Shown here piece after piece: positions 1 through 64,000 of a DNA stretch of 64,000 bases (position 1 is the stretch's first letter; each line of letters begins with the position of its first letter). The stretch covers positions 62,001 through 126,000 of the forward strand of contig NZ_JADOVG010000003.1 in the NCBI RefSeq assembly GCF_015752205.1, given 5' to 3'. Position numbers and translations under genes: made by a program. This stretch comes from Polaromonas sp. CG_9.7. GTDB taxonomy: Bacteria; Pseudomonadota; Gammaproteobacteria; Burkholderiales; Burkholderiaceae_C. The notes under the pieces are model-generated. The model worked only from the letters and a program-made list of their open reading frames with translations, did no database searches and had not been told where the DNA came from.

Positions 1-222
1 CGTCCGGTCGGCACCGCGCAAGTGGATGCAGCCGTCGAACAGATCGAGGAAAAGCTGCTGAACCTGGGCCTGCGCGAGGTGGCGTCGGCCCACTTGGGCG
101 AACTGGTGATGCAGCAACTCAAGAAACTCGACAAGATTGCCTATATCCGCTTTGCCAGCGTGTACCGGAGTTTTGAGGATATTGACGAGTTCAAAGCGAT
201 GGTGGATGAGGTAGGGCGGTAA
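1..222 (+). CDS. nrdR: Transcriptional repressor NrdR, C-terminal part
   Basis: This is the last 73 residues of NrdR, the zinc-ribbon and ATP-cone repressor of ribonucleotide reductase genes. The window edge removes the N-terminal zinc ribbon and most of the ATP cone. The visible end of the ATP cone carries the family signature around [16 protein letters not shown] and the acidic tail that follows. Reading begins in frame at base 1 and ends at TAA 220-222. The identification rests on the conserved C-terminus only, but this motif is very specific to NrdR. Confidence 0.9.
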
Positions 223-239
223 CCCTTTCCCGTTACCGC
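216..239. terminator. Hairpin over the nrdR stop codon
   Basis: A perfect 8-bp inverted repeat, GCGGTAAC and GTTACCGC, with an 8-nt loop spans the nrdR stop codon. No T-run follows, so it may be a transcript-end hairpin rather than a classical intrinsic terminator. Confidence 0.4.
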
Positions 240-309
240 TCAGCTATTGAAAATAACCTTTCAGCGGTATGCCGACAGTGCAATGTAAATTTTGTTTTAT
301 ATTGAAAGA

Positions 310-864
310 ATGAAATGCTGGCCCCTAAATCACCACACTAAATCTGTCCATTCTGGTTTTACCCTGATCGAACTTATGGTGGTGATGACGATGGTGGCAA
401 TCATTGCTGCATTGGCCACACCATCATGGAACGCAATGGTCGTGAGCAACCGAATTCGGGTTTCGGTAAACGATTGGACTCAGTCGTTTTATTTCGCGCG
501 CAACGAGGCCGTTCGGCAAAATCTAGCTATAACTATTTGTGCGAGCAGCGATGGGGCTATTTGCACCGCCTCAGGTTATGAGATGGGCTGGATCGTCGTA
601 ACGGCAGTTGGTGGCAACATATTGCAAGACACGCTGCCTGTGAACCGAGCGACCCTTACCCCAAATATCAACGCAGCCCGCTCCATTACCTTTTTGCCCA
701 ATGGGTTGCCTGTTGGCAACTTTGCAGGAGCTCATTTGATGGTGAGAGACTTTCCAGCTGTCGACAGTTCGCTATCCAAATATATATGCATTGCTAGGAC
801 GGGCCGGCTCAGGGTCTACAACAATGACCAGTTTTTAAATTTAACCACAACCTGTGGCGCATAA
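310..864 (+). CDS. fimT: Type IV minor pilin, FimT/GspH family
   Basis: A 184-residue prepilin-like protein. It has a short leader, then the prepilin peptidase site SGFTLIELMVVM with Gly before Phe and Glu at position +5, and a hydrophobic helix. FimT/GspH proteins prime or cap the type IV pilus and can take part in DNA uptake. The ATG at 310 is preferred over an in-frame TTG at 292, because it gives a normal leader length. It is the first gene of a six-gene pilin operon, 20 bp ahead of pilV. The body after the helix is poorly conserved, so FimT versus GspH naming is a family-level call. Confidence 0.85.
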   Translation: MKCWPLNHHTKSVHSGFTLIELMVVMTMVAIIAALATPSWNAMVVSNRIRVSVNDWTQSFYFARNEAVRQNLAITICASSDGAICTASGYEMGWIVVTAVGGNILQDTLPVNRATLTPNINAARSITFLPNGLPVGNFAGAHLMVRDFPAVDSSLSKYICIARTGRLRVYNNDQFLNLTTTCGA

Positions 865-883
865 GCGGACGACGGTATTCAAA

Positions 884-1474
884 ATGACGCTGAATACATC
901 CATAAAAAACCAGCAAGGGGCCACCCTGATCGAAATTTTGGTGACCATGCTCGTCGTCGCGATAGGCTTGCTTGGTGCGGCTGGTCTTCAATTGGCTGCC
1001 ACCCGCTATCAGCAAACCGCACAGATGCGCAACCAGGCCGTGATGCAGGCTCAATTCATCACCGAAAAAATCAAGGCAAACAGCAATGCGGTCATCGACG
1101 CTACTCCACCCAATCCGACCAGCACCTATCTTGCCCCCCAGGCTTATGCAGCTGCAACACTGGCTGCCTTACCTGCTGACCCTGTCTGCGGTTTGACGAC
1201 AGCTTGCACATCAGCACAGTCAGCCGTCAAGGACATGCGTGACTGGCGCTTGTCACTTCAAGCGTTGCCTGACGGTCGAGGTGCTATTTTCCCACTCACA
1301 GGTGCTGGCGGGGAAACCGATCGAACCGCGCGGCAGGTGATCGTCATGTGGCAGGAAAAGCAGCAGAACGAAGTCGGCACGGCGGCCAATCCCGATCCAG
1401 TACCGGTCGATCAAGGCTGCCCTGCACCTCGGGTAGGAGGTGTTCGATGCCTTACCGTGCTGGTAACTCCATGA
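884..1474 (+). CDS. pilV: Type IV pilus modification protein PilV
   Basis: A 196-residue minor pilin with the cleavage motif QQGATLIEILVTMLV, followed by the PilV-typical stretch VAIGLLGAAGLQLAATRYQQ. It is thought to help prime pilus assembly at the inner membrane with PilW, PilX and PilY1. The start at ATG 884 gives a normal 12-residue leader; upstream in-frame GTG 854 would overlap fimT. The stop overlaps the start region of pilW, which indicates translational coupling. Confidence 0.87.
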   Translation: MTLNTSIKNQQGATLIEILVTMLVVAIGLLGAAGLQLAATRYQQTAQMRNQAVMQAQFITEKIKANSNAVIDATPPNPTSTYLAPQAYAAATLAALPADPVCGLTTACTSAQSAVKDMRDWRLSLQALPDGRGAIFPLTGAGGETDRTARQVIVMWQEKQQNEVGTAANPDPVPVDQGCPAPRVGGVRCLTVLVTP

Positions 1475-2547
1475 CAAACGAAAAAACCCGCAAGCTTGAT
1501 CAACGCCAAAACGGGATGACGCTAATCGAGGTACTGGTTGCACTCACGATAGCACTGGTCATTCTGATTGCTATCGGCACAGCCTATCTCAACAGTACCA
1601 ATCTTGCGAGGCAACGGGAAAATCAGTCAGAACTCAATGAACCTGCTTCTATCGTCCAGCGGCTGCTGCAGCATGACCTTTCCTTGGCAGGCTATGTCGA
1701 CATTTTCGACTTCGATATTTCCGGTCAACCCCAGGCTGCGTCCCTGTTCAATCCAGGGAATGCCAAGTTGTCGAACCTTTACCAGCGCGTACCAGAAGCC
1801 GCAGCCCTCGAAGCGCCGCTGACACAGTTTTTCCCAGGCCTGTTGCCGGTCTTTGGCTGCGATGGCGCAATGACCGGCACACCCAATGCCATCATGATTG
1901 CAGGAACAGCAGCGCCGGCATGCGGCGCCGCCAATGCCACACAGCAATCCCTGCAGATAGCATTTCAGGCGGCTCCCAGTGCAACCGCTAATCCCATCAA
2001 AAGCCTGCTGTCACCTAATGCTGCCACAGGTGAAGGACGCGACTGCAACCAACAGGGCATCGCGCCTGCAGGTGCAAAAATCATCATCAACAGGTACTTT
2101 GTACAGACCAGTACCGACACTATCAACGAGTTGTACTGCGCGGGCTCCGGGAACAACATTCCGCAACCCTTGGCGCGAGGTGTTGAGGAATTTGTACTGC
2201 GCTATCAAACAGCCCAGCCAGGGGTTGCAGCGGCTCTAGGCAATACAGTGCCAGCGGCCGGGGGAGCCCAGTCGCAGTATGTCAACGCAGCCACGGTAGC
2301 AGCCTCCGCGCTGGGTTGGGCCAATGTCTCGGCGGTGGAGGTTTGCATGGTGTCCGCTACAGCGACAACCAGCGGTTCGGCGGCTTCAGGTACTGCAGCG
2401 CTACAGCCCTTCCGGCCAACCTGCCGACGCGACAACAACGGCAATTTTCTTGCGGACGTGGCCAGAAATGCGGGAGACAACCGGCTTTGGAAACGATTCA
2501 CCTCAGTAACCACGCTCAGAAATGCCATTTACTCCTCGCCCAACTGA
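1447..2547 (+). CDS. pilW: Type IV pilus assembly protein PilW
   Basis: A large minor pilin of 366 residues. The prepilin motif NGMTLIEVLVALTIALVILI lies near residue 23. Start choice: ATG 1447 follows a strong AGGAGG at 1435-1440 with 6 nt spacing. ATG 1471 forms an ATGA overlap with the pilV stop but has no clear ribosome site. Both keep the prepilin peptidase site. PilW joins the priming complex with PilV, PilX, PilE and PilY1. The C-terminal half holds several cysteines, as in family members. Confidence 0.87.
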   Translation: MPYRAGNSMTNEKTRKLDQRQNGMTLIEVLVALTIALVILIAIGTAYLNSTNLARQRENQSELNEPASIVQRLLQHDLSLAGYVDIFDFDISGQPQAASLFNPGNAKLSNLYQRVPEAAALEAPLTQFFPGLLPVFGCDGAMTGTPNAIMIAGTAAPACGAANATQQSLQIAFQAAPSATANPIKSLLSPNAATGEGRDCNQQGIAPAGAKIIINRYFVQTSTDTINELYCAGSGNNIPQPLARGVEEFVLRYQTAQPGVAAALGNTVPAAGGAQSQYVNAATVAASALGWANVSAVEVCMVSATATTSGSAASGTAALQPFRPTCRRDNNGNFLADVARNAGDNRLWKRFTSVTTLRNAIYSSPN

Positions 2548-3298
2548 TTGTTTCACCCGCATCCCTGTGCAGCAGCAAGGATTTGTGTTGGTGACGGCCG
2601 TCATTTTTCTGATGGTGCTGTCACTGTTAGGCGTCATGGCCGTTCGCGGATCACTTTTTGAAGAGCGATCTGCAGCGAATAATCGCGACCTTTCGCTCGC
2701 CCGGGAAAACGCAGAGCTTGCCTTGCGCGATGCAGAGCGCGACATACTGGGCGTGCGCTTTGATGGACAGTACTGCGCACCCGGCCTGTGCACATTGTTG
2801 CGGCCGGCCGGCTCCCGTCCATTGAATGCGACAGAAGCAGCCACCTTCTGGTCCGCACGAAACGAGGCTCTCACGGACCCTGTCACCCCCATAGCGCTTC
2901 GGGACGGAGGCTTGAGCCTTACCCCCGAAAACCGGGGCGTCTATGCCGTAGACGTAACCGGCAGTACCTGTGGCTTAGTCAGGCCGCTCTGGAGTGGCGC
3001 AGACTGGGGTCCCAATACAGCGTCTTATCCTTGCAGTGGAACCCTCACGCAAGCGGTACCCACCATCGAGTACGGCACATTTACCAATGCGCCGCTGACG
3101 TCATTTGCGCCCGCCAACACGCAAGGATCGCGGCCCCCGCGCTACATAATTGAAGTGTTCACCCCCGTCGATCTGAATATCAGAAACACGTCCGCCAAAA
3201 TATTCTTCAGGATAACGGCAGTGGGATTCGGTCGAATTTTGGGAAGCGGCAGTGTCATTACATCCGTCACGCTTCAATCGGTTTTTTCTCCTCTTTAG
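2522..3298 (+). CDS. pilX: Type IV pilus assembly protein PilX
   Basis: A 258-residue PilX-type minor pilin. The hydrophobic segment QQGFVLVTAVIFLMVLSLLG is followed by the family motif around RGSLFEERSAANNRD. The usual Glu at +5 of the cleavage motif is absent, as is common for PilX. The ATG at 2522 lies 26 bp inside the end of pilW, so translation is probably coupled. It acts with PilY1, encoded 21 bp downstream. Confidence 0.85.
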   Translation: MPFTPRPTDCFTRIPVQQQGFVLVTAVIFLMVLSLLGVMAVRGSLFEERSAANNRDLSLARENAELALRDAERDILGVRFDGQYCAPGLCTLLRPAGSRPLNATEAATFWSARNEALTDPVTPIALRDGGLSLTPENRGVYAVDVTGSTCGLVRPLWSGADWGPNTASYPCSGTLTQAVPTIEYGTFTNAPLTSFAPANTQGSRPPRYIIEVFTPVDLNIRNTSAKIFFRITAVGFGRILGSGSVITSVTLQSVFSPL

Positions 3299-3319
3299 TC
3301 CTCGGGCAAGGAAACCACA

Positions 3320-6300
3320 ATGAATTCGGTTATTCAAAAAAAATATAGTTTCAGAACTGCTTTGCTGATGGCCGCTCTGGCATTTTCTTCCCTGACATCT
3401 GCTTTTACGCCAAGCCAGAGGCCGCCAGAAGGCATCTCCATTCCTGGCAATGTGGTGCTGGCCTTGTCGGTGGAATTTCCAACAGGTAACCAGGTTTCAT
3501 ATACCTCCACCGGATATACATTCGCCACACGCTACTACGGCTATTTCGACAACCGCAAATGCTATGTTTACGACACGGTCAACGAAGTCTTCAAACCTGT
3601 CAGTAAGCAAATCATCAACACCGGCGCATGCCCAAGCTCCAGCGAGTGGAGTGGCAACCTGCTGAACTGGCTCACCATGACCAATCTGGATCAGTTCAGG
3701 TCTGTCATGACGGGAGGCACCCGTGACAATTTTTCCACAATGGCCAAACGCAGTCCCAACCCGGACAACGGAGATACGACAGGCCGCACGGTACTGATCC
3801 GGTCATTCGGCAGCCAGCAGGGCGGCCTCAACAACAACCCATTGAAAAATTTGATTGTTACCACTCAGGGAATGCCCCTGACAGGCGTAAATAAAATTGT
3901 TCGTTCTTTTGGCTACGGTTCAAAATTTGTAGTGTCGGACAGCAACAATTTCATCAACTTATCAGCGGCAAATCAGCAGGCAAGCTGTGCAGTGGCTACG
4001 CCATCACTGCCAGCCACAAGCACCTGCTTCAACATACGAGTCGAAGCTTGCGTAGCAGTTCCGGTTGGGGCAACCATCCCGGATGTGAGTAAAGAAGCAA
4101 ACTGTAAAAGCCAGTATTCTGGAGTGGCCAAGCCAGAAGGATTGATTCAGGAGTACAGCAGAAATATGCGATTTGCTGCGCTGGGGTATCTCAATGTGAA
4201 TGATTACCGTGATGGTGCTGTGTTGCGCTCTGCGATGAAAAGCGTCGGTCCCAACGCCGCCATAGCTGGCGGTGGCATAGCAGCAAATCCGGTTCCTGAA
4301 TGGGATTCGACTTCCGGCATCATTTATGAAAACCCGGATGCAGCAGACGCCTCAACTACGGATGCGTTGATTGGCAAAACCGACACAAAATCCGGCTTGA
4401 TCAACTACCTGAACAAATTTGGATACTCCGGCAGTTATGAAACTTATGACAACGTGAGCGAGCTTTTCTACGCGGCTCAGCTTTATCTTCGTGGCAGGGC
4501 ACCTCCTCCTTCTTATTCAAGTCCCCTGACCGCAGCCATAACCGATAATTTCCCCGTGATTACCGGCAGTAACCTTTTACGAGGGGGGACGCGTGATCCC
4601 ATCATCAATTCATGCCAGAAGAATTTCATTCTCGGCATTGGTGACATCAATACCCATTGTGACGGCAATCTCCCTGGCTCGACCAATACACGATGCAGTG
4701 CAGACATGCCCACTGATCCGGACAACCTGAATGTCCAAAGCCTTTGGGATATCACACGCAATCTGGAGGGCATGGCGGACAATGGGGCTTTTGGCGTCGG
4801 CTCTGGAAGCGGTGTAAGCGGCGGCAACACGCCGTATATAGCAGGACTGGCGCACTGGGCCAATACCAATGATATTCGGTCTGATTTGGTTGGAAAACAA
4901 ACCATCAGCACTTACTGGGTTGATGTTCTCGAGTCACCTTCTGCACCAGGAAAAAAAAGTCAGTACTGGCTTGCCACCAAATATGGTGGATTCAGAACTG
5001 ATGCAGTGACCGGAAATAATCCGAACACCAATCCTGATTCATGGAATGCCTTAAAAAATGGCGTAAGGGACGGCATACCTGACACTTGGTTTGCTGGAAA
5101 TGATCCTATTACAATGCGTGCAGGACTCAGTGGTGCGTTCGCTGACATTGCCAGCCGTTCTGGAGCCAATTCTGCTTCCAGCGCGGCAGTCAATTCCACT
5201 CGCCAGACCCTTGGAAGCCAAAGCCTGTACGCCAGTTATAACCCAAAAGGATGGACTGGTTCCGTTATGTCCTGTTCTCCATCACAAAGTGCAAGCCAGT
5301 GTGCCAGCACGCCAATTTGGGAAGCCTCCAACTGGTTTAAAACCACAGGGCCATTTCCTGCCTATGTGACAACGCCTTTGCTGCCTTCAACCAGAAAAAT
5401 ATTTACTTCATCACGCACTGCATCATTTACTTCGATGCCACTACAGTGGACCAGCCTAAACAATGCTCAGCAAAGTATTCTGGCTGCATCCGATAGTCAG
5501 GGCCAAGCCCGTCTGGATTATTTACGTGGAGACCGGACCAGTGAAAACAATGGTCTTTTCCGTAAAAGGGAAAATACCCTGCTTGGTGACATTGTCAACT
5601 CCGGCATCACTTCCCTGTCGGGCGCGGGCAGCGCCTATTCAGGACCGAATTTTTTGGGCCATACCGCCTATCGCGTCATCAACAAGACGCGCCCTCCCGT
5701 GATTTACGTAGGCGCAAATGACGGTATGCTTCATGCATTTTCAGGAATTGATGGTAAGGAATTGTTTGGGTATGTCCCCGGCTCTGTCTTTGCCAATCTT
5801 CCCGCACTGACCGCCTTGAATTTCGAGCACAGGTTTTTCGTGGACAGCACTCCGATGGTGGCAGATATTCAAAAAAGCACAGGTGCCTGGAGTACTGTTT
5901 TAGTAGGCGGTCTGGGTGCGGGCGGCAAAGGTTATTACGCGCTCGACATCACAACCCAGAGCAGTTTTTTCAGTTCAACCGAATTAACACTAAGCGCCAC
6001 TTTGCCTTTGTGGGAATTCACTTCTGCGCAAGACGGCGACTTGGGATATACGTTCAACGAATCAGCAATAGATCCGATCAACAACGCCAGTACGCAAATT
6101 GCCAAGGTGGCTGATGCGACAACATCTACAGGCGTATGGCGCGTCATTGTTGGCAACGGTTATGGCTCCACGGCAGGAAGGGCAGCGCTGTTTTTACTGG
6201 ATGCCAACACGGGCAGTAGCGTGTCTAAACTGGTAGCTGACAACACTGGTCCCGACAATGGCCTTTCAACCCCCAGGCCGGTCGATACTGACAACGATGG

Positions 6301-7102
6301 ATTGATAGACACAGTTTATGCCGGTGATTTACTTGGAAACATGCACAAGTTCCAGTTTTCCAAACTGAATTCAACTGGTACAGACTATGTTGTTGCAAAA
6401 TCAGGCCCGGCAGGTGGCGGTGTATGGCGCTACCTCGGAAAGGTCTATGCATCCGGAGAGCCCATTACCACTGCACCATCTGTTATTCCGGCTTGTGACG
6501 GCATTGGCTGGAATGTATTTTTTGGCACGGGAAAACTTAATGAAGATACGGACTATTCGGACTCAGCGACCAGAAGCCTTTATGCCGTTATCGACAAGGG
6601 CCCTTCTTCTGCGTTGACGGTTGCTGCTGCCGATATTGTGAATATTCCCTATACATCGTCAACCGTTTCCACAACCGCAGTGAGAAATTGGACAACGCCC
6701 AACCTGATCAACAAGCGAGGATGGAAAATGCTTTTCGCAGGAGGTGAACGCATACTGTCCAACTCCACCCTGCCGCCTGACACCGGCAAGGTGCTTTTCG
6801 CCTCCACCCGGCCCACAGGAGATGTGTGCACGCCGGGTAACACTGGATTTTTGATGGCTGTTGATATTTGCAAAGGCAAGATTGGTGAGATGGTCGTTGA
6901 TGGAAGCATGCTGGTTGGAGGCGTAGGCCTTAGTTCCACCGGAGTGATCAAGGTCAGCAGTACTTATTCCAACGACAAAGGAGAAAAAATACTGTGCAAT
7001 CAGGACGATTGCAAAGGCCAGAACAGCCCGTTCCTTGTCCGAGGCGTGGCGCCCAAGGGACGTTATTCGTGGCGTGAAATCTTGACGCGGAGCTTGCCAT
7101 GA
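3320..7102 (+). CDS. pilY1: Type IV pilus adhesin and tip protein PilY1
   Basis: A 1260-residue exported protein with an N-terminal signal sequence ending near residue 29. The C-terminal half (from about residue 750) is the PilC/PilY1 beta-propeller. It contains a canonical calcium site, Asp989-Thr-Asp991-Asn-Asp993-Gly-Leu-Ile-Asp997, matching the DxDxDxxxD loop that tunes pilus retraction in PilY1. The N-terminal half begins with GNVVLALSVEFPTG and shows no DxSxS metal-site motif, so a working von Willebrand A fold is not evident. The ribosome site AAGGAAA precedes ATG 3320. The stop overlaps pilE as ATGA. Confidence 0.92.
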   Translation: MNSVIQKKYSFRTALLMAALAFSSLTSAFTPSQRPPEGISIPGNVVLALSVEFPTGNQVSYTSTGYTFATRYYGYFDNRKCYVYDTVNEVFKPVSKQIINTGACPSSSEWSGNLLNWLTMTNLDQFRSVMTGGTRDNFSTMAKRSPNPDNGDTTGRTVLIRSFGSQQGGLNNNPLKNLIVTTQGMPLTGVNKIVRSFGYGSKFVVSDSNNFINLSAANQQASCAVATPSLPATSTCFNIRVEACVAVPVGATIPDVSKEANCKSQYSGVAKPEGLIQEYSRNMRFAALGYLNVNDYRDGAVLRSAMKSVGPNAAIAGGGIAANPVPEWDSTSGIIYENPDAADASTTDALIGKTDTKSGLINYLNKFGYSGSYETYDNVSELFYAAQLYLRGRAPPPSYSSPLTAAITDNFPVITGSNLLRGGTRDPIINSCQKNFILGIGDINTHCDGNLPGSTNTRCSADMPTDPDNLNVQSLWDITRNLEGMADNGAFGVGSGSGVSGGNTPYIAGLAHWANTNDIRSDLVGKQTISTYWVDVLESPSAPGKKSQYWLATKYGGFRTDAVTGNNPNTNPDSWNALKNGVRDGIPDTWFAGNDPITMRAGLSGAFADIASRSGANSASSAAVNSTRQTLGSQSLYASYNPKGWTGSVMSCSPSQSASQCASTPIWEASNWFKTTGPFPAYVTTPLLPSTRKIFTSSRTASFTSMPLQWTSLNNAQQSILAASDSQGQARLDYLRGDRTSENNGLFRKRENTLLGDIVNSGITSLSGAGSAYSGPNFLGHTAYRVINKTRPPVIYVGANDGMLHAFSGIDGKELFGYVPGSVFANLPALTALNFEHRFFVDSTPMVADIQKSTGAWSTVLVGGLGAGGKGYYALDITTQSSFFSSTELTLSATLPLWEFTSAQDGDLGYTFNESAIDPINNASTQIAKVADATTSTGVWRVIVGNGYGSTAGRAALFLLDANTGSSVSKLVADNTGPDNGLSTPRPVDTDNDGLIDTVYAGDLLGNMHKFQFSKLNSTGTDYVVAKSGPAGGGVWRYLGKVYASGEPITTAPSVIPACDGIGWNVFFGTGKLNEDTDYSDSATRSLYAVIDKGPSSALTVAAADIVNIPYTSSTVSTTAVRNWTTPNLINKRGWKMLFAGGERILSNSTLPPDTGKVLFASTRPTGDVCTPGNTGFLMAVDICKGKIGEMVVDGSMLVGGVGLSSTGVIKVSSTYSNDKGEKILCNQDDCKGQNSPFLVRGVAPKGRYSWREILTRSLP

Positions 7103-7578
7103 GCCCTTTGACAATGAAGAGATATTGCGGTTTCACGTTGATCGAATTGATGATCACGGTGGCCGTCGTCGCGATCCTGTCTGCCATAGCGCTTCCTAGC
7201 TACAACGGTTACGTGCTAAGAAGCCATCGGGCAGAAGCCAAAAACACGCTACTGGCTGTGGCACAGCGGCTTGAACAAATCTATACCTTGGAGTCAAGCT
7301 ATGCGATCACCAAAGACGCTGCAGGAAATGCCGCTGTCGTCAATGATGCCCTGATTGCGTCCTGGGGTCTGAATCAGACACCCTTGAGCGGAACTGCACG
7401 CTACAACATCACCTTTTCGGCCAATCCGACTACAACAGCTTTTACCCTGCTTGCCACGCCGGCAAATGCCCAGGCCAATGACACCTGTGGTGTGATGTTG
7501 CTTGATAACCGCAACCTGAAAGGTGCGGCAGGTCAAGGCAACCGCGGTGCAATCACCCGCGAATGCTGGGATCGCTGA
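7099..7578 (+). CDS. pilE: Type IV minor pilin PilE
   Basis: A 159-residue pilin with the leader MSPLTMKRYCG and mature start FTLIELMITVAVVAIL, with Glu at +5. The sequence PSYNGYVLRSHRAEAKNTLL after the helix is typical of PilE-type minor pilins that follow pilY1. The C-terminal part has two cysteines (DTCGVMLL and TRECWDR) that could form the usual disulfide loop. ATG 7099 overlaps the pilY1 stop. It is the last gene of the pilin operon. Confidence 0.87.
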   Translation: MSPLTMKRYCGFTLIELMITVAVVAILSAIALPSYNGYVLRSHRAEAKNTLLAVAQRLEQIYTLESSYAITKDAAGNAAVVNDALIASWGLNQTPLSGTARYNITFSANPTTTAFTLLATPANAQANDTCGVMLLDNRNLKGAAGQGNRGAITRECWDR

Positions 7579-7582
7579 ACTT

Positions 7583-8707
7583 GTGAACCCGCAATCCATT
7601 TCAGCGACAAGTGATGCGTTTGCAGCGAAGGCACTGGCCACGGCTCAATCAGCCATCACCCTAAGCCAGCCAAACCCAAGGGTCGGCTGCATTCTGGTTT
7701 CTGCTCAGGGCATCGTATTTGGCCAAGGCCACACCCAAGCCGCAGGCGGCCCGCATGCCGAAATCATGGCCCTGTGCGACGCAGCCACCCAAGGCCATTC
7801 AGTTGAAGGCGCAACCGCCTACGTCACCCTTGAACCCTGCTCCCACCACGGTCGAACTGGCCCATGCTGCGATGCACTGATTGCCGCAGGTATTAAAAAA
7901 GTCGTAGCCTCCATTGCCGATCCCAATCCTCTCGTATCAGACCAAGGATTCGCTCGACTCAGAGCTGCCGGCATTGAAGTTGAAGTCGGCCCCGGCGCTG
8001 CAGAATCTCGCGAACTCAACATCGGTTTCTTTAGCCGCATGATCCGCAAGACGCCGTGGGTACGAATGAAGATGGCGGCCTCGCTGGACGGCACGACGGC
8101 GCTATCCAACGGGCAAAGCCAGTGGATCACCGCGTCCGAAGCGCGGGCAGACGGCCACGCCTGGCGCGCGCGCGCTTGCGCTGTCATGACGGGTATTGGC
8201 ACTGTGCTGCAAGACAACCCGCGCCTCGATGTGCGCGAAGTAGCCACGCCACGCCAGCCGCATATCGTGGTGGTGGACAGCCGGCTGCAAACGCCGCTGG
8301 ATGCTCATCTTTTCATAGCTGATCGCACTTGCATTATTTACGCTGCAGTTCCAAATGATGCGAAAAAGGCAGCGCTTGAAGCACGTGGTGCCACGGTCGT
8401 CATGCTGCCCGACGCCAACGGGAAAGTCGATCTGGCGGCCATGATGAAAGACTTGGGAACCCGCGAAATCAACGAGTTGCATGTCGAGGCCGGCAGCAAG
8501 CTCAATGGCTCACTGATTCGTGCCGGACTGGTCGATGAATTCTTGCTTTACCTGGCGCCCAAACTGCTTGGGCCAGGCCAGGGCATGGCAGCATTCGGTC
8601 CTTTACACGCCTTGGCTGACGCAGTTGAGCTGCAGTTTCACTCCACCGAACAAATAGGCGCTGACTTGCGCATCGTGGCGCGCGTTACCGGGCGCGACCA
8701 GTTTTAA
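7583..8707 (+). CDS. ribD: Bifunctional pyrimidine deaminase/reductase RibD
   Basis: Catalyses two successive riboflavin steps: deamination of the pyrimidine and NADPH reduction of the ribosyl side chain. From GTG 7583 the protein has 374 residues, close to the usual 367. The N-terminal deaminase domain has zinc ligands in PHAEIMAL (His58, Glu60) and PCSHHGRTGPC (Cys86, Cys95). The reductase domain starts near residue 155 with WVRMKMAASLDGTTA. An upstream in-frame GTG at 7523 would overlap pilE. The ribosome site is weak, so the start is uncertain. It leads the rib cluster. Confidence 0.9.
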   Translation: MNPQSISATSDAFAAKALATAQSAITLSQPNPRVGCILVSAQGIVFGQGHTQAAGGPHAEIMALCDAATQGHSVEGATAYVTLEPCSHHGRTGPCCDALIAAGIKKVVASIADPNPLVSDQGFARLRAAGIEVEVGPGAAESRELNIGFFSRMIRKTPWVRMKMAASLDGTTALSNGQSQWITASEARADGHAWRARACAVMTGIGTVLQDNPRLDVREVATPRQPHIVVVDSRLQTPLDAHLFIADRTCIIYAAVPNDAKKAALEARGATVVMLPDANGKVDLAAMMKDLGTREINELHVEAGSKLNGSLIRAGLVDEFLLYLAPKLLGPGQGMAAFGPLHALADAVELQFHSTEQIGADLRIVARVTGRDQF

Positions 8708-8722
8708 GCCTCTTTTGGGCCG

Positions 8723-8760
8723 AGGCGTTCAAAGGGTATGTGCAAGACTTTTCAACGCCT
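8723..8760. other. Inverted repeat between ribD and ribE
   Basis: AGGCGTT (8723-8729) and AACGCCT (8754-8760) form a perfect 7-bp stem with a 24-nt loop in the 102-bp gap before ribE. It could be a weak transcript-end or regulatory hairpin. It lacks the conserved FMN riboswitch segments. Confidence 0.35.
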
Positions 8761-8809
8761 TTAGAGTCGACCCGGGCGTTCCACCTCTTTTCCCTGCGAA
8801 AATAACCTC

Positions 8810-9466
8810 ATGTTTACCGGAATCATCACTGGCATGGGGCGCATCGTCGCCATCCATCGCCTGGGCAGCTCTTCAGACCATGGCTTGCGTCTCACCATCG
8901 AAACACCTCCGGGCTATCTCGATGATGTGGGCTTGGGCGACAGCATTGCGCTCAACGGCGCCTGCATGACGGCCACGACACTGGACCCCACCCACAACCA
9001 GTTCACCATCGACATTTCCGCCGAATCGCTGGACAAGACCTGCGGCTTGACTGAAATCGGCATCATCAACCTCGAAAAAGCACTGCGCGCCCATGACCGG
9101 CTTGGCGGTCATATCGTGTCCGGCCATGTCGATGGCATTGGCCGTGTCACGCACTTTGCCCAGGTGGGCGAAAGCTGGGAGCTTCGCATCCGCGCGCCGC
9201 AGTCGCTTGGCAAGTATCTGGCTTACAAAGGTTCCATCACCGTCAACGGCGTAAGCTTGACGGTGAACCGCGTGCAAGACTTGGCGGGCCAAGTGGACGA
9301 AGCACCGGGCTGCGAGATCAGCATCAACCTGATTCCCCACACCGTCGAAAATACCGCGCTGGGCCAGTTGGCCCAAGGTTCGCCGGTCAACCTTGAAATC
9401 GACCTGATCGCGCGTTATGTCGAGCGCATGCTGCAAGACTCCCTCCTCAAACAAGCAACCCTTTAA
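8810..9466 (+). CDS. ribE: Riboflavin synthase, alpha subunit
   Basis: A 218-residue enzyme that dismutates two molecules of 6,7-dimethyl-8-ribityllumazine into riboflavin. It has the internal duplication of two lumazine-binding barrels, starting with the invariant MFTGII and repeated near residue 98 as [13 protein letters not shown]. The stop is immediately followed by the ribB ATG with no gap, indicating coupled translation with the next pathway gene. Confidence 0.93.
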
Positions 9467-10594
9467 ATGACCCCACTGATCTCCCCTGTTGAAGACATCG
9501 TTGCCGAGATGCGCGCCGGCCGCATGGTCATTCTGGTTGACGAAGAAGACCGCGAAAACGAAGGCGACCTGGTGCTCGCCGCCGACCATGTGACACCTGA
9601 AGCCATCAACTTCATGGCACGGTTTGGCCGTGGCCTGATTTGCCTGACGCTGACGCGAGATCGCTGCGAACTGCTGAAACTTCCCCCCATGGCAGCGCGC
9701 AACGGTGCGCAGTATTCAACGGCGTTCACGGTGTCGATCGAAGCCGCCGAAGGCGTGACCACCGGCATTTCGGCCGCCGACCGTTCACGCACGGTGCAGG
9801 CCGCCGTGGCCGCTGGCGCGACGTTCAGCGACCTGGTCCAGCCCGGCCATATCTTCCCCCTGCAGGCGGTCGATGGTGGCGTGCTCATGCGTGCTGGCCA
9901 TACCGAGGCGGGTTGCGATCTGTCCGCCATGGCCGGCTGTTCACCGGCATCGGTGATTTGCGAGATCATGAACGACGACGGCACCATGGCCCGGCTGCCG
10001 GATCTGCAGGTGTTTGCCGCCACGCATGGCCTGAAGATTGGCACGATCGCCGACCTGATCGAACACCGCAGCCGCACCGAGTCGCTGCTGCAAAAGGCCG
10101 GCAGCCGCACGCTGCAAACTGCCTTTGGCGAGTTCACCGCGCATGCATTCAAGGACAAGACCAACCACGACCTGCACCTGGCGCTGGTCAAGGGCCAATG
10201 GGCCGCTGACGACACGGTGGCGGTGCGCGTGCACGAACCGCTGTCGATGCTCGATCTGTTAGAGACCGGCCGAATCATGCATTCATGGAGCCTGGACCAG
10301 AGCTTGAAGCACATTGAAGCCGAAGGACGGGGCGTGTTGGTGCTGCTGAACTGCGGCGAAAGCGCTGACCAGCTGATGGCCCAATTTGAAGGCACGGCCA
10401 GAGCCGCCCAGGCCCCCGAGCGCGGCCGCATGGACTTGCGTACCTATGGCGTGGGCGCGCAGATCCTGCGGGAATGCGGTGTACAGAAAATGCACCTGAT
10501 GGGCAATCCGCGCCGCATGCCGAGCATGACCGGCTACGGCCTGGAGATCGTCGGCTACATCGGCAAACACCAGACCCAGCCTCAAACCGTTTAA
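9467..10594 (+). CDS. ribB: 3,4-dihydroxy-2-butanone 4-phosphate synthase with degenerate GTP cyclohydrolase II domain
   Basis: A 375-residue RibBA-type fusion. The N-terminal domain (about 1-205) makes the four-carbon riboflavin precursor from ribulose 5-phosphate and keeps the acidic loop [11 protein letters not shown] (25-35) and the HTEAGCDL motif. The C-terminal domain has the cyclohydrolase II outline (from about 212), but the zinc-binding cysteine cluster normally placed after the VRVH strand is missing: [18 protein letters not shown] replaces it. The second domain is therefore probably not a GTP cyclohydrolase, and a separate ribA is expected elsewhere. It is commonly annotated ribBA. 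Confidence 0.9.
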
Positions 10595-10606
10595 GGAAAG
10601 CGCACC

Positions 10607-11071
10607 ATGCTCAATGCAGACAAAGGTCTGGGCGAAAAGCTCGACGGTAAAAAACTCTCGATCGGTATCGTCCAGGCGCGCTTCAACGAAGGCATCACCA
10701 ACATTCTGGCGGCAGCCTGTCTTCAGGAGCTCGAAGCGCTGGGCGTGCAAGATAAGAACATCACGCATGTCAAGGTGCCCGGCGCGCTGGAAGTGCCTTG
10801 TGCGCTGCAGGCGCTGGCAGAAACCGAAAACTTCGATGCGCTGATTGCCCTGGGCTGCATCATTCGCGGCGAAACCTACCATTTCGAACTGGTTGCCAAC
10901 GAAAGCGGCGCGGCTGTGACTCGACTGGCGCTGGACTACCAGCTGCCAATTGCCAATGCCATCCTGACGGTCGAAAACCAGGCACAAGCCGAGGCGCGCC
11001 AGGAAGAAAAAGGCCGTGACGCGGCACGTGTCGCGGTCGAAATGGCAAACCTGCTTGAAGCGCTTGCCTGA
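10607..11071 (+). CDS. ribH: 6,7-dimethyl-8-ribityllumazine synthase
   Basis: A 154-residue lumazine synthase that joins the ribityl pyrimidine with the four-carbon phosphate to form the substrate of RibE. Family motifs are [10 protein letters not shown] near residue 25, KVPGALEVP near 58, and [12 protein letters not shown] near 86 with the catalytic His. It lies 12 bp after ribB and 33 bp before nusB. The rib-nusB order is conserved in Proteobacteria. Confidence 0.93.
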
Positions 11072-11104
11072 ACATCCTTCTTTACAAAAATATAACGGAC
11101 TTTC

Positions 11105-11626
11105 ATGGCTGAACCTCTTATCAAAACCAAGCGACCGCCGCAAACCCGCACCGGCCTGACCGATACCGGCGTGAAAAAAGCCGCCGACAAATCGGCACGC
11201 ACCCGCGCGCGCGAGTTTGCGCTGCAGGGCCTGTACCAGCATCTGGTGGGCCAGAACCCGGCCGACTCGATTGACGCTTTCACCCGCGACCTGGTCGGAT
11301 TCCACAAGGCCGATTCGGCGCATTTTGATGCCTTGCTGCACGGCTGCATTGAATCGGAGCCAACGCTCAACGCCGCCATCGTTCCCTTGCTGGACCGGAA
11401 AATGGCCGAAATTTCGCCGGTGGAGCATGCCATTTTGTGGATTGGCGCTTACGAATTCACGCATTGCCTGGACGTGCCTTACCGCGTCGTGATCAACGAA
11501 TGCATTGAGCTGGCCAAGGCTTTTGGCGGCACTGACGGCCACAAGTACGTCAATGGCGTGCTGCACAAGATGGCGCCTTCGCTGCGCGCGGCAGAAGTCG
11601 CGGCCGACCAAGCGCGTCATGCCTGA
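11105..11626 (+). CDS. nusB: Transcription antitermination factor NusB
   Basis: A 173-residue NusB. With NusE (S10) it binds boxA RNA in rRNA leaders to prevent early termination. The fold begins after a basic 35-residue N-terminal extension at [17 protein letters not shown]. The conserved C-terminal segment [20 protein letters not shown] and the [10 protein letters not shown] motif are present. It is the last gene before the aminotransferase, whose start follows 11 bp later. Confidence 0.92.
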
Positions 11627-11637
11627 AAACTTGTCTT

Positions 11638-12858
11638 TTGCCCCTCTTTGAAAGCCCCGCCTTGAAAATTTCCCAGCGGGCCGCCCGCATCGAGCCCTTC
11701 TACGTCATGGAGGTGGCCAAGGCCGCCAGTGCGCTGGCGCAGCAGGTGGCGCATACCGACTCGCCGATGATTTTCCTGAATATCGGCGAGCCTGACTTCA
11801 CCGCCCCGCCGCTGGTGCAGCAAGCAGCCAGCCGCGCGATTGCACAGGGCACCACCCAATACACCCAGGCGATGGGCCTGCCCGCCTTGCGCGAGCGAAT
11901 CAGCGGCTGGTATTTGTCGCGCTTTGGTGCCGACGTGGCGCCCAGCCGCATCGTCATCACGGCAGGCGCATCGGCCGCGCTGCAGCTTGCCTGTCTGGCC
12001 TTGATCGAGTCAGGCGATGAAATCCTGATGCCTGACCCGAGCTATCCGTGCAACCGGCATTTCGTCACTGCAGCCGACGGCACGTCGGTGCTGATTGCAA
12101 CCACCGCCGACGAACGTTTTCAGCTGACCCGCAAAAAGGTCGAAGCCGCCTGGAACCACAAAACGCGCGGCGTGCTGCTGGCATCGCCCTCGAATCCGAC
12201 GGGCACCTCGATTGCGCCTGAAGAATTCAAAAGTATTCATGAATTCGTTCACAGCCGCGGCGGAATCACGCTGATCGACGAGATTTACCTGGGGCTGAGC
12301 TACGAGGAACGCTTTGGCCATTCGGCACTGGCTTTGCCCGGCGAACTCGGCCAGAGCGTGATCAGCATCAACAGCTTCAGCAAATACTTCAACATGACCG
12401 GCTGGCGCCTGGGCTGGCTCGTGGTACCCGAAGCGCTGGCGCCCGTCATCGAGCGCATGGCGCAAAACCTGTTCATCTGCGCCAGCACGGTGGCCCAGCA
12501 TGCAGCGCTGGCCTGTTTCGAGCCAGAAAGCCTGGCCGAATACGAAAGCCGCCGGGCTGAATTCAAGGCGCGGCGCGACTACTTCATACCTGAACTGAAT
12601 CGCCTGGGCCTGCGCGTGCCCGCCATGCCCGACGGCGCGTTCTACGCCTATGCCGACTGCACCGAAGCAGCGGCCCGGCTCGGTGTCAGCGGCAGCTGGG
12701 ACTTTGCCTTTGAACTGATGAAACGCGCGCACCTGGCCGTCACGCCGGGACGCGATTTCGGCCATGCGGCGCCCGAGCAGTTCGTGCGGTTTTCAACCGC
12801 CAGCTCCATGGCGCAGCTCAAGGAAGCCGTGGCACGGCTAGAGTCGGTCCTGGGCTAG
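11638..12858 (+). CDS. PLP-dependent aminotransferase, class I/II
   Basis: A 406-residue fold-type I aminotransferase. Landmarks are NIGEPDFTAPP near residue 48, the PLP contact segment ASPSNPTGT, DEIYLGLSY with the cofactor Asp and Tyr, and the Schiff-base lysine in NSFSKYFNMTGWRLGW. The exact amino donor cannot be read from sequence. No ATG starts the conserved N-terminus, so TTG 11638 or TTG 11662 must be used. It is the terminal gene of the rib-nusB group by spacing, with no evident link to riboflavin. Confidence 0.85.
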   Translation: MPLFESPALKISQRAARIEPFYVMEVAKAASALAQQVAHTDSPMIFLNIGEPDFTAPPLVQQAASRAIAQGTTQYTQAMGLPALRERISGWYLSRFGADVAPSRIVITAGASAALQLACLALIESGDEILMPDPSYPCNRHFVTAADGTSVLIATTADERFQLTRKKVEAAWNHKTRGVLLASPSNPTGTSIAPEEFKSIHEFVHSRGGITLIDEIYLGLSYEERFGHSALALPGELGQSVISINSFSKYFNMTGWRLGWLVVPEALAPVIERMAQNLFICASTVAQHAALACFEPESLAEYESRRAEFKARRDYFIPELNRLGLRVPAMPDGAFYAYADCTEAAARLGVSGSWDFAFELMKRAHLAVTPGRDFGHAAPEQFVRFSTASSMAQLKEAVARLESVLG

Positions 12859-12940
12859 TCCAACAGATGACCCAACCCAGCATCGGCGGGACCGCAGGTC
12901 AAATAGCGCCCTCCACAAACAGTAAGCCGCTCGTAGCGGC

Positions 12941-13057
12941 GCGCGTGAATGCCCCCGCTCCAAACCAGCTGGGGCCGCAGGACCGGCTTTGCCGGGCTGC
13001 AGGCGCAGCGGCCCCCTCGGGGGGCAGCGAACCACACGCAGTGGGGAGCGTGGGGGC
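12941..13057 (+). repeat. Family R dispersed repeat, copy R1
   Basis: About 117 bp with the family landmarks in order: ACCGGCTTTGCCGG hairpin, GGCGCAGCGGCCCCCTCGGG arm pair, and the end AGTGGGGAGCGTGGGGGC. The same order occurs at 27741, 35762 and, inverted, at 14194 and 56326. It ends exactly at the likely ybgC start GTG 13050. It also keeps an open frame continuous with ybgC from ATG 12867. Confidence 0.85.
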
Positions 13058-13475
13058 TATTTTCCAGTGGCCAGTGCGCGTGTACTGGGAAGACACCGAT
13101 GCCGGCGGTATCGTGTTTTATGCCAATTACCTGAAATTCTTTGAACGTTCGCGCACCGAGTGGCTCAGATCACTCGGTATTCAACAGCAAAATCTGAAGG
13201 ACAGCAGCGGCTGCATGTTTGTGGTGACCGATACCACGCTGCGCTACCAGCGCCCTGCCCGCCTTGACGATGAGTTGGTGGTGACAGCCAGAATGATTGA
13301 AATGGGCCGTGCGTCCATGACGATCAAGCAGCAGGCACTACTAAAATCAGAGCATTCAAACGACCAGCCCGCCATCTTGCTGTGTGAAGGCACGATACGC
13401 ATTGCCTGGGTGCATGGTGCCAGCCTGCAACCCCGGCGCATCCCTGTTTCCATTCTGGACCGCTTGAAAAACTGA
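13050..13475 (+). CDS. ybgC: Acyl-CoA thioesterase YbgC, tol-pal associated
   Basis: A hot-dog fold 4-hydroxybenzoyl-CoA-type thioesterase. The catalytic loop WEDTDAGGIVFYANYLKFFE is intact, and GTG 13050 gives 141 residues with a start matching the Escherichia coli protein. An in-frame ATG at 12867 would give 202 residues, but about 60 of these would be translated from repeat R1. No good ribosome site is seen for GTG 13050 (GGGGAG is only one base away), so the longer form cannot be excluded. It precedes tolQ by 19 bp, the standard position for ybgC. Confidence 0.85.
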   Translation: MGAIFQWPVRVYWEDTDAGGIVFYANYLKFFERSRTEWLRSLGIQQQNLKDSSGCMFVVTDTTLRYQRPARLDDELVVTARMIEMGRASMTIKQQALLKSEHSNDQPAILLCEGTIRIAWVHGASLQPRRIPVSILDRLKN

Positions 13476-13494
13476 TGACACAAAAAGCTTCAAC

Positions 13495-14187
<693 letters not shown>

Positions 14188-14193
14188 AGATAT

Positions 14194-14312
14194 GGCCCCC
14201 ACGCTTGTCGCTTCGCGTACTGCGCTGCCCCCGAGGGGGCCGCTGCGCCTGCGGCCCGGCAAAGCCGGCTCCACGGCCCCTGCTGGTGGGGAGAAGATTT
14301 CTCCACGCTTGT
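14194..14312 (-). repeat. Family R dispersed repeat, copy R2
   Basis: An inverted copy in the tolQ-tolR gap. It reads from ATATGGCCCCCACGCT through CCGCTGCGCCTGCGGCCCGG and CCGGCTCCACGGCCCC to the end near TCTCCACGC. It starts 7 bp after the tolQ stop. The insertion separates two genes that normally nearly touch. Confidence 0.85.
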
Positions 14313-14362
14313 TGTAACGCGGCCCATGCTGCGGCCGTCATCGTCAGTCTAAGGAAATCACC

Positions 14363-14797
14363 ATGCCAGCAGTCAGTTCACGCGGCCGGGGACGCCGCAC
14401 CATCAGTGAAATCAACATGGTGCCTTTCATCGATGTGATGCTGGTGCTGCTGATCATCTTCATGGTGACGGCGCCGCTGATCACGCCGAGCATGATTGCC
14501 CTGCCCAAAGTCGGCCAGGCGTCCAAGCAGCCGCAAAATCCAGTGCGCATTGACATCCAGAAGGACGAAAGTGTGCAGATCCGCTTCAAGACCGACACGG
14601 TGTCGAGCACGGTGCGCGGCGTGGCTGCCGATATCGTCAGCCGGGAGCCCGGCGTGAAAGCACAAGGCGGCGAAGGCGTTCCGGTGGTGATCAGCGCCGA
14701 CAAGTCGATCAAGTACGAAACCGTCGTGCAGGTCATGGACACCCTGCAAAAAGCCGGCGTGGCCCGTGTTGGCCTGTCCGTGCAAACCAGCAAATAA
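14363..14797 (+). CDS. tolR: Tol-Pal proton channel subunit TolR
   Basis: A 144-residue ExbD/TolR protein with a short cytoplasmic N-terminus, one transmembrane helix (about 18-40) and a periplasmic domain. The helix carries the conserved proton-carrying Asp in EINMVPFIDVMLVLLIIF. The ribosome site AAGGAA precedes ATG 14363. It forms the motor with TolQ and contacts TolA, encoded 36 bp downstream. Confidence 0.92.
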   Translation: MPAVSSRGRGRRTISEINMVPFIDVMLVLLIIFMVTAPLITPSMIALPKVGQASKQPQNPVRIDIQKDESVQIRFKTDTVSSTVRGVAADIVSREPGVKAQGGEGVPVVISADKSIKYETVVQVMDTLQKAGVARVGLSVQTSK

Positions 14798-14833
14798 TTC
14801 ACCCCGCACAACTGCCAAGAACGCCGCAAACCC

Positions 14834-15991
14834 ATGTCCAGCAACGCAGACCGCCTTGAATTTGCCCCGCCGCGCGAGAAGGCTTCGCCGCGCGCATTCG
14901 GGCTGGCGCTGCTGGTCCATGTCCTGCTGATTGCCGCGCTGACCTGGGGCGTGAACTGGAAACGCACCGACGACGCGGCCTCGTTTGAAGCAGAACTGTG
15001 GTCTGGCGTGCCGCAACCCGCCGCGCCCCGGCAGGTTGAAGCCCCGCCGCCACCGCCTCCTGAGCCGGTGCCAGCACCGCCAACCGAGCCGGCACCGCCA
15101 CCTGAGCTTCCCCCGCCCCCGCCACCGACTCCCCCAGCCCCCAAGGCGCCCGAAGTCAAGGAAACGCCGCCGCTGCCGGACGTGGACATTGCGCTGGAAA
15201 AAGAAAAGAAACGCAAGCTGCTGCAGAAACAAAAAGAGGCTGAAGTGCTGAAGGCGCAAAAGCTGGAGGAAAAGCGTGAAGCCGATTTGCAGGCCCGGCA
15301 AGCGAAAGAGCTTGAGAGAAAGAAGGAAAAAGAACAACAAGCCAAGGAAGAACTGGCGGAGCGCAAGGCCCGGGAAGTGGCTGAAAAGGCCGAGGCGAAA
15401 AAGCAGGAAGCCCGGCAACTGGCTATCGAGAAGGAAAAAGAAAAAGAGAAGGAAAAACGAACCGCTGCCGCCAATGCCGCCGCTGAGAAACAAAAGCAGG
15501 CCGCCGCTGAAAAACAAAAAGCTGCTGCTGCCGCCACAGCCGCAGCCAATGCCGAAAAGCAAAAAGAGGCAGCCGCTGCCGCTGAGGCTGCCAAACAAAA
15601 GGCCGCAGCCGCCGCAGGCGCAGAAAAGGCACGCCAGGCGGCCATTCAGAAACGCATCATGGACATGGCTGGTGCGGGAAATTCCGACGGGCCGTCAGGC
15701 GCGGGCGCGTCTAAATCCAGCGGTCCTTCGGCAGGCTATGCCGGCAAGGTCAGGGCGCGGGTTCTGCCGAACGTGGTGTTCAACGACGACATCGCGGGCA
15801 ACCCCGTGGCTGAAGTCACGGTCGCCACGACCGCAGACGGCACCATCATGAGCCAGCGATTGACGAAATCCAGCGGCAACAAGGCCTGGGACGACGCCGT
15901 ACTCAAGGCCATCATTCGCACGGGCTCATTGCCGCGCGATGTCGATGGCCGGGTGCCGACCCCCATGATCATCGAATTCCGGCCCAACTAG
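14834..15991 (+). CDS. tolA: Tol-Pal coupling protein TolA
   Basis: A 385-residue TolA/TonB-like protein. One transmembrane helix lies at about 18-38. A proline-rich segment (about 65-110) is followed by a long Ala/Lys/Glu-rich helical region (about 120-280). The C-terminal domain (about 300-385) has the AEVTVATTADGTI and WDDAVLKAI segments typical of TolA. It bridges the TolQR motor and TolB-Pal across the periplasm. The expected tolB and pal genes do not follow; dnaE comes next on the opposite strand. Confidence 0.88.
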   Translation: MSSNADRLEFAPPREKASPRAFGLALLVHVLLIAALTWGVNWKRTDDAASFEAELWSGVPQPAAPRQVEAPPPPPPEPVPAPPTEPAPPPELPPPPPPTPPAPKAPEVKETPPLPDVDIALEKEKKRKLLQKQKEAEVLKAQKLEEKREADLQARQAKELERKKEKEQQAKEELAERKAREVAEKAEAKKQEARQLAIEKEKEKEKEKRTAAANAAAEKQKQAAAEKQKAAAAATAAANAEKQKEAAAAAEAAKQKAAAAAGAEKARQAAIQKRIMDMAGAGNSDGPSGAGASKSSGPSAGYAGKVRARVLPNVVFNDDIAGNPVAEVTVATTADGTIMSQRLTKSSGNKAWDDAVLKAIIRTGSLPRDVDGRVPTPMIIEFRPN

Positions 15992-16004
15992 GCTGGCCCG
16001 GTGA

Positions 16005-16074
16005 TTGCTATAAAATAAGTAGCTGCTTGCGCCCGTACAGTATGCGCAAAAGCACTATTTCATTCATAAATGAT
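16005..16074. repeat. Family P palindromic repeat, copy P1, overlapping the dnaE stop
   Basis: About 70 bp with the inverted cores GTAGCTGCTTGCGC and TATGCGCAAAAGCAC, flanked by ATTGCTATAAAAT and TTCATTCATAAAT. The reverse complement aligns with the copies inside gluQ (28311) and the RND adaptor gene (53287). It fills the convergent tolA-dnaE gap and supplies the last codons and stop of dnaE. Confidence 0.75.
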
Positions 16075-19000
16075 ACGTGCGAGGCCGTTGTCGGCCTGCG
16101 CCGTCCAGCTGGCCAGTGCCGCGTCGGTCGGGAAAAACCGGGCAGCGTCGCCCAGCTGCAGCTCGGCCGTCGCACCCTGGCGGCGCAGGCTCAGCCGCAC
16201 GGCCAGGCCACGCACCGGCTCTGACACATCGGCCAGGCCGCTCTGGCGCGGCGGAAAGTCCCGGACCAGCCTTGAAATGTCCGGCACCGTGCCATTGACC
16301 GCGACGCGCAGGAACTTGCCAAAACGGCAACGCGCCGACTCCAGGTCCCAGACCTGCGTCAGCTTGAAGCGCCGGCCAAAGCGCTCGGACGCGCCCTGCA
16401 GCGTTCCCTGCACCACCACCAGCTCGTCCTCTTTCAGCAAATTTCGGTTGGCGTTGTAGGTCGCCTCGTCCACCGAGGCTTCCAGCACGTCGGTCTTGTC
16501 ATCCAGCTTGAAGATGATCAGCTTGCCACGGTTGCCATTGATGATGCGCATGTCGGTGACGATGCCCGCCAGCAATTGCGAGTCCCGCGAGTCGATCAGG
16601 TCGTCGATCTTTCGCTTGGCGAACTGCCGCACTTCCTGCTCCACCTCGTCAAACAGGTGGCCCGACAGGTAAAAGCCGATGGCGGTTTTCTCGAGCACCA
16701 AACGCGCCTTGACGCCGAACATGGGCGCCGCGACCAGCTCCGGCTCCTGCGTGCTGGCCGCGTGCGAGTCGGACATGTCGAACAGGCCGCTCTGGTTGGC
16801 ATTGGCCTGCGTGGCGGCAGAAAAATCAAAGGCGCGTTCGACCGATGCCATCAACTCGGCGCGGTTCAGGTGCAGCTTGTCGAAAGCGCCCCCCTTGATC
16901 AGCGCTTCGACCGTGCGCTTGTTCAGCTTGCTGCGGTCCACGCGCACACAGAAATCGTACAGCGAGGTGAACGGGCCGCCTTCCTTGCGGGCGGCGACGA
17001 TGGCGGCAATGGCCTGCTGGCCGGTGCCCTTGATGGCCCCCAGCCCGTAGCGCACCGACCGGGCGGTGATCGGCTCGAAACGGTAGTCGCCCTCGTTGAT
17101 GTCAGGCACCTCGAAGGTCAGCCCCATCTTGTGCGCGTCGCCAAAAAGGATTTTCAACTTGTCGGTGTCGTCCATTTCAACGGTCATGTTGGCCGCGAAG
17201 AATTCGGCCGGGAAATGCACCTTGAGCCAGGCCGTGTGGTAGGCCAGCAGCGCATAGGCGGCGGAGTGCGACTTGTTGAAGCCGTAGCCCGCGAACTTTT
17301 CCATCAGGTCGAACACCTCGTCGGCCTTTTCCTCGGTCAAGCCATTGATGCCGGCGCCCTTGCGGAAGATTTCCCGGTGCTGGGCCATCTCCTTTTCGTC
17401 CTTCTTGCCCATCGCGCGGCGCAGCATGTCGGCGCCGCCCAGCGAATAGCCGCCCAGGATCTGCGCGGTCTGCATCACCTGCTCCTGGTACACCATGATG
17501 CCGTAGGTTTCCTCCAGCATCGGCTTGACGCGCGGGTCCGGGTATTCGGGCACTTCCTTGCCCTGCTTGCGGGCAATGTAGGTTGGAATCAGGTCCATCG
17601 GGCCGGGACGGTAGAGCGCGTTCATCGCGATCAGGTCTTCGAGCCGGTCCGGCCGCGCGTCCTTCAGCATGCGCTGCATGCCGATACTTTCAAACTGGAA
17701 CACGGCTTCGGTCTTGCCATCGGCGAACAGCCGGTAAACCCGCGCATCGTCGAGCGGCAGGTCTTCAAACTTGAAGTCCTTTTGCGCCGGGTAGCGGGCG
17801 ATGATGAACTCGCGCGCAATTTCCAGAATGGTCAGCGTGGCCAGTCCCAAAAAGTCGAACTTCACCAGGCCAATCGCCTCGACGTCGTTCTTGTCGTACT
17901 GGCTGACCGCCGACGTGCTGCCGGGCTGCAGATACAGCGGGCAGAAGTCGGTCAGCTTGCCCGGCGCAATCAGCACACCGCCGGCATGCATGCCGACGTT
18001 GCGCGTCAGGCCTTCAAGCTTGCGCGCCAGCTCCAGCAGGGTGCGGACGTCTTCTTCCTTGGCTTCGCGCTCGGCCAGAATGGGCTCGGCTTCCAGCGCA
18101 TAGACCATCTTGTCGTTTTTCTTGCGGTCGGCCGGCACCAGCTGCAGCGTGACGGCCTGGCCGGGCTTGTTCGGAATGAGCTTGGAAATGCCGTCGCAAA
18201 AGCCGTAGGGAAAGTCCAGCACCCGGCCCACGTCGCGAATGGCCGCGCGCGCTGCCATGGTGCCAAAGGTGACGATCTGGCTGACGGCCGTATGACCGTA
18301 CTTGTCCTTCACGTAGTCAATGACGCGGTCGCGGTTGCTCTGGCAAAAATCGATGTCAAAGTCGGGCATCGAGACGCGCTCGGGGTTCAAAAAGCGCTCG
18401 AACAGCAGGTTGTAGCGCAGCGGGTCGAGGTCGGTGATCTTCAACGCATAGGCCACCAGAGATCCGGCACCGGAGCCGCGTCCCGGCCCCACCGGGCAGC
18501 CGTTGGCCTTGGCCCACTGGATAAAGTCGCCGACGATCAGGAAGTAGCCGGGAAAACCCATCTTCAGGATGGTGTTGATCTCGAACTCCAGCCGGGCGAC
18601 GTATTCAGGCCGCTTCGCGTCGCGCAGGGCCGGGCTCGGGTAGAGGTGCAGCAGCCGCTCTTCCAGCCCTTCGAAGGACGTGTGGCGAAAATAGTCTTCA
18701 GGCAGCATGCGAACGCCATTGACCTCGGGCGTCGGGAATTCGGGCAGCATGGGCTTGCCCAGCTCCAGCGTCAGGTTGCAGCGCTTGGCGATTTCGACCG
18801 TGTTGGCCAGCGCCGACGGCACATCGGCAAACAGCGCCTGCATTTGTGCCGATGACTTGAAATACTGCTCGCGGGTGAACTTGCGCACCCGGCGCGCGTT
18901 GCCCAGGATTTCGCCTTCCGAAATACACACCCGCGCTTCATGCGCCTCGTAGTCGTCGTATGTCAAAAACTGGACCGGATGCGTGGCCACCACCGGCAGC

Positions 19001-19581
19001 TTGAGTTGTGCCGCCAACTGCACGGCAGCCCGGACATGCCGTTCGTCATCGACATGTCCGGAGCGCTGCAACTCCAGGTAAAAGCGCTGCGGAAACATGT
19101 TGGAGAAGTGCTGCGCGCATTCCGCCGCCCGCGCGTTGTCGCCCTGGACCAAGGCCTGACCCACGGCGCCGCGCTGCGCGCCTGACACGGCCAGCAACCC
19201 TTCGTTGAGTTCCTGTAGCCACTGCAGCTTGACGACCGCCTGGTCGCGCACCACGTTTTTGGTCCATGCGCGCGTGATCAGCTCGCACAGGTTGAGGTAA
19301 CCCTGGTTGTCCTGCACCAGCAGCAGCAAGCGCGACGCTGGCGCACTGGCTTCCTTGCCGGGCGATTCGAGCCAGATGTCGGCGCCGATCAAGGGCTTGA
19401 CCCCGACCTTGCGGCCTTCCTTGTAAAACTTGACCGTGCCAAACAGGTTGCTCAGGTCGGTGATAGCCAGCGCGGGTTGCTGGTCGGCGGCGGCGGCTTC
19501 AACAATTTCATCGATGCGGTTGGTACCGTCAACGACTGAAAATTCGGTGTGGATTCTTAAATGGACAAACATGCGGCTCAT
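16060..19581 (-). CDS. dnaE: DNA polymerase III alpha subunit
   Basis: The 1173-residue replicative polymerase subunit. The N-terminal PHP domain starts with FVHLRIHTEFSVVDG, and its first metal motif is degenerate as in Escherichia coli DnaE. The polymerase palm has the catalytic aspartates in PDFDIDFCQSNRDRV near residue 405, with GPGRGSGAGSLVAYAL just before. A C-terminal OB fold begins near LLAGIVTDMRIINGNRGK. Two ATG codons (19581, 19572) are possible starts. The terminal residues Ile-Tyr-Glu and the stop lie inside repeat P1. Confidence 0.96.
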   Translation of the reverse strand: MSRMFVHLRIHTEFSVVDGTNRIDEIVEAAAADQQPALAITDLSNLFGTVKFYKEGRKVGVKPLIGADIWLESPGKEASAPASRLLLLVQDNQGYLNLCELITRAWTKNVVRDQAVVKLQWLQELNEGLLAVSGAQRGAVGQALVQGDNARAAECAQHFSNMFPQRFYLELQRSGHVDDERHVRAAVQLAAQLKLPVVATHPVQFLTYDDYEAHEARVCISEGEILGNARRVRKFTREQYFKSSAQMQALFADVPSALANTVEIAKRCNLTLELGKPMLPEFPTPEVNGVRMLPEDYFRHTSFEGLEERLLHLYPSPALRDAKRPEYVARLEFEINTILKMGFPGYFLIVGDFIQWAKANGCPVGPGRGSGAGSLVAYALKITDLDPLRYNLLFERFLNPERVSMPDFDIDFCQSNRDRVIDYVKDKYGHTAVSQIVTFGTMAARAAIRDVGRVLDFPYGFCDGISKLIPNKPGQAVTLQLVPADRKKNDKMVYALEAEPILAEREAKEEDVRTLLELARKLEGLTRNVGMHAGGVLIAPGKLTDFCPLYLQPGSTSAVSQYDKNDVEAIGLVKFDFLGLATLTILEIAREFIIARYPAQKDFKFEDLPLDDARVYRLFADGKTEAVFQFESIGMQRMLKDARPDRLEDLIAMNALYRPGPMDLIPTYIARKQGKEVPEYPDPRVKPMLEETYGIMVYQEQVMQTAQILGGYSLGGADMLRRAMGKKDEKEMAQHREIFRKGAGINGLTEEKADEVFDLMEKFAGYGFNKSHSAAYALLAYHTAWLKVHFPAEFFAANMTVEMDDTDKLKILFGDAHKMGLTFEVPDINEGDYRFEPITARSVRYGLGAIKGTGQQAIAAIVAARKEGGPFTSLYDFCVRVDRSKLNKRTVEALIKGGAFDKLHLNRAELMASVERAFDFSAATQANANQSGLFDMSDSHAASTQEPELVAAPMFGVKARLVLEKTAIGFYLSGHLFDEVEQEVRQFAKRKIDDLIDSRDSQLLAGIVTDMRIINGNRGKLIIFKLDDKTDVLEASVDEATYNANRNLLKEDELVVVQGTLQGASERFGRRFKLTQVWDLESARCRFGKFLRVAVNGTVPDISRLVRDFPPRQSGLADVSEPVRGLAVRLSLRRQGATAELQLGDAARFFPTDAALASWTAQADNGLARIIYE

Positions 19582-19666
19582 TTTAGGTCTCTGGAAGCTG
19601 CGCGGATGCCGCCAACCCGCCAGCGCGACGGGTCATGCGCCAGAGCGCCTGCCTACAATTCGCATC

Positions 19667-20440
19667 ATGAAAATCTTGAATATTGCTGCGTACCGTTTTG
19701 TGGCGCTGGAGCGGTTACCCGAACTGAAGGACGCGATCGCGCAGGCGCTGACAGCCCGCCGCATCCTGGGAACCGTGCTCCTGGCCGAAGAAGGCATCAA
19801 TCTTTTCCTGGCCGCCGACAGCGCCGCGATTCATGATTTTTTGGCATGGCTGCAGCAGGATGCGCGTTTTGAGGACCTTGACATCAAGCAAAGCTGGTCG
19901 GCGGTCCAGCCTTTCGGCAAGCTGCTGGTCAAGGTCAAGCCGGAAATCATCCGCATGAACCATCCGGCCATCCAGCCGTCGTCAGGTCGCGCGCCAGCGG
20001 TGGACGCGGCCACGCTCAAGCGATGGCTGGACCAGGGCAGTGACGATGACGGACGGCCAGTGGCCATGCTGGACACACGCAACACCTATGAAGTCGATGC
20101 GGGCACCTTCCGCCAGGCCATTGACTGGCGCCTGGCCAAGTTCACCGAATTCCCGCAAGCGGTGCAGGACCACAGCGCCGAGCTGGCCGGCAAGACCGTC
20201 GTGAGCTTTTGCACCGGCGGCATTCGCTGCGAGAAGGCGGCGATTTACCTGCGTGAAGCCGGCGTTGAACAGGTCTATCAGCTTGAGGGCGGCATCCTTA
20301 AATACTTTGAAGAATGCGGGCCGGCGCATTTCGACGGCGAATGCTTTGTGTTCGACGACAGGCGGGGGGTGGATTCAGCACTCAAACCCCGCGTCGATAT
20401 TGGGGCATCGTCTGACAGCGACGCCGCTCATGCCGTGTGA
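19667..20440 (+). CDS. trhO: tRNA U34 hydroxylase TrhO, rhodanese family
   Basis: A 257-residue protein of the former UPF0176/YceA family that makes 5-hydroxyuridine at tRNA position 34. The N-terminal acylphosphatase-like domain starts MKILNIAAYRFV. The rhodanese domain holds the active-site loop SFCTGGIRCEKAA, with two conserved cysteines. ATG 19667 is preferred; the frame stays open upstream into the dnaE 5' end, but that part is not family-like. The egtB-like gene begins 11 bp after the stop. Confidence 0.9.
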   Translation: MKILNIAAYRFVALERLPELKDAIAQALTARRILGTVLLAEEGINLFLAADSAAIHDFLAWLQQDARFEDLDIKQSWSAVQPFGKLLVKVKPEIIRMNHPAIQPSSGRAPAVDAATLKRWLDQGSDDDGRPVAMLDTRNTYEVDAGTFRQAIDWRLAKFTEFPQAVQDHSAELAGKTVVSFCTGGIRCEKAAIYLREAGVEQVYQLEGGILKYFEECGPAHFDGECFVFDDRRGVDSALKPRVDIGASSDSDAAHAV

Positions 20441-20451
20441 AGCTTGGCAGC

Positions 20452-21783
20452 ATGAACCAGACGAAACCCACCATGCCCTCCTTTCAAAACGCCCGGCCCA
20501 ACGCCGCAGCCACCTCAGCGATGGCGCTGCGCTTTGAGCACGTTCGCGGCCAGACTGTGAATTTAATCAAGCCGTTGAGCGCCGAGGACTGTCAGCTGCA
20601 GTCCATGCCCGACGCCAGCCCGGCCAAATGGCATCTGGCCCACCTGACCTGGTTTTTTGAAACCTTCGTGCTGGAACGCTTCGAGCCCAATTTCAAGCCC
20701 TTCGACGCCAGCTTTCGCGTCCTGTTCAACAGCTACTACAACGGCGTGGGCGACAAATACCCGCGCCCGCATCGGGGCTTGATCAGCCGTCCGTCGCTGG
20801 ACGAAGTGCTGGCCTACCGGGCGCAGGTCGATGCGCGCGTGCAAGGTGTGATTTCTGCCGCTGATGCCGACCATGCTGAACTGGCGCAGCTCATCCGCCT
20901 GGGCCTGCAGCACGAGCAGCAGCACCAGGAACTGCTGCTGACCGACATCCAGCATGCACTGTCATTCAATCCGCTGCGTCCGGCCTATGCCAGGCGCTGG
21001 CCGCTGACGAGCACGGCGCCCCAAGCGCTGCGCTGGCATGGCTATGAAGGCGGTCTGGTCAAGCATGGATTTGACGCTGCGCTGGATGGCGAATTTACAT
21101 TTGACAACGAAACCCCGCGCCATCCGGTCTATGTGGCGCCGTTCGAGCTGGCCAGCCGGCTGGTCACCAACGGGGAATTGATCGAATTCATGGCGGACGG
21201 CGGCTACCGGCGGCCGGAACTGTGGCTGTCGATGGGATGGGACTGGGTGCAGGCCGGGCAGCATCAGCGCCCGCTGTACTGGCAGGAAGACGATGCCGGC
21301 CGCTACCGGCATTTCACGCTGCAGGGGCTGCAGGACGTTGACCCCAACACGCCCGCCTGCCACCTCAGTTATTTTGAAGCCGATGCGCTGGCGCGCTGGG
21401 CCGGGGCGCGGCTGCCGACCGAGTTTGAATGGGAACTGGCCGCACGCCGGCTGCCCGCTTCAAGCGCAAAGACGGGCAATTTTGTGGGAACCGGGGCTTT
21501 CCATCCGCTGCCGCAGCAGCACGCCAGCCTGGCGTCACCTTCGCAGATGTTTGGCGATGTGTGGGAATGGACGCAGTCCAACTACAACCCCTACCCGGGC
21601 TACCAGCCGTGGGAGGGGCTGGTAGGTGAATACAACGGCAAGTTCATGTGCAACCAGTTCGTGCTGCGCGGTGGTTCCTGCGCCACGCCGCAAAGCCACG
21701 TGCGTGCCAGCTACCGCAATTTTTTTCCGCCGGACGCGCAATGGCAGTTCAGCGGCGTGCGGCTGGCGCGCAACGTTCAATAG
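20452..21783 (+). CDS. egtB: EgtB-like sulfoxide synthase
   Basis: A 443-residue non-heme iron enzyme. The N-terminal DinB-like domain carries the metal site with His61/His64 in KWHLAHLTWFFE and the HxxxHxE motif His154-His158-Glu160. The C-terminal formylglycine-generating-enzyme-like domain ends VLRGGSCATPQSHVRASYRN. EgtB joins a thiol to trimethylhistidine on the way to ergothioneine. No egtD methyltransferase or glycosyltransferase partner lies nearby, so a selenoneine-type or other substrate cannot be ruled out. GTG 20437, overlapping the trhO stop, is an alternative start. Confidence 0.82.
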   Translation: MNQTKPTMPSFQNARPNAAATSAMALRFEHVRGQTVNLIKPLSAEDCQLQSMPDASPAKWHLAHLTWFFETFVLERFEPNFKPFDASFRVLFNSYYNGVGDKYPRPHRGLISRPSLDEVLAYRAQVDARVQGVISAADADHAELAQLIRLGLQHEQQHQELLLTDIQHALSFNPLRPAYARRWPLTSTAPQALRWHGYEGGLVKHGFDAALDGEFTFDNETPRHPVYVAPFELASRLVTNGELIEFMADGGYRRPELWLSMGWDWVQAGQHQRPLYWQEDDAGRYRHFTLQGLQDVDPNTPACHLSYFEADALARWAGARLPTEFEWELAARRLPASSAKTGNFVGTGAFHPLPQQHASLASPSQMFGDVWEWTQSNYNPYPGYQPWEGLVGEYNGKFMCNQFVLRGGSCATPQSHVRASYRNFFPPDAQWQFSGVRLARNVQ

Positions 21784-22010
21784 GGACCTGGCGCGGGTAT
21801 TCCCGGCGAGCCGGGCCTGTCGGGCATGACGGGGTTATCGGGCGTTTGCGGTATCTCGGGCATGTCCGGTGTTGGCTGCATTTCCGGGTTGTCGGGCCTG
21901 ACCGGCATTTCAGGCTCTGTGGGCGAAGGGGTGATTTCAGGGCTTGCAGGCGTCACTGGCGGCATTTCGGGCTGCGCCGGCGTGGGGGATATTTCAGGAA
22001 TGGTTGACAT
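21777..22010 (-). CDS. Small proline-rich protein, function unknown
   Basis: A 77-residue reading frame built of loose repeats such as PEMPPVTPASPEI and PEMQPTPDMPEI, with about one third proline. It follows the pirin gene by 39 bp on the same strand, and its last bases overlap the convergent egtB stop. No signal peptide, membrane segment or clear ribosome site is seen. The opposite strand also stays open here because of the repeats (Gly/Ser-rich). The proline-rich reading is favoured by its position behind pirin, but it remains unproven. Confidence 0.45.
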   Translation of the reverse strand: MSTIPEISPTPAQPEMPPVTPASPEITPSPTEPEMPVRPDNPEMQPTPDMPEIPQTPDNPVMPDRPGSPGIPAPGPY

Positions 22011-22049
22011 GGCGTTGGTTGAAAAGGTTGGGGTTGGGGCTGTCCTGCC

Positions 22050-22925
22050 CTATGGCCTGCGCTCGGGCAGGGGAATGAATTCGGCATCGCCGGCGACCTG
22101 GCCCATGCGCTGGGCCAGCCAGTCGTCACCGGCTTGCGCGATGCGCTCTTTGCGGCTGGAGACAAAATTCCACCAGATGAAGCGCTGCCCGTCCAGCGCG
22201 TCGCCGCCCACCACCATGAAGCGGGCGGGCGCCTTGGCGCTGATGCGCGTTGCCGTACCTGACGCCAAAATGGCCAGGGTGCGTGCCGCCAGTGCTTCGC
22301 CGTCCAACGCCAGATCGCCCTGCACACCGTACAGCGCCAGTTCGTCGGCCAGCGGCGGCAGATCGACATGGCCGCCGGCGCCGAGACGAATATCCAGGTA
22401 AACCGTTTTCGAAAAGGTCTTGACTGGCGAGGTCTGGCCAAACGCCTCGCCGATCAGCACGCGCACCTCGGCTGCGCCCAGAACCACGACAGGAATGTCA
22501 GCGGCTGGCGTGTGCACAAAATCCGGCGTTGCCTCTTCATGCGCCTGGGGCAGCGCCGCCCACAACTGCAGGCCATGCTGAAGGTAGGCTTGGTTCCGCA
22601 GGTCGTCGGGCGCCCTTTCGGAATGCACGATGCCACGCCCCGCTGTCATCCAGTTGATGGCGCCGGGCTCGATGCGCTGGACCGAGCCCAGACTGTCGCG
22701 GTGCAGTATGGCGCCGTCAAACAGATAGGTCACGGTCGCCAGGCCGATGTGCGGATGCGGCCGCACGTCATGGTTGTCGCCGGCCTGAACCTCCAGCGGC
22801 CCGAAATGGTCGAAAAATACAAACGGCCCCACCGATTGGCGGTTGGCCGCCGGCAACAGGCGGCTGACCAGGAAGCCGCCGCCCAGGTCCTTGTCCTGTC
22901 CGGTCAGTGTGACGTCGATGCTCAT
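22050..22925 (-). CDS. Pirin family protein
   Basis: A 291-residue bicupin of the pirin family, possibly a quercetinase-like dioxygenase or redox sensor. The metal-binding motif is intact: NHDVRPHPHIGLATVTYLF, then HRDSLGSVQ and HSERAP. ATG 22925 overlaps the OsmC stop as ATGA, and GGAG lies upstream, so it is cotranslated with osmC. The reaction cannot be assigned from sequence. It is the penultimate gene of a leftward stress group. Confidence 0.85.
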   Translation of the reverse strand: MSIDVTLTGQDKDLGGGFLVSRLLPAANRQSVGPFVFFDHFGPLEVQAGDNHDVRPHPHIGLATVTYLFDGAILHRDSLGSVQRIEPGAINWMTAGRGIVHSERAPDDLRNQAYLQHGLQLWAALPQAHEEATPDFVHTPAADIPVVVLGAAEVRVLIGEAFGQTSPVKTFSKTVYLDIRLGAGGHVDLPPLADELALYGVQGDLALDGEALAARTLAILASGTATRISAKAPARFMVVGGDALDGQRFIWWNFVSSRKERIAQAGDDWLAQRMGQVAGDAEFIPLPERRP

Positions 22926-23329
22926 GGCAGGCGCTCCATGCGGGTGGTGATTTCCGTGGTGACCGTGGTCATCAGCTTGTGAACCGGGCATTTCCGAGCC
23001 ACGGCTTCGAGTTCCTTCAGCTGCGCATCACTCAGGGCACCATGCACTTTCAGGGTGGTGGTCAAGCGGTAAATGCCCTTGCGCTCGTCGGCAGCGTCGC
23101 GCTCGACCCGGGTCTGGATGTCATCGACGGGAATGCCTTTCTTGCGGGCGTACCACATCACCGTCAAGGCCTTGCAGGCGCCGAGCGCGGCATCGTAGAG
23201 GTCATGCGGGCTGGGGCCGGTGTCGCCGCCGCCTTCGGCCTGGCTGACGTCGGCCACCAGTTCGTGAGAACGGACATGCACCGTTTGCGCGAGCGTGGCG
23301 GTGCGGTCCAGCAGGAGTTCAATCGTCAT
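22922..23329 (-). CDS. OsmC/Ohr family peroxide-reducing protein
   Basis: A 135-residue OsmC-fold protein with the two redox cysteines, Cys52 in LGACKALTVMWYA and Cys114 in RKCPVHKLM. Such proteins reduce organic hydroperoxides or handle reactive electrophiles with a dithiol partner. The ribosome site AAGGAAAA precedes ATG 23329. It lies 55 bp behind the flavoprotein gene and overlaps pirin by 4 bp. Subfamily (OsmC versus YhfA-like) is not resolved. Confidence 0.88.
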   Translation of the reverse strand: MTIELLLDRTATLAQTVHVRSHELVADVSQAEGGGDTGPSPHDLYDAALGACKALTVMWYARKKGIPVDDIQTRVERDAADERKGIYRLTTTLKVHGALSDAQLKELEAVARKCPVHKLMTTVTTEITTRMERLP

Positions 23330-23384
23330 GCGTTTTCCTTTTGAAACATGGAAAAGGACCGCCGTGCCGCAGAGCAGCAATACC

Positions 23385-23963
23385 TCAGCGGCTGAAACGG
23401 CCCGCCACCTGCGCCACGCGCTCGCCGAAACTGCGCGCCGTCTCCAGGTCGCCCGGCGCCATTTCACCGGCGCCAGCATCCGAGGGCGAATGCGCGATCG
23501 CGCCGCTGTAGGAACCCAGAAAATTCGGGTCGTTGCGCTGCGCGGCCTTGCTGTTACTCGGCATCATGCCCTGGCTGACCCAGATGCCGCCGTGCTGCAT
23601 GGCCAGGGTGAACAGGTAGATCAGCGTGGAAGACTTGTCGCCGTTCAGCGCCGCACTGTTGGTGAAACCGGCAAACAGTTTGTCCTTCCAGGATTCGGTG
23701 TACCAGGGCTTCGACGACGCGTCGGCAAACTTCTTGAACTGCCAGCTGACGCTGCCCATGTAGGTCGGCGAGCCCATGATGATGGCGTCGGCAGCGGCCA
23801 GCGCTTCCCAGCCGCCTGCAGGCAGATTGCCTTCGGCATCAATGGCAATCAAATCGGCGCCGGCGCCTGACGCAACGGCTTGCGCCATGCGCTGGGTATG
23901 GCCATAGCCGGAGTGGTAGACGACGACCACGACGGGCTCGCTGGAAATGACAGCGCTAGCCAT
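23385..23963 (-). CDS. WrbA/flavodoxin-like NAD(P)H-dependent oxidoreductase
   Basis: A 192-residue flavodoxin-fold protein. The FMN phosphate loop is YHSGYGHTQRMAQAV near residues 17-31. A second FMN contact region is MGSPTYMGSVSWQFKKF. The family includes WrbA-type quinone reductases that perform two-electron reduction. The start overlaps the doxX stop as ATGA, so the two are coupled. The order doxX-flavoprotein-osmC-pirin suggests a quinone or electrophile defence role. Confidence 0.85.
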   Translation of the reverse strand: MASAVISSEPVVVVVYHSGYGHTQRMAQAVASGAGADLIAIDAEGNLPAGGWEALAAADAIIMGSPTYMGSVSWQFKKFADASSKPWYTESWKDKLFAGFTNSAALNGDKSSTLIYLFTLAMQHGGIWVSQGMMPSNSKAAQRNDPNFLGSYSGAIAHSPSDAGAGEMAPGDLETARSFGERVAQVAGRFSR

Positions 23964-24376
23964 CAAGCACCCCGCCGGTTGCCGTCAACACTCCAGGCGC
24001 CAGCGCCCCAGGCGGCCACCGTCAGCAAGCCGCCCACCACCGCGATGTTCTTGAAGAAAGACTGCTGCTGGGACGTGACCAGCTCGGCCGGCACCGCCCA
24101 GAAATTGTGAAAGATAAACGTGATGACCACCGTAAAAAAGGCAATGCCAAGCGCTGCCCAGCGTGTCTGCCAGCCGATCAGCAGCAGCAGGCCCAGCCCC
24201 AGTTCGACACCAACGGCAGCGGCGGCGGCAAGTTCTGGAAACGGCACGCCCTTGGAGGCGATGTAGCTGGCCGTGCCGGCAAAGCCGCCAATCTTGCTGA
24301 AACCGGCTGGAATGAACAACAACGCCAGCAGCACGCGGCCAATGAGCGACAGGGGATTTTGAAGTGCAACGAACAT
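23963..24376 (-). CDS. DoxX family membrane protein
   Basis: A 137-residue inner membrane protein with four predicted helices. It starts LIGRVLLALLFIPAGFSKI, the DoxX family N-terminal signature. The ribosome site AAGG lies ahead of ATG 24376. DoxX proteins are often found with thiol and oxidative-stress functions; their precise activity is unsettled. It is the first gene of the compact doxX-flavoprotein-osmC-pirin group. Confidence 0.87.
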   Translation of the reverse strand: MFVALQNPLSLIGRVLLALLFIPAGFSKIGGFAGTASYIASKGVPFPELAAAAAVGVELGLGLLLLIGWQTRWAALGIAFFTVVITFIFHNFWAVPAELVTSQQQSFFKNIAVVGGLLTVAAWGAGAWSVDGNRRGA

Positions 24377-24411
24377 GAGAAATCCTTAAAAAATTAACGC
24401 GATGATGAATT

Positions 24412-24437
24412 AAAAAAAGCCGACGGGCAAGCCGGCT
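24412..24437 (-). terminator. Intrinsic terminator-like hairpin behind the second pirin gene
   Basis: On the minus strand AGCCG and CGGCT pair around a 10-nt loop and are followed by seven T residues. It lies between the pirin gene at 24613 and doxX, so it may split the leftward cluster into two units. The stem is short. Confidence 0.4.
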
Positions 24438-24468
24438 GCGCGGCCAAAGGCCCCGGGTTCTGACCAAA

Positions 24469-24492
24469 ACCAATTTTTACCACTAAATTGGT
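24469..24492. promoter_or_regulatory. Candidate operator in front of doxX
   Basis: A perfect 8-bp inverted repeat, ACCAATTT and AAATTGGT, with an 8-bp spacer lies in the AT-rich gap upstream of doxX. The size and symmetry suit a dimeric repressor. The binding protein is unknown. Confidence 0.45.
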
Positions 24493-24542
24493 CTTTAGCG
24501 CTTACTATATATGCACTTATAGCTATTAATTAAGTAGCAAAA
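24493..24542. repeat. Family P palindromic repeat, copy P9 (diverged)
   Basis: A diverged 50-bp copy with GCGCTTACTATATATGCAC, then TTATAGCTATTAATTAAGTA. It matches the distal half of the family in the same orientation as the gluQ copy. It directly adjoins the candidate doxX operator. Confidence 0.5.
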
Positions 24543-24612
24543 TGTTGGTTTTTCCACATTCCGTTATAGCCAGTCAAACCGATTTGCCGCTGGCGGTGAT
24601 CGGCCTGGCCTC

Positions 24613-25314
24613 TCAGGGTGCCAGGTCGAACACCAGAACCTCTGCATCCTGTCCGTTTTCCAGGCTCAGACGGTCTTCTGCCTGGAGCAGCGCGGCGTCG
24701 CCAGTGTGAAGCATTTGACCATTGACCTCCAGCTGGCCGCGAACCAGGTGCACATAGGCCTTGCGCTTGGGGTCAAGCACCAGCACGGCCGCTTCACCCC
24801 CGTCGAACAGGCCGGCATGCAGCCTGGCGTCGGCATGGATCAGCACCGAATCCTGCGCGCCATCGGGCGAGGCCACCAGCCGCAGCGCGCCGCGCTTGTC
24901 AAGCTCGGCAAAGGTTTTCTGCTCATAGCCAGGCGCAATGCCGGTGACGTTCGGCTCAATCCAGATCTGCAGAAAGTGCGTGGTCTGGCCTTCGGCATGG
25001 TTGAACTCGCTGTGCTGCACGCCGGTGCCCGCGCTCATGCGCTGCACGTCTCCGGGGGGAATGCCCTTGACATTGCCCATGCTGTCCTTGTGCGCCAATT
25101 CGCCATTCAGCACGTAGCTGATGATTTCCATGTTCTGGTGGCTGTGCGTGCCAAAACCCCGGCCGGCGGCAATGCGGTCTTCGTTGATGACCCTCAGGTT
25201 GCCAAAGCCCATGTGCGCCGGGTCGTGGTAACCGGCGAAAGAAAAAGAATGGAAAGACTTGAGCCAGCCGTGGTCGGCATAGCCGCGTTCGCCCGAAAGC
25301 CGTAATGTCATCAT
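24613..25314 (-). CDS. Pirin family protein, YhhW-like
   Basis: A 233-residue bicupin resembling YhhW quercetin dioxygenase. It has the opening RGYADHGWLKSFHSFSFAGY and the metal residues in GFGTHSHQNMEIISYVL, with HKDSMG and the later VQHSEFNH. The ribosome site GAAAGG precedes ATG 25314. It is divergent from the LysR gene with 108 bp between them, the usual layout for a LysR target. Confidence 0.88.
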   Translation of the reverse strand: MMTLRLSGERGYADHGWLKSFHSFSFAGYHDPAHMGFGNLRVINEDRIAAGRGFGTHSHQNMEIISYVLNGELAHKDSMGNVKGIPPGDVQRMSAGTGVQHSEFNHAEGQTTHFLQIWIEPNVTGIAPGYEQKTFAELDKRGALRLVASPDGAQDSVLIHADARLHAGLFDGGEAAVLVLDPKRKAYVHLVRGQLEVNGQMLHTGDAALLQAEDRLSLENGQDAEVLVFDLAP

Positions 25315-25422
25315 GAAGTGCCCCTTTCAAGGTGTATTGCAATGCCTTGACTTTAGGTGCCGACAGCGCTTGCATCGTTGCGCCAGTTTGCTGGCATCAT
25401 TCAAATTTTTTGAAGGGTTTTC

Positions 25423-26376
25423 ATGCTCCTACCTAAAAATCCGGTGCGCAACGCGCTGACGCCAGATGTTATCCGGCTGATCGACACCATCCACAGCTCG
25501 GGCAGCATGGCAGCCGCCGCGCGCGCACTGGGCGTGGTGCCCAGCGCCCTGACATACCGCATCCGGCAGGTCGAGGACGCGCTGGACGTGTTGCTGTTCG
25601 ACCGCTCGTCGCGCCAGGCCAGGCTGACCGTCGCCGGCCAGGAACTGCTGCGCGAAGGCAACCGGCTGCTGCTTGAACTCGACGCCATTGCCAACCGCGT
25701 CAAGCGCGTGGCAACCGGCTGGGAGCCGCAGCTCACGCTGGCGGTGGACAGCGTGATTTCGCGCACCACGGTGCTTGAACTGTGCGAAGCCTTTTTTGCC
25801 TTGAATCCGCCGACACGCCTGAAAATCCGGGAGGAAGCGCTGTCCGGAACGCTGGAAGCGGTGACATCGGGCCAGGCTGACCTGGCCATCGGCGTTGCGC
25901 TGGATCCCGCGCCCAACCTGTCTTTGCAAAGCCGACCGCTGGGCACCGTTCACTTTATCTATGCCGTCGCGCCGCACCATCCGCTGGCGCAAGCCGCCGA
26001 ACCGGTGCCTGACGCGCAGTTGCTGCTGCACCGCGCCGTGGTGGTGGCCGATTCGGTCAGGCAGGGCAGCGGCGTGACCAGCGGGCTGCTGGGCGGGCAG
26101 GACGTTTTCACAGTTCCCGGCATGCCTGAAAAGCTTGATGCGCAGTTGCGCGGGCTGGGCGGCGGCTTCTTGCCGGAATACCTGGCGCGGCCGCACATTG
26201 ACGCCGGGCGCCTGGTCGAAAAGCAGATGCAGCGCGCCACGCGGATGGTTCCGATGCGCTACGCCTGGCGCTGCCGGGCGCCGGCTGCCGAAGGACGCGC
26301 ACTGCAATGGTGGCTGCAGCAACTCGGCAAACCGGCCACCCGCAAGGCGCTGCTGGAGCGCGCCCACTCGCTATAA
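25423..26376 (+). CDS. LysR family transcriptional regulator
   Basis: A 317-residue LysR regulator. The N-terminal winged helix (about 13-72) contains GSMAAAARALGVVPSALTYR and RQARLTVAGQELL. The periplasmic-binding-like effector domain follows from about residue 100. Its divergent orientation to the pirin gene suggests that it controls that gene and perhaps the doxX group; the effector cannot be named. The spacing of GSM and SALTYR is slightly unlike mainstream LysR, but the domain is clear. Confidence 0.9.
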   Translation: MLLPKNPVRNALTPDVIRLIDTIHSSGSMAAAARALGVVPSALTYRIRQVEDALDVLLFDRSSRQARLTVAGQELLREGNRLLLELDAIANRVKRVATGWEPQLTLAVDSVISRTTVLELCEAFFALNPPTRLKIREEALSGTLEAVTSGQADLAIGVALDPAPNLSLQSRPLGTVHFIYAVAPHHPLAQAAEPVPDAQLLLHRAVVVADSVRQGSGVTSGLLGGQDVFTVPGMPEKLDAQLRGLGGGFLPEYLARPHIDAGRLVEKQMQRATRMVPMRYAWRCRAPAAEGRALQWWLQQLGKPATRKALLERAHSL

Positions 26377-26508
26377 ATCCGCGCACGCGGCCGCCAGGCG
26401 CCGGCTGCGGTGTAGAGTGTGCGCATGGCGTTCGTTGATGCCTGACTTTTCGTCACGATGCCATTTCTTCCCGACCTTTTCCTTCACCTCAGAAAAAGCA
26501 AAAAAGTC

Positions 26509-27582
26509 ATGACAAACAAACCCTTCACCGCTGCTTTCTTTGAACCTGCCGTACAGCGTCACATCGCCGTCGTAGGCGCTGGCATTGCCGGCATCACCTG
26601 CGCCCGAACGCTGGTCCAGGCCGGGCACCGTGTCACCGTCTTTGAAAAAAGCAAGGGCGCTGGCGGACGCATGTCCACGCGAACCACCGAATTTGGCGGC
26701 TTTGACCATGGCGCGCAGTATTTCACCGTGCGCGATGAACGCTTTGAAAAAGCCCTGGCCACCGCCTCCGGGCTGGTGCGGCCCTGGAGCGCCAGCAGCG
26801 TGCAGGTGCTGGACGACCTGGGGCGCGTTGTGGCGGCCTCGCTGCCCGCCAAGGAAGCGCACTGGGTGGCCAAGCCGGGCATGAATGCGCTGGTGCGCCA
26901 GTGGGCCCAGCCATTGGTCGATGCCGGCCAGCTGGTGCTGGACACACGCGTCGTCTATATCGAGGAAGACAAGCTGGACCCGAAGCGCTGGCAGTTGCAA
27001 ACCGACGGCCCGGGCGCCGGCGTGCATTCCGGCTTTGATGCCGTGGTGCTGGCGATTCCCGCACCGCAAGCGCACGCCCTGCTGCGCGATTCAGAGCAGG
27101 CCGCGCCGCTGCTGGCCGACCTGGCAGGCGTGAACGTGGCGCCCTGCTGGACATTGATGGTGGCCTTTCCGCAGGCGCAGCAGCCCACGCTGCAAAGCCT
27201 GGGCCCCCAGTGGAACGTGGCGCGCAGCACCCACCACCGGATTTCCTGGCTGGCGCGCGAGTCGTCCAAACCGGGGCGCGGCCCGATTGAACGCTGGACC
27301 GTGCAGGCCAGCCCCGCCTGGTCGCAGCGCCACCTTGAAGACGACGCCGAACGCGTCAAGGCCAAGTTGCTGAAGGCCTTCACCGAAGTGACCGGCATCC
27401 GCGCCGAGCCGCCCTACGCGTCGGTACACCGCTGGCGCTATGCCCAGACCACCAAGCCCCTTGGCAAAACGCATGCGTGGGACGCCGAATCGCACATCGG
27501 CGCCTGCGGCGACTGGTGCCTGGGCCACCGTGTCGAAGACGGCTTCGTGTCCGGACTGGAAATGGCGCTGGCGATTCTTTGA
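26509..27582 (+). CDS. FAD-dependent oxidoreductase, renalase-like
   Basis: A 357-residue flavoprotein. The Rossmann motif VVGAGIAGITCARTL and the following FEKSKGAGGRMSTR place it in the NAD(P)/FAD-dependent amine oxidase and renalase group. The C-terminus has the FAD contact GDWCLGHRVEDGFVSGLEMA. An in-frame ATG at 26458 would add 17 residues; ATG 26509 fits the family better. It stands alone, with repeats on its right. The substrate is unknown. Confidence 0.85.
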   Translation: MTNKPFTAAFFEPAVQRHIAVVGAGIAGITCARTLVQAGHRVTVFEKSKGAGGRMSTRTTEFGGFDHGAQYFTVRDERFEKALATASGLVRPWSASSVQVLDDLGRVVAASLPAKEAHWVAKPGMNALVRQWAQPLVDAGQLVLDTRVVYIEEDKLDPKRWQLQTDGPGAGVHSGFDAVVLAIPAPQAHALLRDSEQAAPLLADLAGVNVAPCWTLMVAFPQAQQPTLQSLGPQWNVARSTHHRISWLARESSKPGRGPIERWTVQASPAWSQRHLEDDAERVKAKLLKAFTEVTGIRAEPPYASVHRWRYAQTTKPLGKTHAWDAESHIGACGDWCLGHRVEDGFVSGLEMALAIL

Positions 27583-27618
27583 CAGGTTGAGGCGATGCTG
27601 GACGGAGCTGCGAACAAA

Positions 27619-27679
27619 GCGACCAGCGTGGAGGCATTTCTTGCCACCCAGCAAGCGCCGTGGAACCGGCTTTGCTAGG
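27619..27679 (+). repeat. Family R half copy
   Basis: A degenerate left half: GCCACCCAGCAAGCGCCG then TGGAACCGGCTTTGC. It lies about 60 bp ahead of full copy R3, which repeats the same words in the same order. Confidence 0.65.
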
Positions 27680-27740
27680 CCAAAATGCAGCCGCTTCCTT
27701 TGACATAGTGTTACGCGAACCGACGATGCAAGCCAGCACA

Positions 27741-27860
27741 GCGAGCGTAGAAGCACCCCCTCCCACCCAGCAGGGGCCGTGGAACCGGCTTTGCCGGGTC
27801 ACAGGCGCAGCGGCCCTCTCGGGGGGCAGCGAACCACGCGAAGCGGGGAGCGTGGGGGCG
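27741..27860 (+). repeat. Family R dispersed repeat, copy R3
   Basis: A full copy with CACCCAGCAGGGGCCGTGG, ACCGGCTTTGCCGGG, GGCGCAGCGGCCCTCTCGGG and the end AAGCGGGGAGCGTGGGGGC. It ends 12 bp before gluQ and is open in frame with gluQ, in the same frame used by copy R1 with ybgC. Confidence 0.85.
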
Positions 27861-27872
27861 ATACCTAGTAGC

Positions 27873-28898
27873 GTGGCGGCCATCTACCAGGGTCGGTTTG
27901 CCCCCTCCCCGACCGGCCCGCTGCACGCCGGCTCACTGGTCGCCGCACTGGCCAGCTGGCTGGACGCGCGGGCGCACAGCGGGCAGTGGCTGGTGCGCAT
28001 CGAAGACGTCGACACGCCGCGCTGCGTGCCGGGCGCCGACCTGACCATCCTGCAGCAACTCGCCGCCTGCGGGCTGGTGCCCGACGCACCGCCGGTTTAC
28101 CAGTCGCAGCGCAACGCGTTTTACCAGCAGGCACTTGACCAGCTGGTGCTAGGCGGCAGGGCGTATCCCTGCGGCTGCACGCGCCAGGACATTGCCCGCG
28201 CACTGGCCGCATCGGGACATTCACGGCAGCGGCACAGCGAACTGGTCTATCCGGGCACCTGCCGCCAAGGCCTGCAGGGACGGCCAGCGCGGGCTTGGCG
28301 CTTCCGGACTGATAAAAATGAACCAAAACCTGCTCTTGCGCAAGCTGGATGGGCGCAAGCAGCTATTGATTTCATAGTTAACCCTGCCAGCAGGGTAGCA
28401 GAAGCAAACGTACGCTGGCGCGACCGGCGGCTCGGCGCGCAAGGCCAAAATGTCAGCCGCGAGGTGGGCGACTTCGTGCTCAGGCGCGCCGATGGCCTGT
28501 GGGCTTACCAGCTGGCCGTGGTGGTCGATGACGCTGCGCAAGGCATCACCGATGTGGTGCGCGGCGCTGACCTGGCCGACAACACGGCGCGGCAAATCCT
28601 GCTGCAATCCGCGTTGGGCCTGCCAACGCCGCGCTACCTGCACACGCCTTTGGTGCGGGGCGCGAATGGCGAAAAATTGTCCAAGCAAAACGGCGCGCAG
28701 GCGCTCGACACCCATGACCCGCTCGCAGCGCTGAACCAGGCGGCTGGCGTGCTGGGCCTGCCGGCGCAGACCGGTACGATGGCCGATGCGCTGGCCAGTT
28801 GGGTGAACGCCTGGCGGAACCTGCAGGCTCTTCCTGCGCAGGGTCCGGCTTGCGGCGATGACCTTTTCGCAAAACATCCGCGTCAGCCGGTGCAGTGA
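27873..28898 (+). CDS. gluQ: Glutamyl-Q tRNA(Asp) synthetase
   Basis: A truncated glutamyl-tRNA synthetase paralogue that attaches glutamate to queuosine in tRNA-Asp. It has the HIGH-like motif [15 protein letters not shown], the zinc ligands in YPCGCTRQD and YPGTCRQG, and the KMSKS-like [12 protein letters not shown] 27873 gives 341 residues, longer than the usual ~300. The excess is a block of about 25 residues near position 150 that is translated from repeat P2. The frame is open upstream through repeat R3 to 27660. Whether the enzyme tolerates the insertion is unknown. Confidence 0.87.
28311..28378. repeat. Family P palindromic repeat, copy P2, inside gluQ
   Basis: A 68-bp copy wholly inside the gluQ reading frame, with cores CTCTTGCGCAAGCTGG and GGGCGCAAGCAGCTATTGAT. 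It encodes [19 protein letters not shown]. The adaptor protein at 53240 has the matching peptide ESKLPSAQAGRVQAAPDS. Confidence 0.8.
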
Positions 28899-29003
28899 TT
28901 GCGTTTGCAAATCAATTCGGCATCAGCCGCGAAGCCGCAGGCAGTGCTGCAACACGGCAAGGCGAAGCAACGGCCGGCCTGATCAACTTGAAAATGCAAT
29001 GCC

Positions 29004-29866
29004 ATGTCCCCGTTACGCATCCTTTTCCTCACCGCTGGCGCAATGGCTTCCTTTGCCGGCAATTCACTGCTCTGCCGCATGGCGCTGAAAGAAACCGGCA
29101 TCGATGCCGCGTCGTTCACCGCCATCCGCCTGATTTCCGGTGCGCTGGTGCTCTGGGCCGTGGCGCGCAGCACGCGCGGCGCGCAAGCGGGTCAAGGCAA
29201 CTGTGGTCGGCCCTGGCGCTGTTTTCGTATGCCGCCTGCTTTTCATTTGCCTACGTCAGCCTGCCCACGGGAACCGGTGCGCTGCTGCTGTTCGGCGCGG
29301 TGCAGGCCTTGATGATCGGCTTCGGCGTCTGGTCGGGTGAACGGCTGCGGCCGCTGCAACTCGCCGGTCTGGTGCTGGCCTTTGGCGGGCTGGCCGGCCT
29401 GCTGCTGCCCGGTGTGTCGGCGCCGCCGCTGGCCGGCTCGGTGCTGATGCTGCTGGCTGGCGTTTCATGGGGCATTTATTCGCTGCGCGGCAAGGGCGCG
29501 GGGGACCCGACGCGGGTGACTGCCGGCAACTTTTTGCGGGCAGCGCCACTGGCCGCGGGGCTGGGCCTGGTGATGCTGCTGTCACGCGGCGCATCGCTGG
29601 ACGCAGCGGGTCTGTGGCTGGCGGTGGCGTCGGGCGCACTGACCTCGGGCTTCGGCTATGCGGTCTGGTACACCGTGGTGCCTGCATTGAAAGCCACCAC
29701 CGCAGCCAGCGTGCAGCTGAGCGTTCCGGTACTGGCCGCGCTCGGCGGCATTGCCTTTCTTGGCGAGCCGCTGACCCTGCGCCTGACGCTGACATCGGTC
29801 GCCATTCTGGGTGGCATCGCGCTGGTGGTGCTGCAAAAACGGGTTGTGCGCGTGCCTGCATCCTGA
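29004..29866 (+). pseudogene. EamA/DMT family transporter, frameshifted
   Basis: The first 60 codons from ATG 29004 read as an EamA drug/metabolite transporter N-terminus (GAMASFAGNSLLCRMALKE). The rest of the protein, from LWSALALFSYAACFSFAYV to the stop at 29866, lies in another frame. The junction is near 29185-29205 and corresponds to a net loss of one base. Together the parts make about ten membrane helices and two EamA repeats, with a normal total length. It is either a true pseudogene or a sequencing error. Confidence 0.75.
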
Positions 29867-29933
29867 CGGGGAAAAGACGATGACTAGGCGTCAACCTGCT
29901 TGGCGAGCAATCCTGCATGCAGGAAATCAATAT

Positions 29934-29996
29934 TTTTGCTACTTAAACAATAGCTGTTAGCGCAGACACAGCACGCGCAAGATGCCTTTTTAATGC
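29934..29996. repeat. Family P palindromic repeat, copy P7
   Basis: A diverged copy in the gap before trmB: TTTTTGCTACTTAAACAATA, then GCTGTTAGCGC and GCACGCGCAAGATGCC. It has the same layout as P1. Confidence 0.55.
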
Positions 29997-30044
29997 GTAA
30001 AACCTGGTTTTCTAGCCGAAATGAATGCACATTAAAATCGCCGG

Positions 30045-30809
30045 GTGATTGAATCTTCCTCCCCCACCCCGCCCGCCACCGCCACCCCCGCCACGCCGAA
30101 CCTTCACGAAGGCGTTCCGGCCGACGTGAGCCATCACCGCACCATCCGCAGTTTCGTGCGCCGCACCGGCCGCACCACGCTTGGCCAGGCCAAGGCTTTT
30201 GCCGATGTCGGCCCCAAGTTCCTGCTGGCCTACACCGGCGCGCCCATGGACTTCACGGCGGTTTACGAACGCGACGTCCCGACGATTCTTGAAATCGGCT
30301 TTGGCATGGGCGAAGCCACCGCGCACATCGCCGCCTTGATGCCGGAAAAGAATTTTCTGTGCTGCGAAGTGCACACGCCCGGCGTCGGCGCGCTGCTCAA
30401 ACGCATCGACGAGCAGGCACTTGGCAACATCCGCATCCTGCAGCACGACGCGGTCGAGGTGATCGACCACATGCTGCCACTGGCCAGCCTGGACGGCGCG
30501 CACATCTTTTTTCCCGACCCGTGGCACAAGACCAAGCACAACAAGCGACGGCTGATCCAGGCGCCCCTGATCGCCAAGCTGGCCGCGCGCCTCAAACCGG
30601 GCGGCTACCTGCACTGCGCGACCGACTGGCAGCCGTATGCCGAGCAGATTTTGGAAGTGCTGGCAGCCGAGCCCCTGCTGGTGAACACGGCTGGCCCTGC
30701 TGGCGAGGGCTATGCGCCCAAGCCCGGCTACCGCCCGCTGACCAAGTTTGAAAACCGGGGCATCAAGCTCGGCCACGGCGTGTGGGATCTGGTGTTCACG
30801 CGCACGTGA
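30045..30809 (+). CDS. trmB: tRNA (guanine-N7-)-methyltransferase
   Basis: A 254-residue SAM-dependent enzyme that makes m7G46 in tRNA. The SAM loop [14 protein letters not shown] lies near residue 83. The TrmB signature [16 protein letters not shown] is near 157, and the end motif [17 protein letters not shown] is present. The start is GTG 30045. It overlaps the following pseudouridine synthase by 4 bp (GTGA), so a coupled RNA-modification pair is likely. Confidence 0.92.
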
Positions 30810-31714
30810 ACCCGCCTCTGGCCCACGGCGGGTTGCCCACGCGCCACGGCGTCGGCCCGAGCTGCGTCAGCCTGCCGGCGGGCAGCTGGCCGACCTTCAC
30901 CGATTTTTTGGCGGAACGCTTTCCGGCCATCATGCGGGCCACCTGGCTGGAGCGCATGGCCGCCGGCCTGGTGGCTGACGAATTTGGCGCACAAGTGACA
31001 GCCCAGCGCCCGTACCAAGGCCACATGCGGCTGTACTACTACCGCGACCTGCCCTTCGAGGCGCGCATTCCGTTCGAAGCCGCCGTGTTGTTCCAGGACG
31101 AGCACCTGGTGGTGGCCGACAAGCCGCATTTCCTGCCGGTCACGCCTTCGGGCCACTACCTGCAGGAAACATTGCTGGTGCGGCTGAAAAACCAGTTGGG
31201 CATCGACAGCTTGATTCCGATCCACCGCATCGACCGCGAAACCGCCGGCCTGGTGCTGTTTTCTGTCCGGCCCGAAGAACGTAACGCCTACCAGGCGCTG
31301 TTCCGGCAGCATGAAATCGTCAAGCATTACGAAGCGGTTGCGCCCTGGCGGCCCGAGTTGCAGTTTCCCCTGCTGCGCAAGACCCGCATCGTGGAAGACG
31401 AGCCCTTTTTCCGGCAGCGCGAAGTGCCGGGCGAAGCCAACAGCGAAACGCTGATCGATGTGCTGCAAATTCGTGGCGAGCAGGCGCTTTATGCGCTAAG
31501 CCCTGTCACCGGGAAAAAGCACCAGCTGCGGGTGCACATGAATGCGCTGGGCCTGCCGATCCGCAACGACCGGATGTACCCGCCGGTCGATGTGACACCG
31601 GATGATGACTACACCCAGCCGCTGCAGTTGCTGGCCCGGTCGATTGCATTCACCGACCCGCTGACAGGCAAGCCGCGCCGGTTTGAAAGCCGGCTCGGTT
31701 TAAGCCTGGAATGA
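30806..31714 (+). CDS. RluA family pseudouridine synthase
   Basis: A 302-residue RNA pseudouridine synthase. The catalytic motif [14 protein letters not shown] contains the invariant Asp, and the C-terminal [16 protein letters not shown] segment is typical of RluA enzymes. The N-terminal ~90 residues look like the S4-related extension seen in some members. The start at GTG 30806 overlaps the trmB stop. The target base, rRNA or tRNA, cannot be told from sequence. Confidence 0.88.
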
Positions 31715-31717
31715 GTA

Positions 31718-31782
31718 AAAAACTTTCATTTTGATAGCTACGCTATGCTTATTCAGAAAGCGCAAAACGCCTGTTTGGCATA
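31718..31782. repeat. Family P palindromic repeat, copy P8
   Basis: A diverged copy right after the pseudouridine synthase stop: TTCATTTTGATAGCTACGCT, followed by ATTCAGAAAGCGCAAAACGC. It has the AT-rich flank, the GATAGCT word and the GCGCAAAA core in family order. Confidence 0.5.
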
Positions 31783-31784
31783 AG

Positions 31785-32110
31785 TTGCATAAGTCGCAGA
31801 TGTCGGGTCAGGCTTCGCCAACCTGACATCTGTCGCGTCAGCAGTGCTTGAGGCACAAAAGTAACGATCAAGCAGAGCGTGAAGCTGTTGGCGAACGAGC
31901 GGTCAAACCAGCAAGCCAAGGCATGGGTCCCTAGCTGCCGATCAGAGAACCCAAGGCCAAGCGAAGCGATGGCCCGTCAGAGCGTTCAGCTCTGATCCGC
32001 TCCCGCTGCCCAAGGCAACTTTCTTTGGTGACTTTCTTTTTTGCCAGAAAAGAAAGTTACCCCCCGCCGGGAAGGCGCTCACCCCTCAAACCACAGAAGA
32101 TATTACCCAG
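31785..32110. other. Gene-free structured region with several hairpins
   Basis: No convincing coding frame. Several nested inverted repeats stand out. CAGATGTCGGGTCAGG pairs with CCTGACATCTG at about 31798-31833, AGAGC pairs with GCTCT around 31979-31992, and ACTTTCTTTT pairs with AGAAAAGAAAGT at about 32030-32056. The last could act as a bidirectional transcript end between the convergent neighbours. The whole block resembles a dispersed element, but it appears once here. Confidence 0.45.
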
Positions 32111-32127
32111 CGCCCCATGCCGAAGTA

Positions 32128-32172
32128 CAAAAAAAGAGCCATCAATGCGCAAGCGTTAGCAGTTGTCAAAAA
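32128..32172. repeat. Possible family P half copy
   Basis: AAAAAAAGAGCCATCAATGC then GCGCAAGCGTTAGCAGTTGT resembles half of the palindromic family. It lies just behind the stop of the transglutaminase gene. The match is weak. Confidence 0.3.
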
Positions 32173-32178
32173 TCAGCT

Positions 32179-33297
32179 TCAAGCCTTGATTTCCCGCGCC
32201 GTGATCTGGTACTTGAAATCATCCGGCGCATACGAGTCGAAGCGTCCGGCAGCGTTTTCAGCCACGGGGTACATGAAGAAACCCAGCGGGCTGCCCTTGG
32301 CATTCGGCAAGGACACGTCATGCGCGGTGTTGTAGGCCATCCAGTTGCCTTCCCAGCCGCCGAACAGCGCCTTGTTGACCGGCGCGACCACCGGGCTGGT
32401 GGTGTTCTTGATCCAGTCGGCGGTTTCCATGCGCATCACCTTGGCGACATCGGCCGGATCCATCGCCACCCAGCCGTAGTCCTTCAGATAGGCTTCGCTG
32501 CGGCAGTGCTGCGCGGCCTTCAGGCTGGCCGGGTTGCCCGACAGTTCCTTGTAGCCAAAGGCTGACGGCACCAGCCGGATGCCATACACGTCGCGTGCCG
32601 GAATGCCGACGGCGCGGCACAGGCCGACAAAGATCGCATTCAGGTCGGCGCATTTGCCGCCCAGGTTGCCGGTTTCCAGCATGGTCCGGATGTCGCCTTC
32701 GCCGCAACCGCGTACCTTGGGCTCACGGTAGGTGTTGGTGACCACCCAGTCGTAGATTTGCTGGACTTTTTGCAGGTCGGTCTCGGCGCCCTTGGTCGCT
32801 TCCAGCGCGGTGGTGCGCACAATGCCGTCAAGCGGGATCAGGTCAGTGGCGCGGGTGAAGTAATGCAGCGTGTCGGCATTTTCGGTAGATGCCGTCTTTT
32901 GCGACCAGTCGGTTGCCCGGTTTTGCGTCTGCACGCGGCTGGTCAGTTCGACAAACGGCTTGGCCTCGCCGGCAGCAAAGTCAACGTACAGCATCATGGC
33001 GCCCTCCTGGCCGACCTCCATGATCTTGGCTGCACCGTTGCTGGAGAAACTGTTTTCCAGCGAGCGCTGGTAGTCGCTGTTCACCGAGGGAATCGGCAGC
33101 CACGCGCGGGTGGCACCATTCAACTGGGCAATGTCTACCCGGGTCGTGACCTCGAACGTACGCCAGGCGCCGCTTTGCGGTGCAAACAGGGCGCGCGAGG
33201 CAAGGAATGTTGCTTGGGCAAAACCAAGGCCTGGCAGAGAAGCGGCCAAGGCAGTGACAGCCGTGTTTTTCAGGAAGTTGCGGCGTAGTGTGGTCAT
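32179..33297 (-). CDS. Transglutaminase-like protein, Tat-exported
   Basis: A 372-residue protein with a twin-arginine signal (TTLRRNFLKNTAVTALAAS) and a transglutaminase/protease-like core. The catalytic Cys is in NLGGKCADLNAIFVGLCRAV, and later segments AQHCRSEAYLKDYGWVAMD supply the His and Asp. ATG 33297, preceded by GGAGT, gives the Tat signal at the very start; the longer upstream frame is ignored. Such proteins act in the periplasm, but the substrate is unknown. It is not clearly linked to its neighbours. Confidence 0.82.
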   Translation of the reverse strand: MTTLRRNFLKNTAVTALAASLPGLGFAQATFLASRALFAPQSGAWRTFEVTTRVDIAQLNGATRAWLPIPSVNSDYQRSLENSFSSNGAAKIMEVGQEGAMMLYVDFAAGEAKPFVELTSRVQTQNRATDWSQKTASTENADTLHYFTRATDLIPLDGIVRTTALEATKGAETDLQKVQQIYDWVVTNTYREPKVRGCGEGDIRTMLETGNLGGKCADLNAIFVGLCRAVGIPARDVYGIRLVPSAFGYKELSGNPASLKAAQHCRSEAYLKDYGWVAMDPADVAKVMRMETADWIKNTTSPVVAPVNKALFGGWEGNWMAYNTAHDVSLPNAKGSPLGFFMYPVAENAAGRFDSYAPDDFKYQITAREIKA

Positions 33298-33656
33298 CAA
33301 TGAACTCCGGCAAAGGATGGTGAAAGGGTCACAGCACCGGCGCAGGGAAAGAAACACCGGGAAGTGGTGCCGGGCTGCACGCCCACTGCAAGGCAATGTG
33401 CCAGCCACCGGCAGCACTGGATTATGGCTGGAGACGCTCTGGAGCGGATTGGGTCACGGCGGATTGCCGGCTTCTCATGCGGAATTGGTCAATGCCCGGC
33501 GTTTGCCACGACTGGCCAGCCAAAGTGATTCCCGTCAACCCTGTAGCAAGCACACGGCCGTGTGCACGCACGCAACATTCGCGAGGCACCCCGCAGGCTG
33601 AAAATGCCATGCCATGCCTTGGAAGAACGCTGAAAAAACCAATGTCGATTGCAGGC
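33298..33656. other. Gene-free gap with a 16-bp perfect palindrome
   Basis: This 359-bp gap between two leftward genes has no convincing reading frame. It contains the perfect palindrome GCACACGGCCGTGTGC at 33550-33565, which could be an operator of the transglutaminase gene. Nothing else is recognised. Confidence 0.4.
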
Positions 33657-34193
33657 TTAAAGCAGGCTGGCAATCAGCTTGCTGGCGGCCGGGCCAGCCC
33701 AGTCCAGCTCGCCTCGCACCCGGTGCTTTGGCTGGCCCCGGCGGTCGAGGGTCAGCGTGGTCGGAAAAATCCTGACATCCCATTGACGCGCGGACTGGCC
33801 ATCGACATCGAGCAATACCGGCAGCGTGATGCCAGCCTGCTGGGCAAACTGCAAGGCACTTGCCGGTTTTTCCTTGAAGTTGATGGCCAGCACCAGCAGC
33901 TTGTCGGCGCCATGCAGGGCGGCTGCCTGCTGGAGCGAAGGCATTTCGGCGCGGCAGGGTTCACACCAGCTGGCCCAAAAATTGAGCAACACTGCCCGCC
34001 CCTTGAAATCGGCAGGTCGCCAGACCTTGCCGGTGGTGTCCACCAACTGGAAAGCCGCCACCGGACCGGCCCACGGACTGACGTCGTAAGCTTCGGTGGC
34101 AACAGCTTGCGGCAACACAGCCACGCCGAGGGTGGCAAGCGAGGCCTGCAAAAAGGAACGGCGTGAGCCTGGAACAGGAAATGAAGCAAACAT
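33657..34193 (-). CDS. TlpA/ResA-like thioredoxin-fold protein
   Basis: A 178-residue exported thiol-disulfide protein. The N-terminus carries a twin-arginine motif, GSRRSFLQASLATLGVAVLP. The thioredoxin fold has the redox pair in NFWASWCEPCRAEM (Cys77, Cys80) and the cis-proline region IFPTTLTLDRRG. It probably reduces or matures periplasmic proteins. ATG 34193 is chosen because it gives a compact signal peptide. It is separated from boxA by repeat P4. Confidence 0.87.
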   Translation of the reverse strand: MFASFPVPGSRRSFLQASLATLGVAVLPQAVATEAYDVSPWAGPVAAFQLVDTTGKVWRPADFKGRAVLLNFWASWCEPCRAEMPSLQQAAALHGADKLLVLAINFKEKPASALQFAQQAGITLPVLLDVDGQSARQWDVRIFPTTLTLDRRGQPKHRVRGELDWAGPAASKLIASLL

Positions 34194-34279
34194 GGGTGGC
34201 AAGCGTAACAAAGAATTTTTAGCCGCCCATATGGTGGAGCGAAAACCCTGATGGCGCACAAGTCGGATAAAACTCGATC

Positions 34280-34343
34280 GCTACTGAATTAATAGCTTCT
34301 TACCCATACCAGATATGCGCCGGAGGCCTATTTCATTAAAAAT
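34280..34343. repeat. Family P palindromic repeat, copy P4
   Basis: GCTACTGAATTAATAGCTTC, then ATACCAGATATGCGCCGG and CCTATTTCATTAAAAAT, line up with P1 along its whole length. It lies just behind the boxA stop. Confidence 0.6.
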
Positions 34344-34377
34344 CAACCCATTGATTGAAACCAATGCGCTCTGGCAG

Positions 34378-35670
34378 TCAATAAGTCTCCAAATGCAGCC
34401 GCCCTTCGGACTTGAGCGCCGCGCCGAGGGTTTCCCAGTCCAGCCCCGCTTGCTGCGCTACATCGCGCAGCGCCAGCACCACACCCTCTTCCATGCTTTT
34501 GAGGCCGCACACATAAAAGAAGGTGGAAGAGTCCTGCAGCAGCAGCGCCAGGTCAGCCGCTCGATCGCGCATCACGTCCTGCACGTAGCGCTTGGGCGCC
34601 CCCGGCGTGCGGGAAAACGCAAAGTTGATGTCGATGAAGTCCTTGGGCAGGCTTTGCAGCGGGCCAAAATAAGGCAGTTCCTGCTGGGTGCGGGCTCCGA
34701 AAAACAGCATCAGCTTGCCTCCTTCAAACTTGCCTGACTTGCGCAGCCGCCGACGCCACTCGGTCATGGCCCGCATCGGCGCACTGCCGGTGCCGGTGCA
34801 GATCATGACGATGTTTGAGCGCGGATGATTCGGCATCAGGAAGCTCGCGCCAAACGGCCCAATCACCTCGACCTTGTCACCGACCTGGAGGTCGCACAAG
34901 TGGTTGGACACCACGCCGCACACCGGCTTGCCCTGGTGGTCTTCAAGCACACGCTTCACAGTCAGCGACACGTTGTTGTAGCCGGGCCGCTCGCCGTTGC
35001 GCGGGCTGGCAATCGAATACTGACGTGCATGGTGTGGCCGGCCATGTGCATCCACGCCCGGTGCCAGGATACCGATGGACTGGCCTTCGCGCACTGGAAA
35101 AGGCATCCGGCCGAAGTCAAGTACCAGGTGGTGCGTGTCGTAGTCGCTGCCGGCCTGGAGACCGACCTCGGTGACCCGCACATTGCCGGTCACGGTGGCG
35201 GTGATGGATTTTTCAGCCGCTTTCGGGCCGTAGAGGTTGACATAGGCATGCACGGCCGACCATGGCGGCAAGATTGCGCCGTACTGTGCACTGTTGAAAA
35301 CCGCCTCGCCGGTGGCCGCAGCCGGCAGCGAAGGCGCCACCGGTTCAATGTCGGGAACGGCACCGGCAGAAACGCCTTCGGCAGCCAGTTCTTCAGGGGT
35401 CAGTTCAACCGGTAACTCGTCCCAACCCAGTTGAGCTTCCAGGCTGTAGGCCATGACACGCGGCAGCGTGCGCCAGTTGTCGATCGAGCCCGTCGGGCAC
35501 GGGGAAATGCAGGCCATGCAGAAATTGCATTTGTCGGCATCCACCACATAGTTCATCGAATCATGCGTGATCGCCTGCACCGGGCAGGTCGCTTCGCAGG
35601 TGTTGCAGCGGATGCAGATTTCAGGGTCAATCAGATGCTGCTTGATCACGTGAATTTCGGTCATGTCCAT
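34378..35670 (-). CDS. boxA: Benzoyl-CoA epoxidase reductase subunit BoxA
   Basis: The 430-residue NADPH-dependent reductase that feeds electrons to BoxB. The N-terminal ferredoxin domain has two [4Fe-4S] motifs, Cys19-22-25-29 and Cys48-51-54-58. The ferredoxin-NADP reductase part follows from about residue 150, with the FAD motif RQYSIASP and the NADP loop [16 protein letters not shown] 35670 has GGAAA upstream. It is the last gene of the leftward boxR-boxC-boxB-boxA group. Confidence 0.95.
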
Positions 35671-35761
35671 GGCGGTTTCCGATAGGGGCTTGAAGGCAAC
35701 TACGCGTTAAAGGTGAATGACAAAGCCTGTAACTGAGAGGGAAAGCCCGCACTCTCAGCAA

Positions 35762-35877
35762 GCGCGGGCGTTTTGTCTCCCCACCAGCAGGGGCCACGGG
35801 ACCGGCTTTGCCGGACCGCAGGCGCAGCGGCCCCCTCGGGGGGCAGCGAACCACACGCAGTGGGGAGCGTGGGGGTC
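35762..35877 (+). repeat. Family R dispersed repeat, copy R4
   Basis: A full copy in the boxB-boxA gap: CCCCACCAGCAGGGGCCACG, ACCGGCTTTGCCGGACC, GCGCAGCGGCCCCCTCGGGG and AGTGGGGAGCGTGGGGG. Its end overlaps the boxB stop codon (35876-35878) exactly, so the repeat provides the stop. Confidence 0.85.
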
Positions 35878-37303
35878 AGTTAAATCGCACATACTCGTAA
35901 TCCACCGGCTGGCGGTTGATGCCCATGACTGGCGGCGCAATCCAGTTGGCGAACTTGCCGGGCTCGATGCAGCGGCCCATCAGGCTGGCCACGTAGGCGC
36001 GGTCTTCGCTGCTGGGCAGCCACTGGTTGACGCAGGCGTTCCACTCGGTGTCCGACACCACGCGGCCATCAGGCGACACCTTGACTTTAGACAATGCGCC
36101 AATGTTGCGGTGAAACGCCTTATGCGGCACCTTGAGCTGGACCGCAACGCCGGCCTTGGCCAGCACCTTGTTCCAGCGCTCGACGCCGGCCACCGAGTCC
36201 CGGATGTAGTCGTCGCGCAGCACTTCATTGAGCGCGTTGAGCATCGGCACTTCTTTTTCGGCCAGCTGTCCGTCCTTGACCTCGATGACCTTGTAGGTCT
36301 GGCCCTTGAGCACATGGTCATCGACGCGCTTGCCTTCTTCGTATCGGCCCTTGAGGCCCGAGCTGTAGAAGGTGGCGGCGTTGCTCGACTCGTCGGCGCC
36401 GAACAGGTCGATGGTGACGCTGTAATGAAAATTGATATAGCGCTGGACCGTAGGCAAGTCGATCACGCCAGCAGCGCGCAGCTTGCCGACATCGTCGGTT
36501 TTCAGCTCGTTCATCTTTTGCGCGGTGCGCTGGATGACGCGGGAAATGCCGCTTTCGCCGACAAACATGTGGTGCGCTTCCTCGGTCAGCATGAACTTGG
36601 TTGTGCGGGCCAGCGGATCAAACGCGCTTTCGGCCAGTGCGGCCAGCTGGAACTTGCCGTCGCGGTCGGTGAAATAGGTGAACATGAAAAAGCTCAGCCA
36701 GTCCGGCGTCTTTTCATTGAAAGCGCCCAAAATGCGCGGGTTGTTCTCGTCGCCGCTGCGGCGCTCCAGCAGGCCTTCGGCTTCGTCGCGGCCGTCGCGG
36801 CCGAAATGCTTGTGCAGCAGATACACCATCGCCCACAGGTGACGGCCTTCCTCGACATTGATCTGGTAGAGGTTGCGCAGGTCGTACATGCTGGGTGCGG
36901 TCAGGCCAAGGTGGCGCTGCTGCTCGACCGATGCCGGCTCGGTGTCGCCCTGTGTAACGATGATGCGGCGCAGGTTGGCGCGGTGTTCGCCGGGCACTTC
37001 AGTCCAGGCTTTTTCGCCCTTGTGGTCGCCAAAATGAATGTCGCGGTCGGCGCTGCCCGGATTCAGGAAAATGCCCCAGCGGTAGTCGCGCATCTTGACA
37101 TGGCCAAACTGCGCCCAGCCCTGTGGATCGACACTGACAGCGGTTCGCAGATAGACATCTGAATTGGTCGAGCCTTCCGGGCCAATGTCATCCCACCAGT
37201 TGAGAAAGTTCGGCTGCCACTGCTCCAGCGCGCGCTTGAGCGTGCGGTCTTCACCGAGGTTGACGTTGTTGGGAATCGTTTCGCTGTAATTAATGCTGGA
37301 CAT
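35876..37303 (-). CDS. boxB: Benzoyl-CoA 2,3-epoxidase subunit BoxB
   Basis: The 475-residue di-iron oxygenase that epoxidises benzoyl-CoA with O2 and electrons from BoxA. Helices with metal-ligand type motifs are visible, EEGRHLWAMVYLLHKHF and EEAHHMFVGESG. Length equals the known BoxB (~473). ATG 37303 is preceded by GGAG; a longer upstream frame runs into boxC and is ignored. Spacing is 97 bp behind boxC and 205 bp ahead of boxA, the latter filled by repeat R4. Confidence 0.96.
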   Translation of the reverse strand: MSSINYSETIPNNVNLGEDRTLKRALEQWQPNFLNWWDDIGPEGSTNSDVYLRTAVSVDPQGWAQFGHVKMRDYRWGIFLNPGSADRDIHFGDHKGEKAWTEVPGEHRANLRRIIVTQGDTEPASVEQQRHLGLTAPSMYDLRNLYQINVEEGRHLWAMVYLLHKHFGRDGRDEAEGLLERRSGDENNPRILGAFNEKTPDWLSFFMFTYFTDRDGKFQLAALAESAFDPLARTTKFMLTEEAHHMFVGESGISRVIQRTAQKMNELKTDDVGKLRAAGVIDLPTVQRYINFHYSVTIDLFGADESSNAATFYSSGLKGRYEEGKRVDDHVLKGQTYKVIEVKDGQLAEKEVPMLNALNEVLRDDYIRDSVAGVERWNKVLAKAGVAVQLKVPHKAFHRNIGALSKVKVSPDGRVVSDTEWNACVNQWLPSSEDRAYVASLMGRCIEPGKFANWIAPPVMGINRQPVDYEYVRFN

Positions 37304-37400
37304 GAGGGGGCTCCAAAAATAACTGACGGATTCGGGGGCTGAATTTCGGTTGCGGCGCGCCACCCGGACCGCGCCGCACAACGAGAAAATACAGGCGTTT

Positions 37401-39056
37401 TTAAACGCGGTTCCAGTCGAACTGGGATTTTTCGCCCTTGCCATACACCTTGAGTGCGCCTTTTTCACCGACGGCGTTGGGCCGCTGGAAAATCCAGTTT
37501 TGCCAGGCAGTCAGGCGGCCGAAAATGCGGGTAAACATGTTTTCGGGCCCGTTGAAGCGCAGATTGGCTTCCATGCCGGTTAGTGCATCGGGCGACATCG
37601 ACACGCGCTCTTCGATGGCAATGCGCACTTCGTCGGTCCAGTCGATGTCGTCGGGGTTGGCCGTCACCAGGCCAACCGCGAACGCGGCGTCGGCGTCGAG
37701 CGGCTGGCCGGCCTTGGCGCGCACGGCTTCCAGGGCCGGCTGCTCGTCGTAGAAGCGGCGACCCAGGCGGCTCTGGCCGGTGACCATCGGGTACAGGCCA
37801 AAGTTGGTGTCGGCCACGGTGATTTTGGGTGCACGTTCTTCGTCATCCGGCAGCGCCAAATGGTAGCTGCGGTCGCAGGCCAAGGCCAGTTCCAGATACG
37901 TGCCGACAAAACACGAACCGGGCTCGATCAGCGCAAACAGGCTGCGCGACGACAAGTCAAGGCGGCTCAGCGTACGGCGCAGCAGACCAATGGTTTCGCG
38001 CACCAGCCAGTGGTGCTGGTTTGCCAGCAACACGGCGTCCATCGCCAAGACAGCGGCTGCATCGCCTTCGGTCTTGATCAGCCAGACGCCAATGTCGAGT
38101 TCGTTGGTGCGCATCATCAAAATTGCGTCTTCAAGCTCGCGCGCCAACACCAGCGCAAACCAGTCGGCACCCAGCGCTTCAATGCCGGCGATGTCTGAGG
38201 GCTGCTCGCCCGTGGGCGCCTTGACCGTCCAGGTGGCGGTGCGTTTGGCGCGGTCGATTTCGACAGTCACGTTGGAATAACGCAGCGCATCGGCTTCAAC
38301 GGTGCAATGCAACGGCTTGAAGACCACGCCCTTGCCGTCGGCGGGACGGTCGCTCTGCTCGGCCAGTGCCAGCGCACGGGTTTGTACCTTCTGGGCAAAA
38401 TCGACGGCCTTGGCGATGTCATCGACCAGACGCCAGTCCTTGGCCTTCTGGCCGCGCACACCTTCCACGCTGGTGCAAAACAGGTCGGCCAGGTCATGGC
38501 GCACATGGCGCTTGTCAGTGACGCGGGTCAGGCCGCCAGTGCCGGGCAGCACGCCGAGCAAAGGCACTTCGGGCAGGCTGACGGCGCTGGAGCGGTCATC
38601 GATCAAAATGATTTCATCGCAGGCAAGCGCCAGCTCATACCCGCCACCGGCACAAGCGCCGTTGACGGCCGCCAGGAACTTCAGGCCACTGTAGCGTGAG
38701 GAATCTTCCAGACCGTTGCGCGTTTCGTTGGTGAACTTGCAGAAGTTCACTTTCCAGGAATGGCTGGAAACGCCCAGCATGAAGATGTTGGCCCCGGAGC
38801 AAAAAACTTTTTCCTTTGCGCTGGTCAACACCACCGTACGGACTTCTGGGTGTTCAAAGCGGATGCGGCTGATGGCATCGTTCAGTTCGATGTCAACGCC
38901 CAAGTCGTAGCTGTTGAGCTTGAGTTTGTAGCCTGGACGCAGACCCGCGTTTTCATCAATATCGACCGTCAGCGTGGCGACGGGGCCATTGAAACTGAGT
39001 TTCCAGTGTTTGTACTGTGATGGGTCTGTCTGGTAATTCACGCTTGACACGGTCAT
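37401..39056 (-). CDS. boxC: Benzoyl-CoA-dihydrodiol lyase BoxC
   Basis: A 551-residue double crotonase-fold enzyme that opens 2,3-epoxybenzoyl-CoA to a 6-carbon CoA ester and formate. The first crotonase unit has the oxyanion-hole segments FCSGANIFMLG and NGACAGGGYELALACDE. The second unit includes EPGSCFVGTYLELALACDRS. ATG 39056 follows AAGGA; a TTG at 39077 is an alternative. It follows boxR by 105 bp holding the candidate operator. Confidence 0.96.
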   Translation of the reverse strand: MTVSSVNYQTDPSQYKHWKLSFNGPVATLTVDIDENAGLRPGYKLKLNSYDLGVDIELNDAISRIRFEHPEVRTVVLTSAKEKVFCSGANIFMLGVSSHSWKVNFCKFTNETRNGLEDSSRYSGLKFLAAVNGACAGGGYELALACDEIILIDDRSSAVSLPEVPLLGVLPGTGGLTRVTDKRHVRHDLADLFCTSVEGVRGQKAKDWRLVDDIAKAVDFAQKVQTRALALAEQSDRPADGKGVVFKPLHCTVEADALRYSNVTVEIDRAKRTATWTVKAPTGEQPSDIAGIEALGADWFALVLARELEDAILMMRTNELDIGVWLIKTEGDAAAVLAMDAVLLANQHHWLVRETIGLLRRTLSRLDLSSRSLFALIEPGSCFVGTYLELALACDRSYHLALPDDEERAPKITVADTNFGLYPMVTGQSRLGRRFYDEQPALEAVRAKAGQPLDADAAFAVGLVTANPDDIDWTDEVRIAIEERVSMSPDALTGMEANLRFNGPENMFTRIFGRLTAWQNWIFQRPNAVGEKGALKVYGKGEKSQFDWNRV

Positions 39057-39077
39057 GGCCTGTCGTCCTTGGTTCAA

Positions 39078-39156
39078 TGCATAAAAATGCAGTCATTAAA
39101 ATTTTGTATAAGCATAATAATGCATAAAATATTTTTCATGCAAGCATTATTTTGCA
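39078..39156 (-). promoter_or_regulatory. Candidate BoxR operator and boxC promoter
   Basis: Five TGCA words and the inverted repeat AATAATGC (39116-39123) and GCATTATT (39144-39151) lie in a very AT-rich 105-bp gap. The word AGCATAATAATGCATAA (39111-39127) recurs in front of boxR (40166-40182, 14 of 17 bases). The related regulator BzdR is known to bind TGCA-containing repeats. Confidence 0.6.
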
Positions 39157-39161
39157 AAATT

Positions 39162-40136
39162 TCAGACTGACAGGTGCAACGCCTGCCGCACCGTTTGGCG
39201 CAAAATCTGGAATGCCTCCTCTTGCGGCTGGGCGCTGGTATCCACCTTGTACTGGGCCTTTGAATAAAAGGCCGCACGGCCGGAAAGAATTTCCTTCAAG
39301 TCTTCCATCGCCTGCTTGCTGGCGGCCATGGGGCGCAAGTCACCCTGCGCCAGCACGCGTTTCATGTGGTCTTCAGGGGCGGCCTGCAGCCAGACGGTGG
39401 TGCAGTGGGACAGCAACTGGTTGAAGGTTGCCGGGTCTGACACCAGACCGCCTGGCGTGGCGATAACGGCTTCCGGGTAAATCTGCACCACCTCTTCCAG
39501 CGCGCGACGTTCATAGCGCCTGTAGGCATTCATGCCATAAAGCGCCTGGATTTCCGACACGCTGCAGCCAGCAATTTTTTCAATTTCACGGCTCAGTTCC
39601 ACAAAAGGAAATCCCAGGTCTTCGGCCAGCAAAGCCCCCAGCGTGGATTTACCCGCTCCGCGCAAGCCAATCAGCGCCACGCGGGTGCAAAGCGTGGTGT
39701 GGCCACTGCCGTTGCCCAGCAATTCGGCGACGGCTATGCGCACACGGCGCAGCGATGCATCATCGCGGGTTTCCAGCAATTCGCGAATCAACAGCCACTC
39801 TGGCGACGAGGTCGTCACATCGCCAATCAGTTCGGCCAGCGAGCAGTGCAGTGCCCTCGCCACCTGCAGCAAAACAAGAATGGACGCATTGCCTTCACCA
39901 TATTCAAGATTCGCCAAGTGCCGCTCGGACACGTCGGCCGCAACCGACACGGCCTTGCGGGTCATGCCGCGACGTGCGCGCAGGACCTTGACACGCTCGC
40001 CCAAGGCAACAAGGAAGGGGTTTTTTTCATCTGCTTCGGCATCGTGGAGTGCAGAAAGCGGGGCATCGTTCGTGGAAAACGGTACTTTAGAAGAAACAGG
40101 TGTTAACCCCGATACATGCAATATATTGCTTGACAT
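39162..40136 (-). CDS. boxR: Benzoate pathway regulator BoxR (XRE domain fused to shikimate kinase-like domain)
   Basis: A 324-residue regulator of the BzdR/BoxR type. The helix-turn-helix region (about 43-103) reads RARRGMTRKAVSVAADVSER. The C-terminal domain (from about 152) is shikimate kinase-like, with an intact P-loop GLRGAGKST at 157-165, and senses benzoyl-CoA in studied relatives. ATG 40136 is chosen; TTG 40148 is possible and neither has a good ribosome site. It is divergent from bclA and heads the box genes, so autoregulation is likely. Confidence 0.93.
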   Translation of the reverse strand: MSSNILHVSGLTPVSSKVPFSTNDAPLSALHDAEADEKNPFLVALGERVKVLRARRGMTRKAVSVAADVSERHLANLEYGEGNASILVLLQVARALHCSLAELIGDVTTSSPEWLLIRELLETRDDASLRRVRIAVAELLGNGSGHTTLCTRVALIGLRGAGKSTLGALLAEDLGFPFVELSREIEKIAGCSVSEIQALYGMNAYRRYERRALEEVVQIYPEAVIATPGGLVSDPATFNQLLSHCTTVWLQAAPEDHMKRVLAQGDLRPMAASKQAMEDLKEILSGRAAFYSKAQYKVDTSAQPQEEAFQILRQTVRQALHLSV

Positions 40137-40165
40137 GATGTTTTTCAAGATTTAAGGTTGATACA

Positions 40166-40197
40166 AGCACAATAATTCATATTATGTGACTTGACAA
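40166..40197 (-). promoter_or_regulatory. boxR promoter with candidate operator
   Basis: On the minus strand TTGTCA (40192-40197) and TATTGT (40169-40174) are 17 bp apart, about 30 bp ahead of the boxR start. The operator-like word AGCACAATAATTCATAT (40166-40182) covers the -10 box. The rest of the 329-bp boxR-bclA gap shows no gene. Confidence 0.5.
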
Positions 40198-40465
40198 GTT
40201 CAGCCACTGTACGGAAAACACATTCATCTCTGAACAATCAAGCCAAAAAATGAACCAAATGGCCGTCAACAGTTTCCAGCAAACACTATCGACGCTCAAT
40301 TTCTTGGCCAAAGTCAGCCTCCAATTTGTCAGTCAGCAATTTTTCAGGAAAACCAATCCATCAACGAATTTCTTTCCCATTGCCTGTGCTGCCACTGGCA
40401 GGTGAACACCGCTGTGCAGGATCATCTGCAGACAACGCCAGTTTGAGAAAACCGCAGGAAACAGC

Positions 40466-42049
40466 ATGGCTACAGAATTCCCAATCATTTCCCCGTTGAA
40501 TCCGCCAGGCGATCGCTTTAATTTCGCGCAGCATCTGATTTCGCGCAATGCAGCGCATCCCGATCGCATCGCCTACATCGACGACACGGGAAGTCTGCTT
40601 TATGGAGAGCTGGAGCGCCGGATACGCAGTCTTGCGAGCAGTTTGCTCGCTTGTGGCGTGCGTCGCGAAGAGCGGGTACTGCTGCTGATGCACGACTGCA
40701 ATGACTGGCCAGTGAGTTTTCTGGGGGCAATGTACGCAGGCATCGTTCCAGTGGCGGTCAACACCCTTCTGACTGCCAAAGACTATGCCTTTATGCTGGA
40801 ACACAGCCGTGCTCAGGCGGTGATGGTTTCAGGTGCGCTGTTGCCGCTGTTGCATGAAGCTCTGGCCATTGCCGCTCATGAGGTCAAGACGCTGATAGTT
40901 TCACATCCGCCTGGTGAATTGCCTGCTGGCGCCGTGGCCATGGACACGCTGCTGAGCCAGCATCCGCCAATGCGCCCGTCGGCCGCAACCTGTCCCGACG
41001 ACCCGGGCTTCTGGCTTTATTCGTCCGGCTCTACCGGCCGCCCCAAGGGCACGCTGCACACTCAGGCCAATCCGTACTGGACGGCTGAACTTTACGGCAA
41101 GCCTGTGTTGGGGCTGACTGAACGTGACGTGTGTTTTTCAGCTGCCAAGCTGTTTTTTGCCTATGGTCTGGGCAATGCGCTGAGTTTTCCACTCAGCGTG
41201 GGCGCGACTGTGGTGCTGATGGCCGAGCGGCCCACGCCCGCTGCCACATTCAAACGCTGGGTGGAGCACCAGCCTACGGTTTTCTTTGGCGCGCCTACAG
41301 GCTTTGCAGGCATGCTGGCAGCGCCCGACCTGCCCGCCAAAAGCCAGGTGTCGTTGCGACTGGCATCTTCGGCGGGAGAGGCATTGCCGGCAAATCTGGG
41401 CGAGCGCTTTACCGCCCACTTTGGTGTCGAGATCATCGACGGTGTCGGTTCGACCGAGATGCTGCACATCTACCTGTCCAACCTTCCGGGAAAGGTGCGC
41501 TACGGCACCACGGGTTGGCCAGTTCCCGGCTACGAGGTGCAACTGCGCGATGATGACGGCCACGCCGTACCCGACGGCGACACAGGCGAGCTGTATGTCA
41601 AAGGGCCCAGCGCCGCCTTGATGTACTGGGGCAACCGCGACAAGTCGCGTGATACTTTTCAGGGAGGCTGGACCAAAACCGGCGACAAGTATGTGCGCAA
41701 TCCTGATGGCACTTACACATATTCGGGCCGCAGCGATGACATGCTGAAGGTCAGCGGCATTTACGTCTCGCCTTTCGAGGTTGAAGCCACGCTGTCGCAG
41801 CACCCGGCGATTCTGGAAGCTGCCGTCATCGGTGCACCCGATGGCGAAGGCCTGACCAAAACCAAGGCCTATGTCGTCCTCAAATCAGGCCGGCAAGTCA
41901 GCGAAGACGAACTCAAAACCTTCGTCAAGGAGCGGCTTGCGCCCTATAAGTACCCACGTTCGATTGAGTTTTTGTCTGAGTTGCCTAAAACCGCCACCGG
42001 CAAGATCCAGCGCTTCAAGCTGCGTGACCTGCAAAGCCCGACCCAATGA
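40466..42049 (+). CDS. bclA: Benzoate-CoA ligase
   Basis: A 527-residue adenylate-forming ligase that makes benzoyl-CoA, the entry step of the box pathway. The P-loop is WLYSSGSTGRPKGTLH. The adenylation segments YGTTGWPVPGYEV and GGWTKTGDKY and the C-terminal catalytic lysine in PKTATGKIQRFKL are present. The N-terminal part follows benzoate-CoA ligases closely (FNFAQHLISRNAAHPDRIAYIDD). It is divergent from boxR, and its stop overlaps the hydrolase start. Confidence 0.94.
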   Translation: MATEFPIISPLNPPGDRFNFAQHLISRNAAHPDRIAYIDDTGSLLYGELERRIRSLASSLLACGVRREERVLLLMHDCNDWPVSFLGAMYAGIVPVAVNTLLTAKDYAFMLEHSRAQAVMVSGALLPLLHEALAIAAHEVKTLIVSHPPGELPAGAVAMDTLLSQHPPMRPSAATCPDDPGFWLYSSGSTGRPKGTLHTQANPYWTAELYGKPVLGLTERDVCFSAAKLFFAYGLGNALSFPLSVGATVVLMAERPTPAATFKRWVEHQPTVFFGAPTGFAGMLAAPDLPAKSQVSLRLASSAGEALPANLGERFTAHFGVEIIDGVGSTEMLHIYLSNLPGKVRYGTTGWPVPGYEVQLRDDDGHAVPDGDTGELYVKGPSAALMYWGNRDKSRDTFQGGWTKTGDKYVRNPDGTYTYSGRSDDMLKVSGIYVSPFEVEATLSQHPAILEAAVIGAPDGEGLTKTKAYVVLKSGRQVSEDELKTFVKERLAPYKYPRSIEFLSELPKTATGKIQRFKLRDLQSPTQ

Positions 42050-42897
42050 ATCCGGCAGTAGAGTTCGTCGACATCAACTGGGCTGGCCGCCAGATACGCA
42101 TTGAACACCATTGGGTTAACCGCCACCAGTCCGCCGGGCCACTGATCATTTTTTTACACGAAGGCTTGGGATCGCTCTCGATGTGGCAAGATTTTCCGCA
42201 TCGCCTGTGCGCAGCAGCAGCTTGCAGGGGATTGGTGTATTCGCGCCCCGGCTATGGCCGCTCGACGCCGCGCGCACGCGAAGAAGCGTTGGGGACAGAC
42301 TTCATGCACCGGCAAGCGCTTGAAGTGCTGCCCGCCCTGCTGGACGCATTGGGCATCGATACCACCACAGACAAACCCTGGCTGCTGGGCCACAGCGACG
42401 GCGGTTCTATCGCCCTGCTCTACGCGGCCCACTTTTCGTCAAGCATTGCAGGCGCCGTCGTGCTGGCACCACATATCCTGGTTGAAGATATATCGGTTTG
42501 CAGCATCGAAAAAGTGCGTGCCGCTTATTTGCAAACCGATCTTAGTCAACGCTTGGCGCGTCATCATGATGATCCAGACTCATCCTTCTGGGGCTGGAAT
42601 GACATCTGGCTCATGCCGGCGTTCAGGCTCTGGACGATAGAGGAGGAAATAGGTGCCATTCGCTGCAAGCTGCTGGCGGTTCAGGGACTGGACGACAAAT
42701 ACGGCACACTTGAGCAGATTCGCGGCATTGCCCGGCAGGTAGCGCAGACCGAATTGCTGGAACTACCCTGCTGCGGGCATTCACCCCAGCGTGACCAACC
42801 CGAAAAGCTGATTGCGGCTATTAATGGCTTCGTAAACAAGAACCACCAGCAATTAAATCGCGCAGTTCGGTATGCGCATGACAACACCGGGTTGTGA
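42046..42897 (+). CDS. Alpha/beta hydrolase coupled to benzoate-CoA ligase
   Basis: A 283-residue alpha/beta-hydrolase. The nucleophile elbow is LLGHSDGGS (Ser117), the oxyanion loop is FLHEGLGSLSMW, and the likely catalytic His is His245 in CCGHSPQRD. The ATG overlaps the bclA stop by 4 bp, so it is made together with the ligase. In this place it could release stalled CoA esters or hydrolyse a ring-opened or lactone intermediate, but no specific substrate is shown. Confidence 0.85.
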   Translation: MNPAVEFVDINWAGRQIRIEHHWVNRHQSAGPLIIFLHEGLGSLSMWQDFPHRLCAAAACRGLVYSRPGYGRSTPRAREEALGTDFMHRQALEVLPALLDALGIDTTTDKPWLLGHSDGGSIALLYAAHFSSSIAGAVVLAPHILVEDISVCSIEKVRAAYLQTDLSQRLARHHDDPDSSFWGWNDIWLMPAFRLWTIEEEIGAIRCKLLAVQGLDDKYGTLEQIRGIARQVAQTELLELPCCGHSPQRDQPEKLIAAINGFVNKNHQQLNRAVRYAHDNTGL

Positions 42898-42935
42898 AAT
42901 GCGCAAACCGAAACTAAAGCGCTGTTGCAAAAAAA

Positions 42936-43022
42936 TGGTGCGAGAGACGGGACTTGAACCCGTATGCCCGTGAGGACGAGAGATTTTAAGTCTCTTGCGG
43001 CTACCGATTACGCCACTCTCGC
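42936..43022 (-). tRNA. tRNA-Leu (anticodon TAA)
   Basis: An 87-nt class II tRNA with encoded CCA. The acceptor arm is GCGAGAG with CTCTCGC, the anticodon arm AGAGA-CTTAAAA-TCTCT gives TAA, a long variable arm follows, and the T-loop is GTTCAAGTC. Confidence 0.93.
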
Positions 43023-43107
43023 TGTTAGCAATCAGGAGTTTCCGACTTCATCTGCTTGTTATCGTCAAACAGAACGTCTTTTTGATGTGCAGATGGCAAT
43101 AACTTGA

Positions 43108-43181
43108 TGGAGGCGCGGCCCGGAGTCGAACCGGGCTAGCCGGATTTGCAATCCGGTACATAACCGCTTTGTTACCGCGCC
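43108..43181 (-). tRNA. tRNA-Cys (anticodon GCA), copy 1
   Basis: A 74-nt tRNA with encoded CCA. The acceptor is GGCGCGG with CCGCGCC, and the anticodon loop ATTGCAAAT gives GCA. It is identical to the copy at 43406. Confidence 0.93.
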
Positions 43182-43215
43182 CTCTTTTTCGTTTTATTTT
43201 TCAAACTCTCCAACC

Positions 43216-43247
43216 AAAAAGGGCAGCATTTTGAAGTGCTGCCCTTT
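43216..43247 (-). terminator. Intrinsic terminator between tRNA-Gly and tRNA-Cys, copy 1
   Basis: On the minus strand GGGCAGCA and TGCTGCCC form an 8-bp stem followed by a run of T. An identical hairpin is at 43514. Confidence 0.75.
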
Positions 43248-43251
43248 GAAT

Positions 43252-43327
43252 TGGAGCGGGAAAAGAGGCTCGAACTCTCGACCTCAACCTTGGCAAGGTT
43301 GCGCTCTACCAACTGAGCTACTCCCGC
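43252..43327 (-). tRNA. tRNA-Gly (anticodon GCC), copy 1
   Basis: A 76-nt tRNA with encoded CCA. The acceptor is GCGGGAG, the D-loop is AGCTCAGTTGGTAGAGC, and the anticodon loop CTTGCCAAG gives GCC. It is identical to the copy at 43550. Confidence 0.93.
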
Positions 43328-43405
43328 GAGTCTAGCTGCAAATTATAGCTTGGTTTTTTGACGTTCAAGTTAATCAAATGAAAAACTTAAACGTCTGTTT
43401 ATTCC

Positions 43406-43479
43406 TGGAGGCGCGGCCCGGAGTCGAACCGGGCTAGCCGGATTTGCAATCCGGTACATAACCGCTTTGTTACCGCGCC
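43406..43479 (-). tRNA. tRNA-Cys (anticodon GCA), copy 2
   Basis: Identical to the tRNA-Cys at 43108, exactly 298 bp away, as part of a tandem duplication of the Gly-terminator-Cys unit. Confidence 0.93.
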
Positions 43480-43513
43480 CTCTTTTTCGCTTTATTTTTC
43501 AAACTCTCCAACC

Positions 43514-43545
43514 AAAAAGGGCAGCATTTTGAAGTGCTGCCCTTT
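43514..43545 (-). terminator. Intrinsic terminator between tRNA-Gly and tRNA-Cys, copy 2
   Basis: The same GGGCAGCA/TGCTGCCC hairpin with T-run as at 43216, duplicated with the tRNA pair. Confidence 0.75.
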
Positions 43546-43549
43546 GAAT

Positions 43550-43625
43550 TGGAGCGGGAAAAGAGGCTCGAACTCTCGACCTCAACCTTGGCAAGGTTGC
43601 GCTCTACCAACTGAGCTACTCCCGC
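43550..43625 (-). tRNA. tRNA-Gly (anticodon GCC), copy 2
   Basis: Identical to the tRNA-Gly at 43252. It is the first gene of the leftward tRNA group, 62 bp behind lon. Confidence 0.93.
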
Positions 43626-43687
43626 GAGTCTAGTCTCATATTATAGCGTGGTTTTTCAACCCACTCATCAAAATTTGAGAACTTTGC

Positions 43688-46117
43688 TCAGTGCTTGACC
43701 GTACCGACGGCTGGTGAAGGAAGGGCAGCACTGGCGGCGGCAATCAACGCAACTTCTTCATCAGTCAACGGGACTGGCTGCCGTTCAAGGGCCACCTGCA
43801 GCACCTGGTCAATCCACTTCACCGGAATGATTTCCAGACCCGCTTTAACGTTATCCGGAATTTCCTGAAGATCCTTGGCATTTTCTTGCGGAATCAGTAC
43901 TGTCTTGATGCCTCCTCGCAAGGCAGCCAACAGCTTTTCCTTCAAACCGCCAATGGCCGTGACTTCTCCCCTCAGGGTTATTTCACCTGTCATTGCCACG
44001 TCGCCACGGACAGGAATGCCTGTCAATGCAGAAACAAACGCGGTAGTCATGGCAGCTCCGGCGCTAGGGCCATCCTTGGGCGTTGCACCATCAGGAACAT
44101 GGATATGGATGTCACGCTTTTCAAACATCTCATCCTTTATGCCCAAACCCCTGGACCGGCTGCGGACAACGGTCCGTGCGGCCTCGACTGACTCTTTCAT
44201 GACATCGCCCAATGACCCGGTGCGGGTGATGACGCCTTTGCCCGGCATGACGGCTGCTTCGATCGTAAGCAGGTCACCGCCCACTTCAGTCCAGGCCAGC
44301 CCGACGACCTGGCCCACCTGATTATTTTTTTCTGCACGGCCGTAGTCGTATTTACGGACACCCAGAAATTCATTCAGGTTATCAGGCGTGACGAGCACTT
44401 TGGGCGTCATTTTCTTCAGCTGTATGCCTTTGACCACCTTGCGGCAAATTTTGGACAACTCCCGCTCCAGTGAGCGGACACCCGCTTCGCGCGTGTAGTA
44501 GCGCACGATGTCACGAACCGCTTGCTCCTGCACTTCCAGTTCTTCATCTTTCACGCCATTGTTCTTGACCTGCTTGGGCAACAGATAACGCATGGCAATA
44601 CTGGTTTTTTCGTCCTCGGTATAACCAGACAAGCGGATGACTTCCATACGGTCTAAAAGCGCCGGTGGAATATTCATCGAATTCGATGTTGCAACAAACA
44701 TCACGTCACTCAAGTCGAAATCGACTTCGACATAGTGGTCGCCAAAGGTGTGGTTTTGTTCCGGGTCCAGCACTTCGAGCAACGCACTTGAAGGATCGCC
44801 CCGAAAGTCAGTGCCAAGCTTGTCAATCTCGTCAAGCAGGAACAGCGGATTGCGTGTACCTGCCTTGCTCAGGTTTTGCAAAACTTTTCCCGGCAAAGCG
44901 CCAATATAAGTACGGCGGTGTCCACGGATTTCTGCCTCGTCGCGCATACCCCCCAAGGCCATACGAACATACTTGCGGCCGGTGGCTTTTGCAATCGACT
45001 GGCCAAGCGACGTCTTTCCAACACCCGGAGGGCCTACAAGGCACAGAATAGGAGCCTTCAGTTTGTCAACCCGCTGCTGAACTGCAAGATACTCGACAAT
45101 ACGGTCCTTGACCTTTTCAAGGCCATAGTGGTCCTCATTAAGCACTGCTTCAGCATTCACCAAGTCATGTTTGATCTTGGTTTTCTTGCTCCAAGGCAAG
45201 CCCAGCAGCACATCGATATAGCTGCGAACAACCGTTGCTTCCGCCGACATGGGTGACATCAGCTTCAGTTTTTTCAGTTCGCTTTCTGCCTTTTTACGGG
45301 CTTCCAACGGCATTTTGGCGCTCTTGATCTTCTTTTCGATTTCGTCAAGATCAGCGCCTTCTTCACCCTCTCCCAATTCTTTCTGGATGGCCTTGACCTG
45401 TTCGTTCAAATAAAAGTCGCGCTGGTTCTTTTCCATCTGACGCTTGACGCGCCCACGGATTTTTTTATCTACATTGAGAATGTCAACTTCGCGCTCGAGC
45501 TGCTCGTACAGGTTCTCAAGGCGCGCCTTGACATTGTCCAGATCCAGAATGGCCTGCTTGGCATCCAGCTTGAGCGGCAAATGCGCAGCGATCGTGTCTG
45601 CAAGCCGCCCGGCATCGTCGATGTTAGAGATCGATGTCAGTATTTCAGGTGGTATTTTTTTGTTCAATTTGACGTAATGGTCAAACTGCTGCGTCACGGC
45701 GCGGCGCAGCGCCTCGATCTCGCTGCCCTTGTCACCTGCGACATCAACCAGTGGCTCGACCGGTGACACATTAGCGGTGAAGTGCTGCTCGCCTTCCTCA
45801 ATCTTGTTAACCCGCGCGCGCTGCTGCCCTTCGACTAGAACCTTGACCGTTCCATCTGGCAATTTCAGGAGTTGCAGGATTGTGGCCACACAGCCCACCT
45901 CGAACATGTCATCGACCGAAGGTTCGTCCTTGGCAGCGGTTTTCTGGGCCACCAGCATGATTCGGCGCTCAGACTCCATGGCCAGTTCAAGTGCCTTGAT
46001 GCTCTTGGGACGGCCCACAAACAACGGGATCACCATATGCGGAAAGACAACAACGTCCCGCAACGGCAGTAGCGGCAGTTCGAGAGGAATTGCAGGAAGA
46101 AAAGTTTGTGCAGACAT
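43688..46117 (-). CDS. lon: ATP-dependent protease Lon
   Basis: An 809-residue cytoplasmic AAA+ protease that removes misfolded and short-lived regulatory proteins. The N-terminal LON domain (about 12-205) starts LPLLPLRDVVVFPHMVIPLF. The Walker A is GPPGVGKTS and the Walker B is FLLDEID. The protease domain has the Ser-Lys dyad Ser685 in PKDGPSAGAAM and Lys728 in GGLKEKLLAAL. It follows clpX on the same strand, 120 bp away, as in many betaproteobacteria. Confidence 0.97.
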   Translation of the reverse strand: MSAQTFLPAIPLELPLLPLRDVVVFPHMVIPLFVGRPKSIKALELAMESERRIMLVAQKTAAKDEPSVDDMFEVGCVATILQLLKLPDGTVKVLVEGQQRARVNKIEEGEQHFTANVSPVEPLVDVAGDKGSEIEALRRAVTQQFDHYVKLNKKIPPEILTSISNIDDAGRLADTIAAHLPLKLDAKQAILDLDNVKARLENLYEQLEREVDILNVDKKIRGRVKRQMEKNQRDFYLNEQVKAIQKELGEGEEGADLDEIEKKIKSAKMPLEARKKAESELKKLKLMSPMSAEATVVRSYIDVLLGLPWSKKTKIKHDLVNAEAVLNEDHYGLEKVKDRIVEYLAVQQRVDKLKAPILCLVGPPGVGKTSLGQSIAKATGRKYVRMALGGMRDEAEIRGHRRTYIGALPGKVLQNLSKAGTRNPLFLLDEIDKLGTDFRGDPSSALLEVLDPEQNHTFGDHYVEVDFDLSDVMFVATSNSMNIPPALLDRMEVIRLSGYTEDEKTSIAMRYLLPKQVKNNGVKDEELEVQEQAVRDIVRYYTREAGVRSLERELSKICRKVVKGIQLKKMTPKVLVTPDNLNEFLGVRKYDYGRAEKNNQVGQVVGLAWTEVGGDLLTIEAAVMPGKGVITRTGSLGDVMKESVEAARTVVRSRSRGLGIKDEMFEKRDIHIHVPDGATPKDGPSAGAAMTTAFVSALTGIPVRGDVAMTGEITLRGEVTAIGGLKEKLLAALRGGIKTVLIPQENAKDLQEIPDNVKAGLEIIPVKWIDQVLQVALERQPVPLTDEEVALIAAASAALPSPAVGTVKH

Positions 46118-46237
46118 ATAAAACCTTAAACCTTCATAAGAAGGCAGAACGCCACATTCCCTTTAGGGGCAGTGCGAAATTGTAGTAACCGGAGGCCCGG
46201 CTTGCCATTGCAGGCACCTGCCTCGTACGGTAGGGAC

Positions 46238-47503
46238 TCAGGCTTTCTTGGCGGCTTCGCGGTAGACCAGCAAAGGCGGCTTGTTTTCCTCGATTGTCGC
46301 TTCATCAACGACCACCTTGTCGACATTGCTGGTAGTTGGCAAATCAAACATGGTGTCAATCAGGGATTGCTCCAGAATCGAACGCAAGCCGCGTGCACCA
46401 GTTTTACGAGCGAGCGCTTTGCGGGCAATGGCCTTGAGGGCCGACGGTCTGATTTCCAGATCAACACCTTCCATGGCAAGCAGTTTGCTGAACTGCTTGA
46501 CCACGGCATTTTTTGGCTCCGTCAGAATTCGCACCAGCGCGTCTTCGCTGAGTTCGGCCAAGGTGGCAATGACTGGCATACGCCCCACCAGTTCAGGAAT
46601 CAGGCCAAACTTGATCAAGTCTTCGGGTTCGACATCCTTGAATGCTTCAGTCAAACTGCGGGTCTTTTTGCTCTTTACAGCTGCGCCAAACCCGATTCCC
46701 GAGGCTTCCGTGCGTCCTTCAATGACTTTTTCAAGACCAGAAAAAGCACCGCCGCATATAAAGAGGATGTTTGTGGTATCAACCTGCAGAAAATCCTGAT
46801 TTGGATGCTTGCGTCCACCTTGCGGTGGCACCGAAGCCATCGTACCTTCCATCAGTTTGAGCAGCGCCTGTTGCACGCCTTCGCCGGACACATCGCGAGT
46901 GATTGACGGGTTGTCCGATTTGCGCGAGATCTTGTCAATCTCGTCGATATAGACAATCCCCTGCTGGGCGCGGTCAACCTCGTAGTTACAGCTTTGCAGC
47001 AGTTTCTGGATGATGTTTTCCACGTCTTCACCGACATAACCAGCTTCGGTCAGGGTGGTGGCGTCGGCCATCACAAAAGGCACATTCAGGGTCCGGGCCA
47101 GTGTTTGTGCCAGCAGCGTTTTGCCAGAACCTGTTGGCCCGATCAGCAAGATGTTGCTTTTCGTTAGTTCGACGTCATCCTTTTTGGCTGATTCCTTATG
47201 ACGTAGACGCTTGTAATGGTTGTAAACAGCAACGGCCAATGTACGCTTGGCAGGTTCCTGGCCAATCACATATCCGTCCAGTGTCGCCTTGATTTCTGCT
47301 GGTGTTGGCAGATCGCTGCGCGTCTCGGTGACCTCGCCGCCTGCAGGCAGTTCGTCACGAATGATCTCATTACACAGATCAATGCATTCGTCACAGACAA
47401 AAACGGATGGACCAGCAATCAATTTTTTGACTTCATGCTGACTTTTGCCGCAAAAAGAGCAATACAAAGTCTTTTCGCTGGAGGAGCCTTTTTTCTCTGC
47501 CAT
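46238..47503 (-). CDS. clpX: ATP-dependent Clp protease ATPase subunit ClpX
   Basis: A 421-residue AAA+ unfoldase that feeds substrates to ClpP. The N-terminal zinc finger uses Cys15, Cys18, Cys37 and Cys40. The Walker A is [15 protein letters not shown] and the Walker B is [10 protein letters not shown]. The ClpP-contact loop IGF is in [14 protein letters not shown] 47503 is the conventional start. A terminator-like hairpin lies between clpP and clpX. Confidence 0.97.
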
Positions 47504-47568
47504 TGTGGGGGACACCTTTAACGTGACGTGGTGAAACTATGCGCTTCGCCAATAATAACCAATAAAAA

Positions 47569-47599
47569 AACGGCGTTTCTGTAACAGAAAAACGCCGTT
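47569..47599 (-). terminator. Intrinsic terminator between clpP and clpX
   Basis: On the minus strand AACGGCGTTT pairs with AAACGCCGTT around CTGTTACAG and is followed by a run of seven T. It may attenuate read-through from clpP into clpX. Confidence 0.75.
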
Positions 47600-47632
47600 G
47601 TTGCAAAGCCGTTCGAAGCTCTACAGGGCCGA

Positions 47633-48283
47633 TCAGGGTCGTTTGGAAATTACCTGATCGACCACGCCATAAGCTTGGGCTTCGTCGGCAAACATGAAAT
47701 AGTCGCGCTCGGTGTCGCGCTCGATTTTTTCAACTGTCTGGCCGGTATTTTTTGCCAATATGCGGTTTAACTGATCGCGTGTCTTCAGAATATCTCGTGC
47801 ATGAATTTCGATGTCCGACGCTTGCCCCTGCGCACCACCCGAAGGCTGGTGAATCATGACGCGCGAGTTGGGCAGCGAAAAGCGCTTGCCTTTGGTACCG
47901 GCTGACAGCAGGAATGCGCCCATGCTGGCCGCCATACCCACGCAAAGCGTCGACACGTCGGGTTTGATGAACTGCATCGTGTCGTAAATTGCCATACCGG
48001 CGGTGACCGAACCGCCAGGCGAGTTGATGTAAAAGGAAATATCCTTGTCAGGATTTTCGCTTTCCAGAAACAGTAACTGCGCGACCACCAGGTTGGCCGT
48101 CTGGTCGTTGACCGGGCCAACCAGAAAAATCACGCGCTCTTTCAGCAGTCGCGAATAAATGTCGTAAGAACGCTCGCCACGGCCGGATTGTTCAATGACC
48201 ATGGGGACCATGCCCAGGCCCTGAATTTCCTGGCTGGCGGATTGGGGGCTGCTATAGCCACCGTAATTGATATTTCTGACCAT
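47633..48283 (-). CDS. clpP: ATP-dependent Clp protease proteolytic subunit ClpP
   Basis: A 216-residue serine peptidase that forms the ClpXP chamber. The catalytic triad is Ser120 in [11 protein letters not shown], His145 in VMIHQPSGG and Asp194 in TERDYFM. The ribosome site GGAG lies 7 nt before ATG 48283. The N-terminus is about 14 residues longer than the shortest relatives, and an internal ATG (MVPMVIEQ) is a possible second start. It follows tig by 93 bp. Confidence 0.96.
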
Positions 48284-48376
48284 TGATTTTTCTCCAGTGA
48301 TATGTGTACTGTACCGAAAATGAGTTGGGGCCTGTACCGCAAAGCACAAGCCCCAGCGTCAGGAGAAGTCAGCCCC

Positions 48377-49687
48377 TCAGTTCTGGCCCATCAGTTCGTC
48401 AAACGAAATTACCTTCTCGCTGACCTTGGCTTTGCCGAGGACAAAGTCTGTAACGTTGTTTTCAATCACCACAGCCTCGACTTCGGCCATGCGGGTGTTG
48501 TCGCTCAGGTACCAGCGAACGACTTCCTGAGGCTTTTCATAGCTGGCGGCGAGTTCTTCGATGTGCGCCTTGAGTTGTTCTGGCTTGGCCTGCAACTCAT
48601 TGGCGCGAACCAATTCCGCCACCACCAGACCCAGTCGAACGCGCTTTTCAGCTTGTGGGCGGAAGATGTCATCGGGAATGGGCGCTTTGTCGGCGTCCTT
48701 GATGCCGCGCTTTTTCAGGTCGGCGCGTGCGCCTTCGACCAGGCGTTCAAGTTCGGCCTGAACGCTGGCGTTGGGGAGGTCGAGTTCGGCATTGGCCACC
48801 AGCGCGTCCATGACCGCATTCTTGTTGCGGGCCAAAAGGCGAAATTTGACTTCGCGCTCAAGGTTCTTCTGGATGTCTGAACGCAGGCCTTCGACCGTGG
48901 CGACGGCAATGCCGAGCGACTTGGCCAGCGCCTCGTTGACTTCAGGCAGGTTCGCAGCTTCGATCTTCTTGACCGTCACCAGGAAATCGGCCTGCTTGCC
49001 GGCGACATCCTTGCCGTGGTAATCGGCTGGAAAATCTAGCGGAAATGTCTTGCTGTCACCGTTTTTCATGCCGCGCACTGCATCTTCAAATTCCTTCAGC
49101 ATCTGGCCGTCGCCAACGATGAACTGGAAATCTTCCGCTTTGCCGCCAGCGAAAGTCTCGCCGTCCATCTTGCCTTCAAAGTCGATGGTCACGCGGTCGC
49201 CGTCCTGGGCGGGCGCATCGGCTGCGCGCTGGGCGAAGGTGCGGCGCTGCTTGCGCAGGATGTCGAGCGTCTTGTCGATGGCGGCGTCGCTGACTTCTGC
49301 GTTGACTTTTTCGACTTCGGCGTTGGCCAGGTCGGCAATCTTGACTTCAGGGTAGACCTCGAAAATCGCATCAAAGGCCAGTTCGCCTTCAGGCGCATCT
49401 TCTTTTTCGCTGATGCGGGGCTGGCCAGCCACGCGCAGTTTTGCTTCGTTGGCAGCGACCGCAAAAGCCTCGCCGACCTTGTCGTTCATGACCTCGTAAT
49501 GCACCGAATAGGCATAGCGCTGGCTGACCACGCTCATCGGCACCTTGCCGGGACGAAAACCATCCATCTTGACGGTACGGGCCAGCTTCTTCAGACGGGT
49601 ATTGACCTCCGACTGGATGGTATTGAGGGGCAGCGTGAGCGTCATTTTGCGCTCGAGCTTTTCAAGATTTTCAACAGTCACGGCCAT
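48377..49687 (-). CDS. tig: Trigger factor
   Basis: The 436-residue ribosome-associated chaperone and peptidyl-prolyl isomerase. The N-terminal ribosome-binding domain has the signature GFRPGKVPMSVVSQRYA near residue 44. The FKBP-like domain is at about 155-245 (DGDRVTIDFEGKMDGETF), followed by the helical C-terminal arms. It leads the conserved tig-clpP-clpX-lon block, with tRNA-Leu just upstream. Confidence 0.96.
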   Translation of the reverse strand: MAVTVENLEKLERKMTLTLPLNTIQSEVNTRLKKLARTVKMDGFRPGKVPMSVVSQRYAYSVHYEVMNDKVGEAFAVAANEAKLRVAGQPRISEKEDAPEGELAFDAIFEVYPEVKIADLANAEVEKVNAEVSDAAIDKTLDILRKQRRTFAQRAADAPAQDGDRVTIDFEGKMDGETFAGGKAEDFQFIVGDGQMLKEFEDAVRGMKNGDSKTFPLDFPADYHGKDVAGKQADFLVTVKKIEAANLPEVNEALAKSLGIAVATVEGLRSDIQKNLEREVKFRLLARNKNAVMDALVANAELDLPNASVQAELERLVEGARADLKKRGIKDADKAPIPDDIFRPQAEKRVRLGLVVAELVRANELQAKPEQLKAHIEELAASYEKPQEVVRWYLSDNTRMAEVEAVVIENNVTDFVLGKAKVSEKVISFDELMGQN

Positions 49688-49798
49688 GATGGTTTCCTAA
49701 AAATCAAAGATATTCAAAACTGGGCTTTTGCCTGTTCGGCTGCTGTCAAGCAGCTTCTGAGGGCCAGCGGCACAACTGCCATGGCAAAGCCTCAGGGA

Positions 49799-49885
49799 TG
49801 GTGCGCGGGGCGGGACTCGAACCCGCACAGTATTGCTACCGTCAGGACCTAAACCTGGTGCGTCTACCAATTTCGCCACCCGCGC
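49799..49885 (-). tRNA. tRNA-Leu (anticodon TAG)
   Basis: An 87-nt class II tRNA with encoded CCA. The acceptor is GCGCGGG with CCCGCGC, the anticodon loop TTTAGGT gives TAG, a long variable arm follows, and the T-loop is GTTCGAGTC. It lies upstream of tig, a common placement. Confidence 0.93.
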
Positions 49886-49901
49886 TCCTGAAAAAAACAG
49901 C

Positions 49902-49932
49902 GGGAATCCGGATTACGCTCCAGATTCCCGCT
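49902..49932 (-). terminator. Intrinsic terminator of the RND efflux operon
   Basis: On the minus strand GCGGGAATC and GATTCCCGC form a perfect 9-bp stem followed by TGTTTTTTTC. It stands 76 bp behind the RND pump stop. Confidence 0.75.
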
Positions 49933-50007
49933 TGAAATCGGTCAACTTTATATTTTAGCCTGTATCCGCGAGCCGCTTTTTTTGACAATACATTGCGCAG
50001 GGCCGAA

Positions 50008-53000
50008 TCAAGCAACAGCTGAGGTGGCGCCCTCTTCCCGCTTGACACGAAACCAGGCCGCGTACATCGCCGGCAAGGCCAGCAAGGTCAGCACTGTGGC
50101 CACGATCAGCCCGCCCATGATGGCAACGGCCATCGGTCCCCAGAACACGCTGCGCGAGAGGGGAATCATCGCCAGCACGGCCGCTGCCGCCGTCAGCACG
50201 ATGGGCCGCAGACGACGCACGGCAGACTCGACAATCGCGTCCCAGGCAGGGATGCCACTGGCCCGGTCCTTCTCAATCTGGTCAATCAGGATGACCGAGT
50301 TGCGCTGGATCATGCCCATGAGCGCAATCACGCCCAGCAAGGCCACGAAGCCAAACGGCCGGCCCAACAATATCAAGGCCCCGGCAACGCCCGCGATGCC
50401 CAGCGGCCCGGTCAGGAACACCAGCATGGCCCGGCTGAAACTGTGCAGTTGCAGCATCAAGAGCGTGAAGGTCAGGAACAGCATGATAGGGATGCCGGCG
50501 GCAATCGACGCCGAACCCTTGCTGCTTTCCTCGACCGCACCGGCCACGGCAATACGGTAGCCCGCCATGCCATTGCTGTGCCATTGGGCTTCCAGCGCCT
50601 TGAGCGCGGGCAGCAGTTGTGCGGTGACGGTCGCGCCTTGCAGGCCTTCGGCGATGTCCCCCTGAACAGTGATGGCGTAGTCACGGTTTTCACGCCACAT
50701 CACGCCCGGCTCCCAGGCAAACACAGGTTTGGCGATCTGCGTCAGCGGAACCGACTGGCCAGAGGCGGTCGGCAGATAGGCGTTGCCGATGTCGGTAATG
50801 GCGTTGCGTTCGTCGAGCGGCTGGCGCAGCACGATGTCAATGAGCTTGTCGCCTTCGCGGAACTGGCCCACCGTCGAGCCACTGAGCAGCGTGCGCGCCC
50901 CTTGCGCAATCGACTGGCTGGTCACGCCCAGCGCGCGCGCTTTCGACTGGTCGACTTCCAGGCGTATCACCTTGACCGACTCGTTCCAGTTGTCATTGAC
51001 GCCGCGCATGCTGGCGTTGCCCCGTATCAGCGCCTTGACCTCGTCGGCGCGCTGGCGCAGTACCAGCGGGTCGCTGCCAACGACGCGAAACTGCACCGGG
51101 TATGGCACCGGCGGCCCATTGGGCAGCAGCTTGACGCGGCCGCGCACCTCGGGGAATTCGGTGGCCAGCAAGGCCGGGAGCTTGATGCGCAGCGATTCGC
51201 GCACCGTCAGGTCTTTGGACAGGACGATCATCTGCGACACATTGGTCTGCGGAAACACCTGGTCCATGGGCAGGTAAAACCGCGGCACGCCCGAGCCCAG
51301 CCAGGTGCTGACGGTGGTGACGCCCTCTTCCTTCATCAGGCGCTGCTCGACGCGCTTGGCAATTGTTGCGTTGGCGGCAAACGAGGTGCCTTCAGGGAAC
51401 CAGATGTCGACGATGATCTCGGGCCGGCTCGAATCCGGAAAGAACTGCTGCTGCACCCGGCCCATGCCGACAATGCCCAGCGCAAAAATCAGCACCGTGG
51501 CGCCAATCGTCAGCCATCGGTGTTCCACGCACCAGTTCACCGTGCGGCGAAAGGTGTTGTAGAACGGGCTGTTGAACATTTCATGCGGGCTGTCATGGCC
51601 GGCTTGAGTTTGGTTCACGTCCTGTATATGCGGCGGCGGCTTGAGCAGCAGCGTGCCCAGGTAGGGGACAAAGTACACCGACACAATCCAGCTCAGCACC
51701 AGTGCAATCACCGTGACGGCAAAAATCGCGTAGGTGTATTCGCCAGTCACGGATTTGGCCAGACCGATTGGCAAAAAGCCGGCGGCGGTGATCAGCGTGC
51801 CGGTCAGCATCGGCATGGCGGTGATCTCGTAGGCAAAGGTGGCAGCGCGCACCTTGTCATAGCCCTCCTCCATCTTGCGCACCATCATCTCGACAGCAAT
51901 GATGGCGTCATCGACCAGCAGCCCGAGCGCGATGATCAGCGAGCCCAGCGAAATCTTGTGCAGGCCGATGTTCAGGTACCACATGGCCAGAAATGTCAGG
52001 CTCAGCACCAGCGGAATGGTGATGCCCACGACCAGCCCCGGCCGGATGTCGATGTAGTAGCGCTTCCACAACGGCAGCTGGCCCGGTCCTTGAAAAGGGC
52101 GCTTGTGCAGGCCCAGGCTGATGAAACTCACCGCCAGCACGATCAGCACGGCTTCGATCAGCACACCGACAAACTCGTTCACGGAACTGGCCACGGCCTT
52201 GGGCTGGTCCTGCATGTGGACCAGCCTGACGCCCGCCGGCAGGCTGCGCTCCAGACCGGCCGAGAGTTTTTCCAGCGACTTGCCCAGCCGGATGATGTCG
52301 CCTCCCTTGGTCATGGCCACGCCCAGCGCAATCACTTCCCGGCCCTGGTGGTGCACCTTGACCACTGGCGGATCGACATAGCCGCGCCGGACGTCGGCAA
52401 TGTCGCCAAGCTGGAACTGCCGGCCCGAGCTGCCGCGAATCGGCATGGCGCGCAATTGCTCAATCGCCTCGAACTGGCCGGCGACGCGCACCTGCACCAC
52501 ATCCAGCGGCGTCTGCAGGCTGCCCGCCGACTCAACCGCGTTTTGCTGGCCGAGTTGCGCCAACACCTGGTTCAGGTCCAGCCCCAGCGTGGCCAGGCGC
52601 TTTTGCGACACCTCGATGAAAACCTTTTCGTCTTGCACGCCAAACAGCTCGACCTTGCTGACATCGGGCACGCGCAGCAGTTGCTGGCGCACGTCGTCGG
52701 CAAAGGTCTTGAGTTCGGCGTAGTTGAAGCCGTCGGACTCCAGCGCGTAGATCACACCATAGACATCGCCAAAGTCGTCGTTGAAAAACGGCCCCTGCAC
52801 GCCGGCCGGCAGCGTGCCTCGCATGTCGCCAATCTTCTTGCGCACCGAATACCAGACATTGGGCACTTCGCTGGCCTTGGACGAGTCCTTGATCTGGAAG
52901 ATGATCTGCGACTCGCCAGGCTTGGAATAGCTGCGGATGCGGTCGGCATAAGGTACCTCCTGCAGCGTGCGTTCGAGCTTGTCGGTGACCTGTTCGGCCA

Positions 53001-53232
53001 CCTGCTGCGCGGTGGCGCCCGGCCAGTAGGAGCGCACCACCATGGCGCGGAAGGTAAAAGGCGGGTCTTCGTCCTGCCCAAGCTGAAAGTAGGCCGAAAA
53101 GCCCAGCACCATCAGCACCAGCAGCAAATAGCGCGTCAGCGCCGGATGCTCCAGCGCCCAGCGCGACAGGTTGAAGCGCTCCGAAGGCTGGGGGCGCACG
53201 TCATTGGCGTGGTCTTGGATCGGTTGCGTCAT
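50008..53232 (-). CDS. RND efflux pump permease
   Basis: A 1074-residue inner membrane transporter of the AcrB/HAE1 superfamily with twelve helices in two halves. It begins with a cytoplasmic ~30 residues and the first helix YLLLVLMVLGFSAYF. Helix 4 has the proton-relay aspartates in LGLLVDDAIIAVEMM. The second half repeats the fold, with QRNSVILIDQIEKDR. It forms a tripartite pump with the adaptor encoded 7 bp upstream; no outer membrane channel gene is here. The substrates are unknown. Confidence 0.92.
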   Translation of the reverse strand: MTQPIQDHANDVRPQPSERFNLSRWALEHPALTRYLLLVLMVLGFSAYFQLGQDEDPPFTFRAMVVRSYWPGATAQQVAEQVTDKLERTLQEVPYADRIRSYSKPGESQIIFQIKDSSKASEVPNVWYSVRKKIGDMRGTLPAGVQGPFFNDDFGDVYGVIYALESDGFNYAELKTFADDVRQQLLRVPDVSKVELFGVQDEKVFIEVSQKRLATLGLDLNQVLAQLGQQNAVESAGSLQTPLDVVQVRVAGQFEAIEQLRAMPIRGSSGRQFQLGDIADVRRGYVDPPVVKVHHQGREVIALGVAMTKGGDIIRLGKSLEKLSAGLERSLPAGVRLVHMQDQPKAVASSVNEFVGVLIEAVLIVLAVSFISLGLHKRPFQGPGQLPLWKRYYIDIRPGLVVGITIPLVLSLTFLAMWYLNIGLHKISLGSLIIALGLLVDDAIIAVEMMVRKMEEGYDKVRAATFAYEITAMPMLTGTLITAAGFLPIGLAKSVTGEYTYAIFAVTVIALVLSWIVSVYFVPYLGTLLLKPPPHIQDVNQTQAGHDSPHEMFNSPFYNTFRRTVNWCVEHRWLTIGATVLIFALGIVGMGRVQQQFFPDSSRPEIIVDIWFPEGTSFAANATIAKRVEQRLMKEEGVTTVSTWLGSGVPRFYLPMDQVFPQTNVSQMIVLSKDLTVRESLRIKLPALLATEFPEVRGRVKLLPNGPPVPYPVQFRVVGSDPLVLRQRADEVKALIRGNASMRGVNDNWNESVKVIRLEVDQSKARALGVTSQSIAQGARTLLSGSTVGQFREGDKLIDIVLRQPLDERNAITDIGNAYLPTASGQSVPLTQIAKPVFAWEPGVMWRENRDYAITVQGDIAEGLQGATVTAQLLPALKALEAQWHSNGMAGYRIAVAGAVEESSKGSASIAAGIPIMLFLTFTLLMLQLHSFSRAMLVFLTGPLGIAGVAGALILLGRPFGFVALLGVIALMGMIQRNSVILIDQIEKDRASGIPAWDAIVESAVRRLRPIVLTAAAAVLAMIPLSRSVFWGPMAVAIMGGLIVATVLTLLALPAMYAAWFRVKREEGATSAVA

Positions 53233-53239
53233 ACCGGCC

Positions 53240-54403
53240 TCACTTCGCGCCGGAAGCAGACGCCGCTGGCGCAGCCAATACCGGCTTTGCTATTGAATCA
53301 GGAGCTGCTTGCACCCGCCCTGCTTGCGCAGAAGGGAGTTTTGATTCATAAATAGTGACTTTCTGACCGGGCGACAGCACATGCACGCCGGCGCTGACCA
53401 CCAGCATGCCCGGCGTCAGGCCAGCGCCGACCACGATCTCATTGCCATCGGCGGTGGCCACTTGGACGACCTGCGACCTGACCGTCATGCTGGACTTGTC
53501 CAGCACCCACACAGCGGTGGCATTGCCCTCCTGGCGCAAGGCGCTGGTGGGCAGCTTGATGACCGGCGTGCCGGTGGCAGCGCCGCTGTCCAGAATGGCA
53601 TAGACCGTCGCGCCCAGCGGCGGTGCCTTGCCCTCGATCGACACCTTGACCGGGTACGTGCGCGTCACCGGGTCGCTGCTGGCGGCCACCTCGCGCACCG
53701 CACCTAGCAGCTCGGTGCCCTGCGCCCAGACGCGAATGCGAACCGGCGCGCCCGTCTTGATGCCGGCCACCCTGTCCTCAGGCACAGAAAACACCACGTC
53801 GCGCACGCCATCGGCGGCAATGCGTACCACGGTGGCGCCAGGGGCGACGACCTGGCCCGGCTCGGCCTCCACTGCCGTCACCACGCCGGACACATCGGCC
53901 GTCAGCACCGCATAGCCGGTCTGGTTGCCCTGCACCGCCGACTGCGACTGAGCCTGCTCCAGTTGCGCCTGCGCGGCCTTCAGGGTCGCCTCACGGCGCT
54001 CCAGTTCGGCGCCGCTGATGAAGTTTTGATCCTTCAGCGCCTGGTAGCGCTTGAAATCGGCGGCGGCCAGGTTGCGGTTGGTGGCGGCAGCGGCTACCTG
54101 CGCGCGAGCTGCCTCGGCGGCCAGGCGGTAATCCTGTGGGTCGAGCTGCGCCAGCACCTGTCCGGCCCTGACCTGCTGGCCGAGTTCAGCCTGCCGCTTG
54201 ACGAGCTTGCCGCCAATCCTGAAACCCAGCCGGGATTCGACCTGGGCACGGACTTCACCGGCATATTCCCGGCTGGGGGCATAGGCGCTGGTGCCGACGG
54301 TGATGACCTTTACGGCGCGAACCGGCTCCTCGGGCGGCGCGGGCCGTGAGCAGGCGACCAGCAGCAAGGCGGCGCCTGCCAGGGAAACAACGGTTTTATT
54401 CAT
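53240..54403 (-). CDS. RND efflux adaptor (membrane fusion) lipoprotein
   Basis: A 387-residue periplasmic adaptor. The lipoprotein signal ends LLLVACS (Cys18). The lipoyl half-motifs GKLVKRQAELGQQVRAGQVL and VVTAVEAEPGQVVAPG flank a coiled-coil hairpin (about 85-155). The last ~35 residues are largely translated from repeat P3 (ESKLPSAQAGRVQAAPDS) and are not part of the fold. It is divergent from hpnC across a gap with two palindromes. Confidence 0.9.
   Translation of the reverse strand: MNKTVVSLAGAALLLVACSRPAPPEEPVRAVKVITVGTSAYAPSREYAGEVRAQVESRLGFRIGGKLVKRQAELGQQVRAGQVLAQLDPQDYRLAAEAARAQVAAAATNRNLAAADFKRYQALKDQNFISGAELERREATLKAAQAQLEQAQSQSAVQGNQTGYAVLTADVSGVVTAVEAEPGQVVAPGATVVRIAADGVRDVVFSVPEDRVAGIKTGAPVRIRVWAQGTELLGAVREVAASSDPVTRTYPVKVSIEGKAPPLGATVYAILDSGAATGTPVIKLPTSALRQEGNATAVWVLDKSSMTVRSQVVQVATADGNEIVVGAGLTPGMLVVSAGVHVLSPGQKVTIYESKLPSAQAGRVQAAPDSIAKPVLAAPAASASGAK
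53287..53355. repeat. Family P palindromic repeat, copy P3, inside the adaptor gene
   Basis: A 69-bp copy in the 3' end of the adaptor gene: TTTGCTATTGAATCAGGAGC, CTTGCACCCGCCCTGCTTGC, GTTTTGATTCATAAATAG. On the coding strand it has the same frame as the gluQ copy and encodes a related peptide. Confidence 0.8.
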
Positions 54404-54425
54404 GATGGGCTGGTGGGAAAAGGGT

Positions 54426-54439
54426 CCGGACGCGTCCGG
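54426..54439. promoter_or_regulatory. Perfect 14-bp palindrome in the adaptor-hpnC gap
   Basis: CCGGACGCGTCCGG is a perfect palindrome 22 bp upstream of the adaptor gene. It is a plausible operator, or a chance product of GC-rich sequence. Confidence 0.35.
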
Positions 54440-54477
54440 GCAGTCTGGTGCAAAGCGGCATCGGTCAAGTGCTACTG

Positions 54478-54491
54478 ACTAATCGGTTAGT
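54478..54491. promoter_or_regulatory. TetR-type operator-like palindrome
   Basis: ACTAATCGGTTAGT has perfect 5-bp arms around TCGG. This symmetry is common for TetR-family repressors of RND pumps. It lies between the divergent adaptor and hpnC starts. No regulator gene is adjacent. Confidence 0.5.
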
Positions 54492-54535
54492 AATCTATGA
54501 GAAATGCAAAATCTTGTCAAGCGACAATCCAGCGC

Positions 54536-55399
54536 ATGAATCCAGGCCCCACTTCTTCTTCTGCGCACCCCGCCAGCCTGCAAGGCGTCAGCCATTACGA
54601 GAATTTTCCGGTGGCCACGGTGCTGTGTCCGCCACATTTGCGCCCAGCCATCGCCGCCATCTACTGGTTTGCCCGCATCGCCGACGACATTGCCGACGAA
54701 GGCGACGCGCTGCCGCAAACCCGGCTGGACGACCTGGCCGCCTACCGCGCCGACCTGATGGCGACCGCCGCCGGCTTGCCGCCTTCGCCCCGCTGGGCAG
54801 AGGTGTTCGGGCAGCTCGGCCCGGTGATCCGGCAGTTCGATTTGCCGGTGCCTCTGCTGGCCGACCTGCTGAGTGCTTTCGAGCAGGACGTGGTCAAGCA
54901 GCGCTATGCGAGTCAGGCCGAACTGCTGGACTACTGCCGCCGCTCGGCCAATCCGGTCGGCCGGCTGCTGCTGCATTTGTACGGCGTGAACGATGCCAAA
55001 TCATTGGCGCAAAGCGACTGCATCTGCAGCGCATTGCAGTTGATCAACTTCTGGCAGGACCTGGGGGAGGATATTGCGCGTGGACGGATTTATTTGCCCG
55101 CCGTCAGCTGGGCCGCGAATGGCGTCGATGAGGCGCAGTTGCTGAGGTTGGAAAGCCACCAAAATACTTTAAATTTAATAGCTGACAACGCACGCCAGGC
55201 GGGCGCCATGATGCGAAAAGGTTCAAAACTGGTGAAAAAGGTCCCCGGACGCGGCGGCTGGGAGCTGCGCCTGGTGGTCCAGGGCGGCCTGAGGATTCTG
55301 GAAAAGATCGAGGCACAGGGCTTTGACACGCTGAGGCGGCGGCCCAAGCTTGGCGCATGGGATGTGGTCGTGATGGGCTGGCGCGCTCTATGGATGTAA
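54536..55399 (+). CDS. hpnC: Hydroxysqualene synthase HpnC
   Basis: A 287-residue trans-prenyltransferase-like enzyme that turns presqualene diphosphate into hydroxysqualene. It has the aspartate-rich helix FARIADDIADEG and the second motif INFWQDLGEDIARGRIYLP. ATG 54536 is preferred over ATG 54497, which would extend into the promoter palindrome area. It is followed by hpnD and hpnE, which together give squalene for hopanoids. A short AT-rich word near 55170 faintly resembles repeat family P. Confidence 0.92.
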   Translation: MNPGPTSSSAHPASLQGVSHYENFPVATVLCPPHLRPAIAAIYWFARIADDIADEGDALPQTRLDDLAAYRADLMATAAGLPPSPRWAEVFGQLGPVIRQFDLPVPLLADLLSAFEQDVVKQRYASQAELLDYCRRSANPVGRLLLHLYGVNDAKSLAQSDCICSALQLINFWQDLGEDIARGRIYLPAVSWAANGVDEAQLLRLESHQNTLNLIADNARQAGAMMRKGSKLVKKVPGRGGWELRLVVQGGLRILEKIEAQGFDTLRRRPKLGAWDVVVMGWRALWM

Positions 55400-55477
55400 G
55401 GATATAGCCCCGATGCTTTTAACCTTGTATCCCCTGCTGCAGCAAATCCGCCGTTTCAGCCTGCGACAATCCCGCGC

Positions 55478-56320
55478 ATGACGCCAGAGAACTATGTCCA
55501 GGAAAAGGCTGCCGCTTCCGGCAGCAGCTTTTATTACGCCTTTTTGTTTTTGCCGACGGAAAAGCGCGCAGCCATCACCGCTTTTTACGCGTTCTGCCGC
55601 GAAATCGACGACGTGGTCGATGAAGTCACCGACCCCGGCGTGGCGCATACCAAGCTGGGCTGGTGGCAGGGCGAGGTGGCCAAGTCGTTTGCCGGCAACC
55701 CGACACATCCGGTGATGAAAGCCTTGATGCCGATGACCGCCACCTACGGCATCGAGGCGCGGCATCTGCAGGCGGTCATCGACGGCTGCATGATGGACCT
55801 GTCGCAAAACCGCTACCTGGATTTTCCGGCGCTGCAGCGCTACTGCCACTTGGTGGCCGGCATCGTCGGCGAAGTGGCGGCGCGCATCTTTGGCCAGACC
55901 GACGACGCCACCACGGCGTATGCGCACAAGCTGGGCCTGGCATTCCAGCTCACCAACATCATCCGCGACGTCGGCGAAGATGCGATGCGCGGTCGCATCT
56001 ACCTCCCGGTCAATGAACTGCAGCAGTTCGATGTGAAGGCGCACGAAGTGTTGAAGCGCGAATATTCGGACCGTTTCAGCGCGCTGATGAAGTTCCAGAC
56101 CGAACGCGCGCTGCGCCTGTACGACGAAGCGCTGGCGCTGCTGCCGGATGCCGACCGCCGTGCGCAAAAACCGGGCCTGATGATGGCCAGCATCTACCGC
56201 ACGCTGCTGCGCGAAATCGCCGCCGACAACTTCCAGGTGCTGCACCAGCGCGTCAGCCTGACGCCGCTGCGCAAGTTCTGGCTGGCTTGGAAAACGCAGG
56301 CTTTCGGCAAAGTAGTTTAG
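55478..56320 (+). CDS. hpnD: Presqualene diphosphate synthase HpnD
   Basis: A 280-residue enzyme that condenses two farnesyl diphosphates to presqualene diphosphate. It has the aspartate-rich motifs FCREIDDVVDEV and TNIIRDVGEDAMRGRIYLP, with SSFYYAFLFLP at the N-terminus, typical of the subfamily. The start lies 78 bp after hpnC. A family R repeat separates it from hpnE. Confidence 0.93.
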   Translation: MTPENYVQEKAAASGSSFYYAFLFLPTEKRAAITAFYAFCREIDDVVDEVTDPGVAHTKLGWWQGEVAKSFAGNPTHPVMKALMPMTATYGIEARHLQAVIDGCMMDLSQNRYLDFPALQRYCHLVAGIVGEVAARIFGQTDDATTAYAHKLGLAFQLTNIIRDVGEDAMRGRIYLPVNELQQFDVKAHEVLKREYSDRFSALMKFQTERALRLYDEALALLPDADRRAQKPGLMMASIYRTLLREIAADNFQVLHQRVSLTPLRKFWLAWKTQAFGKVV

Positions 56321-56325
56321 TTATA

Positions 56326-56432
56326 TGGCCCCCACGCTCCCCACTTCGTGTAGTTCGCTGCCCCCCGAGGTGGCTGCTGCGCCTGCGGCCCGGCGAAGCC
56401 GGTTCCGCGGCCCCTGCTGGTATAGGCCGGCG
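56326..56432 (-). repeat. Family R dispersed repeat, copy R5
   Basis: An inverted, slightly diverged copy in the hpnD-hpnE gap: ATATGGCCCCCACGCTCCCC, TGCGCCTGCGGCCCGGCGAA, GCCGGTTCCGCGGCCCCTGC. It begins 6 bp after the hpnD stop, as R2 does after tolQ. Confidence 0.8.
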
Positions 56433-56455
56433 TTTGCTGCCAGGCATTTGGTTAA

Positions 56456-57718
56456 ATGAACATTGCCATCATCGGCGCTGGCTGGGCTGGGTGCGCTGCT
56501 GCGGTCGAGGCCACGCGGCTCGGTCACCAAGTCACGATTTTTGAGGTTTCGCGCATCGCTGGCGGCCGTGCCAGGCGCGTCATGGCGACGCTGAATGGTT
56601 TGCCTGTCACGCTGGACAACGGCCAGCACATCCTGATCGGCGCCTATGCCCAGACGCTGCAGCTGATGAAGGATGTGGGTGTCGATGCGGCGGCGTCCTT
56701 TCTTCGCCTGCCGCTGACCATGCGCTTTCCGGACGGTAGCGGCCTGGCCCTGCCCGACTGGCCGGCGCCGCTGGACGCCTTCGCAGGCATATTGACCGCC
56801 AGCGGCTGGTCATGGGCCGACAAGCTGTCGTTGTTCAAGGTGGCGCTGGGCTGGCGGCTGGGCGGCTTCACCTGTCCGCCCGGGCAATCTGTCAGCGACT
56901 TGTGCCGCAACCTGGCGCCCGGCCCGATGGCCTGGCTGATCGAGCCGCTGTGTGTCTCGGCACTGAACACCCCGCCCGAACGCGCTTGCGGGCAGGTGTT
57001 CCTGCGCGTGATGCGCGATGCGCTGTTTGCGCAAAGCGGCGGATCGAATTTGCTGCTGCCGCGCACAGACCTGAGCGCCATGCTGCCCGATGCGGCGCTG
57101 GCCTGGCTGGCGGTGCGCGGGGGCGTACAGCGGCTGGGGGTGCGGGTTCAGTCGCTGTTGCCAGCGGGCCCTCAGTGGACGGTGGACGGCGAAATCTTCG
57201 ACAGCGTCCTGCTCGCCTGCCCGCTGGCTGAAGCGGCGCGCCTGGTACAAGGCAGCGGGGTTGCCGCCGACGCATGGATGGCGAAGGCACGCAGCCTGAC
57301 GCATGAAGCGCTGACCACGGTTTATGCCTATGGCGCCAGCGCCAGCCTGGCGCATCCGATGCTGGCCTTGCATGCCAGCGCGGATGAACCCGCCCAGTTC
57401 GTCTTTGACCGGGCGCAGTTCGGTGGCCCGGCCGGTCTGCTGGCCTTTGTCATCAGCGCCAGCTCCGGCGACAGCGCCACGCTGACAGGGCAAGTTCTGG
57501 CGCAGGCCGCGCGTCATCTGGGTTTGAAGGATTTGAAGCCGGTGCAAACGATTGTCGAAAAACGCGCCACCTTCGCCTGCACGCCAGACTTGCAACGTCC
57601 GGCGCAGCAGATCGCCAACGGCCTGCTGGCGTGCGGCGACTACATGGCGGGCCCGTATCCGGCCACGCTGGAAGGCGCCGTGCGCTCCGGACTTGAGGCT
57701 GCCCGAAGCGTGTGCTGA
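56456..57718 (+). CDS. hpnE: Hydroxysqualene dehydroxylase HpnE
   Basis: A 420-residue FAD-dependent amine oxidase-like enzyme that reduces hydroxysqualene to squalene. The FAD motif is IAIIGAGWAGCAAAVEA, followed by FEVSRIAGGRARR. The hpnE-specific segment LDNGQHILIGAY is present, and GDYMAGPYPATLEGAVRSG near the end contacts FAD. ATG 56456 lies 24 bp after repeat R5. No squalene-hopene cyclase is in the window. Confidence 0.92.
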   Translation: MNIAIIGAGWAGCAAAVEATRLGHQVTIFEVSRIAGGRARRVMATLNGLPVTLDNGQHILIGAYAQTLQLMKDVGVDAAASFLRLPLTMRFPDGSGLALPDWPAPLDAFAGILTASGWSWADKLSLFKVALGWRLGGFTCPPGQSVSDLCRNLAPGPMAWLIEPLCVSALNTPPERACGQVFLRVMRDALFAQSGGSNLLLPRTDLSAMLPDAALAWLAVRGGVQRLGVRVQSLLPAGPQWTVDGEIFDSVLLACPLAEAARLVQGSGVAADAWMAKARSLTHEALTTVYAYGASASLAHPMLALHASADEPAQFVFDRAQFGGPAGLLAFVISASSGDSATLTGQVLAQAARHLGLKDLKPVQTIVEKRATFACTPDLQRPAQQIANGLLACGDYMAGPYPATLEGAVRSGLEAARSVC

Positions 57719-57744
57719 ACCACTGGCAGCAGGGCCAGACACTC

Positions 57745-57782
57745 ATCAATTAATAGCTATGCGTGCTTTCTGGACAAGCGCT
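57745..57782. repeat. Possible family P half copy, P5
   Basis: CATCAATTAATAGCTATGCG then GTGCTTTCTGGACAAGCGC resembles half of family P. It fills the convergent hpnE-GST gap. Confidence 0.35.
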
Positions 57783-58415
57783 TCAGGCACTTTGCGCCAT
57801 ATAACGGACCTGCTGGAAGGCCGGGCGCGCCAGGCAGCCCTGCAGCCAGTCGCGCACCTGCGGGCATTGCGCCATCAGCTCACTGGCGCCTTCGACCCAG
57901 GCAATCACCGAAGCCACGCAGATGTCGGCCACGGTGAAGCGGTCGCCGGCAAGCCAGGGGCGGCCCTGCAAATGCTGGTCCAGAATGCGCAACGGACCCG
58001 CCAGGTGCCTGAGCGATTCCTCGGCCAGTTGCGGCTTGCGGCGCTCCGGCGGCATGAGCATGGCGTGCATCAGGAAAATCAGCGCGTCCTTTTCGCATTC
58101 GGTCACGACCCAGAAGGTCCAGCGCAGGATCTCGGCGCGCTCGGCATGGCTGCGTGCCGCCAGCGACAGGCCGTTGGGGCTCAGGAAACGCTCGGCCAGG
58201 TAGACCGTGCAGGCCATCGACTCCCAGACCAGCACGCCGTCGTCGTCCACTACCGGGATGCGTCCGTTCGGGTTGACCTTCAAAAACTCGGGCGTGCGCG
58301 TGGCGCCGCCCACGTAGGGCAAGGCGATGTGCTCATAGGCAAGACCCAGTTCCTGCGCCACCCACAGGGGGCGTGCGGCGCGGGAAGCCGCCGTGCCATA
58401 GATTTTCAAGGTCAT
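57783..58415 (-). CDS. Glutathione S-transferase
   Basis: A 210-residue GST. The N-terminal thioredoxin-like domain has the Ser-containing GTAASRAARPLWVAQELG and the glutathione contact NPNGRIPVVDDDG then ESMACTVYLAERF. The C-terminal helical domain has the ADICVASVIAWVEGA motif. The substrate is unknown. It lies 8 bp downstream of the HAD gene and is probably cotranscribed with it. Confidence 0.9.
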   Translation of the reverse strand: MTLKIYGTAASRAARPLWVAQELGLAYEHIALPYVGGATRTPEFLKVNPNGRIPVVDDDGVLVWESMACTVYLAERFLSPNGLSLAARSHAERAEILRWTFWVVTECEKDALIFLMHAMLMPPERRKPQLAEESLRHLAGPLRILDQHLQGRPWLAGDRFTVADICVASVIAWVEGASELMAQCPQVRDWLQGCLARPAFQQVRYMAQSA

Positions 58416-58423
58416 GTCGGCTT

Positions 58424-59128
58424 TCAGTGGGGCTCAAGGGGGAACAAAGCGCACAGTTCGGTGAGCGTGGTCACGATTTCGTGCGGCTGGGCACGATGCG
58501 CCCAGGGATGGTCGGAGCGGTTCACCCAGACGGTCTGCATGCCGCAGTCAAGCGCCGCCAGCACATCGAGCTCGGCGTCGTCGCCCACATGCAGCACCTC
58601 GTGCGCCTGCAGACCGACCGCGCTGGCCGCCGCATGAAAAATGCGCGGATCGGGCTTGCCGACGCCGAACTGCTGGGCGCTCAGGCTGGCCGTGAAATAC
58701 GAGCCAATGCCGATGCGGTGAACGTCGGCGTTGCCGTTGGACAACGCCACCAGCGGCATCCGGCGCGACAAAAACTGCAGCGACTGCAGCGCATCGTCAA
58801 ACAGCGTGACTTGGTGGCGCGCGTCAAAAAACACCTCGAACGCCGCTTCAGCCAGGCCTGGGTCGTTGCCGCTGCGGCTAAGCGCCAGCCGGATGGCCCG
58901 GGTGCGCAAGGTGCTCAGGTCGTGCCGGAGTTCGGGATACAGGCCGTTGACATGCTCGCGAATCTCGTGGCGCACCGCCGGCTGGGCCAGCAGCGCCGCC
59001 GTCTGCGGGGCATGCTGGACAAGCCAGTCATGCAACGCAAGATCGGCTTTTTCGATAGTCGGCCAAATCGGCCAGAGTGTGTCGTCCAGGTCTAGGGTGA
59101 TGGCTTTGATGGGGGTTAAATCGAGCAT
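58424..59128 (-). CDS. HAD family hydrolase
   Basis: A 234-residue haloacid dehalogenase-type phosphatase. Motif I is ITLDLDDTLWPIW, motif II is VALSNGNADV, motif III is the lysine of VGKPDPRIF, and motif IV is HVGDDAELDVLAAL. This pattern fits YjjG/YigB-like nucleotide or sugar phosphatases. It is divergent from hemH with only 20 bp between the starts. Confidence 0.9.
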   Translation of the reverse strand: MLDLTPIKAITLDLDDTLWPIWPTIEKADLALHDWLVQHAPQTAALLAQPAVRHEIREHVNGLYPELRHDLSTLRTRAIRLALSRSGNDPGLAEAAFEVFFDARHQVTLFDDALQSLQFLSRRMPLVALSNGNADVHRIGIGSYFTASLSAQQFGVGKPDPRIFHAAASAVGLQAHEVLHVGDDAELDVLAALDCGMQTVWVNRSDHPWAHRAQPHEIVTTLTELCALFPLEPH

Positions 59129-59148
59129 GGCTTAGGCGAGAATACCGC

Positions 59149-60252
59149 ATGTCATTTGCAACCGAGCCTTCGTATGCCCACGGCGCACCGCCCAAGGCCC
59201 TCGCCACCACCGCCATCCTGCTGTGCAACCTGGGCACGCCCGATGCGCCCACCGCACCGGCACTGCGCCGCTACCTGGGCGAATTTTTGAGCGATGCGCG
59301 GGTGGTCGAGATTCCCAAGCCCATCTGGATGCTGATCCTGCACGGCATCATTCTGCGCACCCGGCCCAAAAAATCGGCTGCCAAGTACGCCAGCGTGTGG
59401 CTGCCCGAAGGCTCGCCGCTGAAGGTCTGGACTGAAAAACAGGCGGTCATGCTGCGCGGTTACCTGGGCCAGCGCGGCCACCCGGTCGAGGTGCGTTATG
59501 CGATGCGCTACGGCAACCCGTCGATTGCCTCGCAGCTTGACCAGCTGAAAGCTGACGGCGTCACGCGCATCCTGATCCTGCCGGCCTATCCGCAGTACAG
59601 CGGCACCACCACGGCCAGCGTGTTCGACGCGGTCTACACCTGGGCGGCGAAGGTGCGGCGCATTCCCGAGTTCCGATTCATCAACAACTACCATGACGAC
59701 CCGGGCTACATCGACGCGCTGGCTGAAAAGATTCGCCAGCATTGGAAACTCAACGGCCAGGCCGACAAGCTGGTCATGAGCTTTCACGGCGTGCCCGAGC
59801 GCACCTTGATGCTGGGCGACCCCTACCACTGCGAATGCCACAAGACCGCGCGTCTGCTGGCCGAAAACCTTGGCTTGGCCAAGGACCGCTGGCAGCTGAC
59901 TTTCCAGTCGCGCTTTGGCAAGGCCAAATGGCTCGAGCCCTACACCGAGCCGACACTGGTCAAGCTGGCGCAGTCGGGCTTGAAAAGCGTTGACCTGGTC
60001 TGCCCCGGCTTCACCGGCGACTGCCTGGAAACGCTGGAAGAAATCTCGATGGAGGCGCGCCACGCCTTCCTGGAGGCGGGCGGCAAAACCTTCAGCTACA
60101 TCGACTGCCTGAACGACAGCCCCCGGTGGCTCGCAGCCTTGAGTGACATTGCCATCCGGCACATGGGCGGCTGGGACACCGGGGAGGCACGCGATGCACA
60201 CAAACTCGCGGCGTCTCGTGCAGCTGCCTTGGCGCTTGGCGCCAGGCAATAA
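59149..60252 (+). CDS. hemH: Ferrochelatase
   Basis: The 367-residue terminal haem enzyme that inserts ferrous iron into protoporphyrin IX. Signatures are LLCNLGTPDAPTAPALRRYL, LPAYPQYSGTTTASVFDAV, the active-site histidine in VMSFHGVPERT, and the catalytic Glu region in CPGFTGDCLETLEEI. ATG 59149 matches family length. The promoter must overlap the HAD gene start. Confidence 0.95.
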   Translation: MSFATEPSYAHGAPPKALATTAILLCNLGTPDAPTAPALRRYLGEFLSDARVVEIPKPIWMLILHGIILRTRPKKSAAKYASVWLPEGSPLKVWTEKQAVMLRGYLGQRGHPVEVRYAMRYGNPSIASQLDQLKADGVTRILILPAYPQYSGTTTASVFDAVYTWAAKVRRIPEFRFINNYHDDPGYIDALAEKIRQHWKLNGQADKLVMSFHGVPERTLMLGDPYHCECHKTARLLAENLGLAKDRWQLTFQSRFGKAKWLEPYTEPTLVKLAQSGLKSVDLVCPGFTGDCLETLEEISMEARHAFLEAGGKTFSYIDCLNDSPRWLAALSDIAIRHMGGWDTGEARDAHKLAASRAAALALGARQ

Positions 60253-60272
60253 AAAACCCGGAACGGATTTTT

Positions 60273-60333
60273 TATTGCTATTTTTTTAATAGCTACTTGC
60301 ACTTTTTTTCTTGGACAGGTGCTGATTTTTATG
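60273..60333. repeat. Family P palindromic repeat, copy P6 (diverged)
   Basis: ATTGCTATTTTTTTAATAGC, TACTTGCACTTTTTTTC and GGTGCTGATTTTTATG line up with P1. It lies just behind hemH and an AAAAAACC/GGATTTTTT arm pair that may end transcription. Confidence 0.5.
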
Positions 60334-60771
60334 GAAGCAATGTGCTGATTCGCTGTGGTTGCGGTCAGCCAATGCCGGCTGATTGAGCATCACCAACTGA
60401 AGGGCTGGTTCAGACTGATTCCAGTCATTCAAGGTTTCAGATCGAAGGGCAGTTTCCGACGACAAAGCGGAATTTCAGACTCTTGGACTCATCGCCACAA
60501 AGCAGTCATCCGATTGAGCTGCGCTGCCACCGGAACGGCGGTCCGGATTGCCGCGATTCCAGTCATTGGTGATGCATGGATGAACTTCAGGACCGGGCCA
60601 GGAGCGGTAAGCCACGGCGGTCAGGTTTACGTCAAGCCGGTATGCGTGCACGGGCCACTTTAGCTTGGTGGCTGAGGAGGCTCCCTCCTGCTTCACAACT
60701 TGCCGTGCAATCAACCCGCCGCTCCTGCGCGCACTGAATGCCATAGTAGCTATGCGCACTGAGTCGTAGTC
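60334..60771. other. Gene-free region between hemH and the AraC pseudogene
   Basis: About 440 bp without a recognisable gene. A 102-codon plus-strand frame exists at 60355-60663, but its protein resembles nothing known to me and has no ribosome site. Nothing else stands out. It may be decayed sequence at the border of an accessory region. Confidence 0.35.
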
Positions 60772-61792
60772 TTAAGCGCACCTGAATTGGGAGGGCGACG
60801 ACCCGGTCCAGCGGCGGAACGCACGTGTGAATGCGCTGGGTTCAGAGAACCCTAGCAGGAATGCCACGTCGGCGGCCGTGGCGCCAGGCCTCGACAGGTG
60901 AGACAGCGCCAGGTCCTTGCGAACCTCGTCGACGATTTCACGGTAAGAGGTGGACTCCTCGGTGAGGCTGCGCTGAACCGATCGTTCACTCATCGCCAGT
61001 TCTGAGGCAATTACGGCCAGGCTTGGCACTTCACCCTTCAGGCGCGCACCGACGATGCTTTGCACCCGGCCACTCACTGTGCCGTGTGATTTGAGTTGTT
61101 CGAGGCGACGCCGGGCGTCCCCCTCAAACACCTCCAGCAGCGCTGGATCGGCTGACAGCATACCTGCCGCCAGCGCCGAAGTGGAATACACGACTGCGTT
61201 CTCGAGTTGATCAAAACGGACCACGGGGCCCAGCAGCCGCGCATGCTCGGCAATAGACGCAGGCGCGGCATGCTGAAAGGTCACGGCGATCGGCACCGGG
61301 GGCCGCGTCGCCACCCGCCCGAGCGTGAGCACGATGCCAGCAGCCACGGTCTCGATGACTTGGCGGGGTGAGCGACGCAGGTAGCTGCCGAGGTCGTCCG
61401 CCGCGCCGAACCGGCAGATCGTCGTGTCCTGTTTGTGTTCGACCTTGACCTGCAGACCCTCGTTCAGCAACGGCGCATAACGTGCAAGGCGCTCCAGCGC
61501 TTCACCGGCCGTCCGACAGCTGAGGATCACGTAGCCGACGATGCTTAACGCGCCAGGGTTGTAGACCTCTGCACTGTGCACTGTGCAGGCCTAGGTCGGC
61601 GTCGCCGGTGAGTTGCTCCGCCGCGGCCCACAGCCGTTCCATTGCCGCAGCGGGGACACGTGAATTGGGGTCGTCGACCCAAGAGGGGTCGATCTGCGCT
61701 GCCCGAAAGACCGTTTCGGCTGCTAATCCTCGACGGCCAAGAAAACCGAGAAAGTCGATCAGAAGCGACGTCGCAATCGTAGCCTCGCGCAT
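60772..61792 (-). pseudogene. AraC family regulator, frameshifted by a 7-bp tandem duplication
   Basis: The N-terminal effector domain from ATG 61792 (REATIATSLLIDFLGFLGRR) and the C-terminal AraC DNA-binding domain (LGFSEPSAFTRAFRRWTGSS) lie in two frames. At the junction the 7-mer TGCACTG occurs twice in tandem (61570-61583). Removing one copy restores LGLHSAEVYNPGALSIVGY, a natural family sequence, and a protein of about 337 residues. As read, the product stops early and lacks DNA binding. It is divergent from the DUF4386 gene. Confidence 0.82.
61570..61583. repeat. 7-bp tandem duplication in the AraC gene
   Basis: Two perfect copies of TGCACTG sit side by side and continue into TGCAGG. 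The extra copy shifts the AraC reading frame. Confidence 0.9.
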
Positions 61793-61915
61793 CGGGGCTC
61801 CATCCAGGAAAGAAATCTGGCGCAACGGGTCAAGTCGGTGGCGCGTCCCGTCATTGCTGATCGGACCGGCTCACTGGACACTTACGTCACGCCGTTCAAG
61901 GTGTCCAAGGAGTAT

Positions 61916-62671
61916 ATGGTGAATCGTGATTCAGATGATTTTTTGCGAGCAGCGACTGTCTTTGGCGGTGGCTCGCTGATCGCCGCGACGCTGCTGTTCT
62001 CCGCCGTCTTCATGGTGCTGGCGCGCAGCTTCGGCTACCCCGATGTGCTGGACCTGCCAGCCGCGCAGGTGTTACCGCAGCTGCTTGCGCTAGGGTCTGG
62101 CGGACGCGCGGTCTGGGTGCTGTACGGATTGATCCCGTTGCTGCTCTTGCCGACCGCAATGGGGGTCTATGCCGCCGGGCGCCATGCAGCGCCGCTGACC
62201 GCCATGGTGGCCTTGATCTGTGCTTTGCTGAGTGCCGCCGCCATGATGGCGGGTTTGCTTCGCTGGCCGAGCTTGCACTGGCAACTAGCCCTAGCCTACG
62301 CTGATGCGTCCCCCGGCGCGCGTGAGGCCATCACTGTGGTCTTCGCCGCTTCCAACAGCTACCTCGGCAACTTCGTCGGCGAGTTTCTGGGCGAGCTGTT
62401 CCTGAACTCGTTTTTCCTGTGCGCTGCCATAGTGCTCACCCGCGCGGCGTCCTCTGGACGGCGCTGGCTCATGGTGGCCGGCGCGTCGGCCAGCCTGCTG
62501 GGCGGCCTGGCCATGCTGCGCAACGTCATCACATGGGTCGAGCCTATCGCAGCGCTCAACAACGTCGTGCTGCCGATTTGGATGCTTGTACTTGGGGTGG
62601 CGCTGGCACGGCACCGGCCGAGCCCTCCCGGGCTGGCCTTACCGCCCCAACGATTGGAGACTCGAGCATGA
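61916..62671 (+). CDS. DUF4386-like integral membrane protein
   Basis: A 251-residue protein with six or seven hydrophobic segments (for example GGSLIAATLLFSAVFMVL, GLIPLLLLPTAMGVYAAG and AALNNVVLPIWMLVLGVAL). The pattern fits the DUF4386 family, of unknown function. AAGGAG precedes ATG 61916, with GTG 61919 also possible. It is divergent from the broken AraC gene and coupled to the next small frame by an ATGA overlap. It may have been an AraC target. Confidence 0.75.
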   Translation: MVNRDSDDFLRAATVFGGGSLIAATLLFSAVFMVLARSFGYPDVLDLPAAQVLPQLLALGSGGRAVWVLYGLIPLLLLPTAMGVYAAGRHAAPLTAMVALICALLSAAAMMAGLLRWPSLHWQLALAYADASPGAREAITVVFAASNSYLGNFVGEFLGELFLNSFFLCAAIVLTRAASSGRRWLMVAGASASLLGGLAMLRNVITWVEPIAALNNVVLPIWMLVLGVALARHRPSPPGLALPPQRLETRA

Positions 62672-62757
62672 ACATCGCCTTCCGATCCGTGCCGCAGCCA
62701 GCAACGCTACTTTCAATTTACCCCGCACCCTATCCAGAATCAATGGAGCATTCATGA
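62668..62757 (+). CDS. Small coupled reading frame of 29 residues
   Basis: ATG 62668 overlaps the stop of the membrane protein (ATGA), and its stop overlaps the amidase ATG (ATGA at 62754). The peptide begins MNIAFRSVPQPATLLSIYP and has no recognisable domain. It could be a true small protein, a translational relay, or the remnant of a deleted gene. The double overlap is the only support. Confidence 0.35.
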   Translation: MNIAFRSVPQPATLLSIYPAPYPESMEHS

Positions 62758-64000
62758 AATCATCACTCAATTTTCTTTCGGCCAGCCAACTTGCCGCAAT
62801 GATTCGTTCCGGCGAAGTCACTGCTCGGGAAACTGTCGAGGCATTTCTGGCGCAAGCCAAAAAGCAGAACCCCACCTTCAACGCCATAGTGACGCTCCAC
62901 GAGGCGCAGGCTCTAGCGCAAGCAGACCAGGCAGATCAAGCCAAGCGCGCTGGTAAACCTTGTGGCCCACTGCATGGGGTTCCGATCACGATCAAAGACA
63001 CTTATCGCGTCAAGGGTTCACGCACCACTGCGGGTTACCTCCCGCTCAAGGACCACATCCCCGATACCGATGCGGTGGCGGTCGAGCTTCTGAAAGACGC
63101 TGGCGCGATCATCATTGGCAGGACCAATACGCCCACGCTGGCCATGGACATGCAAACGGACAACCCCATCTTCGGCAAGACCAACAATCCGTGGGATGTC
63201 GAGCGCACACCCGCCGGCTCCAGTGGTGGGTGCGCCACTGCGCTGGCAACCGGCATGACATCTCTTTCGCTGGGCAGTGACCTGGCGGGCTCTATTCGTT
63301 TGCCTGCGAGCTTTTGCGGCGTTTATGGATTGAAACCGACGCATGGCGTGGTCTCGTTCGAAGGACACATCGTCCCGCTCCCCGGCGAGATCAATGGCTA
63401 CCGCACGCTGGCCGTTGCTGGGCCGCTGGCGCGTTCGATCGATGATCTGGCACTGGCGTTGGACGTGCTGACGCAACCGACATCCCATGACAGAAATGTC
63501 GCGCCGCTGCTGGCTGACATGGGCGGAAGTGTCGACATCTCCAAGCTCAAAATTGCATGGACCGATGACTTTGGTGGGGTTCCGGTCAGTGCAGAGATCA
63601 AAGACAAACTGCATGCCTTTGTGAAGACATTGGTTCAAGTGGGTGCCACCGTCCACAAGGTTGAACCGCAAGGAATGGACTACAACGAAATCTGGGAAAC
63701 CTGGGGTAGTTTTGTGGGGGCGCAAGGCAACTACGACATGTCGAATTTGAAGCGCTCCATCGGTCATCTGTTCTCGAAAGGCACTTTGAAAAATATTCCT
63801 ATGCAAAGAAAAATTGTGGGTCCAACTTCTGTGAAGAAGCTGATGCAAGCGTTTGAGCTGCAAAGCCAGTACATCACCAAGATGGACAACTTTCTCTCGG
63901 AATACGACGCTTGGTTGTGCCCCGTCAGCGCGACCACCGCGTTCAGGCACCATGCGCACAGCAAGAAGCTTGGCGATTTCAAGATATACAACCAGCCGTT
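62754..64000 (+). CDS. Amidase, amidase-signature family (cut by window end)
   Basis: The first 415 residues of an amidase that hydrolyses an amide by a Ser-cisSer-Lys mechanism. Catalytic Lys81 is in HGVPITIKDTYRV. The serine loop RTPAGSSGGCATAL (Ser156/157) and Ser180 in GSDLAGSIRLPASFCGVYG are present. The usual GGSSGG and GGSIR have Ala for one Gly each. The window ends before the stop. The natural substrate is unknown. A putative ribosome site, ATGGAG, lies 7 nt upstream. Confidence 0.88.
   Translation, partial: MKSSLNFLSASQLAAMIRSGEVTARETVEAFLAQAKKQNPTFNAIVTLHEAQALAQADQADQAKRAGKPCGPLHGVPITIKDTYRVKGSRTTAGYLPLKDHIPDTDAVAVELLKDAGAIIIGRTNTPTLAMDMQTDNPIFGKTNNPWDVERTPAGSSGGCATALATGMTSLSLGSDLAGSIRLPASFCGVYGLKPTHGVVSFEGHIVPLPGEINGYRTLAVAGPLARSIDDLALALDVLTQPTSHDRNVAPLLADMGGSVDISKLKIAWTDDFGGVPVSAEIKDKLHAFVKTLVQVGATVHKVEPQGMDYNEIWETWGSFVGAQGNYDMSNLKRSIGHLFSKGTLKNIPMQRKIVGPTSVKKLMQAFELQSQYITKMDNFLSEYDAWLCPVSATTAFRHHAHSKKLGDFKIYNQP

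Follow-up and report, generated by a model that had tools for sequence, protein, structure and literature searches.

RESULTS

A palindromic repeat in gluQ, in an RND adaptor gene and at the end of dnaE

The window, by which we mean the whole stretch of 64,000 nucleotides of Polaromonas sp. CG_9.7 that was analysed, contains three protein genes that carry or end in a copy of one palindromic repeat, together with further copies of the same repeat. The genes and the copies matched by our model of the element (R1) are listed below; A0 denotes the antisense frame starting at the element's end.

16060–19581, minus strand: dnaE, DNA polymerase III alpha subunit, which ends inside the element (NCBIfam NF004226, 1427 bits)
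27873–28898, plus strand: gluQ, tRNA glutamyl-Q(34) synthetase, host gene (NCBIfam NF004313, 473 bits; start codon chosen by eye)
53240–54403, minus strand: RND efflux periplasmic adaptor gene, host gene (NCBIfam TIGR01730, 223.6 bits)
16003–16071, plus strand: element copy overlapping the 3' end of dnaE (R1, 76.6 bits)
28314–28382, minus strand: element copy inside gluQ, read in A0 (R1, 67.9 bits), corresponding to GluQ residues 148–170 with the start used here
53285–53353, plus strand: element copy within the RND adaptor gene, at its C-terminal tail, read in A0 (R1, 66.2 bits)
29934–30002, plus strand: intergenic element copy (R1, 55.0 bits), absent from the six relatives listed with both flanks
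34276–34344, plus strand: intergenic element copy (R1, 44.3 bits), shared with Polaromonas sp. CG9_12
24474–24542, minus strand: intergenic element copy (R1, 34.6 bits)
60273–60318, plus strand: partial element copy (R1, 27.0 bits)
55162–55230, plus strand: weak element-like copy (R1, E 0.004), with a like-scoring match between the same flanks in CG9_12 (c3:117162)
from 31718: weak element-like copy (R1, E 0.008)

R1 was built from a gapless alignment of 69 columns (A1) and was used for searches of the genome and of the window. A1 comprises 22 exact-core copies from Polaromonas sp. CG_9.7, those of dnaE and gluQ among them, and the adaptor copy. The 22 were drawn from 30 core loci that were inspected; seven lacked the second core in register and one (L021) was taken as a chance match. 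Two loci left out of A1 because their second core is out of register (L005 and L026) nevertheless resemble weak copies. The element is an imperfect palindrome of 69 bp that consists of a small left palindrome (GCTAT...ATAGC), the core AGCTGCTTGCGC, ten variable bases, TGCGC and a right A/T-rich end. The exact core occurs 41 times in the genome, some of these occurrences being due to chance, and the same letters in reversed order do not occur at all.

Both the alignment and the R1 matches bear out the original prediction that the copies in gluQ, in the adaptor gene and at the end of dnaE belong to a single palindromic family. A weight-matrix scan of the window gave 10 matches scoring at least 15, whereas 10 shuffled windows gave none scoring at least 10. 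The expectation of about six further intergenic copies was near the mark for the window, where four were found at E < 1e-5 in addition to the two weak ones. Copies in the window with E < 1e-5 have a GC content of 28–48% and, apart from the partial one, a length of 69 bp. The matches listed for the CG_9.7 genome are also 69 bp long, and a few in CG9_12 measure 61–71 bp. At the site of the copy at 24474–24542, no element was seen in the eight relatives listed with both flanks; one relative (G046) has a short AGCTGCTTGCG hairpin there.

Three other features of the window were noted. Just upstream of gluQ, a stretch that is GC-rich by eye (27739–27879) has about 20 dispersed matches listed in relatives, at 78–96% identity, and is possibly a BRE (Beta-proteobacterial repeat element). 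A second dispersed repeat of about 230–330 bp, present in many copies in relatives and often as closely spaced inverted pairs, lies at 31836–32164. Finally, two tRNA gene pairs with equal scores and an offset of 298 bp (43111–43625) look like a tandem duplication.

Copy number, range and distribution

In the R1 search, the genome of Polaromonas sp. CG_9.7 gave at least 150 matches with E up to 2.3e-6, and the weight-matrix scan found 36 copies on its 280-kb contig C3, about one per 7.8 kb. At least 150 copies each were also detected in Polaromonas sp. CG9_12, Acidovorax sp. MH_R1_24 and Rhodoferax bucti, and 21 in Curvibacter delicatus; the Acidovorax, Rhodoferax and Curvibacter genomes were chosen for this search since their gluQ carries the block. 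Two findings that would have told against the original prediction, a genome with no further copies and a gluQ peptide in distant genera unaccompanied by a DNA repeat, did not materialize: copies are many, and the three other genomes also carry the dispersed repeat. Among 120 genomes drawn from the order, 118 gave no match at E up to 1e-6, although the filters were strict and the model came from one genome, so that weak copies elsewhere may have escaped. Both genomes that did match belong to the window's family; where a family was listed for the matchless genomes, one belonged to the window's family and 19 to others. Plasmid and phage collections gave no element match, although this test is weak, being made with a single diverged copy as query and lacking a positive control.

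Of the best 150 matches in CG9_12, 149 lie on the main contig, where they are split 75 to 74 between the strands and have a gap coefficient of variation (CV) of 0.98, and a replication-polar or evenly spaced motif was rejected on these data. Contig C3 of CG_9.7 gave a gap CV of 0.66 (p 0.005), which the larger sets did not uphold, and a 400-kb stretch of CG9_12 gave 0.87 (p 0.18). Likewise, the strand lean in these two syntenic stretches (23 versus 13 on C3 and 41 versus 20 in CG9_12) is not genome-wide. The CG9_12 contigs other than the main one (C5) hold only one of the best 150 matches, below expectation by rounded length.

Both flanks of 27 of the 36 copies on C3 were located in the CG9_12 stretch, the other nine being without orthologous context. 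Of these 27 sites, 22 were scored as shared by script, five of them less certain as they sit in gaps unlike the element in size; two more were shared by eye and three were absent. The three missing copies correspond to differences of 112–147 bp, not 69 bp; inspection of these occupied and empty sites by eye showed no target duplication. Gain or loss of 69 bp alone was not observed at any of the 27. Most element sites are old and shared.

Host genes and reading frame

In total, 158 distinct copies were collected, 151 of them with 400-bp flanks. A first in-gene rule applied to the 151 placed 15 copies inside a coding frame (12 in A0, 2 in S1 and 1 in A2), and a second rule gave 27 candidates (19 in A0, 4 in S1, 3 in A2 and 1 in S0). 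One copy (L191) is A0 by the first rule and S0 by the later one; this copy and L006 were left out of the NCBIfam scan, which took the other 25 candidates. Twenty of the 25 matched a family, several of them under the curated cut-off, and 16 of these 20 are read in A0, 3 in S1 and 1 in A2. The five without a match comprise three in A0 and two in A2. Around twenty recognisable protein genes of this genome contain the element, mostly in one frame:

Frame A0: WaaA, PurK, a NodT-type outer-membrane protein, an S1-domain protein (Tex by PDB match), an ABC permease (weak match), HrpA, a NuoE-NuoF protein, a ligase-associated DEXH helicase, a PdxR-like regulator, CobU, MutL, TruB, HemD, DNA polymerase IV, GluQ and the RND adaptor
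Frame S1: MetH, LeuS and an RhtB-like exporter
Frame A2: PurL

As had been proposed, gluQ and the adaptor gene, whose translation across the element is IYESKLPSAQAGRVQAAPDSIAK, share one frame, antisense frame 0 (A0). Thirty copies from Acidovorax, Rhodoferax and Curvibacter yielded seven in-gene calls, six in A0 (one being gluQ again) and one in S1. If stop codons alone decided the frame, the probability of at least 16 of 20 copies in A0 would be 4.5e-9 (taking an A0 share of 0.186) or 8.8e-8 (taking 0.226, the A0 share given by 135 copies outside genes). The A0 excess among in-gene copies is real. In 55 intergenic copies, the frames found open were S0 in 14, S1 in 17, S2 in none, A0 in 13, A1 in 5 and A2 in 21. 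A0 is thus not favoured over S0, S1 or A2 among the open frames of intergenic copies; the bias arises in genes, and an open A0 is not a built-in property of the element. The idea that the element is selected to keep one frame open finds no support here; the predicted resemblance to Rickettsia palindromic elements (RPE), as a dispersed palindromic repeat translated in unrelated proteins with one preferred frame, does. The in-gene copies look filtered, and selection at the level of the peptide is the likely cause of the A0 excess.

The copies in gluQ, dnaE and the adaptor gene

Among 80 named gluQ orthologues, 31 have an element match on the same strand and at the same site (E up to 0.1), 25 of them at E < 0.001, which rules against reading the gluQ copy as a recent insertion: it is old. 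With the exception of one partial match, the distance between the start of the element match and the protein match is a multiple of three. Of the 32 rows that carry the element, one has a loop of 19 residues between the anchors and the others have loops of 25–36, compared with 4–13 residues in 41 of the 48 rows without it, so that element-bearing loops are about 20 residues longer; the remaining seven rows, at 18–40 residues, may hold decayed or foreign inserts. A gluQ tree of the window and 79 of the 80 orthologues (one had no open reading frame by the rule used), computed with the element block left out, implies at least 15 changes of element state, a rough figure because the tree has modest support. 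Element gains or precise losses have recurred at this site. The PDB alignment of GluQ breaks at the element block, and the extra length is seen from the orthologue comparison instead. In the AlphaFold2 model, residues 149–176 have pLDDT values below 50 and lie between two strands; the block is thus predicted to form a floppy, disordered loop. One gluQ row (L102) has a different short repeat-like stretch in the same loop, which may therefore accept several repeat families.

At the end of dnaE, the protein enters the element in A0 and stops on the element's own TGA, in keeping with the predicted Ile-Tyr-Glu-stop; the element supplies the last three residues and the stop codon. This copy is found in the same place in the six relatives listed with both flanks (of eight searched), most weakly in G004, and the letters of the stop read the same in these six by eye. 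In the adaptor alignment, two of 30 Polaromonas rows (L120 and L122) end without the tail.

Copies with and without added protein length

A uniform 23-residue insertion was not upheld by PDB alignments read by eye. Compared to their PDB homologues, again by eye, the net length difference is 0 for PurK, +4 for TruB and about 0 for LeuS, and approximately +20 for MetH, +11 for PurL and +10 for Tex. Across the element, PurK and its PDB homologue align gap-free, with AQQAALQIA in the homologue opposite AQAATKSIA in the element. In Polaromonas, the 30 best PurK rows (from 85 matching genomes) are all of equal length at the element, with element-matrix scores above 30 in 29 rows and of -7 in one. 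TruB has one length in all 30 rows (from 97 matching genomes) whether or not the element is detected; a match at E up to 0.01 is present in 15 of the 30, its own copy included. Added host-protein length is seen in gluQ and MetH and is absent in PurK, whose unchanged length speaks against taking every in-gene copy as an insertion. Length-neutral copies are either insertions trimmed to native length, or were copied over native codons, or were built in place.

Nucleotide-level constraint

Codon use was compared within and outside the element in the 30 best-scoring rows each of PurK, TruB and the adaptor. A fixed A/T-ending codon was defined as an amino-acid-conserved position at which at least 80% of rows have the same A/T-ending codon. 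Such codons make up 7 of 15 positions in the element versus 11 of 304 elsewhere in PurK (p 2.5e-6), and 4 of 9 versus 3 of 272 in the adaptor (p 1.7e-5); for TruB the counts, 1 of 6 versus 2 of 203, are not significant (p 0.08). The isoleucine codon ATA, for instance, is kept in 97% of PurK rows. Third-position GC for PurK, the adaptor and TruB is 0.36, 0.41 and 0.50 in the element versus 0.84, 0.84 and 0.77 elsewhere. The overall same-codon fraction is no higher in the element for PurK (0.762 versus 0.776) or TruB (0.585 versus 0.647) and slightly higher for the adaptor (0.802 versus 0.755). For GluQ, 2 of 4 positions in the element versus 1 of 171 elsewhere are fixed A/T-ending codons and the same-codon fractions are 0.769 versus 0.701, figures that are biased because 27 rows, besides the window, were picked for carrying the element.

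Divergence was also assessed in 20 copies common to Polaromonas sp. CG_9.7 and CG9_12, with denominators given as columns times copies. The left palindrome and the second core together differ at 33/420 positions, compared with 213/1200 in the adjacent 30-bp flanks (p 3.6e-7). The first core, which differs at 42/240, has no advantage in conservation over these flanks; the loop, at 64/220, diverges more than they do (p 1.9e-4). When two poorly flank-aligned copies are omitted, the differences in arms and loop persist (p 1.0e-4 and 3.7e-5). Since the first core resembles the flanks, and DNA 30–100 bp from the shared copies is 0.86–0.89 identical, constraint on the element is neither uniform nor large. 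The faster divergence maps to element columns 31–41; in the copy at C3:180125 all 11 of these bases changed at once, which hints at exchange between copies.

DISCUSSION

A repeat probably tolerated in genes mainly through one reading frame

We lean, if only slightly, towards the view that this 69-bp palindromic repeat of the Comamonadaceae spread as a small non-autonomous mobile element and persists in genes where A0 adds, or substitutes, a short Ala/Gln-rich peptide that the host protein tolerates. By analogy, it most likely works like the Rickettsia palindromic elements, being old in the family and without a gene of its own. Copies would arrive by transposition or by templated copying through some enzyme, and new copies within genes would be removed by selection unless a frame stays open and the peptide is harmless. 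Although S0, S1 and A2 are equally open, such selection would favour A0 (xxNxPLAQAGRAQAAIxSIA). The arms would still be recognised by a protein, either a mobilising enzyme or a chromosomal DNA-binding protein, and on this proposal the A/T-ending codons would stay fixed because of that recognition; their fixation makes continued recognition of the element directly testable. The loop would be free to vary, or be exchanged between copies, and hence change fastest. In favour of this reading are the copy numbers, the A0 excess, the longer gluQ loop with its recurrent changes and predicted disorder, the slower divergence of the left palindrome and second core, and the fixed A/T-ending codons of PurK and the adaptor. 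What simple insertion does not predict is the equal length of PurK, the single length of TruB in 30 of 30 rows and the near absence of net change in LeuS. Further points against it are the C3 copies missing from CG9_12 as differences other than 69 bp, the unraised same-codon fractions of PurK and TruB, the unexceptional first core, the sole Y1 transposase match with no element beside it and, as a weak test, the lack of plasmid or phage matches.

Two of these genes, PurK and TruB, bring in the main rival, a selected DNA site forming in place, which we consider a serious but distinctly less probable explanation. The repeat would then be a chromosomal site recognised by a nucleoid, repair or uptake protein; it would arise and be maintained in place by substitutions or by transformation-driven conversion, as uptake sequences are, and coding copies would occupy positions at which the native peptide was similar to the A0 peptide from the start. 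PurK and TruB, with the element and no difference in length, are as this rival expects, and so is the AQQAALQIA of the PurK homologue. Also in agreement with it are the fixation of ATA and other A/T-ending codons in PurK and the adaptor, the sharing of most flanked C3 sites with CG9_12 and the location of 149 of the best 150 CG9_12 matches on the main contig. However, the gluQ loop differs in length by about the size of the element, as does MetH by about 20 residues by eye; copy number is uneven, from none found to at least 150; the best CG9_12 matches are randomly spaced without strand bias; and neither PurK nor TruB has a raised overall same-codon fraction. In its boldest form, which we put forward only tentatively and regard as unlikely, a family-wide 69-bp site selected through a putative protein would overprint native codons in place, keeping length as in PurK and mostly using one frame, and would have reshaped around twenty enzymes of one genome while holding rare codons fixed across the genus.

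An element acting at the RNA level, as a transcript hairpin that serves as terminator, stabiliser or processing site, is improbable. The sequence is palindromic, and flanking coding signal has its 3' end toward the element in 64 cases versus its 5' end in 29, but the consensus structure has four pairs, three of them invariant and none with two-sided change; five copies folded as DNA gave two z-scores below -3, one of -2.2 and two of -1.4 or weaker; Rfam at the gathering threshold matched only tRNAs in the window; and in-gene copies are mostly antisense to the gene. Structured RNA was rejected as a candidate given the weak support from the Rfam scan, covariation and folding. Somewhat less probable again is that the copies are dead relics of an old expansion, conserved in genes only through the protein. 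Most sites are indeed old and shared, and neither the overall same-codon fractions nor the first core reveals excess conservation; against this, shared copies show less divergence in the left palindrome and second core than in the flanks next to them, and A/T-ending codons remain fixed.

Comparison with known systems

Nothing on the element was found in open-licence full texts, including a search by the letters of the core. That it is the BRE is very improbable: part of the BRE description (PMC3110155) has these repeats dispersed in Bordetella and Polaromonas with some copies within coding sequences, which the element resembles, but gives a length of about 90 bp, a mean GC of 69% in Bordetella and a frequent tandem arrangement, as opposed to 69 bp and 28–48% GC in the window, a separation made by description and not by sequence.

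REPs share with the element their short palindromes and high copy number, but are 20–40 bp long with a GTAG or CGTC tag at one end, as stated in a portion of PMC3733652; neither tag is present at the ends of our 69-bp consensus. A link to a RAYT did not emerge either, since the 3.3-kb locus of the sole Y1_Tnp match in the genome has no element at E up to 1. Bacterial MITEs, ERIC among them, are described in a section of PMC10969869 as small, palindromic, without a gene of their own and sometimes in frame in genes. The element matches them in all these respects; at the three occupied/empty sites, which differ by 112–147 bp, a target duplication was not seen by eye. Uptake motifs are about 10 bp in length, unlike the 69-bp two-part palindrome found here. 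DNA uptake sequences otherwise offer a likeness in their many motif copies, numbering hundreds, also within genes and with an orientation bias, according to part of PMC2346458.

The best-known palindromic repeats that code for protein are those of Rickettsia, an intracellular genus with AT-rich DNA. The closest likeness of the present element is to these repeats, in that a palindrome is translated inside unrelated genes into a conserved peptide, with 16 of 20 in-gene copies in A0. RPE are palindromic repeats in frame inside unrelated protein genes with one conserved peptide, about 150 bp long, and R. conorii has 44 integrations, nearly half of them in open reading frames (from the part of PMC10969869 that treats them). 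The element here differs in its length of 69 bp and its at least 150 copies, in the smaller part found in genes (20 family-identified copies, and 27 candidates, among 158), in its hosts, which are genera with free-living members, and in that some copies are in place without added length. The hosts here are GC-rich bacteria from several genera, some of them free-living, and four of their genomes have at least 150 copies each; they allow tests that Rickettsia hardly permits, namely of frame choice against stop codons, of gain and loss in gluQ, and of DNA-level against protein-level constraint within the same codons.
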